Assembly: GCA_022567155.1 (NCBI GenBank) | Contig: JADFHN010000003.1 | Coordinates: forward strand, 1-64,000 | DNA: 64,000 nucleotides | Source: Bacteroidota bacterium | Lineage (GTDB): Bacteria > Bacteroidota > Bacteroidia > Cytophagales > Cyclobacteriaceae | Direction: 5' to 3' | Shown: in pieces, positions 1-64,000 of the stretch | Numbering within the stretch: the first letter of the stretch is position 1 | Layout: the number at the start of each line of letters is the position of its first letter | Translations under genes and position numbers: made by a program | The notes under the pieces: generated by a model | Databases searched by the model: none | Told to the model about the DNA's origin: nothing | What the model saw: only the letters and a program-made list of their open reading frames with translations

Positions 1-168
1 CCGCCGATTGATCTAGGTATACCAAAAAGGAAAAGTATTTCCGTATTAGTGGTTCCGCAAGGAACTTAACATAATATCATTAATAATGAGGTTGTGCGGT
101 GGGGAAGGATTTGTGACTATCTGGCATATTTTTTGCGCTGATTAGACAGAACTATATCTAACTTAATC

Positions 169-420
169 ATGGCACAGACTTACATAGATTCCCGCGGATA
201 TAGAAGATTTTCTGATAGTGGAAATGCGGTTCATCGCTGGGTTGCTGAAAAGAAGCTTGGTAGAAGCCTAAGAAAGGGTGAGGTCGTACATCATATTGAT
301 CGAGACAAGTTAAATAACCATCTAGTCAACTTATACATATGTAAGAATCAGTGGCATCATTTCCACCTTCATAAAATTGATGCAAGTAAGTACGGATGGA
401 AATATTCTTTCGGCTGCTGA
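169..420 (+). CDS. Small HNH-type nuclease-like protein
   Basis: An 83-residue protein whose central part (about residues 38-66) carries an HNH-like pattern: paired His at 41-42, Asn at 49-50 and 54, and paired His at 63-64. HNH domains bind one metal ion and cut DNA; free-standing small HNH proteins are often homing or phage-type nucleases. The N-terminal 35 residues look like the leader of HNH endonucleases that act on conserved sites. No partner methylase or phage gene is visible next to it. It ends 300 bases before a toxin-antitoxin pair on the other strand. The family assignment rests on the motif only; substrate is unknown. Confidence 0.6.
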   Translation: MAQTYIDSRGYRRFSDSGNAVHRWVAEKKLGRSLRKGEVVHHIDRDKLNNHLVNLYICKNQWHHFHLHKIDASKYGWKYSFGC

Positions 421-723
421 CTGAGATAAACATATTATTCAGTATTTCGGAATTTATTTTAACCCTGAAGGACTAGCGCCTTCGAGGGTAAACATAAAAT
501 CGTAACCGATATGTAACTGGCCACCGCACATGCCCACGCAAATTACATATCTGATCTTATATTAACCACGCTGGCGCGTGGACGTAAATTCCTCATTGGA
601 CATTAGGAATTGAAACAAGCACATCCTTAGCAATGTTATATAATTTATATTATGTTAAGTTGTGAATTCCAGCCTTGCCCCTTTGTTTGATATTCTCTTA
701 AAACTGTTCTATGAGTAGTGAGA
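421..723. other. Gene-free stretch with small hairpins
   Basis: No coding frame is convincing. Two short hairpins are visible: CCACGC-TGGC-GCGTGG near 567-582, and a weaker one around 462-488 (CCCTGAAGG against CCTTCGAGGG). Either may act in transcription termination between the HNH gene (plus strand) and the toxin gene (minus strand), which converge here, but neither has a clear U-tract. Confidence 0.35.
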
Positions 724-1146
724 TTAAATAAAGGGATTAACAATCTCTACTCCTTCAATAACCTGTCCATTCTGTAGATCTTCTGTATAAAGAATGCTAA
801 CTCCAGATTCGAGAGCAGCGGATATAATAAGTGAATCATACCAACCATACTTTAGAGAATCAAGTATTTTTATAGCCTTGTCTACTAATCCTTTAGTAAA
901 ATAGACATTGCATATGGGAAACATTGTGGATTTTAAATAACTACTTATATCATCAGGCGCCATCCGTGGTTGAAATGTTTTGCTGACGACATTTACAAAT
1001 TCCTGGATTACCTGGTAACTTATACTCCCGGAATCTTTTAAAAGAGCTAATTCAATTAACTCTGTCGCTTTTATTTGTTTATCAGAAGCCTTGTCATTAA
1101 AGGTGTAAATAAATAGATTGGTGTCCAGAAAGAATTTATCTTTCAT
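724..1146 (-). CDS. PIN-domain toxin, VapC-like
   Basis: A 140-residue PIN-domain protein. The acidic metal-binding set of PIN ribonucleases is visible: Asp8 in FLDTNLFIY, Glu49 in QEFVNV, Asp104 in YGWYDSLII, and Glu122/Asp123 in YTEDLQ. VapC toxins cut tRNA or rRNA when released from the antitoxin. Its start overlaps the end of the upstream gene (1136-1360) by 11 bases, the usual antitoxin-then-toxin order with translational coupling. Length fits the family (about 130-145 residues). The RNA target cannot be read from sequence. Confidence 0.85.
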   Translation of the reverse strand: MKDKFFLDTNLFIYTFNDKASDKQIKATELIELALLKDSGSISYQVIQEFVNVVSKTFQPRMAPDDISSYLKSTMFPICNVYFTKGLVDKAIKILDSLKYGWYDSLIISAALESGVSILYTEDLQNGQVIEGVEIVNPFI

Positions 1147-1360
1147 TCATCTCCTCTCTTGTTGGCTTTTTGTCCGGGGCTTTCGTATAACTAAGTTTCT
1201 TCATCAGCATTCTATATTCATCCAAACGCTTATTCCCACCAATATAATATTTTAGCCATTCCCTAAATCGTTCATTCAAACTAGAACCTTCCTCAATAGC
1301 TTTTTCCCGGGCTTGCCTAATCAGTCCTTCTGAAGCACTTAACGTAATATTCTTTATCAT
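1136..1360 (-). CDS. Antitoxin of VapBC-like pair
   Basis: A 74-residue protein placed directly upstream of, and overlapping, the PIN toxin gene. The N-terminal half (MIKNITLSASEGLIRQAREK, then a predicted helix) resembles ribbon-helix-helix DNA-binding antitoxins: a short strand followed by two helices. The C-terminal half is charged (Lys/Arg/Glu-rich), as expected for the toxin-wrapping tail. It would neutralise the toxin and repress its own promoter, which should lie in 1361-1400. Family is inferred from size, fold pattern and context rather than from a diagnostic motif. Confidence 0.75.
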   Translation of the reverse strand: MIKNITLSASEGLIRQAREKAIEEGSSLNERFREWLKYYIGGNKRLDEYRMLMKKLSYTKAPDKKPTREEMNER

Positions 1361-1436
1361 TTGACACTATGTTAGTGTACACGAAGATAGTGTTTATTAC
1401 TCATATTTCAAAGCCTGAATGACGTAATTCGAGAAT

Positions 1437-1580
1437 CTATTTCCTCGCCTCCTCCTCTAATCGCTCAGAGATAAATATTTTGATAATACTTTGCCTTGTA
1501 ACGCCCAGTCGATGTGAAATTTTATCCAATTGAACAACCATCCATTCAGGAAAATCAACACTTACGCGTTTTGGTTCCAG
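1437..1580 (-). pseudogene. C-terminal relic of a BrnA/CopG-type antitoxin
   Basis: Reading the minus strand from 1580 to a TAG at 1437-1439 gives 47 codons containing KRVSVDFPEWMVVQLDKI and LGVTRQSIIKIFISERLEEE. This is the ribbon-helix-helix end seen in BrnA-type antitoxins (pattern RVNVDFPxWM...RLGVTRQSLIK). The frame is closed by a TGA directly upstream (1581-1583), so the N-terminal half and start are missing in this frame. A separate ATG frame (1562-1648) overlaps it and ends within it. No BrnT toxin gene is left nearby. I read it as a decayed antitoxin next to the intact VapBC-like pair. Confidence 0.65.
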
Positions 1581-1734
1581 TCATTAGCCATGGGTTTCCT
1601 TAAAATCAATCGATCAGATGTAATTCGTTCTGGGATACGGTACTTCATAGTGATTATATCTTAATTCACCATGCAATTTAGTGATATGGATTATTCCGCG
1701 GTCCAAACGAACCTAGCCCGTACGCAATGGGTTT

Positions 1735-2436
1735 TTATTCGGTATGACCAAACACCCTTTGAAGAATTTCAGAGGTTCTTGCCAAAGGATCTTTCCTGAT
1801 TTTAGCTTCTTCCTTTGCCACAAGAGTAAATAATCCATCGATAGCTTTCTCTGTTGCATATTCTTCCAGATCGGGATTCACTTTGGTAACAAAAGGAATT
1901 TTGTTGTAAGTCGTTACAAGGTCTGTATAATACCTCGTAGCACTTACCTGATCCAGGGCAACCTTGACGATCGGCCTGAACTCCGTATTGAGCTGCTGAG
2001 ATGTTGTTTTTCTAAGATATTGTGTAGCCGCATCCTCCTCCCCTCTTAGAATTCCCCAGGCATCCTGAACGCTCATTTGTCTGATTGCCCCGACAAATAC
2101 ATCCACAGCTTTAGCAGAAGCTTTCTCAGCTGCCCGGTTCAATGTAAGTACGAATTTATCCACTTCCTTTCCCATGCCAATCTGACGCAGTTTTTTTTCA
2201 ACCTCCCTGGCATCTGGTGGAAACGCAATCATGATCAACGAATTTCCAAAATATCCATCCTCTTTCGATGCACTTGATGATGCGGCTTTTATTCCTTTTT
2301 CAAGCGCTGCTTTTAATCCTTTAATAACCTCATTTTCTGTAAGTTCTCGTTTGCTTGTTGAAGTAGATTGTAATGCTGTTGTGAGTTCGGCACAGGAGGT
2401 GGCAACCAGTAAAAGTAATAGTAACAACGATTTCAT
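1735..2436 (-). CDS. DUF4197 domain lipoprotein
   Basis: A 233-residue protein starting with a lipoprotein signal peptide (hydrophobic Leu run, lipobox ATSC with Cys15). The rest matches the DUF4197 pattern: ENEVIKGLKAALEKGI, then FPPDAREVEKKLRQIGMG, and VALDQVSATRYYTDLVTTYN near residues 160-180. The family is common in Bacteroidota and Proteobacteria, is probably lipid-anchored in the envelope, and has no known function. It is transcribed in the same direction as rtcB (160-base gap). Nothing in the neighbourhood gives it a role. Confidence 0.88.
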   Translation of the reverse strand: MKSLLLLLLLVATSCAELTTALQSTSTSKRELTENEVIKGLKAALEKGIKAASSSASKEDGYFGNSLIMIAFPPDAREVEKKLRQIGMGKEVDKFVLTLNRAAEKASAKAVDVFVGAIRQMSVQDAWGILRGEEDAATQYLRKTTSQQLNTEFRPIVKVALDQVSATRYYTDLVTTYNKIPFVTKVNPDLEEYATEKAIDGLFTLVAKEEAKIRKDPLARTSEILQRVFGHTE

Positions 2437-2597
2437 AATAATGTATTTAATCTGTCAAATATCCACATTCACAAACTGGAAAACAAATGGATCCGGTCAC
2501 TGGACTGGATGGCGTGGGTTGAGTAATCAATCTCAATTCATTGGATTGGATGGATCGGATATAATTAGATATTAGACCCTGGCGTCCGGCTCCTAAA

Positions 2598-4022
2598 TCA
2601 ATCCACTTCTACATACTTCTTATCCCCGCACATACGTACCACTTTTGGCCAAAACATACCAACTACTTCGACCAGGTCTTTCTGATACTTCATGACTTGA
2701 TAGATGTCCTTATATACCATCGGCGCTTCGTCCAAACCAGAGCCAATCACATCTACACCGGCTTTTTTAAGGTGTCTGGCCACTTCATTATGAGTGAATG
2801 TTCGCCTGGCTTCACGCCGTGACATCACCCGGCCGGCTCCATGGGCAGCCGAATTAATAGACTTCACATCACCCTTACCTCGAACAATAAATCCGGGACT
2901 TGTCATAGTTCCCGGAATTACACCCAATACATTTTTGCCGGCAGGTGTTGCACCTTTACGATGCACAATAATTTCATTTCCAGCATCATCACTTTCCTTC
3001 CAGGCAAAATTATGGTGATTTTCCACAGTAGCGAGAGGTTCTTCTGCCAACGCCTGAGCAAATCGTTCATGGATCTGCTGATGGCAAGCCGAGGCGTAAT
3101 CGCCTGCCAGGTTCATCGCTTTCCAGTATTCCTGCCCTTCCTCCGAATCCAGGGTTAACCAGGCCAACTGCCGTGCTTCACCCGGAAGCTCACAGATTTG
3201 TTGTGCCAGACGGGTATAATGACGTGCAATTTCAGCTCCCATACCCCGTGATCCTGAATGAGATAACAGAGCCATGTATTTGCCCGGCTGCAACCCGAGC
3301 CTATCATCAAATTCGGGTATCTCCAGAATTCCAAACTCGACGAAATGATTCCCCCCTCCTGATGTTCCAATCTGGTCACTCGCCCGGTCCAAAAGCTCTC
3401 GGAGCACCTTAATTTCTTTGAATTCTTGCCTTTCCAGTACGGGATGGTCCCGGGGCTTTGTAAATGCAGCCCGCCCAAAGCGTGTATTCTCCACCAGCAT
3501 TGTTTTTAGTTGCTCCCGGTTTTGATCAAGAAATTCTATCGGCAGATCATAGGCGCTGATTCGCATGCGGCAACCAATATCTACCCCCACCCCATATGGT
3601 ATTACCGCATTATCTGAAGCTAGCACACCTCCTATAGGCAGGCCGTAGCCCGGATGTGCATCAGGCATTAATGCCCCTGAAATGGTAATCGGAAGTTTCA
3701 TAGCTACGTCCATTTGTTGACGTGCTACTGTGTCAATACCCTCTTCACCGTATATAGGATAACTGGAAGACTTGCTTCGAATCTTCTTTGGCACACTCCC
3801 AAACCGGTAGGTTTTTTTTATCAATTCCTTAGCCACTGTTCCTAATTTGGGATGATCTTTGTAAAACGCCGGGCTCGTAACTACTCTTTTCATCAGAGCC
3901 CGTATTTGGATTATGTTTAACTTCCTGTATTCACTTTCTAAAACGTGTATTGCCTTCAGAATAACTTCCTTCGGAAATCCCAAACTTCGCAACTCTTTGT
4001 CTATCATCTTTTTAGATATCAC
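2598..4022 (-). CDS. rtcB: RNA-splicing ligase RtcB
   Basis: A 474-residue RtcB. The enzyme joins RNA 2',3'-cyclic phosphate or 3'-phosphate ends to 5'-OH ends using GTP and Mn2+. Metal and guanylylation residues are all visible: Asp121 and His123 in MPDAHPGYGLPIGG, Cys151 in GVDIGCRM, His226 in GGGNHF, His255 in SHSGSRG, and the His that takes GMP, His394, in AAHGAGRVMSRR. Length fits the family. No rtcA, rtcR or archease gene is adjacent, so this looks like the stand-alone repair form rather than the sigma54-controlled operon. The start is preceded by 140 bases of AT-rich DNA that could hold its promoter. Confidence 0.96.
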   Translation of the reverse strand: MISKKMIDKELRSLGFPKEVILKAIHVLESEYRKLNIIQIRALMKRVVTSPAFYKDHPKLGTVAKELIKKTYRFGSVPKKIRSKSSSYPIYGEEGIDTVARQQMDVAMKLPITISGALMPDAHPGYGLPIGGVLASDNAVIPYGVGVDIGCRMRISAYDLPIEFLDQNREQLKTMLVENTRFGRAAFTKPRDHPVLERQEFKEIKVLRELLDRASDQIGTSGGGNHFVEFGILEIPEFDDRLGLQPGKYMALLSHSGSRGMGAEIARHYTRLAQQICELPGEARQLAWLTLDSEEGQEYWKAMNLAGDYASACHQQIHERFAQALAEEPLATVENHHNFAWKESDDAGNEIIVHRKGATPAGKNVLGVIPGTMTSPGFIVRGKGDVKSINSAAHGAGRVMSRREARRTFTHNEVARHLKKAGVDVIGSGLDEAPMVYKDIYQVMKYQKDLVEVVGMFWPKVVRMCGDKKYVEVD

Positions 4023-4191
4023 CTCTTGATAATATGTTTTTGATACTAAAATGTAACGAATTATGACATATTAATTACACGACAAGCCGCAAAATAATGA
4101 TTTTTAGTTTTGATAATAGATGTTAAATAGTTGGCTATTAGAAAATAGATAATAGGTATTGACATACATCTTCCGACTTCAGGCCTTTATC

Positions 4192-5211
4192 TTACAAGTC
4201 CCTTTTGTAGATACTGGCCCCTCCATTCGTATGCAATATGTAAATCAATGTTTTGTTATCCGGCGCATATGCCAGGGGTCCGAGGAATTGAGTCTTTGTT
4301 GTGAATACAACGCGCACCTCATCACCTTTTGCCAGATCGACTGAATACAGGGCCGCCTCCGCAGGGCCTATCCTGTTCGTCCAGTAGGCAGCCTGGCTGA
4401 GGTCAGTCGAGAAGGTAGCCAGCGGTATGATCGTATTGGGATCCAACGGTTTAACATAGAGCTGATTGGAGGTTCTCAGGGTAATGTTGTGAATAAAAAT
4501 ATGTACGCCGTCATCGTCATTGAATATCTCCGGGAAAAACAGCCCTTCTTCATTCCACAACAGGTAATCTGGCCTTGGTAAGCCAATAAGTTCTTCATCA
4601 CCTGTACTAAGATCCAGTATAGCCATGTCATCATAGAAAAAGTTCGTGGCAACAAGTAATTGGGCGCCATTATCCGAAAACCTGATAGCCGCTCCTTCAC
4701 TTCGTAATAATGTATCGGTCCCGGTTTCGATGTCCCTCAGGTAAATGCCGGTTTCGGACCGGTTGTAGGCGAGCAGACGGTTGTCCGTTGAAACCACGAT
4801 ATCTGCGTTTATAAATGCGACATCTACAACAACTTCCTTCTCACTTCCATCCAGCTTTATCCGGTACAATGCTTCTTTTTCTCCACTGGCTACCAAAGAA
4901 TTGAAGTAATAAATGTACTGTCCGTCAGAAGTTTGCTTAAACCTGTACTTGGGGCCTTCATCCAGCAACCGGAGACTTCCATCTGCTACATTCAATGCAA
5001 ACAAGCCCTTTCCACCGGAGAGAATAGCTTCGGGCCCTGTGGCCCATTCAATAACAAATGTTGACGCTAATTCTCCATCCGGTACGTCATCGCCGGCTAT
5101 AAGCGTTCCAAGGTCTTCTGGTTTTGTAATAGTTGGTATATCCGGATCATTGCTACACCGGATGAAGAACAAGAGCACCAGTACAAGTAAAATTTGTAAG
5201 TTCTTTCTCAT
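4192..5211 (-). CDS. Beta-propeller lipoprotein (TolB/PD40-like)
   Basis: About 339 residues from the preferred start at 5211 (three codons inside the longest frame), which gives a clean lipoprotein signal: charged MRKNLQ, a hydrophobic run, and a lipobox ending in FIRC. The mature part shows repeated blades with small hydrophobic strands and motifs such as SDGQYIYYFNS, STDNRLLAYNR, SDNGAQLLVAT and APDNKTLIYIL, the signature of TolB-like or PD40 beta-propellers. It is probably an envelope protein, binding a partner or ligand. It is not in an obvious operon; rtcB lies 170 bases downstream. Confidence 0.75.
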   Translation of the reverse strand: MRKNLQILLVLVLLFFIRCSNDPDIPTITKPEDLGTLIAGDDVPDGELASTFVIEWATGPEAILSGGKGLFALNVADGSLRLLDEGPKYRFKQTSDGQYIYYFNSLVASGEKEALYRIKLDGSEKEVVVDVAFINADIVVSTDNRLLAYNRSETGIYLRDIETGTDTLLRSEGAAIRFSDNGAQLLVATNFFYDDMAILDLSTGDEELIGLPRPDYLLWNEEGLFFPEIFNDDDGVHIFIHNITLRTSNQLYVKPLDPNTIIPLATFSTDLSQAAYWTNRIGPAEAALYSVDLAKGDEVRVVFTTKTQFLGPLAYAPDNKTLIYILHTNGGASIYKRDL

Positions 5212-5497
5212 GCAATACATAAAACGTTAAAATGGCCCGACAAATATAGTAGAAGGTTTTGACCTGGCGCATAATTAGGACAAATGAAATGACATTCAAA
5301 TCGGAGATACCATACAAATGCAACGTTGGGCATCATTCTCCATTCTGTATTCATCCGGCGTTGATCCAAGAAATTATTCTTTCAAGTACAAGAATCCCAC
5401 AGGATTATGCACTGCATGACTGATCAGGCTGCTATTTTTGACGGTAATTTCCTGCGGAATTGACACTTTGGTAAATGATTTTCTTGAAAATCAACCA

Positions 5498-6667
5498 CTA
5501 CTGCCCGGAATACTTATAACCTGAAGCCGTATTCATCAGAACAATTCGCTCCTTAAAATGCAATTCACGCGCTTCCAGCATCTTCATAAATGCTGCCCAC
5601 ACTGCCCCTCCCTCTGGAGAAGGTAATATTCCCTCGCTATTGGCCAGATCGTCTATTCCTAGCATGATATCTTCTTCCTTCACAGAAATCGCCTTTCCTC
5701 CCGATACATTTATGATATTGGTAATCATAGTCAATCCCACAGGATTGGGTACGACCAGTCCATTTGCAACCGAAGGTTTATACAAATCCGGATTGATTGT
5801 CTTATTTGCCAATGCATCCACAACAGGTTGGCAATTTTCTGATTGTACAGCTATCATTCTGGGTCTTTTTGAATCTATCCATCCCAGGATTTCCATTTCT
5901 TGCAAAGCTTTCCAAATCCCAATAATACCAGTACCCCCTCCGGTGGGATAAATAATTACATCCGGTACTTCCCATTTCAATTGTTCCACGATCTCCAGTC
6001 CCATGGTCTTCTTACCTTCTATCCTGTACGGCTCCATTAACGTGGACATGTTGAAGGCATTTTTTACTTCTTCTATTTTCTGCGCCATTTTCCCACAAGC
6101 ATTGATCAAACCATCCACCAGTATCAATTCGGCGCCGTATGAAATTACTTCTTCCTTGAACGGTTCCGGGGTTAGCCGGGGCATAACTACGATGACGTTC
6201 AAGCCGGCTCGTTTCCCATAGGCACTCAACGCGCCACCTGCATTTCCCGCGGTTGGAATCACAACGGTTTCTACACCCAGTTCAAGGGCTTTGGACACCG
6301 CCACACTGATACCCCTGGCTTTAAATGAACCTGTAGGATTACCTGATTCATCTTTTAAATAGACATTTTCAAACCCAAATCGCCGAAATGTGTGCCTTAG
6401 AGATATCAACGGGGTCATACCCTCACCCATCGATACCCGGTTTGCATACTCAAATACAGGTAGCAAAGACTCATACCGCCACATCCCGTTTGCCAGATTA
6501 GAAAGCTCTGATTTATCTATAGACAAATCGAGGTCATAATCGACAAGCAGGGCACTTTCACAACATGTGGAGACACTTTGAACTTCGTGAATGGTGTGCG
6601 TCTTTCCACAAGTAGAACAATGTAGCTGAAGAGCAGTGGAAGTAGTACGGAGGGTGATATTGTTCAT
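5498..6667 (-). CDS. Threonine synthase-like PLP enzyme
   Basis: A 389-residue fold-type II PLP enzyme. An N-terminal zinc-ribbon-like segment has Cys17, Cys20, Cys35 and Cys36. The PLP lysine is Lys116 in SGNPTGSFKARG, followed by the phosphate-binding PTAGNAGGALSAYG loop and a Gly-rich YPTGGGTGIIGIW segment. This layout is that of threonine synthase (O-phosphohomoserine to threonine), shorter class. It stands alone, without homoserine kinase or aspartokinase genes, so another beta-elimination or lyase role is possible. The gene ends at a TAG at 5498-5500. Confidence 0.8.
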   Translation of the reverse strand: MNNITLRTTSTALQLHCSTCGKTHTIHEVQSVSTCCESALLVDYDLDLSIDKSELSNLANGMWRYESLLPVFEYANRVSMGEGMTPLISLRHTFRRFGFENVYLKDESGNPTGSFKARGISVAVSKALELGVETVVIPTAGNAGGALSAYGKRAGLNVIVVMPRLTPEPFKEEVISYGAELILVDGLINACGKMAQKIEEVKNAFNMSTLMEPYRIEGKKTMGLEIVEQLKWEVPDVIIYPTGGGTGIIGIWKALQEMEILGWIDSKRPRMIAVQSENCQPVVDALANKTINPDLYKPSVANGLVVPNPVGLTMITNIINVSGGKAISVKEEDIMLGIDDLANSEGILPSPEGGAVWAAFMKMLEARELHFKERIVLMNTASGYKYSGQ

Positions 6668-6684
6668 TTGTTCCTCGTCCTTAT

Positions 6685-6830
6685 TTATAGACTTGTTAAA
6701 TTAATGGTTTTTCCTGATTGCGCAGCTTTATAGATCGCCTCCACTAACCTAATGTCTTTCAATCCTTCTTCCACGGAACCAGTACATCAGTATCAATTAT
6801 GAGCACCAGCGCATTTTCATAGCAATAAAG
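6685..6830 (-). pseudogene. C-terminal relic of a Gfo/Idh/MocA oxidoreductase
   Basis: The minus strand ending at TAA 6685-6687 encodes GSVEEGLKDIRLVEAIYKAA, which matches the C-terminus of the intact oxidoreductase at 7229-8329 (GAEGLRDIRIVEAIYKSA). Further upstream, in another frame, ENALVLIIDTDVLVP continues the match (intact gene: DDALAIINDTDVLVP). The switch occurs at about 6778, so there is a frameshift besides the loss of everything N-terminal. It lies just upstream of threonine synthase. It is either a decayed tandem copy or the stump of a diverged paralogue. Confidence 0.75.
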
Positions 6831-6896
6831 TGAAATAATATCCGCGTGACAATTATACTCCAATCCTTACCTAAACTTCCATAAAACCGTCCACTT

Positions 6897-7157
6897 GTGG
6901 GTTCTTGCCAGGAGCCGAAAATCCTTCTTAGTAGAATGACTTCGCCTAGGTGGTATGACACGTGGGATGCCATTTCTGATAAAGTAGATCGTATTAAAGA
7001 ATGCAGTGCTTGTGGCTGGTTATTTTTAGATAAAAGCAAAAATAAATGCCGTAAATGGTGCAATATGGAAACGTGCGGGAGCAAGGAAAAATCGAGGAGT
7101 TATTATCACAGACAAAAAAAATTAATAATTGAAAATGTTTCTAAACAGGGCAGATAA
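6897..7157 (+). pseudogene. CGNR zinc-finger domain, truncated ABATE/CGNR regulator
   Basis: The frame opens at a GTG and encodes 86 residues. Residues 32-76 match the CGNR zinc finger: KECSACGWLFLDKSKN, then CRKWCNMETCGSKEKSRSYY. The four zinc Cys are at positions 35, 38, 53 and 58 or so. Full-length family members carry about 120 residues of N-terminal ABATE domain before this finger and are thought to be stress-linked transcription regulators. That domain is absent: a TAA closes the frame at 6882-6884 and the oxidoreductase relic sits just upstream on the other strand. I infer a 5'-truncated gene, though translation of the finger alone is possible. Confidence 0.7.
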
Positions 7158-7228
7158 ATTACAATGCTAAATAGATAGATTGACATCAAACGTTTGTCAT
7201 TTTATATCATAGATCAAACATTTGAGAT

Positions 7229-8329
7229 TCAAAGCGCAATCCTCTTGCCTTCTTTTGCGGATTTATAAATCGCTTCCACAATCCGGATATCCCGTAGTCC
7301 CTCCGCACCGGGTACGAGCACATCCGTATCGTTTATAATAGCTAATGCATCGTCATCCATTTGCCTGGCTTGCTGATTTGGAATGTGCTTATTGAATAAA
7401 GTGCCATCACTGGCACGGCCTTTAATGCCTGAATACGATTGAAAGGGTTTGAGTCCGTACCAGCCTTTTTCACAATCTACCCGTAATTCATTCATACTCA
7501 TGCCCAGACTTGTTATGCAATTAGCTATCGCGCCGCTTAAAAATTCCAGGTCAAAATATGTGGTTTCATCTACTTCATCGTAGATTTCCGGCCGTTTTGT
7601 TTCGTGCCGCGCCACAACGGCAATGGGTTCCTCGCCGGTAACATACCGGGCCGCATTCAGCGGGTAAACACCCATATCGTACATTGCTCCACCTCCCAGC
7701 GCTTTGTTTTGTTTCCAGTGATCACTACGGCCATCATAATACCCCGCCTCAGCTTTCACCTTTATAATTTGGCCAAACGGTTTTGTTTTTGCGTACCGGA
7801 TCAACGTTTGGGTATTGGGCTCATGTTGCATACGGTAACCAATGCTCAATTTAACCCTGTTTTTCCTGCATGCATCTATGAGCGCCTGGCATTCGGCAAC
7901 GGTTCGGGCCATGGGTTTTTCACACCATACATGTTTGCCTGTATTAGCTGCGATCACGCCATATCTACTATGCAAACCTGTCGGTAAAACAATATATATC
8001 ACATCAATATCCTTATTATCAGCTATTTGCGACATATTTTCGTAGTTATACACGTTTTTATCTTCGATGCCGTATCGCTTTTGCCATACAGGGATTTTTT
8101 CCGGGCTGCCTGTAACAATTCCTGTTAATTTACAATATGATGTTTGTTGCAGTGCAGGAGCCAGTAAACCGGTGCTGTAATACCCCAACCCCACCAATGC
8201 TACACCTAACTTATCAGAAGATTCAGGAACATTAATATTTGCCCAGGTTGCCGGCACAAGCAACGTTGCCCCCGCGGTCATACCGATGGCTTTGATGAAT
8301 GTTCTTCGCTTTTGAATGGGTTTTTTCAT
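7229..8329 (-). CDS. Tat-exported Gfo/Idh/MocA oxidoreductase
   Basis: A 366-residue NAD(P)-dependent oxidoreductase. The N-terminus is a twin-arginine signal (KRRTFIKAIG, then a hydrophobic segment to about residue 30), so it is probably exported folded to the periplasm, as glucose-fructose oxidoreductase is. The Rossmann start is GVALVGLGYYSTGLL near 42-56, and the diagnostic EKP motif of the family is in WCEKPMARTVAEC (about 138-150). A conserved GGGAMYDMGVYPLNAARY follows at about 208-225. Neighbouring relic, second oxidoreductase and lactonase suggest sugar oxidation. The substrate sugar cannot be named. Confidence 0.88.
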   Translation of the reverse strand: MKKPIQKRRTFIKAIGMTAGATLLVPATWANINVPESSDKLGVALVGLGYYSTGLLAPALQQTSYCKLTGIVTGSPEKIPVWQKRYGIEDKNVYNYENMSQIADNKDIDVIYIVLPTGLHSRYGVIAANTGKHVWCEKPMARTVAECQALIDACRKNRVKLSIGYRMQHEPNTQTLIRYAKTKPFGQIIKVKAEAGYYDGRSDHWKQNKALGGGAMYDMGVYPLNAARYVTGEEPIAVVARHETKRPEIYDEVDETTYFDLEFLSGAIANCITSLGMSMNELRVDCEKGWYGLKPFQSYSGIKGRASDGTLFNKHIPNQQARQMDDDALAIINDTDVLVPGAEGLRDIRIVEAIYKSAKEGKRIAL

Positions 8330-8526
8330 TCCAGTACTAATTTAATGCAAAAACGTCAATTGACCCGTTTAAACTACCGGTTTCTAATTTTATTCCAACT
8401 GTTCAGGTAGCCGGTCAAACCGAATATGTGCTTGCTTTGTTTCTGACGCATTAATAGCTGATGAATAAGGCGTTACATCCAGCAATTTTAAGTAAATCTT
8501 AAAGCGATTAATCGAAGTATTAACCC

Positions 8527-8790
8527 CTACCGTCTGTTATAACGTGCCGTCCATTCCTGCTCCCGCTGTTCACGCTCTATTTGCGTCTGCACTTTTGGAT
8601 CATTAAGTAAAGGATGCAGCCCTCCTTGTGAGGTAAGATGGTACTCACCACATTCATCGCACAAATAATAGTTGATGGCGGCTTTCAAAAACCGGATATG
8701 AGAGCGAATCAATGCCTCTTGCACATCGTCTTCTCTATAATATCCTTTTTTTTCCGTACTACAACTCATATCTACGCATACTCCAGGCAA
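8527..8790 (-). CDS. Small conserved zinc-ribbon-like protein
   Basis: An 87-residue protein with YYLCDECGEYHLTS near residues 41-54, a CxxC zinc-ribbon half, and an N-terminal block KGYYREDDVQEALIRS. Short proteins with this pattern are frequent in Bacteroidota and lack a known function. A second ATG eight codons in (about 8769) is an equally good start. There are further Cys at positions 5 and 10 that could complete a metal site if the longer form is made. No clear operon partner. Confidence 0.6.
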   Translation of the reverse strand: MPGVCVDMSCSTEKKGYYREDDVQEALIRSHIRFLKAAINYYLCDECGEYHLTSQGGLHPLLNDPKVQTQIEREQREQEWTARYNRR

Positions 8791-9064
8791 AATTAGCGCT
8801 TATTCTTCTTTTTCCTCTTAAGAAACACTTCTTATGTATCCTCATAATGGGGCATTTGTTCGAAATGTGGTTACTTGATGAAAAAGAAGCAAACCTGTCC
8901 GTTTACAGGCGGGAAATCAAGGCCGCTATTTTTCGGCAATATATTTTTATGGGCAAGGTCTGATATTTTGTTGGTCGCAAGCATTCTCATGTTAATAACG
9001 GGCCTGACCCCATTTAGCGTCATCTTAGGGTTTATCTGCCTTCGGCAGGCCTAACCCGCTATCT

Positions 9065-10149
9065 TCATTCTCTTTTCCAGAGCTTGTAAGGCTTATCCAC
9101 ATCGGTTTTGAAAGGTAATGAAACTTTATGCCCGGTTCCTGCAGATTCATAGGCCGCAAATATCACTTCCAGAACGGCCTTGCCATCTTCGCCTGTCACC
9201 ATCGGTTGTTTATCATTTTTTACACAATCCACGAAATGGGCAAATTCCTGCGGAAACCCATAGTTCCAGATTTCCTCATACATGGTAAAACTCCACCCAA
9301 CCGTACTGCGGCTTTTTCCACGGCATATCCTACTCCTTTCTTGCTATATGTTTGAATGGAATTGCCCTGTAACACATCTGCATAAGCCACCCCTTCTGAA
9401 CCGTGCACTTCGGCACGGTCGTCCATGCCCCCTGGTTTTGTCCAGCTTTCCTCTGCCACAGCAGTAACTCCATTTTCAAACTCAAGGATGATGATGGAGT
9501 TATCATCACCAATAGTTTTATCCATGTGCACACTTGTGTTCATCTGGGCATATACTGATTTAATAGGCGTCCGGTCGTTCATCCACCGGAAGAATTCAAT
9601 GGCATGGCAACCCATATCCATGGTAACTCCCCCACCCGATCGTTCGACATCCCAGAAATGATCGGCATGTGGCCCGTCATGTTTTTCTGATTGTTTCAAA
9701 AGGATAGTGCGGCCTAATGCCCCTTCATCAACAAGCTCTTTAAGCCGAACGTATTTTGGTGTAAAACATAACTCTTCTGCATACATCAGCTTTACATTTG
9801 CCTGTTTACAGGCCTCGATCATCCGATCCGCTTCTTCAAGGTTCATGCAAAAAGGTTTTTCAACCACAACGTGTTTCCCTGCTTTTGCGGCAGCCACAGT
9901 AATTTCACAATGCACATTATTGGGAGCTCCAATTACAACCATTTCGACTTCATCTACTGCCAGTAGTTGCTCAAGGTCTGTGAAATACCGGGGAATACCG
10001 TACTTCTTTGCAAATTCACTTGCATGGTTTTCAGTTGGTGACATCACCGCCACCACTTCAGCATCGGGAACTGACTTAAACGCTTCGACATGGATCGTGG
10101 AAATAAATTGTGACCCGATAATTCCTATTCCTACTTTATCATTATTCAT
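9065..10149 (-). pseudogene. Gfo/Idh/MocA oxidoreductase split by a frameshift
   Basis: Two frames together give one oxidoreductase of about 360 residues. The upstream part (start at 10149) has the Rossmann segment VGIGIIGSQFISTIHVEAF, the EKP motif in VVVEKPFCMNLEEAD and GGGVTMDMGCHAIEFFRWM. It runs out of homology after YAVEKAAVR (about 9300). The natural continuation GWSFTMYEEIWNYGFPQEF, ending KPYKLWKRE at 9065, is in another reading frame. One missing base (or two extra) near 9293-9300 explains this. It could be a true pseudogene or a sequencing error in a G-rich run. The protein is the cytoplasmic type, without a signal peptide. Confidence 0.82.
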
Positions 10150-10222
10150 AATTTCATATGATGGTTAGCAATTTCAATAACCTGGATTGATGCTTCCACA
10201 GCATGACGGTAATGCGTGAATT

Positions 10223-11434
10223 TTATAACCTGATCTTCAGGCACACCGGTGTTTTGGCTTCAAATTCCTTTACATATTCCAGCTTTCCGCTGTCAAGTAT
10301 CCGGAACAACACCACATTGTCCGAATTTTGATTGGCCACATACAGGTTTTTGCCATCAATGAGAAAGTTCCGTGGAAACTCACCCCGGGTAGGTTCATGG
10401 CCAAGGGTGGTAAGATGCCCGCTTTCAGGATCAATACTATACACTGCAATACTGTTGTGACCCCGGTTGGAGCCGTAAAGAAACCGGCCGTCATCGGTGA
10501 TGTGTATATCCGCAGTATAACTATCTCCTTCAAAATCATCCGGCAGCGTATTTACCGTATGCACGGCTTCGAGCTGCCCTGTTTTGTCGTCATAGCGAAG
10601 CGCTGCGATAGTATTATTTAACTCATTGATCACATACACGTATTTTCCGAGCGGATGAAAAGCCATATGACGCGGACCTGCTCCCGGATCCATCTCAAAG
10701 TAAGGGGATACTGCAGGAATAAGCCTGTTTTTTTCGTAGTCGATACGATAGATCATAATTTTGTCTGTCCCCAGATCGGCCACATACGCAAACGTGCCCT
10801 CAGGACTTATATTCACCGAATGTGGGTGCGAGGATTCCTGCCGTGTGGTTACCGGTCCCTGCCCTTCCAGCCGGATCACCTGTGAAGCTTCACCCAATGC
10901 ACCATTGGATTGTATGGGGTAAGCAGCTACAACACCTCCTGTATAATTTGTAATCAATGCAAGTCGGTCACGGGCATCTAGGGTGATATAACATGGTGCA
11001 AATGCATGCGATGATCGACTGTTGATCAACTCCAGGTTTCCGTTTGCAGGATTAATGCGAAAAGCGCTGACGCTGCCGGTCGTATCCACATCCGGACCTG
11101 TTTCATTCACCGCATACAGATAATTGCCATCTGATGAAAGGGTAAGGTAAGAGGGGTTGATTACCTGCTTTTCAGTAGCTATTTTCTCCAGTTCTCCCCC
11201 ACCGGATACACGAAATACATCTATTCCGTCCGCTTTGCCGTAAACATGGCCTTCTTTCTTTGTGTAGGTTCCCACAAAGAGATATCCGGCTTGTTCTTCC
11301 TGTCTGTTTTTCATGGCATCCGTTTCTTGAGTATCTGCTTCTTTGTTTTCCCGGCAACCTGAAAACATACCGGTGATCATCAAAACGTACATGATCAGCG
11401 AGATGTGGTTTCGCAATTGTTTTTTTGTTATCAT
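10223..11434 (-). CDS. Lactonase-family beta-propeller lipoprotein (YbhE/Pgl-like)
   Basis: About 403 residues from the preferred start MITKKQLRN at 11434, which yields a lipoprotein signal with lipobox MFSGC. The mature protein is a seven-bladed propeller of the lactonase family (6-phosphogluconolactonase type): YLFVGTYTKKEGHVYGKADG at the start, then SSHPHSVNISPEGTFAYVAD, GAGPRHMAFHPLGKYVYVIN and GSNRGHNSIAVYSID. The His/Arg/Glu cluster in these blades is the presumed lactone-opening site. An envelope location would suit the Tat-exported oxidoreductase at 7229, which would make lactones outside the cytoplasm. That functional link is inference. Confidence 0.85.
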   Translation of the reverse strand: MITKKQLRNHISLIMYVLMITGMFSGCRENKEADTQETDAMKNRQEEQAGYLFVGTYTKKEGHVYGKADGIDVFRVSGGGELEKIATEKQVINPSYLTLSSDGNYLYAVNETGPDVDTTGSVSAFRINPANGNLELINSRSSHAFAPCYITLDARDRLALITNYTGGVVAAYPIQSNGALGEASQVIRLEGQGPVTTRQESSHPHSVNISPEGTFAYVADLGTDKIMIYRIDYEKNRLIPAVSPYFEMDPGAGPRHMAFHPLGKYVYVINELNNTIAALRYDDKTGQLEAVHTVNTLPDDFEGDSYTADIHITDDGRFLYGSNRGHNSIAVYSIDPESGHLTTLGHEPTRGEFPRNFLIDGKNLYVANQNSDNVVLFRILDSGKLEYVKEFEAKTPVCLKIRL

Positions 11435-11582
11435 ATACCCGAAAACTACGTGATCAGTCGTTTCCTTCCAAGATATGCAAGAAAAAACGCATCGTTGGGC
11501 AATGAAATACATTCATTTTCTTAAATGCGATGCTTTTAACTTGTCGTTCTCATCTTTATCTTCGGGCATAAAACAAATAATC

Positions 11583-12002
11583 ATGAACCATACAAAACGC
11601 CGCTCATTCTTTAAAGTATTTCTCGCATCAATAACTACACTTGGGTTTGGACTGCCCCTTCTCGCCAGAGCAAAACCACTCATACACCCGCACGGCGAAT
11701 TTATGCATGTGGTATATTTCTGGCTTGCGAGCCCGGACGACACCGCTTCCAGGCATACGTTTTTAAACAATATGAAGTCCTATCTCGATAAAATACATGT
11801 GATAAAGACAAAATACATTGGAATTCCGGTGGCATCTGATCGTTCTGTGGTGGATAGTTCCTACACATTCAGCCTCATCGTAACCTTCAATGACAATGCC
11901 GATCAGGAAATATACCAGTCCCACCCTGCCCATGTTGATTTTGTTGAAAATAGTAAATCTATGTGGAAAAAAGTGGTTGTATATGATTCCATTCCGGCAT
12001 AA
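11583..12002 (+). CDS. Tat-signal Dabb (stress-responsive A/B barrel) protein
   Basis: About 139 residues from ATG 11583; the open frame begins earlier (11475) but the start at 11583 gives a signal with KRRSFFKVF, a twin-arginine motif, followed by a hydrophobic run to LLARA. The remainder (residues 40-139) is a Dabb alpha/beta barrel: HVVYFWLASPDDTA, then FSLIVTFNDNADQEIYQSHP and HVDFVENSKSMWKKVVVYD. Dabb domains are small dimeric ferredoxin-like barrels. Sugar oxidoreductase and lactonase neighbours hint at a shared periplasmic carbohydrate task. It is divergent from the lactonase gene; the 150 bases between must hold both promoters. Confidence 0.82.
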   Translation: MNHTKRRSFFKVFLASITTLGFGLPLLARAKPLIHPHGEFMHVVYFWLASPDDTASRHTFLNNMKSYLDKIHVIKTKYIGIPVASDRSVVDSSYTFSLIVTFNDNADQEIYQSHPAHVDFVENSKSMWKKVVVYDSIPA

Positions 12003-12078
12003 CAGGTCGTAGATACAAAACCAGTACACAGCCAGCAGGGAGATGACTTCAATTTAACAGATGTACCAACTAACTCTC

Positions 12079-12214
12079 GCGCGCATTTGCAATGCGTGCG
12101 GATTTACTTCCTCACTCTTCTGCGCATTTGTCCCGAAGTAACGCCTGGGAGCCCCGAATGGATGCCTGTGGCACAATTCGCCCTTCCTAACAGGCACGCA
12201 TTGCAAATGCGCGC
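12079..12214. repeat. 136-bp element with perfect 21-bp terminal inverted repeats
   Basis: Positions 12079-12099 and 12194-12214 are exact reverse complements over 21 bases (left arm begins GCGCGCATTTGC). The 94 bases between carry no frame worth calling but include another partial copy, TGCGCATTTG, near 12120. GC content is far above the flanks. The shape is that of a small non-autonomous mobile element or REP-type palindrome. It sits between the Dabb gene and a small membrane protein gene. Confidence 0.8.
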
Positions 12215-12263
12215 CAGTGGTTACGCAAAGCAGTTGTAAATAATTTTGGGCATTAGTGGCATT

Positions 12264-12575
12264 TTATAAATGCTGTTTGTGTGTTTTCGGGTAAGTCTGC
12301 ACGTTGGGATGTTGCTTATCTACGTACACATCATACGTGCTGTCGCTTTCAGGGTCTGACACCTCGAAGTAATATTTGTCTTTCAACTCACGCACAAATG
12401 AAATAGTTACATCGTTTCCCAACTTGTTTCTGATATGATCGCGTGCCTCCGTCTGATCAATCCGGATTTCTGTTTCGCGTATATGGTTACTATCAAAAAC
12501 CCGAAATTCAGCTCTGATCAACAAAAATAGCGCCACTGCCAAGGTCGCAATTCCAGTGAATAGCTCTTTATTCAT
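12264..12575 (-). CDS. Small single-pass membrane protein, unknown
   Basis: A 103-residue protein with an N-terminal hydrophobic segment (GIATLAVALFLLI, residues 8-20) that is a signal anchor or uncleaved signal, then a charged extracytoplasmic domain of about 80 residues ending YPKTHKQHL. I do not recognise the family. The central DQTEARDHIRNKLGNDVTI and KYYFEVSDPESDSTYDVYVD segments suggest a small alpha/beta fold. Its neighbours, a Dabb protein and a DUF2061 protein, offer no functional clue. Confidence 0.6.
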   Translation of the reverse strand: MNKELFTGIATLAVALFLLIRAEFRVFDSNHIRETEIRIDQTEARDHIRNKLGNDVTISFVRELKDKYYFEVSDPESDSTYDVYVDKQHPNVQTYPKTHKQHL

Positions 12576-12791
12576 GCCTTGATGGATTTTGAATTTAATA
12601 CAAAAGAAAATTCGCTTGTCCTTAGTTTTTTTAATATAAATACCCGTTATTTAAAATAGGTAAGTCGCCTATAGCCTAAACTATCAAAAGTTCCTGATAG
12701 TTTTATATTTAAAATCAAAACAGTACCAAAACCGGATTTTAGATAAGATAAATTTGAAGAAATTTTTCTGCTTTTATGTGTGCTCCTCGTA

Positions 12792-13022
12792 TTATGCAGG
12801 TTTGTTATTTTTAACTCCCCATAATACATACAGCCACGCCCGCTCATGCAGATAATAGACAAGGAGTTTGAGAATGAATTCGAGGGCTGCCAAGGCGCCC
12901 GCTTTTTGCAAAACCAACTCATCATCGCGGAAAACAACATATGCAAGAATGAAGGTAGTGGATGTCGCAATTATTCGCCAGCTTATACCTTTTGCCAGAC
13001 TCCTGATCTTTTTTTCTCTCAT
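12792..13022 (-). CDS. DUF2061 membrane protein
   Basis: About 76 residues from ATG 13022 (the frame extends to 13058, but MREKKIRSLAKGISWR is the family's usual start). DUF2061 hallmarks are visible: KGISWRIIATSTTFILAYVV as first membrane helix, then ALAALEFILKLLVYYLHERA, with the conserved YYLHERAW at the end of the second helix. The function is unknown; in some bacteria the domain is fused to or adjacent to sulfate-activation enzymes. None are seen here. Confidence 0.85.
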   Translation of the reverse strand: MREKKIRSLAKGISWRIIATSTTFILAYVVFRDDELVLQKAGALAALEFILKLLVYYLHERAWLYVLWGVKNNKPA

Positions 13023-13271
13023 CATTATAATACAACAAAATGGGTTTAAAGGATGCAAATGTAATGGTCGCAGGTATTATTCCCTTGATTACGTTTTATT
13101 TGTTCCGGATTTTAACCCATTCACCTCCAGCCTGCAGGGATTTAGCAAGTTAAAACATTGATACACAGTTCAGTATATTTTAGCATTGAGGAGAATTTGA
13201 CAAAGGTTTGAAACCAATTTCACCCAAAACGCTATGACATATTTTATGGATTTGCATATAAATAAGAACCA

Positions 13272-15101
13272 TCACATGCTTTTTTTCATTTCAGGAAAAA
13301 ATTCCACATTTTTATGCTGATAGTCCTCCATATTGCGCAGAATCTTATCCAGCAACTGCATAGCCTGGTTAATGAACCGACCTTTATTTAACATCACACA
13401 TTCGGCTTTTAAGGAATTTACCGTATCCGTGATTTCTGCCCGCGACGGAATGCCGGTTTTGGCCAGGTTTTCAAGAACCTGCGTAGCCCAGACAACAGGC
13501 ACATGTGCCGCACTGCAAATGGTTAAAATTTCTTTTTGAATTCTCCCGATATTTTCCCATCCCGTTTCAATGGCAAGGTCTCCTCTTGCAATCATCACTC
13601 CTACATGCTTCGTTTTCATTCCAGTCATAAGCATGTCTATAAGATTATCATAACCTTTTTTCGTTTCGATTTTCAGTATGATTCCAAGTTTTCCCAATAC
13701 CCCGAGCCTGTCAAGTTCAGTAATCAGATCTTCTACATCCGCCGGAGAATTAACAAAAGAATAGTTCACAACATCTGCATGTTCAGCGATAAACACAAGA
13801 TCAGTATGGTCTTTTGCAGTCAAGCCTCCCTGTTTCAGATTTGTGTCCGGCAGGTTTATGCCTTTATCGGCGCGGAGTTTGGTGCCTTTGGTTTTGGCAT
13901 TGTGTATCATTACATCAAAAGATTCCTTTGTGACTTCGGTGACCTTGCCGCTTATTTTGCCATCATCAAAAAAAATATACTCTCCCGTTTTTACAGATTC
14001 AAAAACAGACGGATACGTACAGGGAATATGTGCTTTTCTGATGATTTTACCATTCGCATCATAGCTGGCGGATTCACCCGGTTCGGCAGAAGCATGCACA
14101 GTCAGAATATCTCCCTCCATAAGCAATAACCAGGACGGTATTGAAGGTAGTTTGATTACCGTAGCGGCATTTTCATCACTGTGGCTGGAATGCATCACGG
14201 TACCTTTCCCAATATAGCATGTATTGCCACAGTGGGTATAAACGACATGTTCATCCAGTCGTTTACTTACGATTAATTCGCGTTGTCTATCCCGTGTATC
14301 TTTAAAAACGATTTTGTCTCCTTCGTTCAGCTTTCGCAACCATTCGCCGCTTACAACCACACCGCGTAATTCGTTGTCAAGGGATTCGGAATCAATAAGG
14401 GGAATAACAGCCGGATTAATCACTCTGCCAAACGCATCTCTGTCAGGTGCATACCTCATAACCGGCGGGCCTTGCGCGATAGGGCCTGTCCGTATTTTAG
14501 GCCCGGCAAGATCCATGCAAATGGTGATTTTCCGCTTTATTTTTTTTCCGGCACGCTGTACATTGTCAATCATTTTTTTCCACACTTCAGGTTCGTCATG
14601 GGCACAATTAATACGTGCACAATTCATTCCCGATGAAGCAAGCGCCAGCACTAGTTTTAAATCATTTGCAGCCTCTGAGGGCAATGTCACCATGATCCTT
14701 ACCCGTCTTCCTTTAGAACGATACCCCAGCAATGATTTGGTATGCTGATTGAGTAGTTTTTCGCCTTTTTTGATCGAAAGGCCTGGCTTTTTCAGTTTAT
14801 CCGTTTCGACCGTGCTAATAAGCCTCCCAAGAACGAACTTTGTATTCATCAGGCTTGCCATTACGTGTTGTTCTGAACGGGCAAGTCTTGAAAGCCCGAG
14901 GTTACCCAGTTTTTTCTGTATGTCACGTAAATCCACAGACCGCAATGTGTGGTAATGAATCAGGTTGCGGGCACTGCGTCGATAGGTAGTGCAAACTGCT
15001 GAAAGCTGATTTTGACACATTGCCTCCTCCTGCGTAATACGATCGATGATATCATCAATCTCCTTAATGAGATTTTCAATTTTATCAGGCTTGATCTTCA
15101 T
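13272..15101 (-). CDS. Pyruvate kinase-like protein with N-terminal extension
   Basis: A 609-residue protein. Residues about 135-595 form the pyruvate kinase barrel and B domain: RVRIMVTLPSEAAND, then GMNCARINCAHD, ICMDLAGPKIRTG, the active-site region LGIILKIETKKGYDNLIDM, GVMIARGDLAIETGWE and PVVWATQVLENL. It differs from PykF/PykA in two ways. There is an extra helical N-terminus of about 130 residues with no known domain, and the protein stops near the end of the barrel, without the C-terminal allosteric domain. It may be a real kinase of a variant class or have shifted function. It is monocistronic by spacing. Confidence 0.82.
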   Translation of the reverse strand: MKIKPDKIENLIKEIDDIIDRITQEEAMCQNQLSAVCTTYRRSARNLIHYHTLRSVDLRDIQKKLGNLGLSRLARSEQHVMASLMNTKFVLGRLISTVETDKLKKPGLSIKKGEKLLNQHTKSLLGYRSKGRRVRIMVTLPSEAANDLKLVLALASSGMNCARINCAHDEPEVWKKMIDNVQRAGKKIKRKITICMDLAGPKIRTGPIAQGPPVMRYAPDRDAFGRVINPAVIPLIDSESLDNELRGVVVSGEWLRKLNEGDKIVFKDTRDRQRELIVSKRLDEHVVYTHCGNTCYIGKGTVMHSSHSDENAATVIKLPSIPSWLLLMEGDILTVHASAEPGESASYDANGKIIRKAHIPCTYPSVFESVKTGEYIFFDDGKISGKVTEVTKESFDVMIHNAKTKGTKLRADKGINLPDTNLKQGGLTAKDHTDLVFIAEHADVVNYSFVNSPADVEDLITELDRLGVLGKLGIILKIETKKGYDNLIDMLMTGMKTKHVGVMIARGDLAIETGWENIGRIQKEILTICSAAHVPVVWATQVLENLAKTGIPSRAEITDTVNSLKAECVMLNKGRFINQAMQLLDKILRNMEDYQHKNVEFFPEMKKSM

Positions 15102-15202
15102 ATATTTTTATCGGGATGCCAGGGTTAAAATTTACTGAATTTTATAAAGATCATCAAATGAAAACATCATTTCCTTCAAATCCACTCATGCAGATAAAGA
15201 CC

Positions 15203-15238
15203 AAAAAAATCCCCGCCGGTTCTGACAGGGATTTTTGT
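15203..15238 (-). terminator. Intrinsic terminator after the TPR gene
   Basis: AAAAATCCC (15205-15213) pairs with GGGATTTTT (15228-15236) around a 14-base loop. On the minus strand the stem is followed by a run of seven U. It lies 65 bases after the stop of the TPR gene at 15302 and upstream of the pyruvate-kinase-like gene, so it separates the two units. Confidence 0.75.
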
Positions 15239-15301
15239 TTTAGCAGGACTTAAAGGTTGGAATACCAAACCTGATTCAAACCAATATAGTATCAGGGTGA
15301 T

Positions 15302-16459
15302 CTAATTTTCCTCCCAATATCCAAGCTCAACGAGTTTCTTTTGCATGGCTTCAGCCTTATCCTTCATTTTCAGCCGGATGTATAATCCGCTTAAAGATTC
15401 GAGGATTGCCTGATCGTCAGGTAGAATTTCATTTGCCTTTATAAGAACCGGCAACGCTATTTTGTAATATTCATCAGCTTTGGCTTCAATCGCATCCCCT
15501 TTTTCCCGGTAGGTTTTCAAATCCATATCCATTGCTTCCTGTCTTATTTCCTTGGCCTTCTGCGTATAGGTATATGCCAGGTTGATATACGGATCGATAT
15601 ATTCCGGATCAGCTTCAATGGCTTTTTTATATGCCTCCACGGACATATCATACTCATCTATTTCACCATTTAAATATCCCAGATTATACCATAAATTTGC
15701 ATTTCCCGGCTCCGCTTCCAAGGCTTCAATCAGCGCCTGTCTTGCTTCTTCTGTTCTCTCCAGTTTGATATAATAGGAAATAACTGATTTATCAAATACC
15801 TGGTCATCCGGAAATTTTTCCATTCCTTTTTGCGCGATCTTCAATGCTTCTTCGAGGTCTTGTTTCTCATTCTCAAGCAAAAATATAACCTGAGTGTAGA
15901 TCAATCCAGGGCAGTCATCCAGTTCCATTGCGCTGTAAAACATTTCAAGCGCTTTATCTATATCTCCATCTTCCTGCGCACAATATCCGGCATACAGATA
16001 ACCAATAGTATCCTTTGGCGCTATCTTAGTCACGTCTTTGAAAGTCTGATATGCCACTTCATACCGTTCCTCCTGGTATTCCGTAATACCGCGGTTCAGA
16101 ACGATACTATACAACTGCAGAGCCTGCACCTCCGAAAGCACGTAATAGTTGCTTCCCTCCTTTTCAAGTGATTTTACTTTTTCAAACGATTCCGTTGCTT
16201 TTATAGCAGCCTCAGGGTCAATAGCGCGAACCGATTCGTCTTCGGAAATGGCAATAGCCTGATATACCATCCCCCGAACATACCATGTACGCCCTTTTTC
16301 CCTGGTCTTCTCATGTTCTGCCGCCAGATCAATCAGCTCTTTAGCTTCTGCCAGTTTTCCATTCTGGATATTGGCGTTGGCCTTATTTACATTGGAATTC
16401 TGGGCATTAACTAATATGCCCGCAAAACAAAACAGTACAAATAAAATAGCATTTTTCAT
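15302..16459 (-). CDS. Secreted TPR-repeat protein
   Basis: A 385-residue protein with a Sec signal peptide (to about residue 19, AGILVNAQ). It then carries tandem tetratricopeptide repeats across most of the length, for example NANLWYNLGYLNGEIDEYD and YIDPYINLAYTYTQKAKEI. TPR arrays bind partner proteins; here the protein would work in the periplasm. It begins 80 bases downstream of gyrA on the same strand and ends at the terminator at 15203-15238. No catalytic domain is present. The partner is unknown. Confidence 0.85.
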   Translation of the reverse strand: MKNAILFVLFCFAGILVNAQNSNVNKANANIQNGKLAEAKELIDLAAEHEKTREKGRTWYVRGMVYQAIAISEDESVRAIDPEAAIKATESFEKVKSLEKEGSNYYVLSEVQALQLYSIVLNRGITEYQEERYEVAYQTFKDVTKIAPKDTIGYLYAGYCAQEDGDIDKALEMFYSAMELDDCPGLIYTQVIFLLENEKQDLEEALKIAQKGMEKFPDDQVFDKSVISYYIKLERTEEARQALIEALEAEPGNANLWYNLGYLNGEIDEYDMSVEAYKKAIEADPEYIDPYINLAYTYTQKAKEIRQEAMDMDLKTYREKGDAIEAKADEYYKIALPVLIKANEILPDDQAILESLSGLYIRLKMKDKAEAMQKKLVELGYWEEN

Positions 16460-16538
16460 TTTTTAATAAATCTTAGTAAAATGCAATGATATCAAATACA
16501 TTATTTATCCGGAAAGTCTTTCATGAAAATAGCTCGTA

Positions 16539-19058
16539 TCAACTTTCATTAGCTTCGCCTTTTTTACCGTTTATCTCTTTTGTTTCATCAACAACTTCAA
16601 TTTTTTCAATTTTCTCTACTGATGAAATTTCGTCATTTTTATTTAGCCTGATCAGTCGCACCCCCTGCGTGGCACGTCCCATCACCCTCACCTTAACCAC
16701 TTCAAACCGAATGATGATACCCGATTTGTTTATTATCATAAGATCATCGCTATCAACCACTTCTTTGATAGCTACCAGCTCGCCGGTTTTTTCTGTCACA
16801 TTCATGGCTTTCACCCCTTTGCCTCCCCTCCTTGTTATCCGGTATTCTCCCACAGCACTGCGTTTCCCATACCCCTTCTCGGACACCACAAGCAGGGTTG
16901 CATCATCTCTTGCAACACATACCATGCCAACCACTTTTTCATCACCGATTCGTATTCCACGTACTCCTGCGGCGGTTCGTCCCATGGAGCGTACCTCCGA
17001 CTCATGAAAATGAATGGCCTTTCCGCTGTTAGCCGCAATGATGATATGATTGTTGCCATTGGTCAGCTTTACTTCAAGCAAACGGTCACCTGGATTGATG
17101 GTGATGGCATTGATTCCGTTTTGACGGGGTCTCGAATAAGCTTCGAGCGTGGTTTTTTTAATTGTACCCCCTTCGGTACACATCACGAGATAATTGTTGT
17201 TTATATAATCCTCATCCGAAAGTGTTTTTACATTGATTACCGCTCGCACTTTGTCTCCGGGTTGAATATTGATAAGGTTCTGAATTGCCCGGCCTTTGCT
17301 GGTCTTGCTGCCCTCCGGCAAAGCCCACACTTTGATCCAGAACACCTTTCCGTTTTCAGTGAAGATAAGCAGGTAATTATGTGCAGAAGCTATAAATAAA
17401 TGTTCTGTAAAGTCGTCCTCTTTGGTGATCACTCCCCTCGAACCAATACCTCCTCTGCCCTGTGTACGGTAATCCACCAGCGGTGTGCGTTTGATATATC
17501 CTTCATGCGAAATGGTTATTACCATATCCTCATCAGGGATCATATCCTCAACAGAGAAGTCTTCGGCTGAATGAACGATATCTGTTCTTCGCTCGTCGCC
17601 ATAACGGTCGCTCATTTCATCGAGTTCTTCTTTGATGATGTCCATCCGCCTGTCTTTATTATCAAGGATATCTTTGAGATCAATGATCAGTTTCTGAATT
17701 TCCTCGTATTCATTTTGAATTTTTTCTCTTTCGAGGCCGGTAAGGCGCTGCAGTCGCATTTCCAGTATGGCCTTTGCCTGGATTTCCGAAAGCTCAAATT
17801 TTTTAATAAGCCCCTGCTTTGCCTCTTCCGGATCTCTTGACCCTCGAATCAAAGCAATGATTTCATCGATATTGTCCAGCGCAATGATGTACCCCTCAAG
17901 GATGTGGGCCCGTTTTTCTGCTTCCTGAAGTTCATACCTGGTGCGGCGCATTACTACTTCGTGGCGGTGCTCAACAAAATATTTGATCAGGTCTTTCAGG
18001 TTCAGCGTGTGGGGCCTTCCCTTAACAAGCGCTACATTATTCACACTAAATGAAGCCTGTAACTGCGTATATTTAAACAGGTTGTTCAGAACGATATTGG
18101 GGATAGCGTCTTTTTTCAGGTCAAATACAATGCGCATCCCATCGCGGTCTGATTCATCCCTGATGTCCGAAATCCCTTCTATCCGCTTATCATTTACAAG
18201 TGCTGCAGATTTTTCAATAAGCGACGCTTTATTTACCATATAGGGGATTTCTGATATGATAATCTGTTCTTTTCCTGTCTTTGTGGTTTCAAACTGAGTT
18301 TTACTACGAAGTATTATTCGACCTCTTCCGGTTTCAAACGCCTGTTTTACACCCTGATATCCGTAAATAGTGGCGCCGGTGGGAAAATCAGGCGCGGTGA
18401 TATAGGTCATCAGCTCGCTGATTTCAATATCGTTGTTTTCGATATAAGCTTTCGTACCTGCCACTACTTCTTTAAGATTGTGTGGCGCCATGTTGGTAGC
18501 CATACCTACGGCAATCCCTGAAGACCCATTTAGCAGCAGATTGGGTATTTTAGCAGGAAGAACAGTGGGCTCATTGGTAGAATCATCATAATTAGGCTTA
18601 AAATCTACCGTACCTTTGTTAATGTCATTCAGCATTTCTTCAGCGATCCGCTTTAGCCGTGCCTCTGTATATCGCATTGCAGCAGGCGAATCTCCATCTA
18701 CCGAACCGAAATTGCCTTGTCCGTCAATCAACGGATAACGAAGCGACCATGGTTGTGCCATACGCACCAGCGTATCATACACGGCGGTATCACCATGCGG
18801 ATGATATTTACCTAAAACGTCGCCTACTATTCTTGCACATTTCTTGTAGGATTTGTTGTAGTTCACACCGAGTTCATCCATACCATAAAGGATGCGCCGA
18901 TGTACGGGTTTCAATCCGTCGCGAACATCTGGAAGAGCCCTCGAAATGATAACCGACATCGAGTAATCGATGTAGGCGCTGCGCATTTCATCTTCAATAT
19001 TTATAGGTATAATACCTTGTCTTCCGGGGGTAAGATTTTCTTGCTGATCGTCAGCCAT
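16539..19058 (-). CDS. gyrA: DNA gyrase subunit A
   Basis: An 839-residue GyrA. The breakage-reunion domain opens with [20 protein letters not shown]; the catalytic tyrosine is Tyr130 in [11 protein letters not shown], and the quinolone-pocket region [12 protein letters not shown] has Thr91 where E. coli has Ser83 and Asp95 where E. coli has Asp87. The GyrA box that defines gyrase rather than topoisomerase IV is present as [10 protein letters not shown] (about 540). C-terminal pinwheel blades follow. A Glu/Lys-rich tail closes the protein. It introduces negative supercoils with GyrB, which is elsewhere. Confidence 0.97.
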
Positions 19059-19162
19059 ACAATAGATTATAAAGCCTTAAAAAATAGACCTGCAAGGTAC
19101 ATAAGAATTTTCATTTTTTTAAGAATTCAGCGCCCTTTCAGACCACATTTTATTACCAGGAA

Positions 19163-20290
19163 TCAATACAGATTGAGCTTACGTCTATTCTTTCTTTTAT
19201 ACTTGATAAATTGAGGGTAGTTCTGACCATAATTGGGGTTTTGCCACTTCCAGATCGGGTGTACTTTGCTTCTGTATTCTTTACTGTCATGTACATGATT
19301 CATTTGTATGCGACACCCCGGTACCGGACACCTGGGCAGTACGTGTATCCGGATCGTAGCACCAAACTGCACATACAAGGCAGGTTGCCTGTGATTTACT
19401 GACAAGCCAGATTCAGGAACAGTAAGGGTGTACGCTTTCCATTCCACAGACGGTCGTATAAAAACTTTAAAATATTCTGACAGCGATTTTTCAACCGTAT
19501 AGCCGAAATTAAAGTATAAACCACTAGATATCAGGTCTTTATTAAAATGTTTACCCCGGTTAATTTTTCCGAATTGTAAATCTGCAATCATTTTATATTG
19601 CCATGATTCGTACGTGGTTATACCTATAAATCCAAAGTATTTTTTGAAGAATGAGATTGAAAAATCGGTTCGAAAACTACGCAACGTATTCTTTAATGCA
19701 GTTGGATGGAACTGGCTCATTTTATGCAATTCCATGGTAACGCCACCTCCGATGCGATACCTGTCAACATCAATGCTGACCATAACTGTGACAGGAATGT
19801 TATGGGCTATACTTTTGTAACCCAGTTTTATTGAATCAGAGCCTATTTTCAGGTCTTCCGGAAAGATCGGTATGCCGTTTGTAATAATTGGTGTTGACAA
19901 CGAATCAACCGGAATTAAAAGGCCGCCAAATTCCTGCACATTATTCACCCAGTTGTTGTAAACAGACGGTAGTGTATCGCGGTCAATAAATGCCTGATCA
20001 AAGATGAATACACCATTGCCATTGGCTGGCTGGTATATGCCAAAGCCTTTTAGATTATGACTGTAAAAGGTTGCACCATAACCAAAAGAAACGCCATATG
20101 TAAATTGCGATAAAAAAGCAGTAAATATGTTACCACCTGATTTATAGTTCTTCTTGTTTTTTTTGCCTGCACGCTTGACATTTTCCTGTTGCTGCACGTC
20201 AGGCTTTTCTGCCTGATCGTCCTGTGCCATACTGGTAACGGCTATGACACAAAAAATAAGTAATACAGATATGAAAACAAGCCTGTTCAA
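19163..20290 (-). CDS. Putative outer-membrane or periplasmic protein, unknown
   Basis: A 375-residue protein with a Sec signal peptide (cleavage after about residue 22, SMAQ). A basic low-complexity stretch KRAGKKNKKNYKSGG follows, then alternating hydrophobic residues and aromatic-rich strands (FGYGATFYSHNLKGFGIYQP, YFNFGYTVEKSLSEYFKVFI) that look like an outer-membrane beta-barrel. The C-terminus KYKRKNRRKLNLY is strongly basic, unusual for a barrel, which normally ends in an aromatic residue after a strand. I do not recognise a named family. It is upstream of gyrA on the same strand, 105 bases apart. Confidence 0.6.
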   Translation of the reverse strand: MNRLVFISVLLIFCVIAVTSMAQDDQAEKPDVQQQENVKRAGKKNKKNYKSGGNIFTAFLSQFTYGVSFGYGATFYSHNLKGFGIYQPANGNGVFIFDQAFIDRDTLPSVYNNWVNNVQEFGGLLIPVDSLSTPIITNGIPIFPEDLKIGSDSIKLGYKSIAHNIPVTVMVSIDVDRYRIGGGVTMELHKMSQFHPTALKNTLRSFRTDFSISFFKKYFGFIGITTYESWQYKMIADLQFGKINRGKHFNKDLISSGLYFNFGYTVEKSLSEYFKVFIRPSVEWKAYTLTVPESGLSVNHRQPALYVQFGATIRIHVLPRCPVPGCRIQMNHVHDSKEYRSKVHPIWKWQNPNYGQNYPQFIKYKRKNRRKLNLY

Positions 20291-20355
20291 AGAGTTTATC
20301 AGCGTTAGAGGTTATATTTCAGTAAGTATGACGAAACAAATTGCATATGGCAGGT

Positions 20356-20976
20356 TTATCCTAATACCTTGTATGTTGCACAAAAGTGTCTGAAAATCGG
20401 CACTTTTTTCAGGTCGAGCTTATTGCCAATGTCAATCATACGCTCATACTCAATCCGGGCAATTTTTCTTGATTCTACATTCAAAATATCGTCATCTCCA
20501 GAACAAAAAAATGATGTCAAAAACCGGACAAAACCATAAGGTGTTTTAAGCACTTCTTTTCTGAAACTGTCAGGGGTAATATCTTCATCTGCAATATTCT
20601 GGAAAATGAATGAGTCAAAATCAAGAGCGGAATTCATTACACTGCGGAGCAAGATAAAAAACTTCTCTTCCCACTTATCATAATGTTTAATCAAATGCCC
20701 CATCACAATTACTACCGGATCCTTCTTCATAAAATAGCCTCCTTTGGATAACTTGCGTGCTCTTTTATTCAGCGCCAATTCTTCAAACAAACTCACGCTT
20801 TCGTTGGCCAGGGAGATGCTGACAGCCGGTGAAAGAAGCACAAGCGATAAAAAATCATGATCGCTTATTTCCATAAATTTAACTTCATGACTGATAAAGT
20901 CATTTTTTAGTTCAATAACGGCATTTTCGATGTCTTTATTTTCCAACATCAAACCAACCTCATTTTCTGTAAACAT
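20356..20976 (-). CDS. Hypothetical protein, 206 residues
   Basis: A soluble-looking, helix-rich protein without signal peptide or membrane segment. I recognise no family. It has an acidic N-terminal half and a cluster YFMKKDPVVIVMGHLIKHYD in the middle. One Cys pair (Cys163 region FFCSGDDD and a C-terminal HFCATYKV) is not arranged as a metal site. It lies 65 bases upstream of the barrel-like gene on the same strand and may be co-transcribed. Confidence 0.5.
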   Translation of the reverse strand: MFTENEVGLMLENKDIENAVIELKNDFISHEVKFMEISDHDFLSLVLLSPAVSISLANESVSLFEELALNKRARKLSKGGYFMKKDPVVIVMGHLIKHYDKWEEKFFILLRSVMNSALDFDSFIFQNIADEDITPDSFRKEVLKTPYGFVRFLTSFFCSGDDDILNVESRKIARIEYERMIDIGNKLDLKKVPIFRHFCATYKVLG

Positions 20977-21308
20977 TGGTATATATATTTATTTCAGCGA
21001 CTTAAATATAATAAAAGTAACCCGTTGAATAAATGTTTTTGCTATTAATGGTATATATCTGATCCGATTTTCCCATCAAAAATCCATTAAATATATCGCA
21101 CGGTTTTAACTGTACGGGGCAAAATCAATCCCGGCAAGTCATTTGGTTTGGTATAAACCGGCTAATCAATCCTGAAAATGCCTTTTAATAAAACAGTGAA
21201 TTCATTATCCATAATAATTCAATTTTATCTTAAAAAAAACACCCGAAGGAATTTTCCGGGTATTTAATTTAACTGTTATACTTTTTGATTTAAACAAGCA
21301 AACTGAAA
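20977..21308. other. Gene-free stretch between two minus-strand genes
   Basis: AT-rich DNA without a coding frame. It should hold the promoter of the 206-residue gene (20976) at its left and the terminator of the next gene (listed separately, 21232-21266) at its right. A palindromic ATGGTATATAT motif appears at about 20973-20984 and 21049-21058. Confidence 0.4.
21232..21266 (-). terminator. Intrinsic terminator
   Basis: ACCCG (21241-21245) pairs with CGGGT (21257-21261), extended by an AAA/TTT clamp after one mismatch. On the minus strand a run of eight U follows. It stands 43 bases after the stop of the 161-residue gene. Confidence 0.65.
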
Positions 21309-21794
21309 TCAATCTGCTTTCACTTTTGCTGCTGAAACGGAGGCAACGATTGAATCATACCTGGATTTGAAGCTTTCATCTGATTTCAACTGATCCTTTA
21401 TTCTTTTATAGTCTTTACCTCTGTCGCCTACCATTTTTGTAGCTAATTCGGAGTTCACTGTTTTGATCGATGCAATCCTTTTACTTTTAAAATCATCAAT
21501 TTGCTTCAGAAACCGGATTTCCCAGTCTTTGGCGTCAATGGCCTGAAGCTTTGCTTCGTCATCTTTAGTTGCGGCAAGCTCTTTATATCGCTTGCCCGTC
21601 ATTCCCTCCTGCGCTTTGATGATTTTATTTATCTCTACACTGATATCCTTTTTCATCAGATTTATCACTTCCTGCATTATCGCATAGCGGTACAACTGGT
21701 CATCCGTAATTTCTGTTTCATCTTGTGCAAACACACCGGTAGATACCATGCTCAACATGCAAACCGCTGCCACATATTTCATTAACTTCATCAT
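21309..21794 (-). CDS. Secreted helical protein, unknown
   Basis: A 161-residue protein with a Sec signal peptide (MMKLMKYVAAVCMLSMVSTG, cleavage near GVFAQ). The mature part is almost entirely charged helix, rich in Lys, Asp and Glu (for example KAQEGMTGKRYKELAATKDD), probably a periplasmic coiled coil. I do not recognise a family. It has its own terminator (21232-21266) and sits alone downstream of the TonB-dependent receptor. Confidence 0.6.
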   Translation of the reverse strand: MMKLMKYVAAVCMLSMVSTGVFAQDETEITDDQLYRYAIMQEVINLMKKDISVEINKIIKAQEGMTGKRYKELAATKDDEAKLQAIDAKDWEIRFLKQIDDFKSKRIASIKTVNSELATKMVGDRGKDYKRIKDQLKSDESFKSRYDSIVASVSAAKVKAD

Positions 21795-21990
21795 AAATTT
21801 TTAGGTTTTATTTTTTTTAAAATAGGTTAAAAACATGCTTGTAAAATTATAAGCCCACAAAAGAAAAGCATTTTGTTCAAATTACAAACTCAAAATCAGA
21901 AAATCATACTTATTACCAGTTTTGCCTTTGAAAGAAACGATTTATCATCTGAAACAAATCATTTTTCAGTTTATTTCGCCAGAATGAGCC

Positions 21991-24366
21991 TTATTCAAAC
22001 CTGAATGTCAGCTTTATGTTAAAAAACCGGTTTGTAAGTGTGTTGGGTACAGCGATAAAATTACCTGATAATTCCTGAATCCAGGTATATGAAATTGTAT
22101 TTTCAATGCCAAACAAATTTAAAACTTCAAGGCTGAGCCATATGCTTTCCAGCCTGGAAGCACGCGTCAGAAAAAATATTTTTGAGAAACCGATATCTAC
22201 CCGTTGGTATGAATCACCGTTAAATACGCTCCTGTTTTCGAGGTTGCCGGGTGGACCGAATGGCAATCCACTCCCATAAATGAAACCCAGGTTCACCCGC
22301 ATGCTTGGATTATCAGGCAGATGATCCTCAAAAAAGACCGAAACAGTGAGATGCTGATCTGAGGGCCTTCGTACAAAACCCCGCTCATCATTGCTTAGAT
22401 CTTCGCGAGTGGTGAGCAACCCGAGACTGAACCAGCTTTCTGTTCCAGGTATAAATTCTCCGCTGATTCGTATATCCATACCGGCGGCATATGCAACGGC
22501 AAGGTTTTCACCGTAATACCTGATCCGTATGTTATCTACATCATAAGGGATAACGTCCCAGAGATATTTATAGTAAAGTTCAGCTGTCCATTTAAAGGGG
22601 CGTAGCCAGAACAGGAAATTGTGGTCCAGGCCTGCAATCACGTGTAACGATTGTTGGGCTTTTACATTCCGGTTTACCACACCATTAAAATTCCTCAGTT
22701 CCCTATATAACGGTTGTTGCTGGTATAGACCTACTGCAGCTTTAAAAACATAGTCACTGTTCCATGCAGGTTGTAATGAGTATTGCATTCTGGGGCTAAA
22801 AAGCCATTGTTTATTCATGTCCCTATACGAAAACCTGAATCCATATACTAATTCGCCTGACTGACCTGTCCTTACACTATGCTGAACAAAACCACCTGTC
22901 ATGTTTGCAACTGTTTGGTTTGTAATAAGTACCTGGTTTTTGATTTCTGAAAAATCTGCGGAATCAACAAACGCGTATTCCTCCAGGTAGTCGTCAAAAT
23001 CATTAAAAGAATAATCAAGTCCGAATTCAAAATAATTTTTACTGTTTAAGGCATACCCCCCCTTTACATCCGCCATTAGCAGCGTGCTTTCAAGGGTATT
23101 TCGTGCATGAAAAAATTCTGTGCCGATTCCACGAATTGAAACGCATTCGTTAAAGGATGAAGAAGCCGGGTTTTTATCAACATCACACAGGCGGTATCCG
23201 CCTTCCACATCGGAATATTCTTTTTCAAAGGATTTAACCACAGAAACCGTGAACTTGATTGAAAAATCATTACTTAAACGGTGTAATAGACTGATCCCAG
23301 ACTGCCAGGTATCGTAATTAAGTGATTCCTGACCTTCAAAAGCGACAAGAAAACGCAATGCGCTGCTGAATGTGCCAAATTCGGTTTCTCGTGTTTTGGG
23401 AATTACCTGATATCGATTTTGTGCATAGGAAAATAATAAACCTATCTGGGTTTGTTCCGGATGTTGTTTACCTGCATTCAGGTTTACATAGGTTTGTATA
23501 TCAGTGAAGGTAGGAATAAATTCGCCGTTCACGTCCAATGTGTTCAGCAGGTATTGTGCCCTTTTATGCCTTGCGCCTATCAGGTATTGTAAACGGCGTT
23601 CAGATGTGGCACCTTCGAGATATGCAGACCCTCCCAATAACCCGAGTGTAACCGAGCCTTTTATTTTATCCGGTATTTTATAAGTTACATCAAGTACGGA
23701 CGAAAGCTTATTACCAAAATTCGACTGCCAGCCTCCTGCATAAAAACGGGCTTCTTTCACCAGATCCGTATTCACAAAACTCAGCCCTTCCTGCCGACCT
23801 GCACGGGCAAGAAAAGGGCGGTATATCCGTATGCCATTTACGTAAACCAGGTTTTCATCGAAGTTTCCTCCCCGTACACTGTAACCGGTGGAGAGTTCGC
23901 TGTTGGATACCACACCTGGCAACATAGTCAATATTTTTGTGAAGTCACCAAATGGAGATGGAAGCACCCCGGCGCTACGGGGGCTGATGGTAACCACACT
24001 TGATTCACGTCGTGTGGATTCAGAAACAATATTAACTGTTTTCAAAACCTGTACTGCCTCTCTAAGAGATGTATTAAGCGTTCTGGTTTCATTTTCATTT
24101 AACTGCAAATCAAAAAAGATGCTGTCGTACCCAACAAATCTGAATACTATTGTTATTTGTCTGTTTGCAGGTACACTAAGCCGGTATCTCCCCAGTGAAT
24201 CGGTATTTGTTCCGAGGCTGGTACCTGATAAAAAAATATTGGCTTCCGGTAAAGGGTTACCTGTTTGAAAGGATGTCACTTTACCCATTATTACCGCTTG
24301 TTGTGCCACAACAAGACCTCTGCTACTTAAGAAAATGAGAAGAAATATGAATATTCTGTACAGCAT
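21991..24366 (-). CDS. TonB-dependent receptor with carboxypeptidase-like N-domain
   Basis: A 791-residue outer-membrane receptor. After a signal peptide (to about residue 22) comes a CarboxypepD_reg-like beta-sandwich (about 25-105, IMGKVTSFQTGNPLPEANIF). Then comes the plug (about 115-225, with PSPFGDFTKILTMLPGVVSN and STGYSVRGGNFDENLVYVNG) and a 22-strand barrel ending in LTFRFE, the C-terminal aromatic signature. It takes up a ligand using energy passed by TonB-ExbB-ExbD; a matching set is coded at 41553-43675. There is no SusD partner, so a siderophore, vitamin or peptide is likelier than a glycan. Confidence 0.9.
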   Translation of the reverse strand: MLYRIFIFLLIFLSSRGLVVAQQAVIMGKVTSFQTGNPLPEANIFLSGTSLGTNTDSLGRYRLSVPANRQITIVFRFVGYDSIFFDLQLNENETRTLNTSLREAVQVLKTVNIVSESTRRESSVVTISPRSAGVLPSPFGDFTKILTMLPGVVSNSELSTGYSVRGGNFDENLVYVNGIRIYRPFLARAGRQEGLSFVNTDLVKEARFYAGGWQSNFGNKLSSVLDVTYKIPDKIKGSVTLGLLGGSAYLEGATSERRLQYLIGARHKRAQYLLNTLDVNGEFIPTFTDIQTYVNLNAGKQHPEQTQIGLLFSYAQNRYQVIPKTRETEFGTFSSALRFLVAFEGQESLNYDTWQSGISLLHRLSNDFSIKFTVSVVKSFEKEYSDVEGGYRLCDVDKNPASSSFNECVSIRGIGTEFFHARNTLESTLLMADVKGGYALNSKNYFEFGLDYSFNDFDDYLEEYAFVDSADFSEIKNQVLITNQTVANMTGGFVQHSVRTGQSGELVYGFRFSYRDMNKQWLFSPRMQYSLQPAWNSDYVFKAAVGLYQQQPLYRELRNFNGVVNRNVKAQQSLHVIAGLDHNFLFWLRPFKWTAELYYKYLWDVIPYDVDNIRIRYYGENLAVAYAAGMDIRISGEFIPGTESWFSLGLLTTREDLSNDERGFVRRPSDQHLTVSVFFEDHLPDNPSMRVNLGFIYGSGLPFGPPGNLENRSVFNGDSYQRVDIGFSKIFFLTRASRLESIWLSLEVLNLFGIENTISYTWIQELSGNFIAVPNTLTNRFFNIKLTFRFE

Positions 24367-24389
24367 ATAACCGGTCAGACTCCGGTAAT

Positions 24390-25043
24390 TTAAACGTTCT
24401 TCAGGTTAGATATAGTATCTATGGGGTTTTCGGAGCGAAACACAAAACTTCCTGCCACCAGCACATCCGCACCGGCCTCCAGTAATGGCTTTGCATTTTC
24501 AATAGTTATACCACCGTCCACTTCAATTTTTGTGCCGGCCCCGGCATTGTCAATAATGCTTCTTAATGCCTGCACTTTTTCGTAGGTACTTTTTATAAAT
24601 GTCTGACCTCCAAATCCGGGGTTTACCGACATCAGGCAAACAAGGTCAATCTGATGAATGACGTCGCGCAGCAAATTCACCCTGGTATGCGGATTTATAG
24701 CAACACCAGCCTGCACACCAAGGTCTTTGAGTTGCTGAAGATTGCGATGCAGATGCGGACATGCCTCATAATGGACACTGATAATGCCGGCGCCGGCGTT
24801 TTTAAACGCTTCGACATAGTTTTCAGGTTTTTCAATCATAAGGTGTACATCCAGTGGTTTCTTTGCATACCTGTGAATGGCCTTGCACACGGGTAATCCA
24901 AAGGAAATATTGGGAACAAAAACACCATCCATCACATCTAAATGAATCCAGCCGGCCTCACTGGCGTTCAGCATTTCTACCTCTCTTTGTATATTGGCAA
25001 AATCTGCAGCAAGAATAGAAGGCGCAATAATAGGTGTTTTCAT
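24390..25043 (-). CDS. rpe: Ribulose-phosphate 3-epimerase
   Basis: A 217-residue epimerase that interconverts ribulose-5-phosphate and xylulose-5-phosphate in the pentose phosphate pathway. Family motifs: IIAPSILAADFANI, then HLDVMDGVFVPNISFG (metal His and catalytic Asp), DVHLMIEKPENYV, NPGFGGQTFI and EVDGGITIENA with the second catalytic Asp. Length is normal. The receptor gene starts 23 bases downstream, on the same strand. Upstream (25044-25188) lies a set of tandem hairpins. Confidence 0.96.
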   Translation of the reverse strand: MKTPIIAPSILAADFANIQREVEMLNASEAGWIHLDVMDGVFVPNISFGLPVCKAIHRYAKKPLDVHLMIEKPENYVEAFKNAGAGIISVHYEACPHLHRNLQQLKDLGVQAGVAINPHTRVNLLRDVIHQIDLVCLMSVNPGFGGQTFIKSTYEKVQALRSIIDNAGAGTKIEVDGGITIENAKPLLEAGADVLVAGSFVFRSENPIDTISNLKNV

Positions 25044-25071
25044 CGGTGTTTATTAGCTACAGGTTGCGTAA

Positions 25072-25152
25072 ACCCTGACGTAGTCATTGTATATCAATGA
25101 CTATCGTATGCCCGTAGGGCAAAATTGTCAGTTCCAATGACAATTTCAGGGT
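25072..25152. repeat. Cross-shaped cluster of three hairpins inside an outer stem
   Basis: Three perfect hairpins follow one another: TAGTCATTG/CAATGACTA (25081-25103, 5-base loop), TGCCC/GGGCA (25109-25121, 3-base loop), AAATTGTCA/TGACAATTT (25122-25146, 7-base loop). They are enclosed by ACCCTGA (25072-25078) and TCAGGGT (25146-25152). TAGTCATTG is repeated directly at 25158-25166. The cluster is between the S8 protease stop and the rpe start, both on the minus strand. It may be a mobile palindromic element or a structured leader of rpe. Confidence 0.75.
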
Positions 25153-25188
25153 AAATATAGTCATTGCCTTTTAAGCAGTGCAACCCAA

Positions 25189-26841
25189 TCAAATTTTTAC
25201 AACTCTGAGTTTTATAATTTCGCTCCCTGTATCAAGATTGATTATGTAAACACCTTTTCGAAGTGTGAAAAAATCTATAACCTGCGAATTATTTAACCAG
25301 CTAAAATACAGGGTGGTTTTGAGTTGTATTTTACCGTTCATATCAAAAATCTTAATGTCAACTTCAGAAGTTTCATCCGGATTGTTAGCCCGGATGATAA
25401 ATTGACTGCCCGAAACCGGATTTGGATAAATGATGAAATCTTGATCGCTTTCATCAGATTGCATCAGGTTATCGAAGGCGATGAAATTGGGGATGCCGTA
25501 GCCGATTTCATCATCAGGGCTGGTTGCATTGCTGGCAGATATTTCATAAAAAATGCGGATCTCATCGGCAGTAAGATCCGGAAACGCATTCCAGGTTGTA
25601 GCTATCAAGCCTGCCACCAGAGCTGAAGAAAAAGAGGTGCCGTTTCCGGTGGTAATGGCGCCACTCGACGACACCACCTTTACCCCTGTTCCCAATGCGA
25701 CAAGTTCAGGTTTGATGCGGCCATCAGCCGAAGGGCCGAATGAGCTTGATGAAGATTTGATGCCGTCCAGGTTTACATTGCCTACACTGATTATATTATG
25801 GGCATCTGCCGGAGCTGTGATGAAATTCCATGACAGATTTCCTTCATTTCCGGCAGACGTAACCACCACCATCCCCCTGGACGACGCAATTGAAGCGGCT
25901 ATGCTTATCACAGCCGTATTGCCATCCATCTCTTCATAAGAATAGGTCATGGTAGGGTCTTCAAACAGGTTATACCCAAGGGAGGTGTTGATCACATCAA
26001 CTCCTGCACTGTCGGCGAACTCTGCGGCGAAAACCCAGTTGTATTCTTCCACGCGATGTTCGCAGACACCGCATACATCTTCGGTAACGAACAGGAAAAA
26101 ATCAGCATCATAAGCGCTACCGATAAACTCATCTTCTGCATAAGCGCCTATCAGTGAAAAAACACGCGTACCATGCTCCGTATATTTAAACACGTCGTTC
26201 TGGCCGGTCACAAAGTCATAGGTGTATTTCACTTTATTGTTGACGAACAGCCGGCTAAAAAATCGCGACTTATCCGCCCCGAAGAATCCACCATCCATTA
26301 TAGCAACCCACTTACCCTGCCCGGTATAGCCCGATTCATGAAGGACGTCCAATCCCAGCATTTTATTCTGGTCCGAAGTTACATCACCGTGCGTTTTTCT
26401 GCGTTTCTGCCTTTTTGTACTGCTAATGGTATAATGTACATCTACCGGTTTTGTAGTAATTTTCGATCCGGGAGCAACAAATTCAACGGAAGCCACATAG
26501 GGAAGCGTTTCGATTTCCGGTACCGCACCTGCATCACATTCAACCAATACACTGTTAAACCACTTTGAAGTAAAAAAGGTTTTAATACCTATATCCTCAA
26601 GGCCGTTTACATATAGCGCTTTTACGGGAAGGTCCTGTTCGGTAATGGCGATACCCTGTTTTGTTCTTCTTTCAATAGCCCTGGCCGAAAGGTATGCTTC
26701 GGGATTATCGATGCGAAAAGATGTGTTTTGCTTATCCGTGAAGTGGACCATATAACGATTTACTTGCGTATAGCCATGTTGGCCAGACAAAAAAACTATT
26801 GTCAGTACAAAACCCGCTTTTACAAGCCTATTCCACCCCAT
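25189..26841 (-). CDS. Secreted S8 (subtilisin-type) protease with T9SS sorting domain
   Basis: A 550-residue protein. A signal peptide ends near residue 26 and an inhibitor-like pro-region follows (to about 150). The subtilase domain has Asp183 in VAIMDGGFFG, His223 in YTEHGTRVFS, oxyanion Asn332 in SAGNEG and Ser403 in GTSFSSALVAG. Residues about 475-550 (YPNPVSGSQFIIR to IIKLRVVKI) are a type A sorting domain used by the type IX (Por) secretion system, so the enzyme is exported to the surface or medium. A Cys pair, CGVC at 257-260, could form a disulfide. Its start overlaps the end of the upstream lipoprotein gene by 14 bases. Confidence 0.92.
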   Translation of the reverse strand: MGWNRLVKAGFVLTIVFLSGQHGYTQVNRYMVHFTDKQNTSFRIDNPEAYLSARAIERRTKQGIAITEQDLPVKALYVNGLEDIGIKTFFTSKWFNSVLVECDAGAVPEIETLPYVASVEFVAPGSKITTKPVDVHYTISSTKRQKRRKTHGDVTSDQNKMLGLDVLHESGYTGQGKWVAIMDGGFFGADKSRFFSRLFVNNKVKYTYDFVTGQNDVFKYTEHGTRVFSLIGAYAEDEFIGSAYDADFFLFVTEDVCGVCEHRVEEYNWVFAAEFADSAGVDVINTSLGYNLFEDPTMTYSYEEMDGNTAVISIAASIASSRGMVVVTSAGNEGNLSWNFITAPADAHNIISVGNVNLDGIKSSSSSFGPSADGRIKPELVALGTGVKVVSSSGAITTGNGTSFSSALVAGLIATTWNAFPDLTADEIRIFYEISASNATSPDDEIGYGIPNFIAFDNLMQSDESDQDFIIYPNPVSGSQFIIRANNPDETSEVDIKIFDMNGKIQLKTTLYFSWLNNSQVIDFFTLRKGVYIINLDTGSEIIKLRVVKI

Positions 26842-27553
26842 ATGCTATCAATGTTTGCTTGTAGTGCCTTCCTTCGTTTATTATTTTCAGACCAAAACAA
26901 TCGTTTTCCTGACAGAATTTCAATCTTGAATCAATTTTATCAATAAGTCCGATATTTTGTGCATATACTTCAAGCCTGTAATCAAAAAAAATAAGAGAAT
27001 CCAGATTTTCTTCCTGAATAACTGTTACGGTGCTGTTAAAGTTTGTGTCACCCAGCAGGTAAGGGGCAAACAGGTTGGTCATCTTATAATCATCCTGATT
27101 TTTAGTGTTTAGGCTATTTGCATCCCATCGTATATCTTCCATAAAAGGAAAAACAAGTTTTAATACAAGTATGTTGTTTTTATTTAATACCGCTTGAAAA
27201 TTATTTCGATATGTTGACCAGATCGAATCGGGTTGCCAGTCTTCATTGTCATTAGCCCTTTTTAAACGTTGTATTACGTAATTAATCTCGCCGGCACTGT
27301 CAGTGAATGAATCTGAAATTATTTCTTTTAACTGAAAATAGTTGGTATCAGGCGGCGATAATATATTGTAGATAATTTCTTTTACCTGATAAACTCTGAA
27401 AATGCCATTTTCAAGTGGATAATAATCATATCCTGTCCGCGAATAATCCGGATCTACCGTTTTGCTTTCGCATGCCAATAGCAGCATAACGGGAATACTG
27501 CATGAAAGCACCAAACCGAAAAAATAAGAATACTTTATATACTTGAAATACAA
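26828..27553 (-). CDS. Lipoprotein, unknown
   Basis: A 241-residue protein with a lipoprotein signal: a hydrophobic run to PVMLLLAC with the lipobox Cys at about 29. The mature part is a mixed alpha/beta domain with alternating hydrophobic strands (YDYYPLENGIFRVYQVKEII, NYVIQRLKRANDNEDWQPDS). I do not recognise a named family. Its last 14 bases overlap the start of the S8 protease gene, so the two are very likely co-transcribed, and it may be an envelope partner of that secreted enzyme. Confidence 0.65.
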   Translation of the reverse strand: MYFKYIKYSYFFGLVLSCSIPVMLLLACESKTVDPDYSRTGYDYYPLENGIFRVYQVKEIIYNILSPPDTNYFQLKEIISDSFTDSAGEINYVIQRLKRANDNEDWQPDSIWSTYRNNFQAVLNKNNILVLKLVFPFMEDIRWDANSLNTKNQDDYKMTNLFAPYLLGDTNFNSTVTVIQEENLDSLIFFDYRLEVYAQNIGLIDKIDSRLKFCQENDCFGLKIINEGRHYKQTLIAYGVE

Positions 27554-27776
27554 GTTGTTAATTCAGTTTTATTAATGTATAACTTTACTATTTGTGCCTG
27601 TAGTAATTCAATATGCTGATAAAATTCAACTTATCGATTCCCGGACTTTGCTTGTAAACTCGTGTATTGTTTTTTAGAACTTCACTCTTTCTAGTTCATT
27701 TAAAACAGCACAAAAATACTTTACTTTGCTGCATTCGGCAAAACAAAAATAATGATCGTATTTAAACAGAATTGAT

Positions 27777-28382
27777 ATGACACTTAAAACCATGGTGAAA
27801 GTTGGACAAATAACCAATTTAAGCAATGCCCGCTATTGTGCCGGAATGGGGGTAAATATGCTTGGGTTTGTGGTTGATGATGGTAGTGAATTCTTTATTT
27901 CACCGGAGCAGTTTCGTGAGATATCAGGATGGGTAGCTGGTGTGGAATTTGTTGGAGAAATATCAGGGAGTCAGATCCCGGAATTGACAGGGTATTCGTT
28001 TTCGTATCTGCAGGTGTCTGATAGGGCTCTTCCTGAAATTGTTCATGCCTCAGGATATGCATGTATTTTTTACATCAATACAGCCAATTATGTCCCGGAA
28101 CACATTGCACTAATGATGGAAGAACAACAAAAATATGTGTCATATTTTCTGCTTGAAGGTCTGAATCCGGATATTTTAGATGATGCTGAACTTGAGCGAA
28201 TTACTACATGGGCTGCATCGTATCCGGTATGGTTGGGATCTGGAATAACTCCACACAATCTTGAAAAACTGCTTGCTTCAGGAATCAAGGGCATCGCTTT
28301 GTACGGTGGTACTGAATCCAAACCCGGATTCAAAGATTATGATGAGCTCGCAGATATTCTTGAGGCACTGGACATAGTATAG
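27777..28382 (+). CDS. TrpF-like TIM-barrel protein, probably not an active PRA isomerase
   Basis: A 201-residue protein with the overall pattern of phosphoribosylanthranilate isomerase: MVKVGQITNLSNARYCAGMG at the first strand, GFVVDDGSEFFISPEQ, a Gly-rich GSGITPHNLEKLL and a C-terminal GIALYGGTESKPGFKDYDEL. True TrpF starts KVCGIT with a catalytic Cys; here that stretch reads KVGQIT, so the Cys is replaced by Gly. The Asp that acts as general acid is also not evident (YFLLEGLNPD). It stands alone, not in a trp operon. I infer a paralogue with another or lost activity. Confidence 0.75.
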   Translation: MTLKTMVKVGQITNLSNARYCAGMGVNMLGFVVDDGSEFFISPEQFREISGWVAGVEFVGEISGSQIPELTGYSFSYLQVSDRALPEIVHASGYACIFYINTANYVPEHIALMMEEQQKYVSYFLLEGLNPDILDDAELERITTWAASYPVWLGSGITPHNLEKLLASGIKGIALYGGTESKPGFKDYDELADILEALDIV

Positions 28383-28477
28383 GAACAAAATGAAATTCTT
28401 AATAAAACTGCTTAACTTAATGCCCGGTTTATTATTGCAAGGAATTGGCATTGATGACAGATAATTCGTGCATCAGA

Positions 28478-29647
28478 TCAGGAACTGCCTAATCCGATTT
28501 TCGGAAAGACGTTCCTATGCAGAATTTCGTACGTGTCAGGGGCGAATAGCAAAAAGAAATAAAAGTAACGAAGGTCGATTTTTAGCGTGAATTTTTCAAA
28601 AAGAATGAATGAAAGCAACCAGAATACTAATATTGCAATAAATACCAAAAGCTTAGACCACAATTGATAAAACCTGTTTTTGAACATTAATGAAAACAGA
28701 TAACACATCAACAATAATAAGAGAAATGTCAATGAATGGTCAAGAATCCTATATGAATAAATGTACGACTCGTCCAGTATCATACTTATAATATTTCCAA
28801 TAATTACAGCGTTGTACATATCTTTCGCTGTACGCTTGAAGGGGGATTCATTTAGCTGACTATATTGCTTTGATTCAATCGAATGCGGAAATTCCGGATC
28901 CCCCAGAAAGCCTATTATAACTATTTTACCTTCAAGCTCTTGCTTGTAAAAATCAGGATGAACTAAATCATCGTATTCAAAATATTTGTAACCCGAAAAT
29001 CCGGCTTTATCAATATTATATCTGTAATAGATATATTCTAATTTTCTGTTTCGTTTTTTTAATTTTTTAATTTTTTGGGGATCGAACAGCTCCACTATGG
29101 AAACTGCCAGATGTTGATAAACTATTGAATCCTTTAAGAAAAAGGGATCGAAGGATCTCACGGTGAAATTTTCCTCAATATTGAAATTAGATAACCCCAC
29201 TTCAGCATTCTGTCTAATGAATGGATGTGTCTCAACAAAAGTTTCTGTATACAGGTCATACCTTTTGGTTAACACCAGATTTTTGGATTTAATAATTGCA
29301 TTTCTCAGAAGCGTATCTGCAGGATCATTTTGCAGGGACCGAAAGCGGACATCAAGTCCGATAACCCGTGGGTCAAACATATTTACAATTGTTATTATCT
29401 CCGCAATTTCTGAGCGCCCATATTCACCGATATTAACGAATACTATATTAGTATCTCTGGGATACGGTTCACTAGTATATTTACTATAGAAATAATGGTC
29501 GGTGAAGTCATAGTTTTCAAAGGAGGATTGTAAATCTTCAAAAATCCTAATGACAGAAGATGCTATTTCTATCAAAAAAGCAATGAGTATGCTTGTAATA
29601 CTTGTTAGAACTAAACCTAATATTTTTTTAATAGCTGATTGATGCAT
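28478..29647 (-). CDS. CHASE2-domain membrane protein without output domain
   Basis: A 389-residue protein. One N-terminal membrane helix (residues about 9-28), then an extracytoplasmic CHASE2-type sensor (about 30-290) with NIVFVNIGEYGRSEIAEII, DPRVIGLDVRFRS and GKIVIIGFLGDPEF. Three C-terminal helices follow (about 305-375, for example LTFLLLLLMCYLFSLMF). CHASE2 normally feeds a kinase, cyclase or phosphatase domain after these helices; here the protein ends about 15 residues later. It must either signal through a partner or serve another purpose. It converges with the TrpF-like gene. Confidence 0.78.
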   Translation of the reverse strand: MHQSAIKKILGLVLTSITSILIAFLIEIASSVIRIFEDLQSSFENYDFTDHYFYSKYTSEPYPRDTNIVFVNIGEYGRSEIAEIITIVNMFDPRVIGLDVRFRSLQNDPADTLLRNAIIKSKNLVLTKRYDLYTETFVETHPFIRQNAEVGLSNFNIEENFTVRSFDPFFLKDSIVYQHLAVSIVELFDPQKIKKLKKRNRKLEYIYYRYNIDKAGFSGYKYFEYDDLVHPDFYKQELEGKIVIIGFLGDPEFPHSIESKQYSQLNESPFKRTAKDMYNAVIIGNIISMILDESYIYSYRILDHSLTFLLLLLMCYLFSLMFKNRFYQLWSKLLVFIAILVFWLLSFILFEKFTLKIDLRYFYFFLLFAPDTYEILHRNVFPKIGLGSS

Positions 29648-29856
29648 GTAAACAATTATAACCTAAATATTTAATCTCAAAATTCCTATGTTGCGTGAAA
29701 ACTATTTGAAAAAAGTAATGTCAATATCTAGTTTTGAATAATTTAATCGTCTGATATGCGGAAGTGAGAACTTGCCTGACCTCATGGAAGTTATTGTTTG
29801 CAGTTATCACTCTTATTTACTTCCTTTAATATTAATCAATCATTTTATTTTTTCAC

Positions 29857-31335
29857 ATGTATAAAAATGGCTTAATCCTGTTACTATTTCTTTTCCTTGC
29901 ATCGTGCAATAAAATCGCGGATCCGGAAAAAAGCATTGAAGTAAAACCAAATATCATTTATATTCTTGCAGACGATCTGGGATACCGCGAAACCGGGGCA
30001 TATGGTCAGACGATTATTAAAACACCTTCCATCGACAGGCTTGCCAACGAAGGGATGTTATTTACGCAGCATTATTCCGGCAGCACGGTATGTGCACCGT
30101 CGCGTTGTGTACTGCTTACCGGCCTTCATACAGGTCATTCCTATATACGTGGCAACTATGAGCTGGGTGGCTACCGTGATGATAATGAAGGAGGCCAGAT
30201 GCCACTGCCTCCACATTTACCGAATATGGCTAAGATGCTTCAGGATGCAGGATACGTAACCGGTGTTATCGGTAAATGGGGTCTTGGCGGACCTGGCAGC
30301 ACCGGTATACCAAGCAAACAGGGATTTGATTATTTCTACGGATATTTATGCCAAAAGCAGGCACATAATTATTACCCTTCCCACCTCTGGGAAAACAATC
30401 ACTGGGATACCCTCCGGAATGAATATTTTTCGCCGCATCAGAAATGGGACGGCGAAGATATTCACAACCCGGAGGAATATAAAAAGTATAAAGGAGTAGA
30501 TTATGCAATGGATAAAATGGGTGAAAAAGCCCTGGCATTTATACGTGATCATCAGGATGAACAATTTTTCCTGTACCTCCCCTTTCCTGTCCCCCATGTT
30601 TCGCTACAGGTACCTGATGTGGCGCTCCTAATGTACGACCACCTTGACGATACTCCTTATCTGGGAGAAAGATCATATCTGCCGCATATCAGGCCTCATG
30701 CAGCTTATGCGGCTATGATCACCCGCATGGATCACCATATCGGAAATGTGATGACGCTTTTGATAGAGCTTGACATTGAAAAAAATACAATTGTTATGTT
30801 TTCTTCCGACAACGGAACTACATACAACGGCGGAGTGGATATGGCTTTCTTCAATAGTTTGGGAGAACTCAGCGGCTATAAGACCTGGCTGGGCGAAGGT
30901 GGCATACGAGTACCTTTTATTGTAAAATGGCCGGGTGTAGTCGAGCAAGGTTCAATAACCAATCATATATCTGCTTTTTGGGACATCCTCCCTACCATAA
31001 GGGATATCACAGATGGTACTTATCCAAATCCGGTTGACGGCATTTCGTTGGTACCCATTCTAACAGGTCATGGTGATCAGCAGGAAAAACATGATTTTCT
31101 GTACTGGGAATATCCTGCCCGTGGTGGGATGCAGGCAGTCCGCATGGGTAGGTGGAAAGCCATCAGGCTGAATACCCGGAAAGAGCCAGGTGGGCCGATC
31201 GCATTGTATGATCTTGAAAACGACATTAGTGAAACTACTGATGTATCAGCATCGCACCCTGATATTGTGGCCAAAATGGAGATGGCAATGTCCACCCGTA
31301 CCCGGGCTCATATCAAAGAGTGGAATCCGGAATGA
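29857..31335 (+). CDS. Sulfatase lipoprotein (arylsulfatase family)
   Basis: A 492-residue sulfatase with a lipoprotein signal (lipobox FLASC, Cys17). The alkaline-phosphatase-like metal site starts with IIYILADDLGYRETG (Asp39, Asp40). The formylglycine motif is STVCAPSRCVLLTG, where Cys79 (CxPSR) would be oxidised to formylglycine by an external maturase. Later conserved blocks are GVIGKWGLGG, PFPVPHVSLQVP, FSSDNGTT and GEGGIRVPFIVKWPG. It removes sulfate esters, probably from algal or host glycans, at the cell surface or in the periplasm. It is not in a PUL; the gene converges with a prolyl oligopeptidase 45 bases on. Confidence 0.93.
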   Translation: MYKNGLILLLFLFLASCNKIADPEKSIEVKPNIIYILADDLGYRETGAYGQTIIKTPSIDRLANEGMLFTQHYSGSTVCAPSRCVLLTGLHTGHSYIRGNYELGGYRDDNEGGQMPLPPHLPNMAKMLQDAGYVTGVIGKWGLGGPGSTGIPSKQGFDYFYGYLCQKQAHNYYPSHLWENNHWDTLRNEYFSPHQKWDGEDIHNPEEYKKYKGVDYAMDKMGEKALAFIRDHQDEQFFLYLPFPVPHVSLQVPDVALLMYDHLDDTPYLGERSYLPHIRPHAAYAAMITRMDHHIGNVMTLLIELDIEKNTIVMFSSDNGTTYNGGVDMAFFNSLGELSGYKTWLGEGGIRVPFIVKWPGVVEQGSITNHISAFWDILPTIRDITDGTYPNPVDGISLVPILTGHGDQQEKHDFLYWEYPARGGMQAVRMGRWKAIRLNTRKEPGGPIALYDLENDISETTDVSASHPDIVAKMEMAMSTRTRAHIKEWNPE

Positions 31336-31380
31336 TAGAACTGAAACCCGACCGATCGATAAAACCCGTCAGGTCTTTTA

Positions 31381-33513
31381 TTATTCTACATCTTTGCCCT
31401 CATCTTTCAAATCAATCATAAAGGCATACTCCAGGGCGGTTCGCCGGTATCGCCTGAATCTACCCGAGGCGCCTCCGTGTCCTGCTTCCATTTCAGTTTG
31501 AAGCAAAATCACCTGATCACCTGTATGATAAACCCTGAGTTTGGCAACCCATTTGGCAGGTTCCCAATACTGCACCTGTGAATCGTGAAAACCGGTGGTG
31601 ACAAGCATATTGGGATATGCCTGTTTTTTCACGTTATCGTAAGGCGAATAGGATTTGATATACTCGTATGACTCCAGTTCATCGGGATTACCCCATTCAT
31701 CGTACTCGTTGGTAGTCAGCGGAATACTTGCATCCGACATGGTGGTAATCACATCTACAAATGGTACTCCGGCAATGAGTCCTTTAAATAAATTGGGACG
31801 AAGATTAGATACCACACCTATAAGTAATCCACCTGCGCTGCCGCCCTGACCAAACAATTTATCCGCGTTTGTATAACCTTCATCTATCAGATATTCTGCA
31901 CAATCAATAAAGTCATAAAATGTATTCTTTTTATTGAACATTTTGCCGTCCTCATACCACTTCCGGCCGTTTATCTGTCCGCCCCTGATATGGGCGATAG
32001 CGACTGCAAATCCACGGTCATACAAGCTCAGCCACGACATACGAAACGAAGGATCGATGGTTGCCCCGTACGAACCATAGCCATACAGCAGCATTGGGTT
32101 TTGTCCGTTTTTTTCAAATCCCTTTTTGTAAGCCACGGTAAGGGGTATTTCAACCCCATCCCTTGATGGAGCGTAAACCCGTTGAACCACATAGTCATCC
32201 GGATTATGGCCGCCTACAACTTCCTGTTGTTTTTTAAGTTTCTTCTCCTTCGTGATCATGTTATAATCAATGATGGAATACGGTGTAGTAAGTGAAGAAT
32301 AATAATACCGCAATTCCTCCGTATCCATCTCATAGTTGCTTGTAGGAAAAGCAAAATAAGCCTCTTCTCCAAAATCCATATAATGCTCATCACCAGTGCC
32401 AAGGTGCATTATCCTCAGGTTTATAAGGCCGTTCTTTCTTTCGTTTAACACCAAATGATTTTTAAAAACGTCCATATCCTGGAGCAACACATCTTCACGT
32501 TCTGCGATAACTTCTTTCCAGTTGTCACGACCGGTATTTGCTTCCCCGGTTTCCATAAGCCTGAAATTAGTGGCATTCCAGTTTGTAATAATATAAAACC
32601 TGCCATTCACATGGTCAATGCTATATTCCATGCCTTCTGTACGCGGTGTGAAATTTTTAAGCGGCACATCCGGATTATCTGCATCAATCAGCCAATAGTC
32701 GTTAGTCTTAGTCGCACCTTCCCATATCACAATAAAACGACCCGATTTTGATTTATTGACTCCTATGTAATAGGTATTGTCTTTTTCCTCATAAATCAGC
32801 TCATCCTCCGAAACATCCGTATTTATTTTGTGTTTATAGATTTTCTCAGACAAAAGCGTTTCGGTGTTTTTGGTGGTATAAAAAACGGTTTTATTATCGT
32901 TTGCCCAGGCGGGGTCGGCAGACGTATTTGGTAGCTCATCCGGAAGCAGTTCTCCGGTTTCAAGATTTTTGAAATGAATGGTATATAACCGCCTGCTAAC
33001 AGTATCCACCCCATATGCAAGCCATTTGTTGTCAGGACTAACAGACAGCCTGGCGACATTGAAGTAATCATATCCTTCCGCCATTTCATTTACGTTGAGC
33101 ATGATCTCTTCTTCCGCTTCGAGGTCACCTTTTTTGCGACAGTAAATGGGATATTCTTTACTTTCTTCATACCGTGTATAGTAGTAATAGCCATTCTGTT
33201 TGTATGGCGCCGATTCGTCATCCTGCTTTAGCCGGCCTGTAAGTTCATCATACAGTTCCTGCTGTAACGCTTCGGTATGCACCATTATTTTATTCAGGTA
33301 TACATTCTCCTGCTCCAGGTACGATTTTACCTTTGGATTATCACGTTCTTTCATCCAGTAGTAGTTGTCTATACGGGTATCGCCATGATTTATAAGTTCA
33401 ACCGGTATTTTTTCTGCTTCAGGGGGAGTTACATTTTCATCATTCGTATCGAATGATTCGGAACAACTGTTTAAAAGCATGGATGATAAAAATATAATGT
33501 GATATGATCTCAT
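31381..33513 (-). CDS. Prolyl oligopeptidase (protease II-type) lipoprotein
   Basis: About 710 residues from ATG 33513, chosen because MRSYHIIFLSSMLLNSC gives a lipoprotein signal (the frame opens 8 codons earlier). An S9A enzyme: the N-terminal beta-propeller (about 60-440, with YYWMKERDNPKVKSYLEQEN) filters peptides by size. The catalytic domain carries Ser567 in GQGGSAGGLL, Asp652 in GFHDSQV and His687 in AGHGGASGR (numbered from the longer frame). These enzymes cut short peptides after Pro or basic residues. A lipid anchor puts it in the periplasm or outer membrane, unlike cytoplasmic PtrB. Confidence 0.92.
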   Translation of the reverse strand: MRSYHIIFLSSMLLNSCSESFDTNDENVTPPEAEKIPVELINHGDTRIDNYYWMKERDNPKVKSYLEQENVYLNKIMVHTEALQQELYDELTGRLKQDDESAPYKQNGYYYYTRYEESKEYPIYCRKKGDLEAEEEIMLNVNEMAEGYDYFNVARLSVSPDNKWLAYGVDTVSRRLYTIHFKNLETGELLPDELPNTSADPAWANDNKTVFYTTKNTETLLSEKIYKHKINTDVSEDELIYEEKDNTYYIGVNKSKSGRFIVIWEGATKTNDYWLIDADNPDVPLKNFTPRTEGMEYSIDHVNGRFYIITNWNATNFRLMETGEANTGRDNWKEVIAEREDVLLQDMDVFKNHLVLNERKNGLINLRIMHLGTGDEHYMDFGEEAYFAFPTSNYEMDTEELRYYYSSLTTPYSIIDYNMITKEKKLKKQQEVVGGHNPDDYVVQRVYAPSRDGVEIPLTVAYKKGFEKNGQNPMLLYGYGSYGATIDPSFRMSWLSLYDRGFAVAIAHIRGGQINGRKWYEDGKMFNKKNTFYDFIDCAEYLIDEGYTNADKLFGQGGSAGGLLIGVVSNLRPNLFKGLIAGVPFVDVITTMSDASIPLTTNEYDEWGNPDELESYEYIKSYSPYDNVKKQAYPNMLVTTGFHDSQVQYWEPAKWVAKLRVYHTGDQVILLQTEMEAGHGGASGRFRRYRRTALEYAFMIDLKDEGKDVE

Positions 33514-33537
33514 AATGGCTTTTTTTAAAAAATCCAA

Positions 33538-33751
33538 GCTATAACATGATTGGATAAAATCAAAGATTTATTTATTACGTCTTCCAGCGTGGGCAACAGT
33601 AGTTATGCGACTCGATCCTTGCACCCGGCTGACTTTCCTGGCCTAAGACCTACCCGGCCTGACAACAACACTGGTTCGGAAGTTACTTCCGGCCCCATGC
33701 TTGTGCTTTACATCCGGTTTACCATACCATGAGCCCAAACTCAATAAATAT
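33538..33751. other. Gene-poor stretch left of a palindromic element
   Basis: No convincing gene. A plus-strand frame (33550-33732) has a faintly protein-like composition but no family match that I trust. The stretch should also hold the promoter of the oligopeptidase gene (minus strand, from 33513). Confidence 0.35.
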
Positions 33752-33863
33752 CGTCATTATCCGAATCGCGCAGCGATTTCGGATAATCTCCTCATAAACG
33801 GGTCGTGTGAATTGGCAGTAGTGTTGCGTTAGGGGGATTACCCGAATAAATCGGATAATGACG
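33752..33863. repeat. Palindromic element, copy A (112 bp)
   Basis: The ends CGTCATTATCCG (33752-33763) and CGGATAATGACG (33852-33863) are perfect 12-bp inverted repeats. Just inside the left end is a strong hairpin, ATTATCCGAA...TTTCGGATAAT (about 33757-33787). The interior (TAGGGGGATTACCCG) also recurs in the copy near 59.6 kb. A near-identical end pair bounds the copy at 63478-63588. It looks like a miniature transposable element or REP-type repeat, placed between the oligopeptidase promoter and the 3' end of korB. Confidence 0.82.
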
Positions 33864-33891
33864 GTTGATATAAATATTGCGAGTATTTTTT

Positions 33892-34929
33892 TTATTTGAT
33901 CTCCCAGGTATTGCCGCCATTGATCAGGTCCTGAAGGTCGCCCTCACCTTTTTGATCAATTGCATTTTGTATCTGGTCATTGAATACATCTTCGTAAGTA
34001 AACCTTACTTCAGAATAAAAGACGCCAAATGGCCTTGGGTAAGCATCTTCATCCCTCGGATCATCAAATAACTGTGCTAAAATAGCAGCTTTGATATTGT
34101 CTTTTTCGTCATGTACCCACAAATCATCCTGGGAATATCCTTCATTTAAGTCAACCACCACTGGTTTAAACCCGTCAAGAATAATTCCCTTATTACGTTC
34201 CTGGCCAAATAACAATGGCTTTCCATCCTCCAGAAAAATGGTATGATCGGCTTTAGTGGATTTATCAGTAAATATAGCAAATGCACCGTCGTTAAATACG
34301 TTGCAATTCTGATAAATTTCTACAAATGAAGTGCCTTTATGATGGTGGCCACGCAGAATGATCTCTCGTGCATGCTTTGGATCTCTATCCATGGTACGCG
34401 CAATAAATGTACCTTCTGCCCCTAGTGCGAGCGCTGCCGGATTGAATGGATGGTCCACTGATCCGAGCGGAGTTGATTTGGAAATACTACCCCTTGGTGA
34501 GGTAGGGCTATACTGGCCTTTTGTCAAGCCATAAATCTCATTATTAAAAAGCAGAATATTAAGATCGAAATTTCTTCTTAGCACGTGAATAAGGTGATTC
34601 CCTCCTATCGATAGAGAATCTCCATCGCCGGTAATCACCCATATACTTAATTCAGGCCTTACCGCTTTCAGGCCACTTGCAATGGCAGGAGCCCTGCCGT
34701 GTATGCTATGCATCCCATACGTGTTCATGTAATATGGAAAACGAGAAGAACATCCGATTCCCGATATGAATACAATATCTTCTTTTGGAATGCCTAACTC
34801 AGGCATGATGGTTTGTACCTGTTTTAATATGGAATAATCGCCGCATCCCGGACACCACCTCACTTCCTGGTCCGATGTAAAATCTTTGGATGTCAATTCC
34901 GGCAACACTTCTTTCGTGGCAATAGTCAT
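33892..34929 (-). CDS. korB: 2-oxoacid:ferredoxin oxidoreductase, beta subunit
   Basis: A 345-residue TPP-binding subunit. It has the Cys motif [12 protein letters not shown] (iron-sulfur ligands), a third Cys in [17 protein letters not shown], and the TPP/Mg motif [18 protein letters not shown]. With the alpha subunit directly upstream (4-base gap) it oxidatively decarboxylates a 2-oxoacid, usually 2-oxoglutarate, to the acyl-CoA and reduces ferredoxin. The substrate assignment to 2-oxoglutarate rests on resemblance to KorB and is not provable from motifs. Confidence 0.92.
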
Positions 34930-34933
34930 AATC

Positions 34934-36793
34934 TTATCCGATAATGGTTTTTACTTTATCTTTAATTTCTTTTACGGTCAGTGGCAGCCCTTTTACTTTA
35001 TTAAGTCCCTGTGCATCCACAAGATATTTTGCCCTGATCAGCTGGCGTAACTGTCCCATGTTTAGTTCGGGGACAAGCACACGATTAAATGATTTCAGGA
35101 TTTTACCCAGGTTTTTCGGAAACGGATTTAAATAAACAAGATGGGTATGTGAAACATTTACACCTTCGTTGTGCATTTCTTTAACCGCTGTTTTTATAGA
35201 TCCAAATGTTGATCCCCAACCTAGAATAAGAAGTTCTCCTGATTCCGGTCCTGAATCTATGGTTTGCTCGGGGATATCGTCTGCTATTTTTTCAACTTTG
35301 GCTGCCCGGATCTCAATCATATGCTGATGATTTTCAGGATCATAAGAAATATTTCCTGTTTCATCCTGCTTTTCCAGGCCGCCAATCCGGTGCTCAAATC
35401 CTTTCATTCCGGGTATTGCCCATCTTCTTACCAGATTTTTATCTCTTTTATAAGGTAAATACGGTCCATTTTGACCATTCGTTGCCTGTTTTACAAATTT
35501 AGTCCGGATTTTGGGAAATTCATTTAAATCAGGGATCAACCATGGTTCAGCGCCATTGGCAATATACCCGTCACTCAGGAATATTACCGGTGTCATGTAT
35601 TCAATCGCAATTTTTGTAGCTTGGAAAATGGTATTAAAACATGATGCCGGAGAGTATGCTGCAACAACCGGAATAGGCGTTTCACCATTGCGTCCCATTA
35701 TCGCCTGAAACAAGTCAGATTGTTCGGTTTTCGTAGGCAATCCGGTTGACGGACCACCACGCTGCACGTTAATGATCACCATGGGTAATTCGAGGATCAT
35801 GCCCAATCCCATGGCTTCTGTTTTCAATGCAATGCCCGGCCCCGATGATGCAGTAACGGCAAGAGCACCGCCATAGCTGGCTCCAATTACGGACGTCATG
35901 GCAGCTATTTCATCTTCGGCCTGAAATGTCTTTACCCCGTAGTTCTTGTACCTTGATAAAAAGTGAAGCACATCCGAAGCAGGCGTAATGGGATAACTGC
36001 CATAAAACAAATCAAGACCCGATTTTTTTGCGGCCACTACAAGGCCTATCGCCGTAGCCTGGTTGCCCATTATATTGCGATATACTCCTTTTGGCAATTG
36101 AGCCGGTTTAACTTCATACCTTGATATAAATGCTTCTGATGTTTCTCCGAAGTTATAACCTGCTTTCAATACGGTTATATTTGCATCCCGGACCACCGGA
36201 TTGCTTTTAAATTTTTGTTTAAGAAATTTGAAAGTATTGTCAAGTGTCTGGCTGTACATCCAGTATATATAACCCAATACAAACATGTTTTTACTCCTGT
36301 CAATATCTTTAATACCCATTTCGGAGTCTTTCAAGGACTCACGGGTAAGTTTAGTGATATCTATCTTATGGAGTGAATAATCATCGAGGCTTCCGTCTTC
36401 CAGTGGATTCTGGCCATCAATATATTCGGCAAGCCGCAGGTTTTTCTTATCAAACCCATCGGTATTCACAATGATCACCCCTCCCTTTTTCAGATCATTC
36501 AAATTTACCTTAAGTGCTGCGGAGTTCATTACAACCAATACGTCATATTCGTCTCCTGCTGTGAATATGGCATTACTGCCAAATTTCAACTGAAACCCGG
36601 ATACTCCTGCGAGGGTTCCTCGCGGTGCTCTGATCTCGGCAGGAAAGCTTGGAAATGTAGAAATATCAGCCCCGACAAAACCTACTGTTTCGGAAAACTG
36701 GCCACCCGTAAGTTGGATTCCGTCGCCAGAATCGCCGGCAAAGAGGATTACCATCTCTTTTACTAATTCTTTCGCTTCTTTTGTAGCTGACAT
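34934..36793 (-). CDS. korA: 2-oxoacid:ferredoxin oxidoreductase, gamma-alpha fusion subunit
   Basis: A 619-residue subunit with a gamma domain first (residues about 10-195; [19 protein letters not shown]) and the pyrimidine-binding alpha domain after it (about 215-600; [19 protein letters not shown], then [16 protein letters not shown] and [18 protein letters not shown]). This fused form is typical of Bacteroidota and Actinobacteria. It is the first gene of a two-gene operon with korB. The enzyme can replace or back up 2-oxoglutarate dehydrogenase in the TCA cycle. Confidence 0.93.
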
Positions 36794-37011
36794 GAAATTG
36801 TATAATTAAAGCGTGAAGTTAAATACCTGAAATGTAATGTTTAGAAATATGTAAATAAACATTTTAAAATTTATTAATAAGCTATTATTTTCTTGATCCA
36901 CCCTATTGATCTATTATTTCTCATTTCATTCTTTTCAACCTTTACGGGTACTGTCAATTCGTTTACGAAATTAAAAATTCCCCTCCCTGGAGGGGTTAGG
37001 GGTGGGTAACT
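36794..37011. other. Intergenic DNA with a G-rich dispersed repeat
   Basis: AT-rich DNA that should carry the korAB promoter. At about 36976-37007 lies CCCCTCCCTGGAGGGGTTAG plus GGGTGGG, a motif that recurs inverted at about 42917-42950 (CCACCCCCTACCCCTCC) and partly at 37231-37290. The repeat abuts a broken DUF559 gene. Confidence 0.5.
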
Positions 37012-37206
37012 TGTGCCTGATCCATAGCTCAATCTCTTCCAATAAATCACTTTAGATAGATTTTATTTCCATTTCATCAATGCGCAAAAACTTCACCCCA
37101 AGTAATTTCAGTTTGTTTTGACCCTTATCATCATTGTGGATTACTCCTTCGTAACCATGAGAGTCCCCATAAATTTTAATTGCAAACGGTATTATTTTTA
37201 GCTTAT
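37012..37206 (-). pseudogene. DUF559-type nuclease relic
   Basis: The minus strand reads AIKIYGDSHGYEG, then NKLKLLGVKFLRIDEMEI, an in-frame TAA at 37052-37054, and SDLLEEIELWI. This is the C-terminal core of the DUF559 (very-short-patch-repair-like) family, whose usual form is IEIDGDSH...YLEELGIxFLRF...VLEEIxxWI. The N-terminal half of the domain is missing, the catalytic Asp of the IDGDSH motif is gone (IYGDSH), and the stop cuts the last helix. It is flanked by the G-rich repeat that often accompanies this family. Confidence 0.7.
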
Positions 37207-37399
37207 AAGTGTTTAATTGTCTTCTACCCTTTTAGAACCCACCCCTGTTTCCCATCCCTGCCTGCCGGCAGGCACTGCGCCGGAGGGGGCTTCATAACGA
37301 TTATTAATTCAACTATGTTTTGCACTTATCTTCGCTATTGACCCTTTCAATAAACTCAGCTAAAAATAATGAATCAAAATTACTAAAGTTTTGGAATTT
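37207..37399. other. Intergenic DNA with small palindromes
   Basis: Contains CCTGCCGGCAGG (about 37261-37272), a perfect 12-base palindrome, and a second partial copy of the G-rich repeat. The rest is AT-rich, with no frame worth calling. It lies downstream of trmB. Confidence 0.4.
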
Positions 37400-38068
37400 T
37401 TACAGGTGACCTTTAAAATAGAATTTTATGTATTTTATCATGTTTCCTCCTGCCGAAAATTCTTGTTCATATTTAGTTTTTATATTATAATGCTCAGCCA
37501 GCAACGTAGAATTGTACAAGTCGTCGGTTGCATTAAGAATATGCACGTCCGGCCTGTTTTGAAGGACTTCCATTGTATATTGATACAGGCCGGTATTGTC
37601 TGTTTTTAACCTCAGAAAACCACCGGGTTTTATCAGTTGTTTATACATTTCCAAAAAACGTGGACAGGTCAGGCGCCTCCGTTCATCGCTGTTCTTAGGT
37701 CGCGGATCCGGATGAATAATCCATAACCCGGAAACCTCATGATTGCTGAAATAATCCCCGAGATTCTGAATATGCACCCTCAGAAAGGCTGCATTAAGCA
37801 AGTTTTCCTTCTCCGCCTGCTGACTTCCAGCCCATATTCTTGCCCCTTTAATATCCACACCGATAAAATTCATGTCAGGAAATTTTCGTGCCAGCCCAAT
37901 CGTATATTCACCTCTGCCACAAGCCAGTTCCAGTACAATATCATTATCGTTATGGAAATATAATTTATTCCACTTTCCTTTCAGTTTATCAAAAAGTGGC
38001 TTACCGGGTTGCAACACATGCCTGTTAGCGGCATTATCAGCAAATTTTGCGGTTTTACTGCGCCCCAT
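37400..38068 (-). CDS. trmB: tRNA (guanine-N7-)-methyltransferase
   Basis: A 222-residue TrmB that methylates G46 of tRNA at N7 using SAM. SAM-binding motif: VLELACGRGEYTIGLA (about 65-80); NFIGVDIKGARIWAG is the second strand. The family motif usually written PDPWPKKRH appears as HPDPRPKNSDERRR. A C-terminal block binds tRNA (SAGGNMIKYIKFYF). It lies 45 bases downstream of folC on the same strand and is probably co-transcribed. Confidence 0.92.
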   Translation of the reverse strand: MGRSKTAKFADNAANRHVLQPGKPLFDKLKGKWNKLYFHNDNDIVLELACGRGEYTIGLARKFPDMNFIGVDIKGARIWAGSQQAEKENLLNAAFLRVHIQNLGDYFSNHEVSGLWIIHPDPRPKNSDERRRLTCPRFLEMYKQLIKPGGFLRLKTDNTGLYQYTMEVLQNRPDVHILNATDDLYNSTLLAEHYNIKTKYEQEFSAGGNMIKYIKFYFKGHL

Positions 38069-38113
38069 TGGTAATTATTTATTGATTTATTGATTTATTT
38101 AATTTTCATTCTA

Positions 38114-39388
38114 TTAAATGTCTTTGATTTCTGCAACAACAAAAGTGCTGCCTCCAATGAATATCAAATCATCGGAATGGGCCTGTTTGATAGCTTCGGT
38201 GATTGCCCTGTCCACATTTTTTATTATGCTGCCTTTAAGGCCTGCCTTTTTTGCAGCCGTATGTAAGCGTTCTGCCGGCATGCCACGTGGTATATCCGGT
38301 TTGCAAAAATAATAGCTGGCATGTTTAGGCAAAAGGCTGCAAATTTTTACTGCATCCTTGTCATCTACCATGCCCCATACCATATGAAGTTTCCGAAATT
38401 GAAGCTTATTAATTTCCTTAATTACTTCATTAATACCGGCAATATTATGGGCTGTATCACAGATAGTTAAAGGTTTATCATAAATCACCTGCCATCTTCC
38501 TTTAAAATGGGTTAGCTTTTGAAAATCGCACAATCCGTGAGTGACAGCATCTTCCTCAATATTATATTGCTTCCTGCGCAGTAATTCCGTAACAGCCAAA
38601 ACACCCGGTATGTTTTTCAATTGATATTCAGGCAGGTAATTTGTTTCTGAAATACATACGATCTGCTTGTTATGGTTATCAAATAATCGTGTGCCGGTGT
38701 CATCCCACGTGTAAATGGTATCCGCAAATGTGATGGAAGCATTTTTTTCGGACGCAATGCGTTTAAACACATCCGTGGTTTGTATGTCTGATTCACTTAT
38801 CACTACCGGTGTATTCCTTTTTATGATACCACCCTTTTCTACTGCAATTTTAGTTATTGTGTTTCCCAGCATCTGCGTATGATCGAGGCTGATATTGGTA
38901 ATGAGCACTACTTCCGGATTCAGGATGTTGGTAGAATCAAGCCTTCCCCCCAGGCCGGTTTCCACTATTGCTATATCAACATTCTGCCTTGCGAAATATT
39001 CAAAAGCCATCGCTACCGACATTTCAAAAAATGACGGCTTTATCTGTTCTAATAACTCTTTATTTCCCGCTACAATACGCGTAACTTCTGATTCGGGAAT
39101 TTCTCGGCCATTAATTTTAATCCTTTCGGTGAAGTTCTTCAAATGTGGTGAGGTGTACAGACCTGTTTTATAGCCGGCTACATGCAATATAGCCGCCAGC
39201 ATATGTGCACTGCTCCCCTTGCCATTTGTGCCGGCTATGTGTACACTGCGAAACCTATCCTGCGGATTACCTAATGCTTTGCACAAAAGCCTGATGTTGG
39301 TAAGGTCTTTTTTGACCGCAATGGTCCCCACCCGCTGATACATTGGTAATGCACTATATAAAAATTCAAGTGTTTCATCGTAATTCAC
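38114..39388 (-). CDS. folC: Folylpolyglutamate/dihydrofolate synthase
   Basis: A 424-residue Mur-ligase-fold enzyme. P-loop: HIAGTNGKGSSAHMLAAIL (about 48-66). Other family blocks: GLYTSPHLKNFTERIKING, IVETGLGGRLDSTN, NISLDHTQMLGNTI and DTAHNIAGI. It adds glutamate to dihydropteroate and folates with ATP. In related genomes the gene neighbours the TonB/ExbD cluster; here two plus-strand genes (39738-41477) lie between them. Confidence 0.93.
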   Translation of the reverse strand: MNYDETLEFLYSALPMYQRVGTIAVKKDLTNIRLLCKALGNPQDRFRSVHIAGTNGKGSSAHMLAAILHVAGYKTGLYTSPHLKNFTERIKINGREIPESEVTRIVAGNKELLEQIKPSFFEMSVAMAFEYFARQNVDIAIVETGLGGRLDSTNILNPEVVLITNISLDHTQMLGNTITKIAVEKGGIIKRNTPVVISESDIQTTDVFKRIASEKNASITFADTIYTWDDTGTRLFDNHNKQIVCISETNYLPEYQLKNIPGVLAVTELLRRKQYNIEEDAVTHGLCDFQKLTHFKGRWQVIYDKPLTICDTAHNIAGINEVIKEINKLQFRKLHMVWGMVDDKDAVKICSLLPKHASYYFCKPDIPRGMPAERLHTAAKKAGLKGSIIKNVDRAITEAIKQAHSDDLIFIGGSTFVVAEIKDI

Positions 39389-39737
39389 GCTGCGAAATTA
39401 TACGATCCGTTGGACAACACGAACATATCATGGGTAATTGGGTTAAAATAAGATTGGGCCTAAAACGGATGTTTCATATACAAAACATGAGGTATTTTAT
39501 GAAATCCATAAGGTTGATGGATGTAGTGCAGGAATGAAAAACAGTCGCATTTCATCAGAAAATCCAAAAGATGGCTAAAAGGAACTTACTACTGCAAAAC
39601 ATGGTGGATAAAATGCAATTTTCATTATATTTAAGGTAGCAACGGGCATGTATATGCAGCTAAGGGCATAGCGTGGCTGTTAGACAATCGTTAGCAAAAA
39701 TTAAAACAACAACTAAATCAATTTAATAAGTAAAAAA
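39389..39737. other. Gene-free stretch at the left edge of a plus-strand insert
   Basis: No coding frame. The right part has an imperfect inverted arrangement (GCTAAGGGCATAGC, then CGTTAGCAAAAATT at 39689-39702). CGTTAGCAAAA is the reverse complement of TTTTGCTAACA at 40779-40789, after the next gene, so the methyltransferase gene is bracketed by inverted copies. This edge may be where the insert entered. Confidence 0.5.
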
Positions 39738-40775
39738 ATGGAAACAATGAAAGAAAAACAAGTATCTCCTTCTAACATAATGCAAATTGGAATGGGGTTT
39801 TGGGCATCAAAAACACTTCTCACAGCGGTTAATATGAACTTGTTCACTCACTTGATAAAAGGGGAGTTATCCGGACAGGACATTAAAACGAAATTAGACC
39901 TACATGAAAGAGGGCTTTATGATTTTTTGGACACCTTGGTTGCATTAGGTTTTTTGAAAAGAAGTGGACTAAAGGAAACCTCTATGTACAGCAACTCAGA
40001 AGATACAGACCTATTTCTCGACAAGAATAAACCAAGCTATGTTGGTGGTATGTTAGAAATGTGCAATAACAGGTTATATGCCTTTTGGAATGATTTTGAA
40101 GAAGGATTAAAAACAGGATTACCACAAAATGAAACGAAAACCGGAGGTAAACCACTTTTTGAAGAATTATATGCCAATGAAGAAAAACTTAGAGAATTTT
40201 TAAAAGCAATGGGTGGATTACAAATGGGAAATTTCATGGCTTTTGCAAACAAGTTTGATTTTTCCAGCTATACTACGCTGTGCGATATAGGAGGTGCAGG
40301 AGGATATCTGGCCGCACAGGTAGCCATGAATAATGCCCACATGAAGTGTATTTCCTTCGACTTGCCTCCAGTAGAGCCGGTTGCCACAGAAAATATTAAT
40401 ATGTTGGAGCTAAGCGATAAAGTATCTATTCAATCAGGAGATTTTCTCAAGGAGGACTTGCCAAAAGCTGATATTATTACCATGGGAAATATTTTACATG
40501 ATTGGGGTATTGAAGACAAGAAAATGCTAATCAAGAAAGGATATGACGCACTACCACAAGGAGGATCATTGGTGGTTATCGAGAACATTATAGATGATAA
40601 TCGAAGTGAAAATGCTTTTGGACTAATGATGTCATTGAATATGTTAATAGAAACACCCGAAGGGTTTGACTTTTCTGCAGCGGACTTTGATGGCTGGGCA
40701 AAAGAAATTGGTTTTACACAAACCTCCAAAATGCCATTGACCGGACCTTCAAGTGCTGTAATCGCTATAAAGTAA
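39738..40775 (+). CDS. SAM-dependent O-methyltransferase
   Basis: A 345-residue class I O-methyltransferase of the small-molecule (acetylserotonin/hydroxyneurosporene) type. The N-terminal winged-helix dimer domain is followed by the SAM site TLCDIGGAGGYLAAQVA (about 176-192). The catalytic His is in NILHDWGIEDKKML, followed by LPQGGSLVVIENIIDD. The acceptor is unknown; a phenol or similar hydroxyl is usual. The gene opposes all genes around it, lies inside an otherwise minus-strand operon region, and is bracketed by inverted sequence copies, which points to acquisition. Confidence 0.88.
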   Translation: METMKEKQVSPSNIMQIGMGFWASKTLLTAVNMNLFTHLIKGELSGQDIKTKLDLHERGLYDFLDTLVALGFLKRSGLKETSMYSNSEDTDLFLDKNKPSYVGGMLEMCNNRLYAFWNDFEEGLKTGLPQNETKTGGKPLFEELYANEEKLREFLKAMGGLQMGNFMAFANKFDFSSYTTLCDIGGAGGYLAAQVAMNNAHMKCISFDLPPVEPVATENINMLELSDKVSIQSGDFLKEDLPKADIITMGNILHDWGIEDKKMLIKKGYDALPQGGSLVVIENIIDDNRSENAFGLMMSLNMLIETPEGFDFSAADFDGWAKEIGFTQTSKMPLTGPSSAVIAIK

Positions 40776-40923
40776 AACTTTTGCTAACAAGGGCTAAAAA
40801 AACATAGGGCGAACAGTGTTTAAGCAAGTTTTCTGCTTTTAACAAACTTACTGCTCGGCTGAAAGTTCAGTACTATTAAAGCCACACGTTTTTTAGCCGG
40901 AACGTTGTCGGAAAATTATAAAT
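40776..40923. repeat. Long imperfect palindrome between two inserted genes
   Basis: GGCTAAAAAAAC (40792-40803) faces GTTTTTTAGCC (40888-40898), with CTAACAAG outside on the left and CGTTGTCGG on the right. Inside are more arms, AAGTTT...AAACTT and CTGCT...AGCAG-like segments, so the whole approximately 130 bases can fold into one long bulged hairpin. Its right edge (CGTTGTCGGAAAATTATAAA) parallels the edge before the methyltransferase gene (CGTTAGCAAAAATTAAAAC). The layout recalls recombination sites between gene cassettes. Confidence 0.65.
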
Positions 40924-40931
40924 AAAACAAA

Positions 40932-41477
40932 ATGAACAACCTGACTAAAATTCTGCTGTTGACAATGTTGACAGCCAGTTGCAATACAGCAACCAATACA
41001 AATGACCTTAAGGACGGCAAAACAGATACCCCTAAACAAAAAGTAACAGTTATGAATGACACAACACCAAAAGTTACAGGCATAGGAGGCATTTTCTTCC
41101 GGTCTATAAATCCTCAGGAAATAAGGGAATGGTATGGTGCAAACTTAGGACTGGCAATAGATGACAACGGCTCGCCATTCGAATTCAGAAACGCAAACAG
41201 ACCAGAGGAAATCAATTATCTCAGATGGAGCCCGTTTGAGGAAGGAACAGACTATTTCAAGCCGTCAGAGAAAGAATTCATGATTAACTACAGAGTACAG
41301 AATATTGAAGGGCTGGTAAAAAAACTCAGAGATAATGGCGTCACCATAGTGGATGATATTGAGGAATTTGAATATGGAAAGTTTGTACATATCATGGACC
41401 CTGAAGGAAACAAAATTGAACTATGGGAACCTATCGACAGCTTTTTCACTCAAATGGGAGGGATAACAACTAAATGA
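40932..41477 (+). CDS. VOC (glyoxalase-like) lipoprotein
   Basis: A 181-residue protein with a lipoprotein signal (LLTMLTASC, Cys about 17) and a short Thr/Asp/Lys-rich linker. One vicinal-oxygen-chelate unit (about 48-172) follows: KVTGIGGIFFRSINPQEIRE, EWYGANLGLAIDD and FVHIMDPEGNKIELWEP, with the terminal Glu metal ligand. VOC proteins with this pattern are usually cytoplasmic lyases or resistance proteins, so lipid export is unusual. It ends in an ATGA overlap with a short ORF. It follows the methyltransferase gene after a long palindrome. Confidence 0.85.
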   Translation: MNNLTKILLLTMLTASCNTATNTNDLKDGKTDTPKQKVTVMNDTTPKVTGIGGIFFRSINPQEIREWYGANLGLAIDDNGSPFEFRNANRPEEINYLRWSPFEEGTDYFKPSEKEFMINYRVQNIEGLVKKLRDNGVTIVDDIEEFEYGKFVHIMDPEGNKIELWEPIDSFFTQMGGITTK

Positions 41478-41566
41478 CGATGGTTATGGACGACAAACTA
41501 CACCCATTCCTAAAAATGGTTGAACACAAGGAGAATAAAAAAGAAAAAAGCGCTACCTCGACTTGA
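41474..41566 (+). pseudogene. Truncated 30-codon ORF coupled to the VOC gene
   Basis: ATG 41474 overlaps the TGA of the VOC gene (ATGA) and encodes 30 residues, including MDDKLHPFLKMVEHKEN and a Lys-rich end, before a TGA at 41564. Its last 14 bases run into the 3' end of the TonB-like gene on the other strand. The coupling suggests it is the start of a once longer downstream gene, cut where the insert joins the old operon. I do not recognise the family. Confidence 0.45.
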
Positions 41567-42410
41567 TAATAAAGGTGATTTTACCAGTTGAAATCGGGGC
41601 TGGAGGTAAATTGTCAGTTTTGCTGAATGTGAGTTTTTCCACTTCTGCTTTGTAAATCTTTTCAACGGACGGACTCACCGTTTTTTCCAGTGTTTTTATC
41701 GAAATGATCTCACCCTGATCATCGATTTTTATTTCAAACACAATTCTTCCAATTTCATTAGAAGTATCGTTGGGCTCAGGTTTAAAATCCCATATCCATC
41801 CGGCCAGTTCGAGTGATGATCCGCCACCGCCACCGGGTTTGCCGTAGAGCGCCCGCTCATCAATTACTCCCTGTACATAACCCTGGTCTCCGGTTTCATC
41901 GGTTTTATCTCCCTGATTAGCAGTAACTGGTGTGTTTTCTTTGCCTTTATCGCTTTCCGGCACTACTTTCTCTTCTTCCGTTTTTTCTTCGGATTCAACC
42001 GGAACGGGTTCCTCTTTTGCTATTGTTTCTTCGACAACATCCGTATCTTCCGTTTTTTCTTCAACAACATCCTCACTTTCATCGTCCTCAAACACTTCCG
42101 TTACCTCTTCCACAACAGGTTCGCCAATAACTTCGGGTTCTGGTTCTTCTTCCGGGCTTTCTTCCGGCTGTGTTTCTTCAGGCTCCGCTTCTACTTTATT
42201 TTCTATCTGTTTTACCGGCGTTTCAGGTTGCACTTCTCCTGTTCCTGACTGGTCAACCCCGAAATTCAATACGATTCCGTACTCGGGCAGGGGGGGATCC
42301 GGTTCCTGCCAGGCCGTCAAAAAGGCAAAAAGAAGCAATAACAGGGTGTGTACAGTCAGAGAAACTATCATACCCACACGCTTGTTCTTCTTTTCTTCCA
42401 ACGAAGTCAT
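41553..42410 (-). CDS. TonB-like energy transducer
   Basis: A 285-residue protein. A single N-terminal membrane helix (GMIVSLTVHTLLLLLFAFLT, about 13-32) is followed by a long acidic Pro/Glu/Val-rich linker that spans the periplasm (about 50-170), then a compact C-terminal domain ending TGKITFIIKSR. It is the last gene of an exbB-exbD-tonB-like set and should carry proton-motive energy to outer-membrane receptors such as the one at 21991-24366. The C-terminal domain is poorly matched to classical TonB, so a TolA-like role is an alternative. Confidence 0.8.
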   Translation of the reverse strand: MTSLEEKKNKRVGMIVSLTVHTLLLLLFAFLTAWQEPDPPLPEYGIVLNFGVDQSGTGEVQPETPVKQIENKVEAEPEETQPEESPEEEPEPEVIGEPVVEEVTEVFEDDESEDVVEEKTEDTDVVEETIAKEEPVPVESEEKTEEEKVVPESDKGKENTPVTANQGDKTDETGDQGYVQGVIDERALYGKPGGGGGSSLELAGWIWDFKPEPNDTSNEIGRIVFEIKIDDQGEIISIKTLEKTVSPSVEKIYKAEVEKLTFSKTDNLPPAPISTGKITFIIKSR

Positions 42411-42435
42411 AACATGACAAAATTAACGATAAAAC

Positions 42436-42825
42436 CTAATTGGGTTTGGTTGCAATTGAAACCTTTGCATTTAATGACGTAGCAATCCCGGCTAGTTCTA
42501 CCAGAAATCCGCTGGGAACACTTTTATCGATATGCAAAGACACATTTCCTTCCTGCCCGTCGAGTTCTTTGCGCAACGCATTTTCCAGGTCTTTTTTGTT
42601 TATGGGCCTGTCATTCACATAATACTTCAGATCTTCGGTAATGGTTACCGTTACTTTCTGCAATGTAATCTTCGAACTTTTACTGGTAGGCAGGTTTACA
42701 GGCAAACCTGACGGGGTGATAAACGATGATGTAAGCATGAAAAAGATCAGCAGCAAAAATATAATATCGGTCATGGATGACATGCTGAAAGAACTGTCAA
42801 CCTTATGCTTTGATTGTAAATCCAT
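42436..42825 (-). CDS. exbD: ExbD/TolR biopolymer transport protein
   Basis: A 129-residue protein with one N-terminal membrane helix, MTDIIFLLLIFFMLTSSFI. It contains the Asp (about residue 21) that takes part in proton passage in ExbD/TolR. The periplasmic domain contains KITLQKVTVTITEDLKYYVN and the C-terminal VELAGIATSLNAKVSIAT. It works with the ExbB-type protein at 42995 and the TonB-like protein 25 bases downstream. Confidence 0.9.
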   Translation of the reverse strand: MDLQSKHKVDSSFSMSSMTDIIFLLLIFFMLTSSFITPSGLPVNLPTSKSSKITLQKVTVTITEDLKYYVNDRPINKKDLENALRKELDGQEGNVSLHIDKSVPSGFLVELAGIATSLNAKVSIATKPN

Positions 42826-42841
42826 TTTAGTTTCTAATTAG

Positions 42842-42994
42842 TGTTTGTCTATAAAGTCGTTTATTCAAAGAAAAATTGCCGTGTCTGAAGGCAGGCAGGA
42901 ATGATTTTATTTATAAACCCACCCCCTACCCCTCCGAAGAGGGGATTTATGGTATTCTATTTTTCTTTATCGCATGTCTATTGACAGAATCTAA
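42842..42994. repeat. Intergenic copy of the G-rich dispersed repeat
   Basis: CCACCCCCTACCCCTCCGAA (about 42919-42938), followed by GAGGGGATT, is the inverted counterpart of the repeat at 36976-37007. It lies between exbD and exbB and lengthens a gap that would otherwise be short. There is no coding frame. Confidence 0.55.
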
Positions 42995-43675
42995 TTACTG
43001 TGGTTCCTGCAATAAATCTATAAACTCCACGGAGTTATACTCCATTTTATGTACGAGTTTCTGCACTCTTGTCACGAGGTAGTTATACCCCAGATAAGCA
43101 AGAATACCTACAACCAGACCTGCGGCTGTAGTTATCATGGCTTCGTATATTCCTTGCGACAACAACTTCGGGCTTACCGAACCTTCTTCTTGAGCAATCG
43201 CAATAAATGCTTTGATCATACCTATTACGGTACCCAGAAAGCCAAGCATAGGCGCAGCGCCTGCAATGGTTGCCAGTATCGAAAGGTTTTTCTCAAGCCG
43301 GTATATTTCAATTTTTCCCACATTTTCGATAGAAACTTCAATATTTTTCAGTGAACTGCCGATCCGTGAAACACCCTTTTCGATCATCCTGGCAATGGGT
43401 GAATCTACATGAGCGCACTGAATTTTAGCACCTTCTATATCACCACGGGTCACTTTGTCACGTATTTCATCGATAAAGTTATCCGGAGTTCTGGAAGCCG
43501 ATTTAATCGTACGGTACCTTTCTACAAATACATAGACGGCTACGACTGAAAGGAGCAGGATGATAATCAGTACAAAACCTCCTTTTGAGAGCAAATCCAG
43601 CACCGTAAGCGTATTGCCTCCTGCCTCTGTGGCCAGTGTATCTGCAACAGAGGTTGTAATTTGAAGTATTTCCAT
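42995..43675 (-). CDS. exbB: ExbB/TolQ (MotA-type) proton channel protein
   Basis: A 226-residue MotA/TolQ/ExbB protein with three membrane helices: GGFVLIIILLLSVVAVYVFV (about 31-50), LATIAGAAPMLGFLGTVIGM (about 132-151, the conserved channel motif) and YEAMITTAAGLVVGILAYLG (about 173-192). It forms the proton channel with ExbD and drives the TonB-like protein. First gene of the set, with exbD 170 bases downstream across a repeat. Confidence 0.92.
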   Translation of the reverse strand: MEILQITTSVADTLATEAGGNTLTVLDLLSKGGFVLIIILLLSVVAVYVFVERYRTIKSASRTPDNFIDEIRDKVTRGDIEGAKIQCAHVDSPIARMIEKGVSRIGSSLKNIEVSIENVGKIEIYRLEKNLSILATIAGAAPMLGFLGTVIGMIKAFIAIAQEEGSVSPKLLSQGIYEAMITTAAGLVVGILAYLGYNYLVTRVQKLVHKMEYNSVEFIDLLQEPQ

Positions 43676-43880
43676 TAATTTTAAAAATTGGTTCTACTGT
43701 TATTTTGGTAGAAATGATTAACTATATAAATGCATAAATGATTGAATGCGAAAATATTTACAATTGCTCCTTGTGAATATATCTTTCCCTGTCATCCTTC
43801 ACTATAAAAATTTATTTAAACATTTAAGCATTTTAGCATTCGGTTAAAAATCCATTCTTCATTAAATTCGTGGTAAAGCC

Positions 43881-44804
43881 TTAATATTTTAAGACCCAGA
43901 TATTTTCACCATAGTCCCCTTTTAGTCCGTTGGCGTTGGTCTGGGCTTCCGTCCACGAACTATAATCGGACAATGCAACCCTGTAAAATCCTTTGTCAGG
44001 TGGTGAGAGAATCATAATTCCGCTTCCTTTTGCCGCCAGATCGTTCCCGTAATCATTAGCAAGGTCTCCATCTACAAAACTACCTACTACAACGTAATAA
44101 CGTCCGGTTCTCTCAGTTATTATCGAAATAGTGCCCGGCTCTGGTTGTGCACTTTCCTCCTCTGCAGCAGCTTCGGCTTCAGCAGCAGCCTGCTGCTCCA
44201 ATATTCTTGCCTCCTCAGCCGCTTTTTTAGCTGCTTCTTCCTGTTGTTTTGCAATAAGCGCTTCTTTTTTTGCTTTTTCAGCCAGGGCTTTATGCTCAGG
44301 CCGGTAGAAGCCAAAAAACCATACAGCAGCTACCACAATTATAACGCCCAAAATTCCCAATAAAATTTTCGGGAGAACGGAAGGTTGCCTGGGAGGTACA
44401 TAACCTGTCCTGACCGGTTGCGATTCATCTTCCTTTTCATCTTCAGGTTCGTAAGTTCCTTCCTCCAGGTCTTCGAATTCACCTTCATCTTCTGCAAAGT
44501 CTTCTTTCTGAGTTTCTTCTGCAGCCACCTCATCAACAGATTCGATCTCCGATTCCGGCTCAGGTTCAGGTTCTTTCTCCTGCTCCGTTTCCGGCTCAGG
44601 TTCAGGTTCTTTCTCCTGCTCCGATTCCGGTTCTTCAGATGGCTCTTCTACCTCATCAAGTGGTTTAAAATCAACATCCGGCAATCCAAAGCTTTCGTCT
44701 GCATCGTCTATGCTTTCAATAGATTCTTCGTTGATATTTTCATCTTCAACTTTTTTCTTTTTTCTTTCGACCTTAGTTTTTTTCTTTTTTTTATCGTCTT
44801 TCAT
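43881..44804 (-). CDS. SPOR-domain membrane protein with acidic cytoplasmic region
   Basis: A 307-residue protein. The N-terminus is strongly basic (KDDKKKKKTKVERKKKK), then comes an acidic low-complexity region (about 20-140, Glu/Pro/Asp) with a 12-residue repeat EPEPEPETEQEK. One membrane helix (PKILLGILGVIIVVAAVWFF, about 149-168), an Ala/Glu coiled coil (about 175-220) and a C-terminal SPOR domain (about 230-307; RYYVVVGSFVDGDLANDYGN) complete it. SPOR domains bind denuded peptidoglycan and bring proteins to the division site. Confidence 0.87.
   Translation of the reverse strand: MKDDKKKKKTKVERKKKKVEDENINEESIESIDDADESFGLPDVDFKPLDEVEEPSEEPESEQEKEPEPEPETEQEKEPEPEPESEIESVDEVAAEETQKEDFAEDEGEFEDLEEGTYEPEDEKEDESQPVRTGYVPPRQPSVLPKILLGILGVIIVVAAVWFFGFYRPEHKALAEKAKKEALIAKQQEEAAKKAAEEARILEQQAAAEAEAAAEEESAQPEPGTISIITERTGRYYVVVGSFVDGDLANDYGNDLAAKGSGIMILSPPDKGFYRVALSDYSSWTEAQTNANGLKGDYGENIWVLKY
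44553..44630. repeat. 36-bp tandem repeat inside the SPOR gene
   Basis: Two full copies of a 36-bp unit beginning TTCCGGCTCAGG (44553-44588, 44589-44624) and a partial third. The unit is in frame and codes for the 12-residue EPEPEPE-type acidic repeat. Being exactly divisible by three, copy number can change without breaking the gene. Confidence 0.8.
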
Positions 44805-44910
44805 AATGAGATAGATATAATGCGAATAGTTTTCAAGGTAAGAAAACTAATTTTTTGTTCAAAAATAAATTCTGCCGTGAATTTAATTAAAATTATTTAT
44901 AACCTGTAAG

Positions 44911-46596
44911 TTAAAAGCTGTAAGATAATCCTGCAAGCCATTGAAGCCCTCTTGTTGAATAATTAAGATATCGTTGATTTTTCCTGCCGATTACATTAAA
45001 TGTTTTGAAAAATACCGAGGCTTGTTCGGAAATAAGATATGAAAAGCCCAGATCAATATCCTGGATTGCATCCATTTCTATGACGGTTCCGGTGCCCGGG
45101 TCGCGAGCTTTGAGTCCACCCATTACGTATGCATCTGCCGTAAATTTGAATTTTTCAAAAAGTGCGAATGTACTTAAAAAGGTGATGTCGTATGCCGGCC
45201 TGTGCCAGGCCTCTGTCACCTGATCCGAAGTATGGTAGAAAAAATGTTCTGCATTTAGCCCGATGTTTATATTTTTTGTGACATCGTACCCGATCGATCC
45301 TCTCAGATGATTATAGCTACTTGATTTGGTATCATAAATAACCGTGAATTTTATGGTATCCGCAGGATCGTTGATAAAATACGGGCGGTTTTTAAAATAG
45401 ATAAGGTCGGTTCCAATATCATAGCTCCATGCTTTACCCAGTTTACCTTTGATGCCCGCATAAAAATCAAATGTGCGAATCTGGTTAAAAACATCGATCT
45501 CCGGACTTAAATGCCGGTTTTCATTAAGCAACGATTTAAGTGAAATTTTATCAACATCCGCCCTGAAACCGCCATATGCTTCTGTGTTCCTGCTTATACT
45601 ATATGACACGTTGAACAATGGGAAAAACCGGAAAGATTTATCTTCACCCAAAGTATCGTTGACAAACACCGCACTAAAACCCAACGACATATCAAGGTTA
45701 TCCAATGTGTAATTCAGGTATGGTTTTATCCGTACAAAATGTCGGTTGTAGGAAGGTGTACGCTCATCTTTCCGGTTTATCAGATATAAATCGGATATAA
45801 TTTCAATGGTGTAGTTTTCCTGAATTGGGATCCTGCCGGAAAAATTGAAACCAAAATCCGCTTCAGTGGCGGAATAGTAATCTTGAACATAATCGAATAT
45901 GGCCTGCACCGAATACCCTGATTCCTTATCCGGAAGATTTGTGGTGATTTTGCCCGCAAATGTGAAATTATTCAATACCTGCTTAAAGGCGTCAGGATTT
46001 AATTCAATAAGCCGGAATATGGTATCCGCGGGGTTATACCCATAAAAATCAAATGCATCACGCCTGTATGATAATTTACCCCAGATTGTAGCCTGGTTAA
46101 GGAAAATATTTCCTGAAAGATCGGCAATGCTTTCACTATCTCCTGAATTTTCATCTGCTACAGGGCCTTTGGCAGATGACCGGTGCCGTATAAACAGGTT
46201 GAAGGAGTGTTCGTCATTTCTTATGGTACCCATACTGCCTTCCAGATACGCTGTACCGTAATTTCCATAACCTAATTTTACATTGTTTCCCCTTACCACA
46301 GGCAATGACTGCGTTTTGATCGTCAATGGTCTGACGCGTGTTCGCAGGTCGCCCGGTACAAATTTTGAGGGTATATAATTATATTTCAAGCCCAGTATTC
46401 CTGACTGAAGTTCAAACGATGGCACTTTTTCAAATATACGTCTGGTGCGTGGCAGTACAACCTTTCGTTCTTTTTCAATGATCACTTCCGCTTCTTCTAT
46501 TTCGCCCATTCCTTCCCAGTCTTCCTGCGCTAAAGCAACGGATGAAATCGTTACTGCTATTACATTAAAAATCAGAATCTTATGTATTATTTTCAT
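44911..46596 (-). CDS. Outer-membrane beta-barrel protein
   Basis: About 561 residues from ATG 46596, which gives a normal signal peptide (MKIIHKILIF to SVALAQ); the frame itself opens further up inside the TPR gene. The mature part is a long series of amphipathic strands with aromatic girdles (NVKLGYGNYGTAYLEGSMGT, NYTIEIISDLYLINRKDERT) ending in GLQWLAGLSYSF, the C-terminal aromatic of barrels. No plug domain is present, so it is a TonB-independent barrel. It starts 2 bases after the stop of the large TPR gene and is co-transcribed with it. Confidence 0.8.
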   Translation of the reverse strand: MKIIHKILIFNVIAVTISSVALAQEDWEGMGEIEEAEVIIEKERKVVLPRTRRIFEKVPSFELQSGILGLKYNYIPSKFVPGDLRTRVRPLTIKTQSLPVVRGNNVKLGYGNYGTAYLEGSMGTIRNDEHSFNLFIRHRSSAKGPVADENSGDSESIADLSGNIFLNQATIWGKLSYRRDAFDFYGYNPADTIFRLIELNPDAFKQVLNNFTFAGKITTNLPDKESGYSVQAIFDYVQDYYSATEADFGFNFSGRIPIQENYTIEIISDLYLINRKDERTPSYNRHFVRIKPYLNYTLDNLDMSLGFSAVFVNDTLGEDKSFRFFPLFNVSYSISRNTEAYGGFRADVDKISLKSLLNENRHLSPEIDVFNQIRTFDFYAGIKGKLGKAWSYDIGTDLIYFKNRPYFINDPADTIKFTVIYDTKSSSYNHLRGSIGYDVTKNINIGLNAEHFFYHTSDQVTEAWHRPAYDITFLSTFALFEKFKFTADAYVMGGLKARDPGTGTVIEMDAIQDIDLGFSYLISEQASVFFKTFNVIGRKNQRYLNYSTRGLQWLAGLSYSF

Positions 46597-46597
46597 T

Positions 46598-49500
46598 TTA
46601 TCTGTTCTCATCCTGAACTGTATCAGGTAAAATAGTATCCGCATCTTCAATCCTATAGGAAGTGTCGATCTCATCTAAATGATCCAGTTTGATCTTAGCC
46701 AGGTTAGCGATCAGTCCCGATTCGGTATTGGCTATAATTGAATTCAGGGTAGCCCTGGTCTGCAGGTATTCTTCCATGGCCATATAATTATTGGCAATAA
46801 GAAGGAAAGCCATGCCTAACCAATACTCATAAATGCTAAAGTTTTCAGTCATTGTAAACAGCACCTCGTTGGATTCTTTGAATTTTCGTTGCTGATGAAA
46901 CACCTCCCCTATCAGGTATTGTGCTTCTGCAGCGCTTATTTCTTTGGCATTGTCAATGGTGGATTCAAATCGTTCAATAGCTCCCTGGTAATTCCCTTTG
47001 GCATATTCTACCTTTCCCTGGTAAAGCGTAGCAGCATTTTTAATACCGGCATTAGGAGGTCCTTCTTCGAGTACTTTATTTGCATACACCGCCGTGGAGT
47101 CATACAATGATACCTGATAAAACGATTTCATCAGTCCCGTCCACGCGTTAAAAAGCTGACGTTTGGTAAATGCATTTGATTCAAGTCGCCTGTAATAACT
47201 TATAGCTTTGGGGTAGTTTCGTGCCTCATATTCAAGATCAGCAATACGCTGAATTACCCGTATAATCCGGGTGATTTGATTTTCGGTTAATAGTTCATAA
47301 TACAGCGGCAGCGCATTAAAGGCCTCCCTTTTTCGGTAATACGATTCGGCAATATAATATTTAGCATCGTGCACCCGGTGGTCTTCAGGATATGTCTGCA
47401 TAAAGGCTGTAAAAGCAGTAATTGCCTTGTCGTACTCCAGGCTGTTATAATAGGTTCTGGCCGATTCAAATTCCACTACTTCAAGTCCTTCTGTATCCGG
47501 ATTAGCCAATTTGTAGGCAGCAAGGAATTGTTCGAATTCATGTGATTTTTTTTGTTCTGCCAGAACTTCCTGAAGGCCAAGAAGTATATTATTTGTCTCA
47601 TTATGGCCAGGGAATTGTTTCAGAAAGTTTTTATAATCTTCTTCAGTACGGCGGTAGTTTTTCAAATTGAAATGTGCAATAGCTCTTCGCTGCATGGCGT
47701 ACGGCACAAACGGGCTGGCGGGCTTTTTTGTGATCAGGTCAGAAAAGCCACCCACAGCGGCCTGATAATTGCCTCTTTCAAAGTCCAGCGAGGCCTTTTC
47801 AAAGAGGGCGTCATCTACATAGGGTGACTCGGGATACACATTGATTACCCGGTTTAAACTTTCTTTGGCGCTTAGTACCTCACCATTAATTCGTTGCAGA
47901 ACACCTATTTGCAAAAAGGCATAGGCTTTTTCTTTCACACCCCTGCTGATGGCGTCATTATAGTGTGCCATGGCCGTGGAATAATCTCTGGTTGCATAGT
48001 AGCAATCAGCCAGCCTGAGCAGGGCGTCCTGGTAGGTGCTGTTTCTTTTACTGCCGGCAAAATTATCAACAAACGACCTGAAACGCGGTAACGCTTTGTT
48101 GTAATCACGGGTGTTGAAATAGCAGTATCCCAGCCCGTACTGGGTTTTTAGTTTGAGTTCGGTATCGCCACTTCCTGCAACGATCAGATACTCAGGGATT
48201 GCTTCTTCATATTTTCGGCCTACTGAAAATGATTCACCTTTCCAAAAATGCGATTGATTAACAAAATCTCTATTTATAGGATATTTCAGCGATTTGTCAT
48301 ACAGTTCCACCGCATCCCTGTATTTTCTTTGATTAAATAGTTGATTGGCTTTCATGAATGTGGCCTTTTGATAAGCCCCTTTTGTTTCAAACGACATAGA
48401 AGGAAGTGACTCCATATGCCGGATTGCCAGATCCGGATTATTGCTGTTTACATACGCTATCGATAATAGATCATTGGCATCATTCAATTGCGGGCTATCC
48501 GGAAAATCCGAAATAAATTTTATAAGTTGTCTGACCGCTTCGGATGATCTTCCCAAATCCACACTCACTTTGGCATATTCAAAAGCTGCTTTTTCAGCAA
48601 TTTCAAGATCAATGGTCTGATCTGATGCGATTTTGAAAGCAGCAGAAGCAAATTCCAGGTTATCCTGCCTTAGATACAACCATCCCAGGTAAAATGATGC
48701 CGCAACACCATAAGAATCTTTTCTGGCAGCGATCAATTTCAAGTTGCGGATAGCATCCAGGTCGTTATTTAGGTTAAAGTCGGTTACGGCCATTCTGAAT
48801 ACGACATCTGCAGGAGGTGTTCCTTTGAACCGTTTTCGATACGTCTGATAGTATTCGGAAGCCCTGGCGAAATTATTCTGCTGATAAAATCCTTCGCCGG
48901 TAAGCAGGTAGATGTCACGGATATTAGTCAGTTTTGCCCCCGTACTCAATGCATTTACACCATAGTCAGCAAGATCACTATATCTTTTTTGCCGGTAGTA
49001 GATGTTAGCCACCATGTAGGGAACAATTGATTTATAGGCATCACTATTAGCAGCAATTTCCAGGTCATTTAATGCAAGCTCATATTCTTCATTCTGATAT
49101 TCAATATAAGCTGAATAGTATGCAGAAGGATATGTATAACTATTGTTCTGATGTTTCAGTATATTGAAATGCGTGAGGGCATCAGAAAATTTACGTAAAC
49201 TGAAATATGCGTATGCCAGCTTAAAACGGGTTTCATGCTGTTGTTCAGGGGTGAGCTGCTGAAAATTAACCATTGAGAGATACCGGACGGCATCTTTATA
49301 ATTTTTATCCTGGTAGAAAAAGCTACCCAGATCATAATATGCCGTAAGTGTTTTCGGATGCGCAGGATAATTTCGAATAAAATCAACAAAAAGCTGCTCT
49401 GCATCGAGGTTGTACAAGTTCAGAGCACTGTATGCGATATAGTATTCTGCCACAGGCTTTCTGAAATCGTACGGCGCCAGTAGCAAAAAATTCCGAAAAG

Positions 49501-49657
49501 AGGCCCTGGCATCAGAAAAGTTGGCTTTTTCAATCATTTCCAGGCCTGTGCGAAAATAAAATTCGGGAGAATACAACGCTTTGCTACCCTGCGAAAATGA
49601 CCACAGGGGAATCAGCGCCATAATAATTACCATTATTTTTTCCCGTAAATGTTTCAT
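46598..49657 (-). CDS. Large secreted TPR-repeat protein
   Basis: About 1019 residues from ATG 49657, chosen because MKHLREKIMVIIMALIPLWS then reads as a signal peptide (cleavage near FSQGS); the longest frame adds 30 unlikely residues. Nearly the whole mature length is tetratricopeptide repeats of the Sel1/TolA-YbgF type, for example YYDLGSFFYQDKNYKDAVRY and YYIAESYYRKREAFNALPLY. It probably binds envelope partners. The outer-membrane barrel gene follows immediately, suggesting a TPR-barrel pair, in keeping with other assembly or export systems of Bacteroidota. Confidence 0.85.
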   Translation of the reverse strand: MKHLREKIMVIIMALIPLWSFSQGSKALYSPEFYFRTGLEMIEKANFSDARASFRNFLLLAPYDFRKPVAEYYIAYSALNLYNLDAEQLFVDFIRNYPAHPKTLTAYYDLGSFFYQDKNYKDAVRYLSMVNFQQLTPEQQHETRFKLAYAYFSLRKFSDALTHFNILKHQNNSYTYPSAYYSAYIEYQNEEYELALNDLEIAANSDAYKSIVPYMVANIYYRQKRYSDLADYGVNALSTGAKLTNIRDIYLLTGEGFYQQNNFARASEYYQTYRKRFKGTPPADVVFRMAVTDFNLNNDLDAIRNLKLIAARKDSYGVAASFYLGWLYLRQDNLEFASAAFKIASDQTIDLEIAEKAAFEYAKVSVDLGRSSEAVRQLIKFISDFPDSPQLNDANDLLSIAYVNSNNPDLAIRHMESLPSMSFETKGAYQKATFMKANQLFNQRKYRDAVELYDKSLKYPINRDFVNQSHFWKGESFSVGRKYEEAIPEYLIVAGSGDTELKLKTQYGLGYCYFNTRDYNKALPRFRSFVDNFAGSKRNSTYQDALLRLADCYYATRDYSTAMAHYNDAISRGVKEKAYAFLQIGVLQRINGEVLSAKESLNRVINVYPESPYVDDALFEKASLDFERGNYQAAVGGFSDLITKKPASPFVPYAMQRRAIAHFNLKNYRRTEEDYKNFLKQFPGHNETNNILLGLQEVLAEQKKSHEFEQFLAAYKLANPDTEGLEVVEFESARTYYNSLEYDKAITAFTAFMQTYPEDHRVHDAKYYIAESYYRKREAFNALPLYYELLTENQITRIIRVIQRIADLEYEARNYPKAISYYRRLESNAFTKRQLFNAWTGLMKSFYQVSLYDSTAVYANKVLEEGPPNAGIKNAATLYQGKVEYAKGNYQGAIERFESTIDNAKEISAAEAQYLIGEVFHQQRKFKESNEVLFTMTENFSIYEYWLGMAFLLIANNYMAMEEYLQTRATLNSIIANTESGLIANLAKIKLDHLDEIDTSYRIEDADTILPDTVQDENR

Positions 49658-49760
49658 TGCATATCTTGTAACAATGTAACCGATGCTTTGCTGAATTATT
49701 GCCATTAAGTTTGATGCTTTATACGGATAGTCGTTTTGAAAGGCCATCAGCTTTCGTGAA

Positions 49761-50783
49761 TTAATGCAATATTTTAAAAGTCAGGTCCCGTAATACCTGG
49801 CCGTCGGATATGGCCGGCCTGTCAACACCCTTCATCAGTAAGTCGGCTGTTTCAATGTGCCCGATATTCTCCAGCACTTTTGCAAGTGAATAATTACCAG
49901 CTCCTGTTTTATATTCTCTTAAAAAATACGGATTTACACCCATCGCAGCTACCAGTCCTTTATCTGATTTATCCTTTGAAGTGTGGAGAATAAGAAGCCG
50001 GGTGAAAAGGTTAAATATCAGGGCCACAACGGGTATCACCGGATTGCTTCTGGTGTTAGCGTCAAAATAATTTACAATGCGGTTTGCTTTCATTACATCT
50101 TTAATCATTATGGCTTTTGTAAGCTCAAATACATTATAATCTCTGTTTATCCCTACATATTTCTGAATCACCTTTGCATCCACTGCATTGTCGTCTTTCA
50201 GATTGACGCGTATTTTTTTTAATTCGCCTGCAATGCGATCAAGATTTGTACCATTATAATCAGCCATCAGTTTGGCAGCATCAGGTGTGGTTTCCAGTCC
50301 AAGGCTTTGTGCGTAATTCTCAACCCACGCAGGTACCTGATTGTCATATATCTTTTTTGTATCAACAAACACTGTATGTTTCCTGAGTTTGGCACCAAAG
50401 CTCGTGCGGCCATCTGTTTTTTTATACTTATTACAAAATACCAGTATGGTTGAAGGTAGCGGATTCAGAATATATTGCAACAGCATTTTCCGGCTTTTTT
50501 CTGTATTAAAATCTGTTATTTCCTGCGATTCTTTAACGATGACAACCTGCCTGTCAGACATCATCGGAAACCTTCTGGCATTAAGCAGCACCTGGTTCAT
50601 GGCTACTTCTTTTCCGTATAAAATGACCTGGTTGAATCCTTTTTGAGACTCTCCGAGGGCGTTGGCTTCAATAAATCCGGCTATTTCATTAATGTAGAAG
50701 GGCTCTTCTCCCTGGAGAAAATATACAGGAGCATATTCTCCACTTTTCAACACGCGCAATACTTCTTCAGGAGATACAGCCAT
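49761..50783 (-). CDS. holA: DNA polymerase III, delta subunit
   Basis: A 340-residue delta subunit of the clamp loader. N-terminal AAA-like domain: APVYFLQGEEPFYINEIAGF (about 17-36) replaces a P-loop, as in all HolA. Then ARRFPMMSDRQVVIVKES and the C-terminal collar domain with KVLENIGHIETADLLMKGVD. It opens the beta clamp to load it on DNA. The TPR gene follows 13-100 bases downstream, depending on its start. Confidence 0.93.
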   Translation of the reverse strand: MAVSPEEVLRVLKSGEYAPVYFLQGEEPFYINEIAGFIEANALGESQKGFNQVILYGKEVAMNQVLLNARRFPMMSDRQVVIVKESQEITDFNTEKSRKMLLQYILNPLPSTILVFCNKYKKTDGRTSFGAKLRKHTVFVDTKKIYDNQVPAWVENYAQSLGLETTPDAAKLMADYNGTNLDRIAGELKKIRVNLKDDNAVDAKVIQKYVGINRDYNVFELTKAIMIKDVMKANRIVNYFDANTRSNPVIPVVALIFNLFTRLLILHTSKDKSDKGLVAAMGVNPYFLREYKTGAGNYSLAKVLENIGHIETADLLMKGVDRPAISDGQVLRDLTFKILH

Positions 50784-50860
50784 GTGGTTTTTGGCAAATT
50801 AACAGATTGCTGAACAAAATTTCCAATACTATTTAAAAATAAATCTTTCAGTTACAGAAT

Positions 50861-51405
50861 TCAGGATTTGTGTACAATGATTTTAAGCAATGAATCGGTA
50901 ATGTTCAGAAAAGTATTTTCAGAAACAACCCCTGCCAGTTTATCGTTTTTTCGACAGGCAGGCATCCGATCCTGCTTTTCTTCAACACATTCAGCGCCTC
51001 ATAAATGGTAGCTTCCGGCTGAATGCAAATAGGATCTGTGATCATGATATCACCTCCACTCTTATTTTTTCCCGAATCCATTTTGCGAAAATTTGTGGAG
51101 CAACATTCTGCTTGTCGCCAGACCTGTGAGTTTCCCTTTTTCATCTTCCACCGGAATGTACCGTAACTTTTGCCAGTCCATGATCTCTGCTACAAATTCA
51201 AGAATATCATTTTTGTGCACCGTAAATACATCGGTAGTCATAACTCCTCGACCGATATGGATGCCGGATGCCATTCAAGAATATCATCAAATGAGTCCCG
51301 TTCCCATTGGTGTACCGGCTTATAATGATTGTCAATCAGGCATATTTCTTGCGCAGCACCAATATGAAGGGCGCCATTTTCAGGAAACCAACCTTCATTT
51401 AGCAT
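50861..51405 (-). pseudogene. GCS2-CBS protein gutted by deletion and frameshifts
   Basis: Pieces in three frames make one colinear relic. ATG 51405 opens MLNEGWFPENGALHIGAAQE and ICLIDNHYKP, the start of a carboxylate-amine ligase (GCS2)-type protein. It jumps at once to VHQWERDSFDDILEWHPASI, the linker before a CBS pair. After a frameshift at about 51240, MTTDVFTVHKNDILEFVAEI and RYIPVEDEKGKLTGLATSR form CBS 1; after more shifts, DIMITDPICIQPEATIYEAL and KNDKLAGVVSENTFLNI form CBS 2, ending at TGA 50861. The catalytic domain of over 350 residues is gone. No gene product is expected. Confidence 0.75.
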
Positions 51406-51646
51406 AATTTCAAGGGTTTTTACATCTCACGATAAGTGCGAAGTGAAGATATTACGTTCTTTTTGGTTTGATATAAGTCTTATGTTGAGATCACCAATAC
51501 AATATGGTTGCTAAATTTTGTATGAATAATAGTTAAAGATGCGTATTATTAAAAATGGAATTGAAAAATTGATTGACAAAGTTTCAGTGTCTATGATGTA
51601 TTTTATATACTTGAGGAGTAAATTTGGTGATTATTATATACACAAT

Positions 51647-52525
51647 ATGAAAAAAATCATGTTAGGATGTGCTTTTTTCCTTTTTGGATGCAACCATTGG
51701 GTTCAGGCACAGGAAAATACCGAAATTTTTATTTTTGATATTAAGATATGGTACGATCAGTTCAGCGTGAGTAATCCGCGAAATGTATCAAATCATCCGG
51801 GATATTATGATGATCAGCCTTATTTTTTACCCGAAGGCGATTCGTTCCTGTATTCTTCATCTGACGACTCTGGCAAAACGGATGTGTATGTATATGACAT
51901 GAGAAGTCAAACCAGCAGAAGGCTCACATACACACCGGAAGTAAGCGAGTACTCTCCTGCCATTACTCCGGATAAAAAAGGATTCAGTTGTATCATTCAG
52001 GAGGAAAACGGCACACAGAAATTATGGAAATATTTTATTAATGCACCGGTCGCTTCGCTGGTTACGGATATTGAAAGTGTGGGATACCATGCCTGGTATG
52101 ATCCGGATAATCTGGCATTGTTCATAGTGGGTGATGACAATACATTGCATCTTGTAAATCTGAAAACCGGTGAAGACAAGACCATTGCCTCCCGGATTGG
52201 CAGGGGATTATACAGAATACCGGGAAAAAACCAGATCAGTTTTGTAAATATGGAAGACCGTAAAGATTGGAAAATCATGTCGGTGGATATAGATACCCAT
52301 GTGGTTAGTGAAATCATTGAAACATTACGTGACTCACAGGACTACACATGGACCTCTGACGGTATCCTGATGATGGGTGACGGCAAAAAACTTTATAAAT
52401 ATGATCCTGCCAATGACAAGACCTGGGTTGAACTGGTTGATTTGAGCGCATTCGGTATCAATAAATTTACAAGGATCGCTTTGAACCCCCAGGTATCCAA
52501 ACTGGCGGTAGTCACTGAGGAATAG
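51647..52525 (+). CDS. Secreted PD40 beta-propeller protein
   Basis: About 292 residues from ATG 51647 (MKKIMLGCAFFLFGCNHWVQ), which gives a signal peptide, possibly a lipoprotein with Cys at about 14; the longer frame starting at 51539 does not. Repeats of the WD40-like PD40 type follow: PYFLPEGDSFLYSSSDDSGK, SPAITPDKKGFSCIIQEENG and YTWTSDGILMMGD. These are TolB-like blades and bind partners or ligands in the periplasm. It is monocistronic, with a hairpin 9 bases after the stop. Confidence 0.78.
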   Translation: MKKIMLGCAFFLFGCNHWVQAQENTEIFIFDIKIWYDQFSVSNPRNVSNHPGYYDDQPYFLPEGDSFLYSSSDDSGKTDVYVYDMRSQTSRRLTYTPEVSEYSPAITPDKKGFSCIIQEENGTQKLWKYFINAPVASLVTDIESVGYHAWYDPDNLALFIVGDDNTLHLVNLKTGEDKTIASRIGRGLYRIPGKNQISFVNMEDRKDWKIMSVDIDTHVVSEIIETLRDSQDYTWTSDGILMMGDGKKLYKYDPANDKTWVELVDLSAFGINKFTRIALNPQVSKLAVVTEE

Positions 52526-52533
52526 ATTCTTCC

Positions 52534-52553
52534 CGAACCTGCAATCAGGTTCG
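52534..52553 (+). terminator. Hairpin after the PD40 gene
   Basis: CGAACCTG (52534-52541) and CAGGTTCG (52546-52553) form a perfect 8-bp stem with a 4-base loop, nine bases after the stop. Only a weak T-run follows (TGTTTTATAAAAAAA region), so it may stabilise the 3' end rather than terminate by itself. Confidence 0.55.
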
Positions 52554-52681
52554 TCTGCATGTTTTATAAAAAAACGTTAACTTTATAACAGGCAATGTTA
52601 GTTGGCAGTATATGGCATAATGCATTTGCTCATATATAATTAGTAATAAACTATACTGATCGTTACAGAATAAGTTTCCCT

Positions 52682-53956
52682 ATGAACCTGCGAGAAAAAG
52701 GATGGTTTCAGAAGTATCTTCTATTCAGAAATAAGATAAATATCAGTAAAGACAGCGAGATACCTGCATTGACAGAATCAAACAAAGATTTTTCACTTTA
52801 TCGAAGTATTCAGCCGACCGGGCTTATGTATGGCCATCCGGTGCTGCCTTCCTATATCAAAGACGATAAACTAAAAAAACTGGCTGTAGATGAACGCATG
52901 AAGATAGTGTTTATCGAAAGTCTTCTTCAATTTGCAGATTATGGGATGACGGATATTCAAAAATCGGATTATCCGGATTTCAGTCGTGAATTTGCCTCCA
53001 GTCTTACGGACTATTACCTGGCATTATATCCCGAACTCGAAGGAAAGGCGACTACTTTCTGGGGAAGAAAAAAAGAAAAAGAAATAATAGCCGAGGAAAT
53101 TCTTGATAAAAGGCTATATATAAAAGGATCGATGCTGGAGAATTTATGGGTCAGCTTTTTCCATAACAGCCTGTTGTTTCTTGATGTATTTTATTTCAGG
53201 AAGTGGATGGAGGACAAAGAAAAAATAGCCACTATTGATCAGTTACGGAAAGAAAAGGAAGCATTACGTTTTATGCTACTCCAGGTTATAGCCGCCGCTT
53301 CATATGCCGACAACGAGATCGAACGCCGTGAAAGAAAGCTCTTTAACTTGTTTCTCAAATCAGCTGATCTGGACAGTAAAACCATCAAAAAAGCAAAGAA
53401 GCTTATTGATGAACGATTGACGGTAGATGATATAACATTGCCGGAATTGGATTCCTGGATAATAAAAAAATATATTCTTGAACTGGCCATCCTTACTGTA
53501 TGGGCAGATCAGGAGGTTGCAGACGATGAAAAAGAATTCATTCAACAACTCAGCAAGAGACTTGGCTTTTCGCAGGAAGAGATGGATGCAAGCATGGTTG
53601 CTATTGAAAGTTTTGTACTTACAAACTGGAATGACATCCAGTTTTTCTTAAAAAACAAAGACTATAAAATTGTTGGAACACTGCTGGTAAAACGAATATC
53701 AAAGATTGCCGGGATTAACAAGGACAGAATTGTCACCGAAATACGTGAAAGCAAAGAATTAATGGATTTAATGACGGCTTCCGTGTCTCGGGAACTTACC
53801 GTAGAAGAAAAAGAAAAAGTAAGGGTACAGCTTATTGATATTCTTAAATTGCTTCCGACTTTTATGATCATTGCGCTTCCGGGCACATTTTTAACGCTTC
53901 CTATTTTGTTCAGCGTGCTTCCTAAAAGCGTTTTACCAAGCGCCTTTCAGGAATAA
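52682..53956 (+). CDS. LETM1-related biofilm-associated protein
   Basis: A 424-residue protein. The middle (about 190-320) resembles a tellurite-resistance TerB helical fold with two acidic helix pairs (AAASYADNEIERRERKLFNL and LAILTVWADQEVADDEKEFI). The C-terminus (about 330-424) is LETM1-like: EKVRVQLIDILKLLPTFMII, then ALPGTFLTLPILFSVLPKSV and LPSAF, a membrane-associated segment. This domain order is that of the Bacteroidota family called LETM1-related biofilm-associated protein. The biochemical role is unknown; an ion-transport or membrane-stress link is suggested only by the domain names. Confidence 0.82.
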   Translation: MNLREKGWFQKYLLFRNKINISKDSEIPALTESNKDFSLYRSIQPTGLMYGHPVLPSYIKDDKLKKLAVDERMKIVFIESLLQFADYGMTDIQKSDYPDFSREFASSLTDYYLALYPELEGKATTFWGRKKEKEIIAEEILDKRLYIKGSMLENLWVSFFHNSLLFLDVFYFRKWMEDKEKIATIDQLRKEKEALRFMLLQVIAAASYADNEIERRERKLFNLFLKSADLDSKTIKKAKKLIDERLTVDDITLPELDSWIIKKYILELAILTVWADQEVADDEKEFIQQLSKRLGFSQEEMDASMVAIESFVLTNWNDIQFFLKNKDYKIVGTLLVKRISKIAGINKDRIVTEIRESKELMDLMTASVSRELTVEEKEKVRVQLIDILKLLPTFMIIALPGTFLTLPILFSVLPKSVLPSAFQE

Positions 53957-54047
53957 ATTTTTATCCGGATTGCTTTTGGTTTGATTATTGTAATTAAATT
54001 GCTTCATTAACCAGATATGATTAATTTTAATGATAAACAGCAATATC

Positions 54048-55460
54048 ATGATTAACAGTTACAAATTTGCTATTTGGATACTTATTGCCATGTTTTTTAT
54101 TGGATGTTCTTCCGGCAAAAAATCATATAAACATGGAAATTATTACGACTCCGTGTTGAAATCCGTAAACCGGCTAAGGAAAAATCCAAATCATAAGAAA
54201 TCCGGCCAGACCCTGAGAGAAGCCTACCCTTTTGCAGTTGAGTATTACGAAGACCGTGGAAATAAACTGATAGCCTCCAACGACCCGAATAAATGGCGGG
54301 GTGTAGTAGATGCTTATACCAGGATAAATACAATGTATGAAGAAATACGCCGTGCTCCGGGAGCTCTCCGGGTTATTCCAAATCCGGTTGATTATTATTC
54401 ACAATTGGAGAATGCAAAAAACAATGCTGCAAAGGAAAGTTATGCACATGGAGTAGAAGTGCTGGCTATCGGCACCCGCGAAAGCGCCAAAAAAGCCTAT
54501 CGGTATTTTAAAACTGCTAATGAGTTCGTGCGCGGATATAAAGACGTTGTGGACAAAATGGATGAAGCACTATGGTTAGCTACTCTGAAGGTAGTGGTGG
54601 AACCTATTCCTGTTGCTGCGCGCAATCTGGAAGTTAGTTCGGAGTTTTTCGAGAATAAGTTTAATGAATACGTGCACAGCGCTAACATCAATGAATTCGT
54701 GAGGTTTTTTACGGTAGATGAAGCGATGTCAGCCAATCTGGAACATCCGGATCACATCATCACATTAAGCTTTGATGAATTTCAGGTAGGTCAGATTTAT
54801 TTCAAGGAAAAGGAAGTTCTCGCCACTAAAGACAGTGTTGTAGTGGCTACCATTTATCGGAATACGGGTACCACCGGAACCGGAAACAATAATAACAACA
54901 ACCAAAATAATGATAATACCAATACAGGTGATCAGAAAATAACGGTTTGCCATAATCCTCCGGGAAATCCTGACAATAGAAAAACATTGCAGGTAAGTGT
55001 TGCGGCATTGCAAGCTCATCTTGACCACGGCGACCGCATTGGGCTATGCGATGGTAATTCCATCACCACAACGTCAGGTGCCAATGTGGTTTCCTATACA
55101 AATACACGCCCAGAGGGTGTTAGTAACCAGGTACAGGAAGAAAAAATTTATGCTACCGTTAAAGCCACTGTCTTTATATATACTAAAACCATAACCTCAA
55201 ACGGTGTGCTGGATTTCCGTATCATTGATGCGGTAAGCAATTCGGTAATTTCACAGGAAAAACTGCCGGGTGAGTTTATCTGGCAGACACAATGGGCTAC
55301 CTTCAATGGTGACGAGCGTGCATTGACCAAAGAGCAGCTTAAGCTTTCAAAACTCAAGGAAGCCCCACCTCCTTCACCACAAACTCTTTTTGTGGAATTT
55401 ACGAAACCCATATTTGATCAGATGACCCGTAAGGTTCGCGATTTCTATAGAAACTACTAA
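54048..55460 (+). CDS. Lipoprotein with an inserted Asn-rich linker and CHNPPGNP-type domain
   Basis: About 470 residues from ATG 54048 (the frame also offers 54030). Lipobox MFFIGC, Cys about 20. The first 265 and last 110 residues form one conserved envelope domain with helical repeats (YAFAVEYYEDRG-like, KESYAHGVEVLAIGTRESAK). Between them sits an insert at about 285-345: GTTGTGNNNNNNQNNDNTNT, then KITVCHNPPGNPDNRKTLQV and ALQAHLDHGDRIGLCDG, a small extracellular domain otherwise found in secreted proteins. The insert interrupts a beta-strand region (VVVATIYRN / EEKIYATVKATVFI). Function is unknown. Confidence 0.75.
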   Translation: MINSYKFAIWILIAMFFIGCSSGKKSYKHGNYYDSVLKSVNRLRKNPNHKKSGQTLREAYPFAVEYYEDRGNKLIASNDPNKWRGVVDAYTRINTMYEEIRRAPGALRVIPNPVDYYSQLENAKNNAAKESYAHGVEVLAIGTRESAKKAYRYFKTANEFVRGYKDVVDKMDEALWLATLKVVVEPIPVAARNLEVSSEFFENKFNEYVHSANINEFVRFFTVDEAMSANLEHPDHIITLSFDEFQVGQIYFKEKEVLATKDSVVVATIYRNTGTTGTGNNNNNNQNNDNTNTGDQKITVCHNPPGNPDNRKTLQVSVAALQAHLDHGDRIGLCDGNSITTTSGANVVSYTNTRPEGVSNQVQEEKIYATVKATVFIYTKTITSNGVLDFRIIDAVSNSVISQEKLPGEFIWQTQWATFNGDERALTKEQLKLSKLKEAPPPSPQTLFVEFTKPIFDQMTRKVRDFYRNY

Positions 55461-55515
55461 TTACGTACGCTTTTAACACCAACGAATAAATAAGGGTTAT
55501 TTTGTTGCTCATCAT

Positions 55516-55550
55516 TTCCATGTTATGATAAATTCCATGATAACATGGAA
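55516..55550. repeat. Perfect 11-bp inverted repeat
   Basis: TTCCATGTTAT (55516-55526) pairs exactly with ATAACATGGAA (55540-55550), with 13 bases between. It lies 55 bases after the lipoprotein stop and upstream of the CotH-like gene. It has no U-tract, so an operator or 3'-end stabiliser is as likely as a terminator. Confidence 0.6.
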
Positions 55551-55601
55551 TAGGTTGGCTATCGTCGTGGGGGAAAATGAATCCGGGTTGCAGGTGGTTG
55601 C

Positions 55602-55628
55602 TTTTATATTTATATTTATATTTATATT
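55602..55628. repeat. TTTATA hexanucleotide tandem repeat
   Basis: Four or more copies of the 6-base unit TTTATA end about 50 bases before the CotH-like start codon, in the usual promoter position. Slippage here could change promoter spacing. Confidence 0.7.
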
Positions 55629-55679
55629 GAAAACATAAACCGGAGAAATGGTTGTATTAGATATCTTCAACCCTGCAAT

Positions 55680-56717
55680 ATGCGCCTGATTTTATATACG
55701 CTGGTTTTGTATTTAGCACCTGTTTTTGCGCTTTTCGGGCAGAAATCATTTGAAGGATTTGAATTTTTTGGTGATGATTCCTCCATTATCGAATGTAAAA
55801 TTACCTCCGACTTTAAATTTCTAAGAAAGGAAAAATATAAAAGTGCGTATCAGCCTGCAAGATTTACCATGTTTACAAGTGAGGGTGATTCCACAACTAT
55901 CAATATTAAAATAAAAGCACGCGGGTTATTCAGGCGCAAACATTGTTTATTTCCTCCATTCAAAATCAAATTCAGTAAGGATGATTTTGCCGGCTCTTCC
56001 GTGCAGGAATTTAATAAGCTAAAACTGGTAACGCATTGCAGGAGCCAGTCTGCCTATGCACAACGGGTGATTGAAGAATACCTGATTTACAAAGCCTATG
56101 AGATGTTGACTGATTACAGCCTCAGAGTGCGGATGCTAAGGATCAATTATATTGATGAGGGCAGTAAATCTGATCCTGGTTGGAATTACGCATTTCTCAT
56201 AGAAGATCCTGATCAGATGGCTGAAAGAAACAATGCCATTGAATTATCCATAAAAAACCTGCATCCGGAGCACACCGACCGTATAGTATCTACAATTATG
56301 CCTGTATTTCAATACATGATAGGCAACACAGACTGGTCGGTGCATGCACAGCATAATATCAAATTAATTAAAATAAACGATCCTTCTAAATATTTTTCTA
56401 TAACGGTTCCTTATGATTTTGATTATTGCGGCCTTCTTAATGCTCCTTATGCCATACCACCTGAAAAGTTGAATATAGAAAAAGTTACTGAAAGGGTTTA
56501 CCGTGGATTTTGCCGAACCGATGAAGAGTTTCAAAAGGTATTCGATATGTTTTTAGCGCATAAAGAAGAGATCCTGAGTCTATTTCAAAACAATGACCTG
56601 CTGACCGACAAAAATAAAAGAATTTGTCTGGAATATATGAAAGAATTCTTCAGTATCATTGAAAATGAAAAACTTGTTAAAAGAACCATTTTAAGTCAAT
56701 GCCGGACGGATAGCTGA
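55680..56717 (+). CDS. Secreted CotH-like protein
   Basis: A 345-residue protein with a signal peptide (to about residue 20, ALFGQ). The remainder resembles CotH-type atypical kinases: strand-turn KIKARGLFRRKHCLFPPFKI near 75-95, then RVIEEYLIYKAYEMLTDYSL with the conserved YKxYxxLT pattern, FQYMIGNTDWSVHAQHNIKL and VPYDFDYCGLL, the last like the DFD metal-binding pattern of CotH. In spores and fungi CotH phosphorylates surface proteins. Length is near that of the core domain. Assignment is by pattern and moderate. Confidence 0.65.
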   Translation: MRLILYTLVLYLAPVFALFGQKSFEGFEFFGDDSSIIECKITSDFKFLRKEKYKSAYQPARFTMFTSEGDSTTINIKIKARGLFRRKHCLFPPFKIKFSKDDFAGSSVQEFNKLKLVTHCRSQSAYAQRVIEEYLIYKAYEMLTDYSLRVRMLRINYIDEGSKSDPGWNYAFLIEDPDQMAERNNAIELSIKNLHPEHTDRIVSTIMPVFQYMIGNTDWSVHAQHNIKLIKINDPSKYFSITVPYDFDYCGLLNAPYAIPPEKLNIEKVTERVYRGFCRTDEEFQKVFDMFLAHKEEILSLFQNNDLLTDKNKRICLEYMKEFFSIIENEKLVKRTILSQCRTDS

Positions 56718-56919
56718 GCTGATCCCCTCTTCACAAGAATCATCTTCAGGCTTGCAGCACTCTATTCCATTAATCCTTAAAATGCCAAATCATTGAACCT
56801 AACAGGGGTCAAAATTACGAAGCATGGTGTTGGCCACCGGTCATCTTCTTGCGTCAGTGGTTATTAATTCAAAAGCTTTTGACATAACATTGCGTCCAAC
56901 AACAGGTTATAATTATAGT
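56718..56919. other. Gene-free stretch left of the IS remnant
   Basis: No coding frame; nothing recognisable except AT-rich DNA. Together with the IS end to its right it makes up the gap between the CotH-like gene and the transposase relic. Confidence 0.35.
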
Positions 56920-57550
56920 ACTAAAGTTTCGCACCTCCAATTGCAGCCCATTTAGCGGGGTTGAGGTGCCTCTATTTGCTATAACATTTTTTATTTTGCC
57001 GGCCGGCAGGCGGGCATTTCTGGCATTAAGCAGCAATCTTGCCAATATCTTTATTACCCAATATACTATTGAGGTATTCAGCAGCCTTCTCATCATTGAA
57101 CAACTTTTTGATGATATCATCATAGTCAATTCCATCAAATACTGTTTCTATTATCTTGACCAATTCAAGGAACAAGCCCCAAAGCCGCTCATTGAGCCGG
57201 TATAGAATGATATCTTCTTCCCGCCAAGCGGGATAGCGCCCCTTTACTTTCATAATGGTCAAAGCGGAACCTCAAGGTCAATATCAGGTGCTGCACCATT
57301 GTTATGGTCAGGTCGGTTATCTAGTGCATCAAAGTCGTTAGACTGACACCTGCCCAGTCCCAACAATTGCTTCGATTCTTTTAAAAAATACCTCTATTGT
57401 CCATCTAGTCTGATAGATTTCTATCATCTGAATAAAGGACAAACCCGGATTGGTTGTAATAAAAACTTTCCATTTGCCGTTCTTCCCCTGACGGCTGAAA
57501 AACAGTTTGATCTTCTTTGATTTCCATTCCACAATGGCCTGTTTATAATA
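56920..57550 (-). mobile_element. 3' part of an IS4-type insertion sequence
   Basis: The minus strand from about 57550 to 57026 encodes the C-terminal half of a DDE transposase in at least three frames. KKIKLFFSRQGKNGKWKVFI, IQMIEIYQTRWTIEVFFKRI (the YxxRWxIExFFK signature with the catalytic Glu) and CQSNDFDAL come first. Then, after frameshifts, come LILTLRFRFDHYESKGALSR and LNERLWGLFLELVKIIETVF. The 5' half with the two catalytic Asp is missing. The right end of the element appears to be near 56920-56940 (AGTTTCGCACCTCC). The left junction lies inside lplA. Confidence 0.8.
57026..57262 (-). pseudogene. Transposase C-terminal fragment
   Basis: The open frame gives 78 residues; from about residue 13, REEDIILYRLNERLWGLFLE onward is the C-terminal tail of the IS4-type transposase described for 56920-57550, ending KDIGKIAA. 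The first dozen residues are out-of-frame noise created by the frameshift. It cannot be functional on its own. Confidence 0.8.
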
Positions 57551-58030
57551 GAAACCAAAAAGGAAGTTACCGGTTACAACTTCAGCGTCATCAATCGTAC
57601 CTGCTCCTGTCCCCGCAATCTTTTTACCATCAACATGAACATCGTTGACTGGATGGTAATACGCATCAATTCCAAAGAACTTGTAGGTTTCAACCAATGG
57701 TTTAATAAATAATTGAAAGCGGTGATCTGATCTTGCAGGCAATACGCCCTTCTGAAATATCCACTGCACAAACAACTGCCCCTCAACGATATACACTGTC
57801 CCTCCACCTGTTTCTCTGCGTATTACAGGAATATGATTTTTCTGACAGTAATCAAGATTCAATTCCAGAGCCGCATCCTGAAAAAACCCAATACACATGT
57901 ACCTGCTTTGTGGTGTTACCAGCACAATTGTATCAGGCGTGTCAGGTGTTTGCACGTAACTCAATCCATGATAAAGGGTCTGCGACCTTACAAATGACAC
58001 AGTCCCCGCATCGATTAACCTCACAGCCAT
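57338..58030 (-). pseudogene. lplA truncated and fused in frame to transposase
   Basis: A 230-residue chimera. Residues 1-160 are a lipoate-protein ligase A-type domain: RRETGGGTVYIVEG (71-84, the RRxSGGGxVY motif), DVHVDGKKIAGTGAG with the catalytic Lys (131-144) and VVTGNFLFGF. From residue 161 (about 57550) the frame continues without a stop into the transposase: YYKQAIVEWKSKKIKLFFSR to the FFKRIEAI signature. About a third of the LplA domain and its C-terminal part are lost. It would be the fourth gene of the ArsR-TusA-DsrE operon. Ligase activity is doubtful. Confidence 0.85.
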
Positions 58031-58061
58031 ACCATATCAGCCCGGCAATCCGGGGTATATA

Positions 58062-58574
58062 TTAAATAAACAAACTCACATTTGCATCTGCTGCGAATTC
58101 CAGATAGGTTGCAGCTCCCGCAATTTCAGCCTCCTCAATAAATTCCTCCCTCTTGAATCCGAATACGTCCATAGTCATCTGACAACCAATCATTCTGACA
58201 TTCATGTCAATTGACATATCCCGTAACTCCTCTATAGAGGCCACTCCCTTGTTTTTAAAAGTCTTTTTCATCAGACTTGTAGCCATCGATTCGAATCCGG
58301 GAATGTTATTTGCAATCAAATTCGGAATCGGCCAGTTGAAATTCTGAAATCCTTCAGGTCCAAAAGGCATTTTCATTGGCATTGCTGGATTGCTGCCTGG
58401 TGAAATTGTTGCTTTAAAATCTTTTTTCAGCAACAGCAACCCGTAAAAAGTGAAAAATATCCCCACTTCCCAATCCATCGAAGCTGCAGCAGTAGCCAAA
58501 ATAAATGGCGGATAGGCCCAGTCCAGGGTTCCGCGACTGGATATCAATGCAAGTTTGCGTTTTCCATTTTCCAT
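58062..58574 (-). CDS. DsrE-family sulfur-transfer protein (DsrE3A-like)
   Basis: A 170-residue DsrE/DrsE-fold protein. GTLDWAYPPFILATAAASMD starts the fold; FFTFYGLLLLKK is typical of the DsrE3A group, as is a single conserved Cys131 in VRMIGCQMTMDVFG, the presumed persulfide carrier. C-terminal AEIAGAATYLEFAADANVSL completes it. In sulfur oxidisers DsrE3A takes sulfane sulfur from or passes it to TusA. It is 12 bases downstream of tusA and 31 bases upstream of lplA, on the same strand. Confidence 0.88.
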   Translation of the reverse strand: MENGKRKLALISSRGTLDWAYPPFILATAAASMDWEVGIFFTFYGLLLLKKDFKATISPGSNPAMPMKMPFGPEGFQNFNWPIPNLIANNIPGFESMATSLMKKTFKNKGVASIEELRDMSIDMNVRMIGCQMTMDVFGFKREEFIEEAEIAGAATYLEFAADANVSLFI

Positions 58575-58585
58575 AACATATAGTT

Positions 58586-58825
58586 CTAATGTGTTTTCCT
58601 GATTAAAAAACGAAATGTCTCTCCTTCATCATGTGATTCAAGAAGTTCATGCTGCGTTTGCCTTGCCCAGGCTTCCATATCCGGCATGGCACCCGAATCG
58701 GTGGAAATCATCTCAAGGATTTCTCCTACCTCTATTTCCGTGATTGCTTTTTTGGTTTTTACTATCGGTATCGGGCAAAGCGTACCCGAACAATCCAGTG
58801 TTTTAACAACTTTAAGGTCATTCAT
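58586..58825 (-). CDS. tusA: TusA-family sulfur carrier
   Basis: A 79-residue TusA/SirA protein. The family motif with the sulfur-binding Cys is LDCSGTLCPIPIVKTKKAI (Cys12, and Cys17 in CPIP). The rest, VGEILEMISTDSGAMPDMEA to FRFLIRKTH, follows the family fold. It shuttles persulfide sulfur between proteins. Its place next to DsrE and LplA indicates a role other than the classical 2-thiouridine relay. Confidence 0.9.
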   Translation of the reverse strand: MNDLKVVKTLDCSGTLCPIPIVKTKKAITEIEVGEILEMISTDSGAMPDMEAWARQTQHELLESHDEGETFRFLIRKTH

Positions 58826-58877
58826 TTTGTTGGAAATTAATTTACTACTAGATAAACAGGTTTATGATCGATATAGT

Positions 58878-59180
58878 TTAAATATTACAATTATAAATAC
58901 AGTCAAAAACTTTTGTGATTTCTTTAAGCGCCAGTTTGTAATAAATATTCCTCCCCTGCCTCAACGATTCGATGATTCCTATGTTTTTCATTTTCTTCAG
59001 ATGAAGTGAGAGTAACGAAGGTTCTATTTTAACTTCATTTAATATTTCGCCTACAGAATACGATTTGCCGTCTTCTAGCAATTCGGGAATTTCAAGCCTG
59101 ACCGGGTATGCAAGACCTCCGAATATCTCAGCTACTTTGCCGAGTTTCATCGGGCTTATTCTTCTTTTTATTGCTCCCAC
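58878..59180 (-). CDS. ArsR-family transcriptional regulator
   Basis: A 100-residue winged-helix protein. VAEIFGGLAYPVRLEIPELL and SVGEILNEVKIEPSLLSLHL are the first helices and the recognition helix; LRQGRNIYYKLALKEITKVF is the wing and last helix, followed by FDCIYNCNI with two C-terminal Cys (about 93 and 97). The N-terminal Cys of persulfide-sensing members (SqrR, BigR type) is not seen. It starts the sulfur/lipoate operon and likely represses it, responding to sulfur compounds or metal. tusA is 52 bases downstream. Confidence 0.88.
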   Translation of the reverse strand: MGAIKRRISPMKLGKVAEIFGGLAYPVRLEIPELLEDGKSYSVGEILNEVKIEPSLLSLHLKKMKNIGIIESLRQGRNIYYKLALKEITKVFDCIYNCNI

Positions 59181-59469
59181 CTTAAGATATTATTTTGAAA
59201 ACTGAGTTACAGTAAATAAATAATTTTACAATAGTTCAAGTATTCAAGTGTTGATTTTTTAAATAACTTATTTTGCACAATAAATGCCCTGATAAATGAT
59301 ATTCAGAAAATGAAATTGTTGTGCTTGTATGGCAAGATTTTACAGGCACAAAGGCAGGCTTACGTTTCCCGATCCCGATAGCTATCAGGGATCAGGGACC
59401 AGCGCCAAGACTTGCGTCAGGGAGAATTCATTGCCAGCTTTATCCGGTTAATCCCCGAAATAAGTATAC
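59181..59469. other. Gene-free stretch upstream of the ArsR gene
   Basis: Should carry the promoter of the sulfur operon near 59190-59240. At about 59379-59401 is a near-palindrome (GATCCCGATAGCTATC, then AGGGATC). No coding frame is convincing; a plus-strand frame crossing this stretch is repeat-derived. Confidence 0.4.
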
Positions 59470-59603
59470 CGTCATTACCCTGTCTGCCTGTCCACCTTCA
59501 CTTCGTTTGCGTCTGCGCCGAAGTCGGCTACGACGCAGGAGCACGGCGGACAAAGTCCGGTATGGTTTATCCTGGTAGGCCCGGGTAATCCCTAAAAAAA
59601 CAC
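59470..59603. repeat. Palindromic element, partial copy B'
   Basis: Begins CGTCATTACCC at 59470 and ends in GGGTAATCCCTAAAAAAACA (near 59584-59603), matching the left part of the full copies at 33752 and 59604, but with a foreign GC-rich middle (GAAGTCGGCTACGACG). Its right end is replaced by the next copy. It appears to be a copy split by the neighbour. Confidence 0.6.
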
Positions 59604-59749
59604 TGTCATTACCCGGTTTCTTGTCTGCCGAAGCTTAAGCGTAGGCAGAATCCGGGTAATCCCCCTAACGAAACACTAATTCCGGTTTGTTCTATACTGA
59701 CTCAAACGAGGGGATTATCCGATATCGCTGTGCGATTCGGGTAATGACG
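59604..59749. repeat. Palindromic element, copy B
   Basis: Runs from TGTCATTACCCGG to CGGGTAATGACG. Its right half, GTAATCCCCCTAACGAAACA and GGGGATTATCCGATATCGCT, aligns with the reverse complement of copy A over its whole length. The left end contains an extra hairpin (TCTGCCGAAGC...GTAGGCAGA), possibly a nested second repeat. It is the best evidence that A, B and C are one family. Confidence 0.78.
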
Positions 59750-59851
59750 TTTGATTTGGAGATTGTATGACCCGTCCTGAAATTGGTTGACTCTTTTAAC
59801 TTTAATATTAGCAATATTTGTTGCCATATTTTTTGTTAACATTAATTCAAA
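59750..59851. other. Short gene-free stretch
   Basis: About 100 bases of AT-rich DNA between copy B of the repeat and the radical-SAM-like relic. Nothing else is seen. Confidence 0.35.
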
Positions 59852-59995
59852 TCATATTTGCAATGCCACGATGAAGCGGAGGCAAGCTCTGCTTGTAATA
59901 TCCAGTGATACCGAACGGATTGCACCCGCTTTACGAATGTCCTCATAAAGCCTTTTCAGAAACGGATCATCCAGGTATTGCCTGATTACAGACAT
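59852..59995 (-). pseudogene. N-terminal relic resembling a radical SAM protein
   Basis: ATG 59995 opens MSVIRQYLDDPFLKRLYEE, then a frameshift at about 59938 leads to IRKAGAIRSVSLDIT. This resembles the N-terminus of radical SAM proteins, whose next segment is the CxxxCxxC cluster (RSxSLDITxxCNxxCxxC). Here that segment is replaced by SRACLRFIVALQI and a stop. I infer a relic of such a gene, cut just at its iron-sulfur motif. The match is short and should be treated with caution. Confidence 0.4.
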
Positions 59996-60050
59996 GATCT
60001 TTCGCTACTATTAAGGATAATATTTTTTTGTGGCCGGTAAAATTATACCG

Positions 60051-62774
60051 TCACTGCCTGACAAATCTAATGGGCAATACAATGTTGTCAAAAGAGAGAT
60101 ATAAAATATAAACACCCATATTTAAACCTGAAACGTCAAGATTGTTTATCACACCAATAATTTTCTTCTTTACGTACACAAGCCTTCCCGAATTATCAAT
60201 AATATGTATATCTAACTCTTTTTGAGCAAGTTGAGATAGGTCAATGAATAATGTATGCTGTACCGGATTCGGATAAATTCGAATCACAATATCGCTCAGA
60301 TTTGTTTCGATAACTCCCGTTACGATATCCGCCATCGTTGTGGCTTCACCCGTACAACCTTCAATTGTTACTGTTAAAACATACTCACCCTTTTCATATA
60401 CATTCACCATGCTATCTGTTGAGATTATACTCCCATCAAAAAGCCACTGATTTCCTGAGGTATGTTTTGAATTTAATATGGCATAATATCCCTGATACAA
60501 AACCTGTATTTCAGGCGTCGGTATTACACAGAAGGTATGCGTTACCGCGTTTGCAGAATCGTAAAACGCATTGCCATTCTGAGTTGCTTTAACAGACACA
60601 GTACCGGGGGAAAGGTTGATCAGGCTTGAATCAACAATTGTTGCGGTACCCCGGGTTATATCCAGGCCAACCTCAAGTTCTGAGGTAGCATAAAAAATTA
60701 AGGTTATTGAATCAACCGATTCGTTAAAATCCGGTATCGAATCAAACACTATTTCCTGCAGGGCCCTGCTTATATCTATCGTCTGATCAACTTCTTGCGC
60801 AGGATGGTAATTCATATCACCTCCCTGCCGGGCAATAACCGTAAGTGAACCTACTCCGGTTGCAATAAGCTTATTTCCTTCTGTGAGGGCAATATTTTCA
60901 TTGCCGGATAAAAATGATACTTCCAGTCCCGAACTTGCATTTGCCACCAGAATAACGGTGTCTTTAAAACGTAAGGTTTGAATGGGCTCAAATGAAATGG
61001 TCTGATTTGCTTTTTCAATCACCACCATACGCACTACAGTATCAGGCAGGTAGTTTTGATTTCCTTCCTGGACCGCCGACACTTCAACATCTCCTGCACC
61101 TGAAATTACCGCTTCATTCACATTAATAATCTTAAGCACATTCTCATCAGCGCTAAAAAAGTTTACAGGCAAGCCCGAAGAGGATTCGGCAAATAATTCA
61201 AATGACGGGTCTCCAAATATTTTTGCCGGTATTTCGTCAAAGTCAACGACCTGTTCTGTTTTGCCAACTTCGACAGTCTGCGTGGATTGTGGCGCCGGAT
61301 TATAATTTTCATCACCTGACTGATCCGCTGATATAACCACAGATCCTGCATTATGTATGGTAGCCATGCTACCCGACACCGAAATTATCTCCGGGTCGGA
61401 GGAAGTAAACACAACTTCCATTCCTGATGTAGCATCCGCTATCAACAAAAAAGGCGGATCGTTAAAACTTTTAGCCGGAACCGGCTCAAATTCTATTGTT
61501 TGATCAGCTTTATCAACCGTTAAAATATGTGCGACCGGCGTGGCAGCATTGTAAAAGTAATCACCCTGCTGGTTGGCAGTGATAATGGCATTTCCTCCAC
61601 CGATAATAGTGACTATACTGCCTGACACAGTTGCCACCGAGGGGTCTGAGCTTGTAAATATCAGTGGAAGCCCTGAATCTGAAGAAGCTGTTAGTTCAAA
61701 AGGCGGATCATTGAATTTCATAATCCCCGGTTCACTGAATGTGATCACCTGATCAAACTTGTCAGCTGCGGTTGATGTAAGCAAGCTGGCTCTGCGTGGT
61801 GCATTTTCGAGCACGATTGTCATTCGTTCCGTTTGTCCCGCGGAAAATATATTCACACAGGCGTCCCACGTATAGTCCATGTAATTTTCCCACATTTCCC
61901 TCACCACACCGCTACAAGTTGGCCCTTGCACATCAGGGCAAAAATTGTTAGGGTCATCCTGATTAGGTGTGTCGTCAACATAATCATCTTCCGTACAATT
62001 ATCGCCTGATTCCTCCGGCCCCCAGAGGTGGTATAACCCTAACCAGTGACCTGTTTCATGGGTAGCAGTTCTTCCTTTTTCATACGGAGGGCTTAATTCA
62101 CTGGTTCGTCCGAATACATTGTATCTGATAATAATACCGTCGGTTTCAGGTGGTGAATTTGGAGGAAGATCGTCAAAGGGCGCTTCCGGAAACTGTGCAG
62201 CGCCAAGAAGTCCGCCATTCAGATCGCACACCCAGATATTAAAATAATCATCAGGGTTCCAGAACGTGGCAGGTTGGATGACAGAGGAAAAATAATCATA
62301 ATCGTAAGGTGGTGCATCAAATTCCATGCTGTTTCGGTCAATACGATGAATGCCCGGTTCAGCAAGCATTTCACCTGCCTCATCTACCAGAGCCGGTAAA
62401 AAGTTAATGTTCATACTGCCTGCCACATCTATAAATTCTGCTGGAGTATTTACCGTATCGGCATTAAGCCGGTTAAAATCTTCGTTTAAAACTTCCAGTT
62501 GAGAAAGCACCTGCTCCAGACTGATGTTTGTTCCGGTACCCAACGATTCACCATCGTGTACGATATGTACGATTACAGGTACATTAAACACCTGTTCTTC
62601 CACGGCAAGAGTGCGAAACCCTGCACGGCGTTCTTTTATCCTGTTTATCCAGGCATCGAAATCATCCGCGCTCACGTGTGTGTTTACCACACAACTCCTG
62701 CTCTGAGCCCGCATATTTCCTGAAGCCACCCAAAGGAACCCCCACAAAAAAATAAGAAGTGATCTATACAACAT
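60051..62774 (-). CDS. Secreted M43 metalloprotease with five tandem repeats and T9SS domain
   Basis: A 907-residue protein. A signal peptide (to about 24) is followed by the pappalysin-like (M43) domain (about 60-330) with zinc motif HETGHWLGLYHLWG (His239, Glu240, His243, His249) and the Met-turn region ENYMDYTWDAC. Next come five repeats of about 82 residues (about 335-750), each opening with a DQxIxFxxxxxxxFxDPPF pattern and ending in a NYxxA-type turn; they resemble bacterial Ig-like surface repeats. The last 80 residues (IRIYPNPVQHTLFIDLSQ to VLPIRFVRQ) are a T9SS type A sorting domain. It is exported to the surface. Confidence 0.88.
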   Translation of the reverse strand: MLYRSLLIFLWGFLWVASGNMRAQSRSCVVNTHVSADDFDAWINRIKERRAGFRTLAVEEQVFNVPVIVHIVHDGESLGTGTNISLEQVLSQLEVLNEDFNRLNADTVNTPAEFIDVAGSMNINFLPALVDEAGEMLAEPGIHRIDRNSMEFDAPPYDYDYFSSVIQPATFWNPDDYFNIWVCDLNGGLLGAAQFPEAPFDDLPPNSPPETDGIIIRYNVFGRTSELSPPYEKGRTATHETGHWLGLYHLWGPEESGDNCTEDDYVDDTPNQDDPNNFCPDVQGPTCSGVVREMWENYMDYTWDACVNIFSAGQTERMTIVLENAPRRASLLTSTAADKFDQVITFSEPGIMKFNDPPFELTASSDSGLPLIFTSSDPSVATVSGSIVTIIGGGNAIITANQQGDYFYNAATPVAHILTVDKADQTIEFEPVPAKSFNDPPFLLIADATSGMEVVFTSSDPEIISVSGSMATIHNAGSVVISADQSGDENYNPAPQSTQTVEVGKTEQVVDFDEIPAKIFGDPSFELFAESSSGLPVNFFSADENVLKIINVNEAVISGAGDVEVSAVQEGNQNYLPDTVVRMVVIEKANQTISFEPIQTLRFKDTVILVANASSGLEVSFLSGNENIALTEGNKLIATGVGSLTVIARQGGDMNYHPAQEVDQTIDISRALQEIVFDSIPDFNESVDSITLIFYATSELEVGLDITRGTATIVDSSLINLSPGTVSVKATQNGNAFYDSANAVTHTFCVIPTPEIQVLYQGYYAILNSKHTSGNQWLFDGSIISTDSMVNVYEKGEYVLTVTIEGCTGEATTMADIVTGVIETNLSDIVIRIYPNPVQHTLFIDLSQLAQKELDIHIIDNSGRLVYVKKKIIGVINNLDVSGLNMGVYILYLSFDNIVLPIRFVRQ

Positions 62775-62832
62775 ACCTATCCACGGATTAATTTGAAATG
62801 GTTGCTTACAGGTAACCCCCCCCCGTTCAAAA

Positions 62833-63255
62833 TTACTGTGTTATCCCGTATGCCCGATATTCAGACATTTCTTTTTCAAAACTAAGCTTTTTGTGAATTT
62901 CAGTTTGCAAAGCAATATAGCTTGATACTTTCGGAACTTCTTCAAATGAAACAGCCGTGGCCCAGTATCCTTTTTGCCAATACAGCTTATTTTCATGATT
63001 TGTGTTAAACCAATGACTGCACTCCCCTTTTGTCCAGCCTACCACCTCTGACAATGAACGATAGGAAGGAAGTTTGATAAGAACATGAAAATGTTCCGGG
63101 GCACTATTGATAGCTACAACTTTAGTATCACGCATTTTGAAATTCCGTAGCAGCCGTTCCGTTATTTCAGTACTCAAATCGTTCGTTAATAATGGCGTCC
63201 ATCCTTTGGTAGCAATAATCACATGGACAAACACATTTACAATTGAAACGCTCAC
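62833..63255 (-). CDS. Y1 (IS200/REP-associated) transposase
   Basis: A 140-residue HUH-type single-strand transposase. The HUH pair is in APEHFHVLIKLPS (His about 54 and 56) and the catalytic Tyr is Tyr112 in KVSSYIALQTEIHKK. IS200/IS605 and REP-associated (RAYT) enzymes share this core. No tnpB or classical IS ends are visible next to it. The upstream 350 bases hold a 9-bp hairpin and a full palindromic element, which makes a REP-type relation worth testing. The protein looks intact, so the element may be active. Confidence 0.88.
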   Translation of the reverse strand: MSVSIVNVFVHVIIATKGWTPLLTNDLSTEITERLLRNFKMRDTKVVAINSAPEHFHVLIKLPSYRSLSEVVGWTKGECSHWFNTNHENKLYWQKGYWATAVSFEEVPKVSSYIALQTEIHKKLSFEKEMSEYRAYGITQ

Positions 63256-63477
63256 GTTAGTTTTTATGTTTGGGATAGCTGAATCTGCTTAATTGAGTTA
63301 AGTTACTGTAAATTATGCAGAAATACGTAAAGACTTCATGCATAAATGTCTGTTTAATTTAATGTGGCTAAAGCCGGTTTTTGTTATGTTATATCTGTCC
63401 GTCCCGTAAACGGGACGGGGATTTGTGGATTCAGGGACTATGTGTTTCCCGAGAAAAACAGAATACCCGATATACCA
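63256..63477. other. Promoter region of the transposase with a strong hairpin
   Basis: CCGTCCCGT-AA-ACGGGACGG is a perfect 20-base hairpin at 63399-63418, about 145 bases upstream of the transposase start. The rest is AT-rich. RAYT enzymes recognise such GC-rich hairpins; whether this one belongs to it is not known. Confidence 0.55.
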
Positions 63478-63588
63478 CGTCATTACCCGATATTGCTCCG
63501 CAATTCTGGTAATGACGCTCTTTTTAAGAAGGTTGGGCGTCGCTTTCGCGATTCCTCCCGCCAGGCGGGGGGCAGGCGGGTAATGACG
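63478..63588. repeat. Palindromic element, copy C (111 bp)
   Basis: Ends CGTCATTACCCG (63478-63489) and CGGGTAATGACG (63577-63588) are perfect 12-bp inverted repeats. The first 40 bases fold back on themselves (CATTACCCGATATTGC...GCAATTCTGGTAATG). The length (111 bp) matches copy A (112 bp). The interior differs from A and carries a GC-rich hairpin (CCTCCCGCC...GGCGGG). It is next to the Y1 transposase gene. Confidence 0.82.
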
Positions 63589-63633
63589 TCTGATAGTCAA
63601 CTGTGGTATTTAGGATACATTGTTGCAGATGGA

Positions 63634-63991
63634 TTACAGATAACTATCAATCACCTGCTTCAGCATGTGTGCGGGCACCACACCTGACTGCCGTCATACC
63701 CCCGTTGGCCATTTTTGAAGAGAATGAGTGCAGGCACTCCCTGAATGCCGTACTTTGCCGTGACCTGCGGATTTTTATCCACATCCACCTTGATAATCCT
63801 TGCTTTTTCACCAATATCCGACTACAATTGCTTTAGCACAGGAGCCATCATTTTACAAGGTGCGCATCAGTCGGCATAAAAGTCAACCAATACAGGTTTA
63901 CTGCCAATTATCATTTCATTAAAACGGGCTAATTTTTCGTTTAGCTGCTTTGTTTCTTCTCAAGTTCTGAAATCCTTTTTTCGATTTCCAT
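63634..63991 (-). pseudogene. Thioredoxin pseudogene
   Basis: Reading the minus strand from ATG 63991: MEIEKRISELEKKQ, a frameshift, QLNEKLARFNEMIIGSKPVL, VDFYAD, a TGA where the active-site Trp belongs, CAPCKMMAPVLKQL, a TAG, SDIGEKARIIKVDVDKNPQV, TAKYGIQGVPALILFKNGQ, a second frameshift, then RQSGVVPAHMLKQVIDSYL and the natural TAA at 63634. The WCxPC active site is thus cut by a stop. Two frameshifts and two nonsense codons in about 118 codons show a long-dead trx gene. The start lies just inside the window edge. Confidence 0.88.
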
Positions 63992-64000
63992 GAGTTTATG

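Follow-up and report, generated by a model that had tools for sequence, protein, structure and literature searches.

A truncated ArsR-TusA-DsrE2-lipoate ligase stretch in a Cyclobacteriaceae genome is very probably the remnant of a type II sHdr-LbpA sulfur-oxidation locus of Bacteroidota

The four-gene stretch at 57338-59180 of the window, that is, of the whole 64,000 nucleotides of DNA that were analysed, very probably represents the 5' end of a Bacteroidota locus for sulfur oxidation of the type II sHdr-LbpA kind, the remainder of which has been lost, and thus a remnant and not a new small system. A preliminary description of this DNA had left two readings side by side, and it is the "stripped remnant" that fits the data, as relatives carry the same head followed by the sHdr genes and the rest of the locus was not found in the organism's own genome. 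In the pathway as outlined in the cited parts of PMC6067878 and PMC10332631, sulfane sulfur is presumably delivered by TusA and DsrE-like proteins, and LbpA, an essential protein, has a dedicated ligase for its lipoylation, together with LipS1/LipS2. The connection between sulfane-sulfur transfer and lipoylation, which had been singled out as unusual, is already sHdr-LbpA biology in those same pages.

On the minus strand, from 59180 down to 57338, an ArsR regulator, TusA, a DsrE protein and a lipoate-ligase ORF follow one another in transcription order with intergenic gaps of 52, 11 and 31 bases, and their Pfam families in gene order are HTH_5, TusA, DrsE_2 and LplA-B_cat. The features of the region, including the sequence on either side, are the following.

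59181..59336, minus strand: region upstream of arsR, presumably its promoter/operator; the blastn match to the relative L043 starts at 59336
58878..59180, minus strand: ArsR/SmtB-family regulator, the head gene, with a GTG start; PF01022 38.7 bits, NF033788 61.2 bits; position and order kept in L043 and others
58586..58825, minus strand: TusA sulfur carrier; PF01206 83.6 bits; sole TusA match in the own genome
58062..58574, minus strand: DsrE2-type protein with one cysteine; PF13686 164 bits, NF047629 197.6 bits; 93% identity to L043
57543..58030, minus strand: 5' part of the sHdr-locus lipoate-protein ligase (Lpl1), about 162 codons; PF21948 94.3 bits, profile 19-146 of 200
57026..57542 (far end estimated), minus strand: decayed 3' remnant of an IS4-type transposase gene, in frame with lpl1; NF049925 profile 285-334 of 449

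The ORFs and the Pfam matches confirm the order of four adjacent minus-strand genes, ArsR-TusA-DsrE-LplA, given by the preliminary description; the order is real, yet it is without an intact four-gene system. Indeed, the fourth gene, given there as a lipoate-protein ligase, is a ligase/transposase chimera: the ORF 58030-57338 is open for 230 codons, the ligase sequence ends at about residue 162 (window position 57543), and residues 170-218 match the interior of the IS4 transposase model (NF049925, profile 285-334 of 449). Downstream of the junction the transposase reading jumps between frames, which means that its frame is broken. The stretch 57543-59336 aligns with a Flammeovirgaceae MAG (L043) over 1801 bp, at 87.2% DNA identity, and this homology breaks off inside lpl1 at 57543; the intact ligase of this relative has 375 residues, as compared to the approximately 162 ligase codons kept in the window. 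The complete ligase that belongs to lipoylation by sLpl(AB)-LipS1/S2 is thus missing here, the gene being cut at about 162 codons.

To place this head in context, bacterial and archaeal genomes were scanned with the window DsrE protein and the best 80 of 575 confirmed matches were used. Among the matches listed, the best relative is L043, in which the same four genes, with the ligase uncut, are followed by an 83-residue unannotated protein, a second DsrE, a GcvH-like LbpA1, HdrC1 and HdrB1, after which the contig is near its end. L046 extends further, with family matches to HdrA, Hyp, a fused HdrCB, LbpA2, LipS1 and Lpl2. In relatives with an uncut ligase, the comparison that had been suggested beforehand, the four-gene head therefore continues into sHdr genes, and the placement of the locus in Bacteroidota agrees with the nearest relatives. 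In particular, Lpl1 is present in 14 of these best 80 of 575 loci, in 14 of 14 behind TusA and DsrE2 and in 11 of 14 with ArsR in front, the ArsR match being missing in the Calditrichota loci L079, L081 and L092. In the same set of 14, lbpA1 is reached in 11 and hdrC1 in 10; in L044, L045 and L097 the contig breaks off within the second dsrE or shortly after it, and in L051 it does so in lbpA1, the locus resuming on another contig of the same genome (L147). When L153 and L154 are added to the 14, 12 of the 16 loci other than the window that have Lpl1 behind TusA-DsrE2 go on into lbpA1, and the remaining four (L044, L045, L097, L154) meet a contig end first.

A type II sHdr locus is defined, in the cited part of PMC11582611, by hdrC1B1A-hyp-fused B3 together with etfAB in one cluster. 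The shdrC1B1A-hyp-B3 series is found in L046, L061, L062, L081, L088, L089, L146 and L153, and etfBA with a large Fe-S protein lies at the far side in five relatives (L146, L158, L159, L160, L161), so that the type II arrangement, as worded in that part of PMC11582611, is present in each of the five relatives traced this far. Measured from the point of truncation, lpl2 ends after about 9.2-9.5 kb of the relatives' locus, and in the relative G534 the last Fe-S gene ends after about 14 kb. By our own equation, the type II locus is probably the etfBA-linked group III arrangement, as far as the latter is described in the part cited of PMC6067878. The window head has ArsR, TusA, DsrE2 and the ligase in the order of the Bacteroidota loci of this type (PMC11582611, as cited above), but it differs from them in that sHdr, LbpA and LipS1 were not found in its own genome and in that the ligase is cut. 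In a similar way, the window's relatives resemble the sLpl(AB)-LipS1/LipS2 assembly, in the outline of it drawn from PMC10332631, in having LipS1 beside Lpl2 and two LbpA genes in one locus, whereas the window ligase is the Lpl1 of the TusA/DsrE side, truncated and without LipS1, in a genome with LipB and a canonical GcvH.

The genome of the organism comprises 4.09 Mb in 171 contigs and is 98.7% complete. Searched with the L043 DNA from lpl1 to beyond hdrB1, it returned as sole match the stub at 57543-58030, and a search for HdrA gave no match. In the HdrA control on 12 carrier genomes, a match was obtained in 10, one being a piece of 31 residues where a contig ends, and none in G529 and G539; since these 2 of 12 carriers also miss HdrA, a negative result for it in a draft genome can have technical causes. 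The HdrCB query had one 37% match in the own genome, like the secondary 37-38% matches seen in four of six carriers (G528, G531, G534, G537). An LbpA-type GcvH was not found in the own genome, where the single PF01597 match is the canonical GcvH (TIGR00527 160.3 bits, cut-off 115.85); PF01597 would find an LbpA, since it recognises both of the relatives' LbpA proteins scanned. LipS1 (NF053742) had no match in the own genome at E 0.001, in a search that matched nine of 14 control genomes below the model cut-off and none above it, the LipS1 of L046 scoring 230.3 against a cut-off of 230. The other ligase-family protein of the genome is LipB. Finally, the 15 locus proteins have no match elsewhere in the window, nor in the other 35.7 kb of contig C87 (L156, L157), in line with the earlier remark that the window holds no hdr or lbpA gene.

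As a result, the genome search for sHdr, LbpA and LipS that had been proposed came out negative for HdrA, LbpA and LipS1 and left, for HdrCB, the 37% match. With regard to the type II set, the shdrC1B1A-hyp-B3 series is not found, the own genome being without HdrA and without a DNA match to the hdrC1-hdrB1 of L043; etfAB is not at the locus, where a transposase lies behind the truncated ligase instead; and the LbpA gene that marks the sHdr-LbpA pathway was not found in the own genome. As no sHdr, LbpA or LipS1 was found, the sHdr-LbpA chemistry is not feasible with the genes of this genome in its assembled form. The same results bear on the other reading of the preliminary description, a "smaller, undescribed TusA-DsrE-lipoate system" that would be functional with a short ligase. 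The four genes do adjoin, and the chimera reads through 230 codons without a stop; nonetheless, the ligase part covers positions 19-146 of a 200-position profile, the tail of the ORF is transposase, LbpA and LipS1 were not found in the own genome, and 12 of 12 other ligase-bearing loci with enough sequence go on into lbpA1, all of which makes such a minimal system barely credible.

The lpl1-transposase junction is known from a draft assembly of 171 contigs, and it could be argued that the sHdr locus is intact in the organism and that the contig was misjoined at the insertion sequence. The break does lie inside a transposase, and HdrA is also missed in 2 of 12 carrier genomes. However, a second full copy of the transposase stretch is absent from the own genome, which has two short partial matches on other contigs, so that a collapsed repeat is not evident; the completeness of the genome is 98.7%, searches at the DNA and protein levels did not reveal sHdr genes at another place, and the 15 locus proteins remain unmatched in the rest of the window and of the contig. 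We thus regard an assembly artefact as improbable.

Under the preferred reading, that of a remnant, a deletion most likely placed the central part of the decayed IS4-type transposase gene directly behind codon ~162 of lpl1. Such a deletion would have removed the rest of lpl1, the small unannotated gene, the second dsrE, lbpA1 and hdrC1-hdrB1-hdrA-hyp-hdrCB, and along with them lbpA2, lipS1, lpl2, a second radical-SAM-like gene and etfBA; the direction of change would be one of loss. By homology to the published system, the operon of the intact relatives would be regulated by ArsR, with TusA and the DsrE proteins as carriers of sulfane sulfur for sHdr and with LbpA as the protein that the ligases and LipS1 would lipoylate.

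The distribution of the genes and the phylogeny of DsrE2 place the window among these loci. The DsrE2 tree has the window as sister to L043 (SH-aLRT 93), and its five nearest rows are all from Bacteroidota; the contig carries Lpl1 in four of them and is cut at dsrE in the fifth (L053). The wider Bacteroidota group, drawn open, has 12 rows with a support of 81, and the Saprospiraceae row L062 lies outside; none of the starred sets of the tree includes the window. In a sample of 60 genomes of the family, TusA occurs in five including the own genome, and the other four are all ArsR-TusA-DsrE2-Lpl1: L153 leads to LipS1 and L155 (the same as L089) to a second ligase, and, at contig ends, L152 (the same as L051) leads to lbpA1 and L154 stops in the ligase. 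A DsrE match was found in 10 of 148 sampled genomes of the order, namely the own genome and nine at 31-37% identity, and in 100 of 395 sampled genomes of the phylum, one of them at 52% (G396); at that locus (L143) TusA-DsrE2 is present and the other 13 locus proteins are absent within 17 kb. The type II sHdr-LbpA locus of Bacteroidota is patchily distributed. A housekeeping origin of TusA and DsrE is not favoured, given that 55 of the 60 family genomes are without TusA and that DsrE has a match in only 10 of the 148 order genomes. Relatives of DsrE are also present on 138 plasmid records and four phage records, all below 60% identity, so that no close mobile source is found among them.

The CPxP cysteine motif is the hallmark of TusA, and the window TusA has CPIP in its translation and a PF01206 score of 83.6 bits against a cut-off of 28.6. 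The window DsrE scores 197.6 bits over the full NCBIfam model SulfCarrDsrE2 (NF047629), whose cut-off is 210, and its best solved structures are 2qs7 (52.8 bits) and 3pnx (52.7), followed by 3mc3 (37.7); in the cited part of PMC4175335, 2QS7 is DsrE2B and 3MC3 is DsrE3A, for which a Cys-X7-Cys motif is given. This motif is absent from the 170-residue window protein, whose translation holds one cysteine. As judged from its sequence, the window DsrE is probably of the DsrE2 type and not DsrE3A, and the earlier label "DsrE3A-like" has to be dropped. The dsrE3A-dsrE2B-tusA cluster of Metallosphaera cuprina, as presented there (PMC4175335), is similar in that TusA adjoins a DsrE2-type protein and an Hdr-like complex is linked in the window's relatives, but the window is without DsrE3A, has another gene order and has ArsR in front.

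The cysteines of the window ArsR are C94 and C98 only, a C-X3-C pair near the C-terminus that is present in 13 of 13 ArsR proteins beside Lpl1, as compared to two of nine other ArsR matches examined. Against the BigR model the protein reaches 43.1 bits (cut-off 155). It shares the ArsR family, and the position at the head of an shdr locus in the window's relatives, with the sulfane-sulfur sensing repressors sHdrR/SoxR, as these are characterised in the cited part of PMC12423496, but it has C94/C98 in C-X3-C form in place of the Cys50/Cys116 pair of sHdrR, which is absent. According to the same authors, many proteins caught by the sHdrR model are without the Cys50/Cys116 pair (PMC12423496, same part). 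The C-X3-C pair of the window ArsR may act as the sensor.

TusA-DsrE2 alone is not diagnostic of sHdr. Indeed, among the 40 TusA loci with at least 5 kb behind dsrE2 in the best 80 of 575 loci, HdrC1 is present in 21 and not in 19. ArsR-TusA-DsrE2 occurs in 18 of these best 80 of 575 loci, and at four of them (L068, L072, L083 and L095, three titled Marinimicrobia or Neomarinimicrobiota and one Euryarchaeota) both Lpl1 and HdrC1 are absent in the 10 kb behind dsrE2. In L068, L072 and L095 the head is followed by a rhodanese plus metallo-beta-lactamase protein, which we take to be persulfide-dioxygenase-like; in L068 NrfD/Fe-S and molybdopterin oxidoreductase genes come next, and L083 has molybdenum-cofactor genes further downstream. 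These loci share the ArsR-TusA-DsrE2 head with the window, but no such rhodanese-metallo-beta-lactamase or molybdopterin oxidoreductase partner lies behind the window genes. It is because of the ligase and the 87% match to L043, and not because of the head genes, that the window is tied to the sHdr locus.

Such loci lend some substance to the possibility that ArsR-TusA-DsrE2 was retained after the loss of sHdr as a small sulfane-sulfur responsive carrier unit, for persulfide sensing or buffering or for feeding another enzyme, e.g. a persulfide dioxygenase, while the stub of the ligase would be inert debris. This proposal, which we consider doubtful, overlaps with that of a remnant, the sole difference being whether the three genes are still used or not. 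The reading frames of ArsR, TusA and DsrE2 are uninterrupted, there is conservation upstream of them, the TusA is the own genome's only one, and other phyla place ArsR-TusA-DsrE2 beside non-sHdr genes. In the comparison of the window with L043 over the four gene pieces, dS is 0.470 and dN 0.050, a low ratio of 0.106, and relaxation of selection is not significant; a recent deletion, however, predicts an equally low dN/dS. When codon changes were polarised with up to 11 outgroups, L046 being omitted for TusA (tandem duplicate) and L062 not used, the window branch had 32 amino-acid and 36 synonymous changes as compared to 19 and 35 for L043 (Fisher p 0.20), and the amino-acid changes alone, 32 against 19, gave p 0.09; an earlier count with fewer outgroups had 30 amino-acid changes in the window and 18 in L043 (p 0.11). 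Strong decay of the surviving genes is thus not demonstrated, both branch contrasts being non-significant. By a rough arithmetic from the dN/dS comparison, genes free from selection since the split would be expected to have several times more amino-acid changes; with so few, either the deletion is recent on the scale of the split or the three whole genes are still selected. Of 177 columns invariant in the outgroups, four are changed in the window alone and one in L043 alone (five and zero in the count with fewer rows). The four window-only changes, ArsR H56L, DsrE2 P47L, DsrE2 V57I and ligase D82V, are few, but they point toward decay and speak against a retained unit. So do the absence of TusA from 55 of 60 family genomes, with the four others in this locus, where no separate need for it is seen in the family, and the lack of a persulfide-dioxygenase-like partner behind the window genes. 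Continued use of ArsR, TusA and DsrE2 is possible.

According to the preferred reading, the remaining regulator and two sulfur carriers would thus be either decaying after a recent loss or retained for other sulfur handling. That the sHdr engine and LbpA were lost while selection maintained the ArsR-controlled TusA-DsrE2 pair, which would then sense and carry sulfane sulfur on its own, is in our estimate rather unlikely; if true, only the front end of an energy pathway would have survived in nature, perhaps with a new connection to another sulfur enzyme, as in other phyla. In the cited parts of further work, binned sHdr is assigned to Proteobacteria (PMC12345210), Bacteroidota are mentioned for Sox (PMC10451225) and Hdr-like genes are reported in MAGs of other phyla (PMC13384644).

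Collectively, the claimed new system is replaced by the loss of a known one. The more useful by-product, for which novelty is not asserted, is a type II sHdr locus that is conserved across several Bacteroidota lineages, as represented by MAGs, and that includes two lipoate ligases, an ArsR with a C-X3-C pair and a small unannotated protein.

The ArsR repressor encoded in the operon carries two closely spaced cysteines.
Window 58878-59180, minus strand: ArsR gene with a C-X3-C pair.
This motif lies near the protein end in the window and in 13 of 13 relatives linked to Lpl1, the first lipoate ligase beside TusA/DsrE2 (loci L043-L046, L051, L061, L062, L077, L088, L089, L097, L153 and L154 were compared), whereas the published repressor sHdrR has a Cys50/Cys116 pair instead.

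Upstream of the operon, window 59455-59700 contains inverted and direct repeats around ATTACCCGG-type motifs, which fall beyond the stretch shared with L043, a close relative's locus. Further along, a transposase-like gene is found.
Window 62833-63255, minus strand: gene for a protein resembling IS200/REP-associated tyrosine transposases, scoring under both curated cut-offs.

Among the relatives, the best 80 of 575 loci confirmed in the DsrE scan include 14 with Lpl1. Ten of these 14 (L043, L044, L045, L046, L051, L061, L077, L088, L089 and L097) encode a small conserved protein of about 81-92 residues, whose gene separates Lpl1 from the second dsrE.
L043:3433-3684: L043 copy of the small protein.
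This copy matched nothing in Pfam and NCBIfam, and the protein is a possible sHdr accessory protein of Bacteroidota. L046, L061, L062, L088 and L089 have two lipoate ligases per sHdr locus, one adjoining TusA/DsrE2 and the other LipS1. The L046 TusA gene (L046:7582-8124) encodes 180 residues that align as a tandem pair of TusA-like halves. In G368, G376, G482, G486 and G527, genomes of the same class, a DsrE2-like match lies within open frames of 821-844 residues, which suggests that these encode fusion proteins.

TusA is also close to DsrE2 in the Chlorobiaceae loci L090, L091, L094, L100 and L103, within which Hdr and LbpA query proteins found no match; L094 has a single weak DsrE-family match. 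In L068, L072 and L095, ArsR-TusA-DsrE2 is followed by a rhodanese/metallo-beta-lactamase protein, and in L068 additionally by NrfD/Fe-S and molybdopterin oxidoreductase genes.
L068:9394-16146: ArsR-TusA-DsrE2 with the rhodanese/metallo-beta-lactamase and oxidoreductase region.
In these three loci the same ArsR-TusA-DsrE2 head module precedes a different sulfur pathway.
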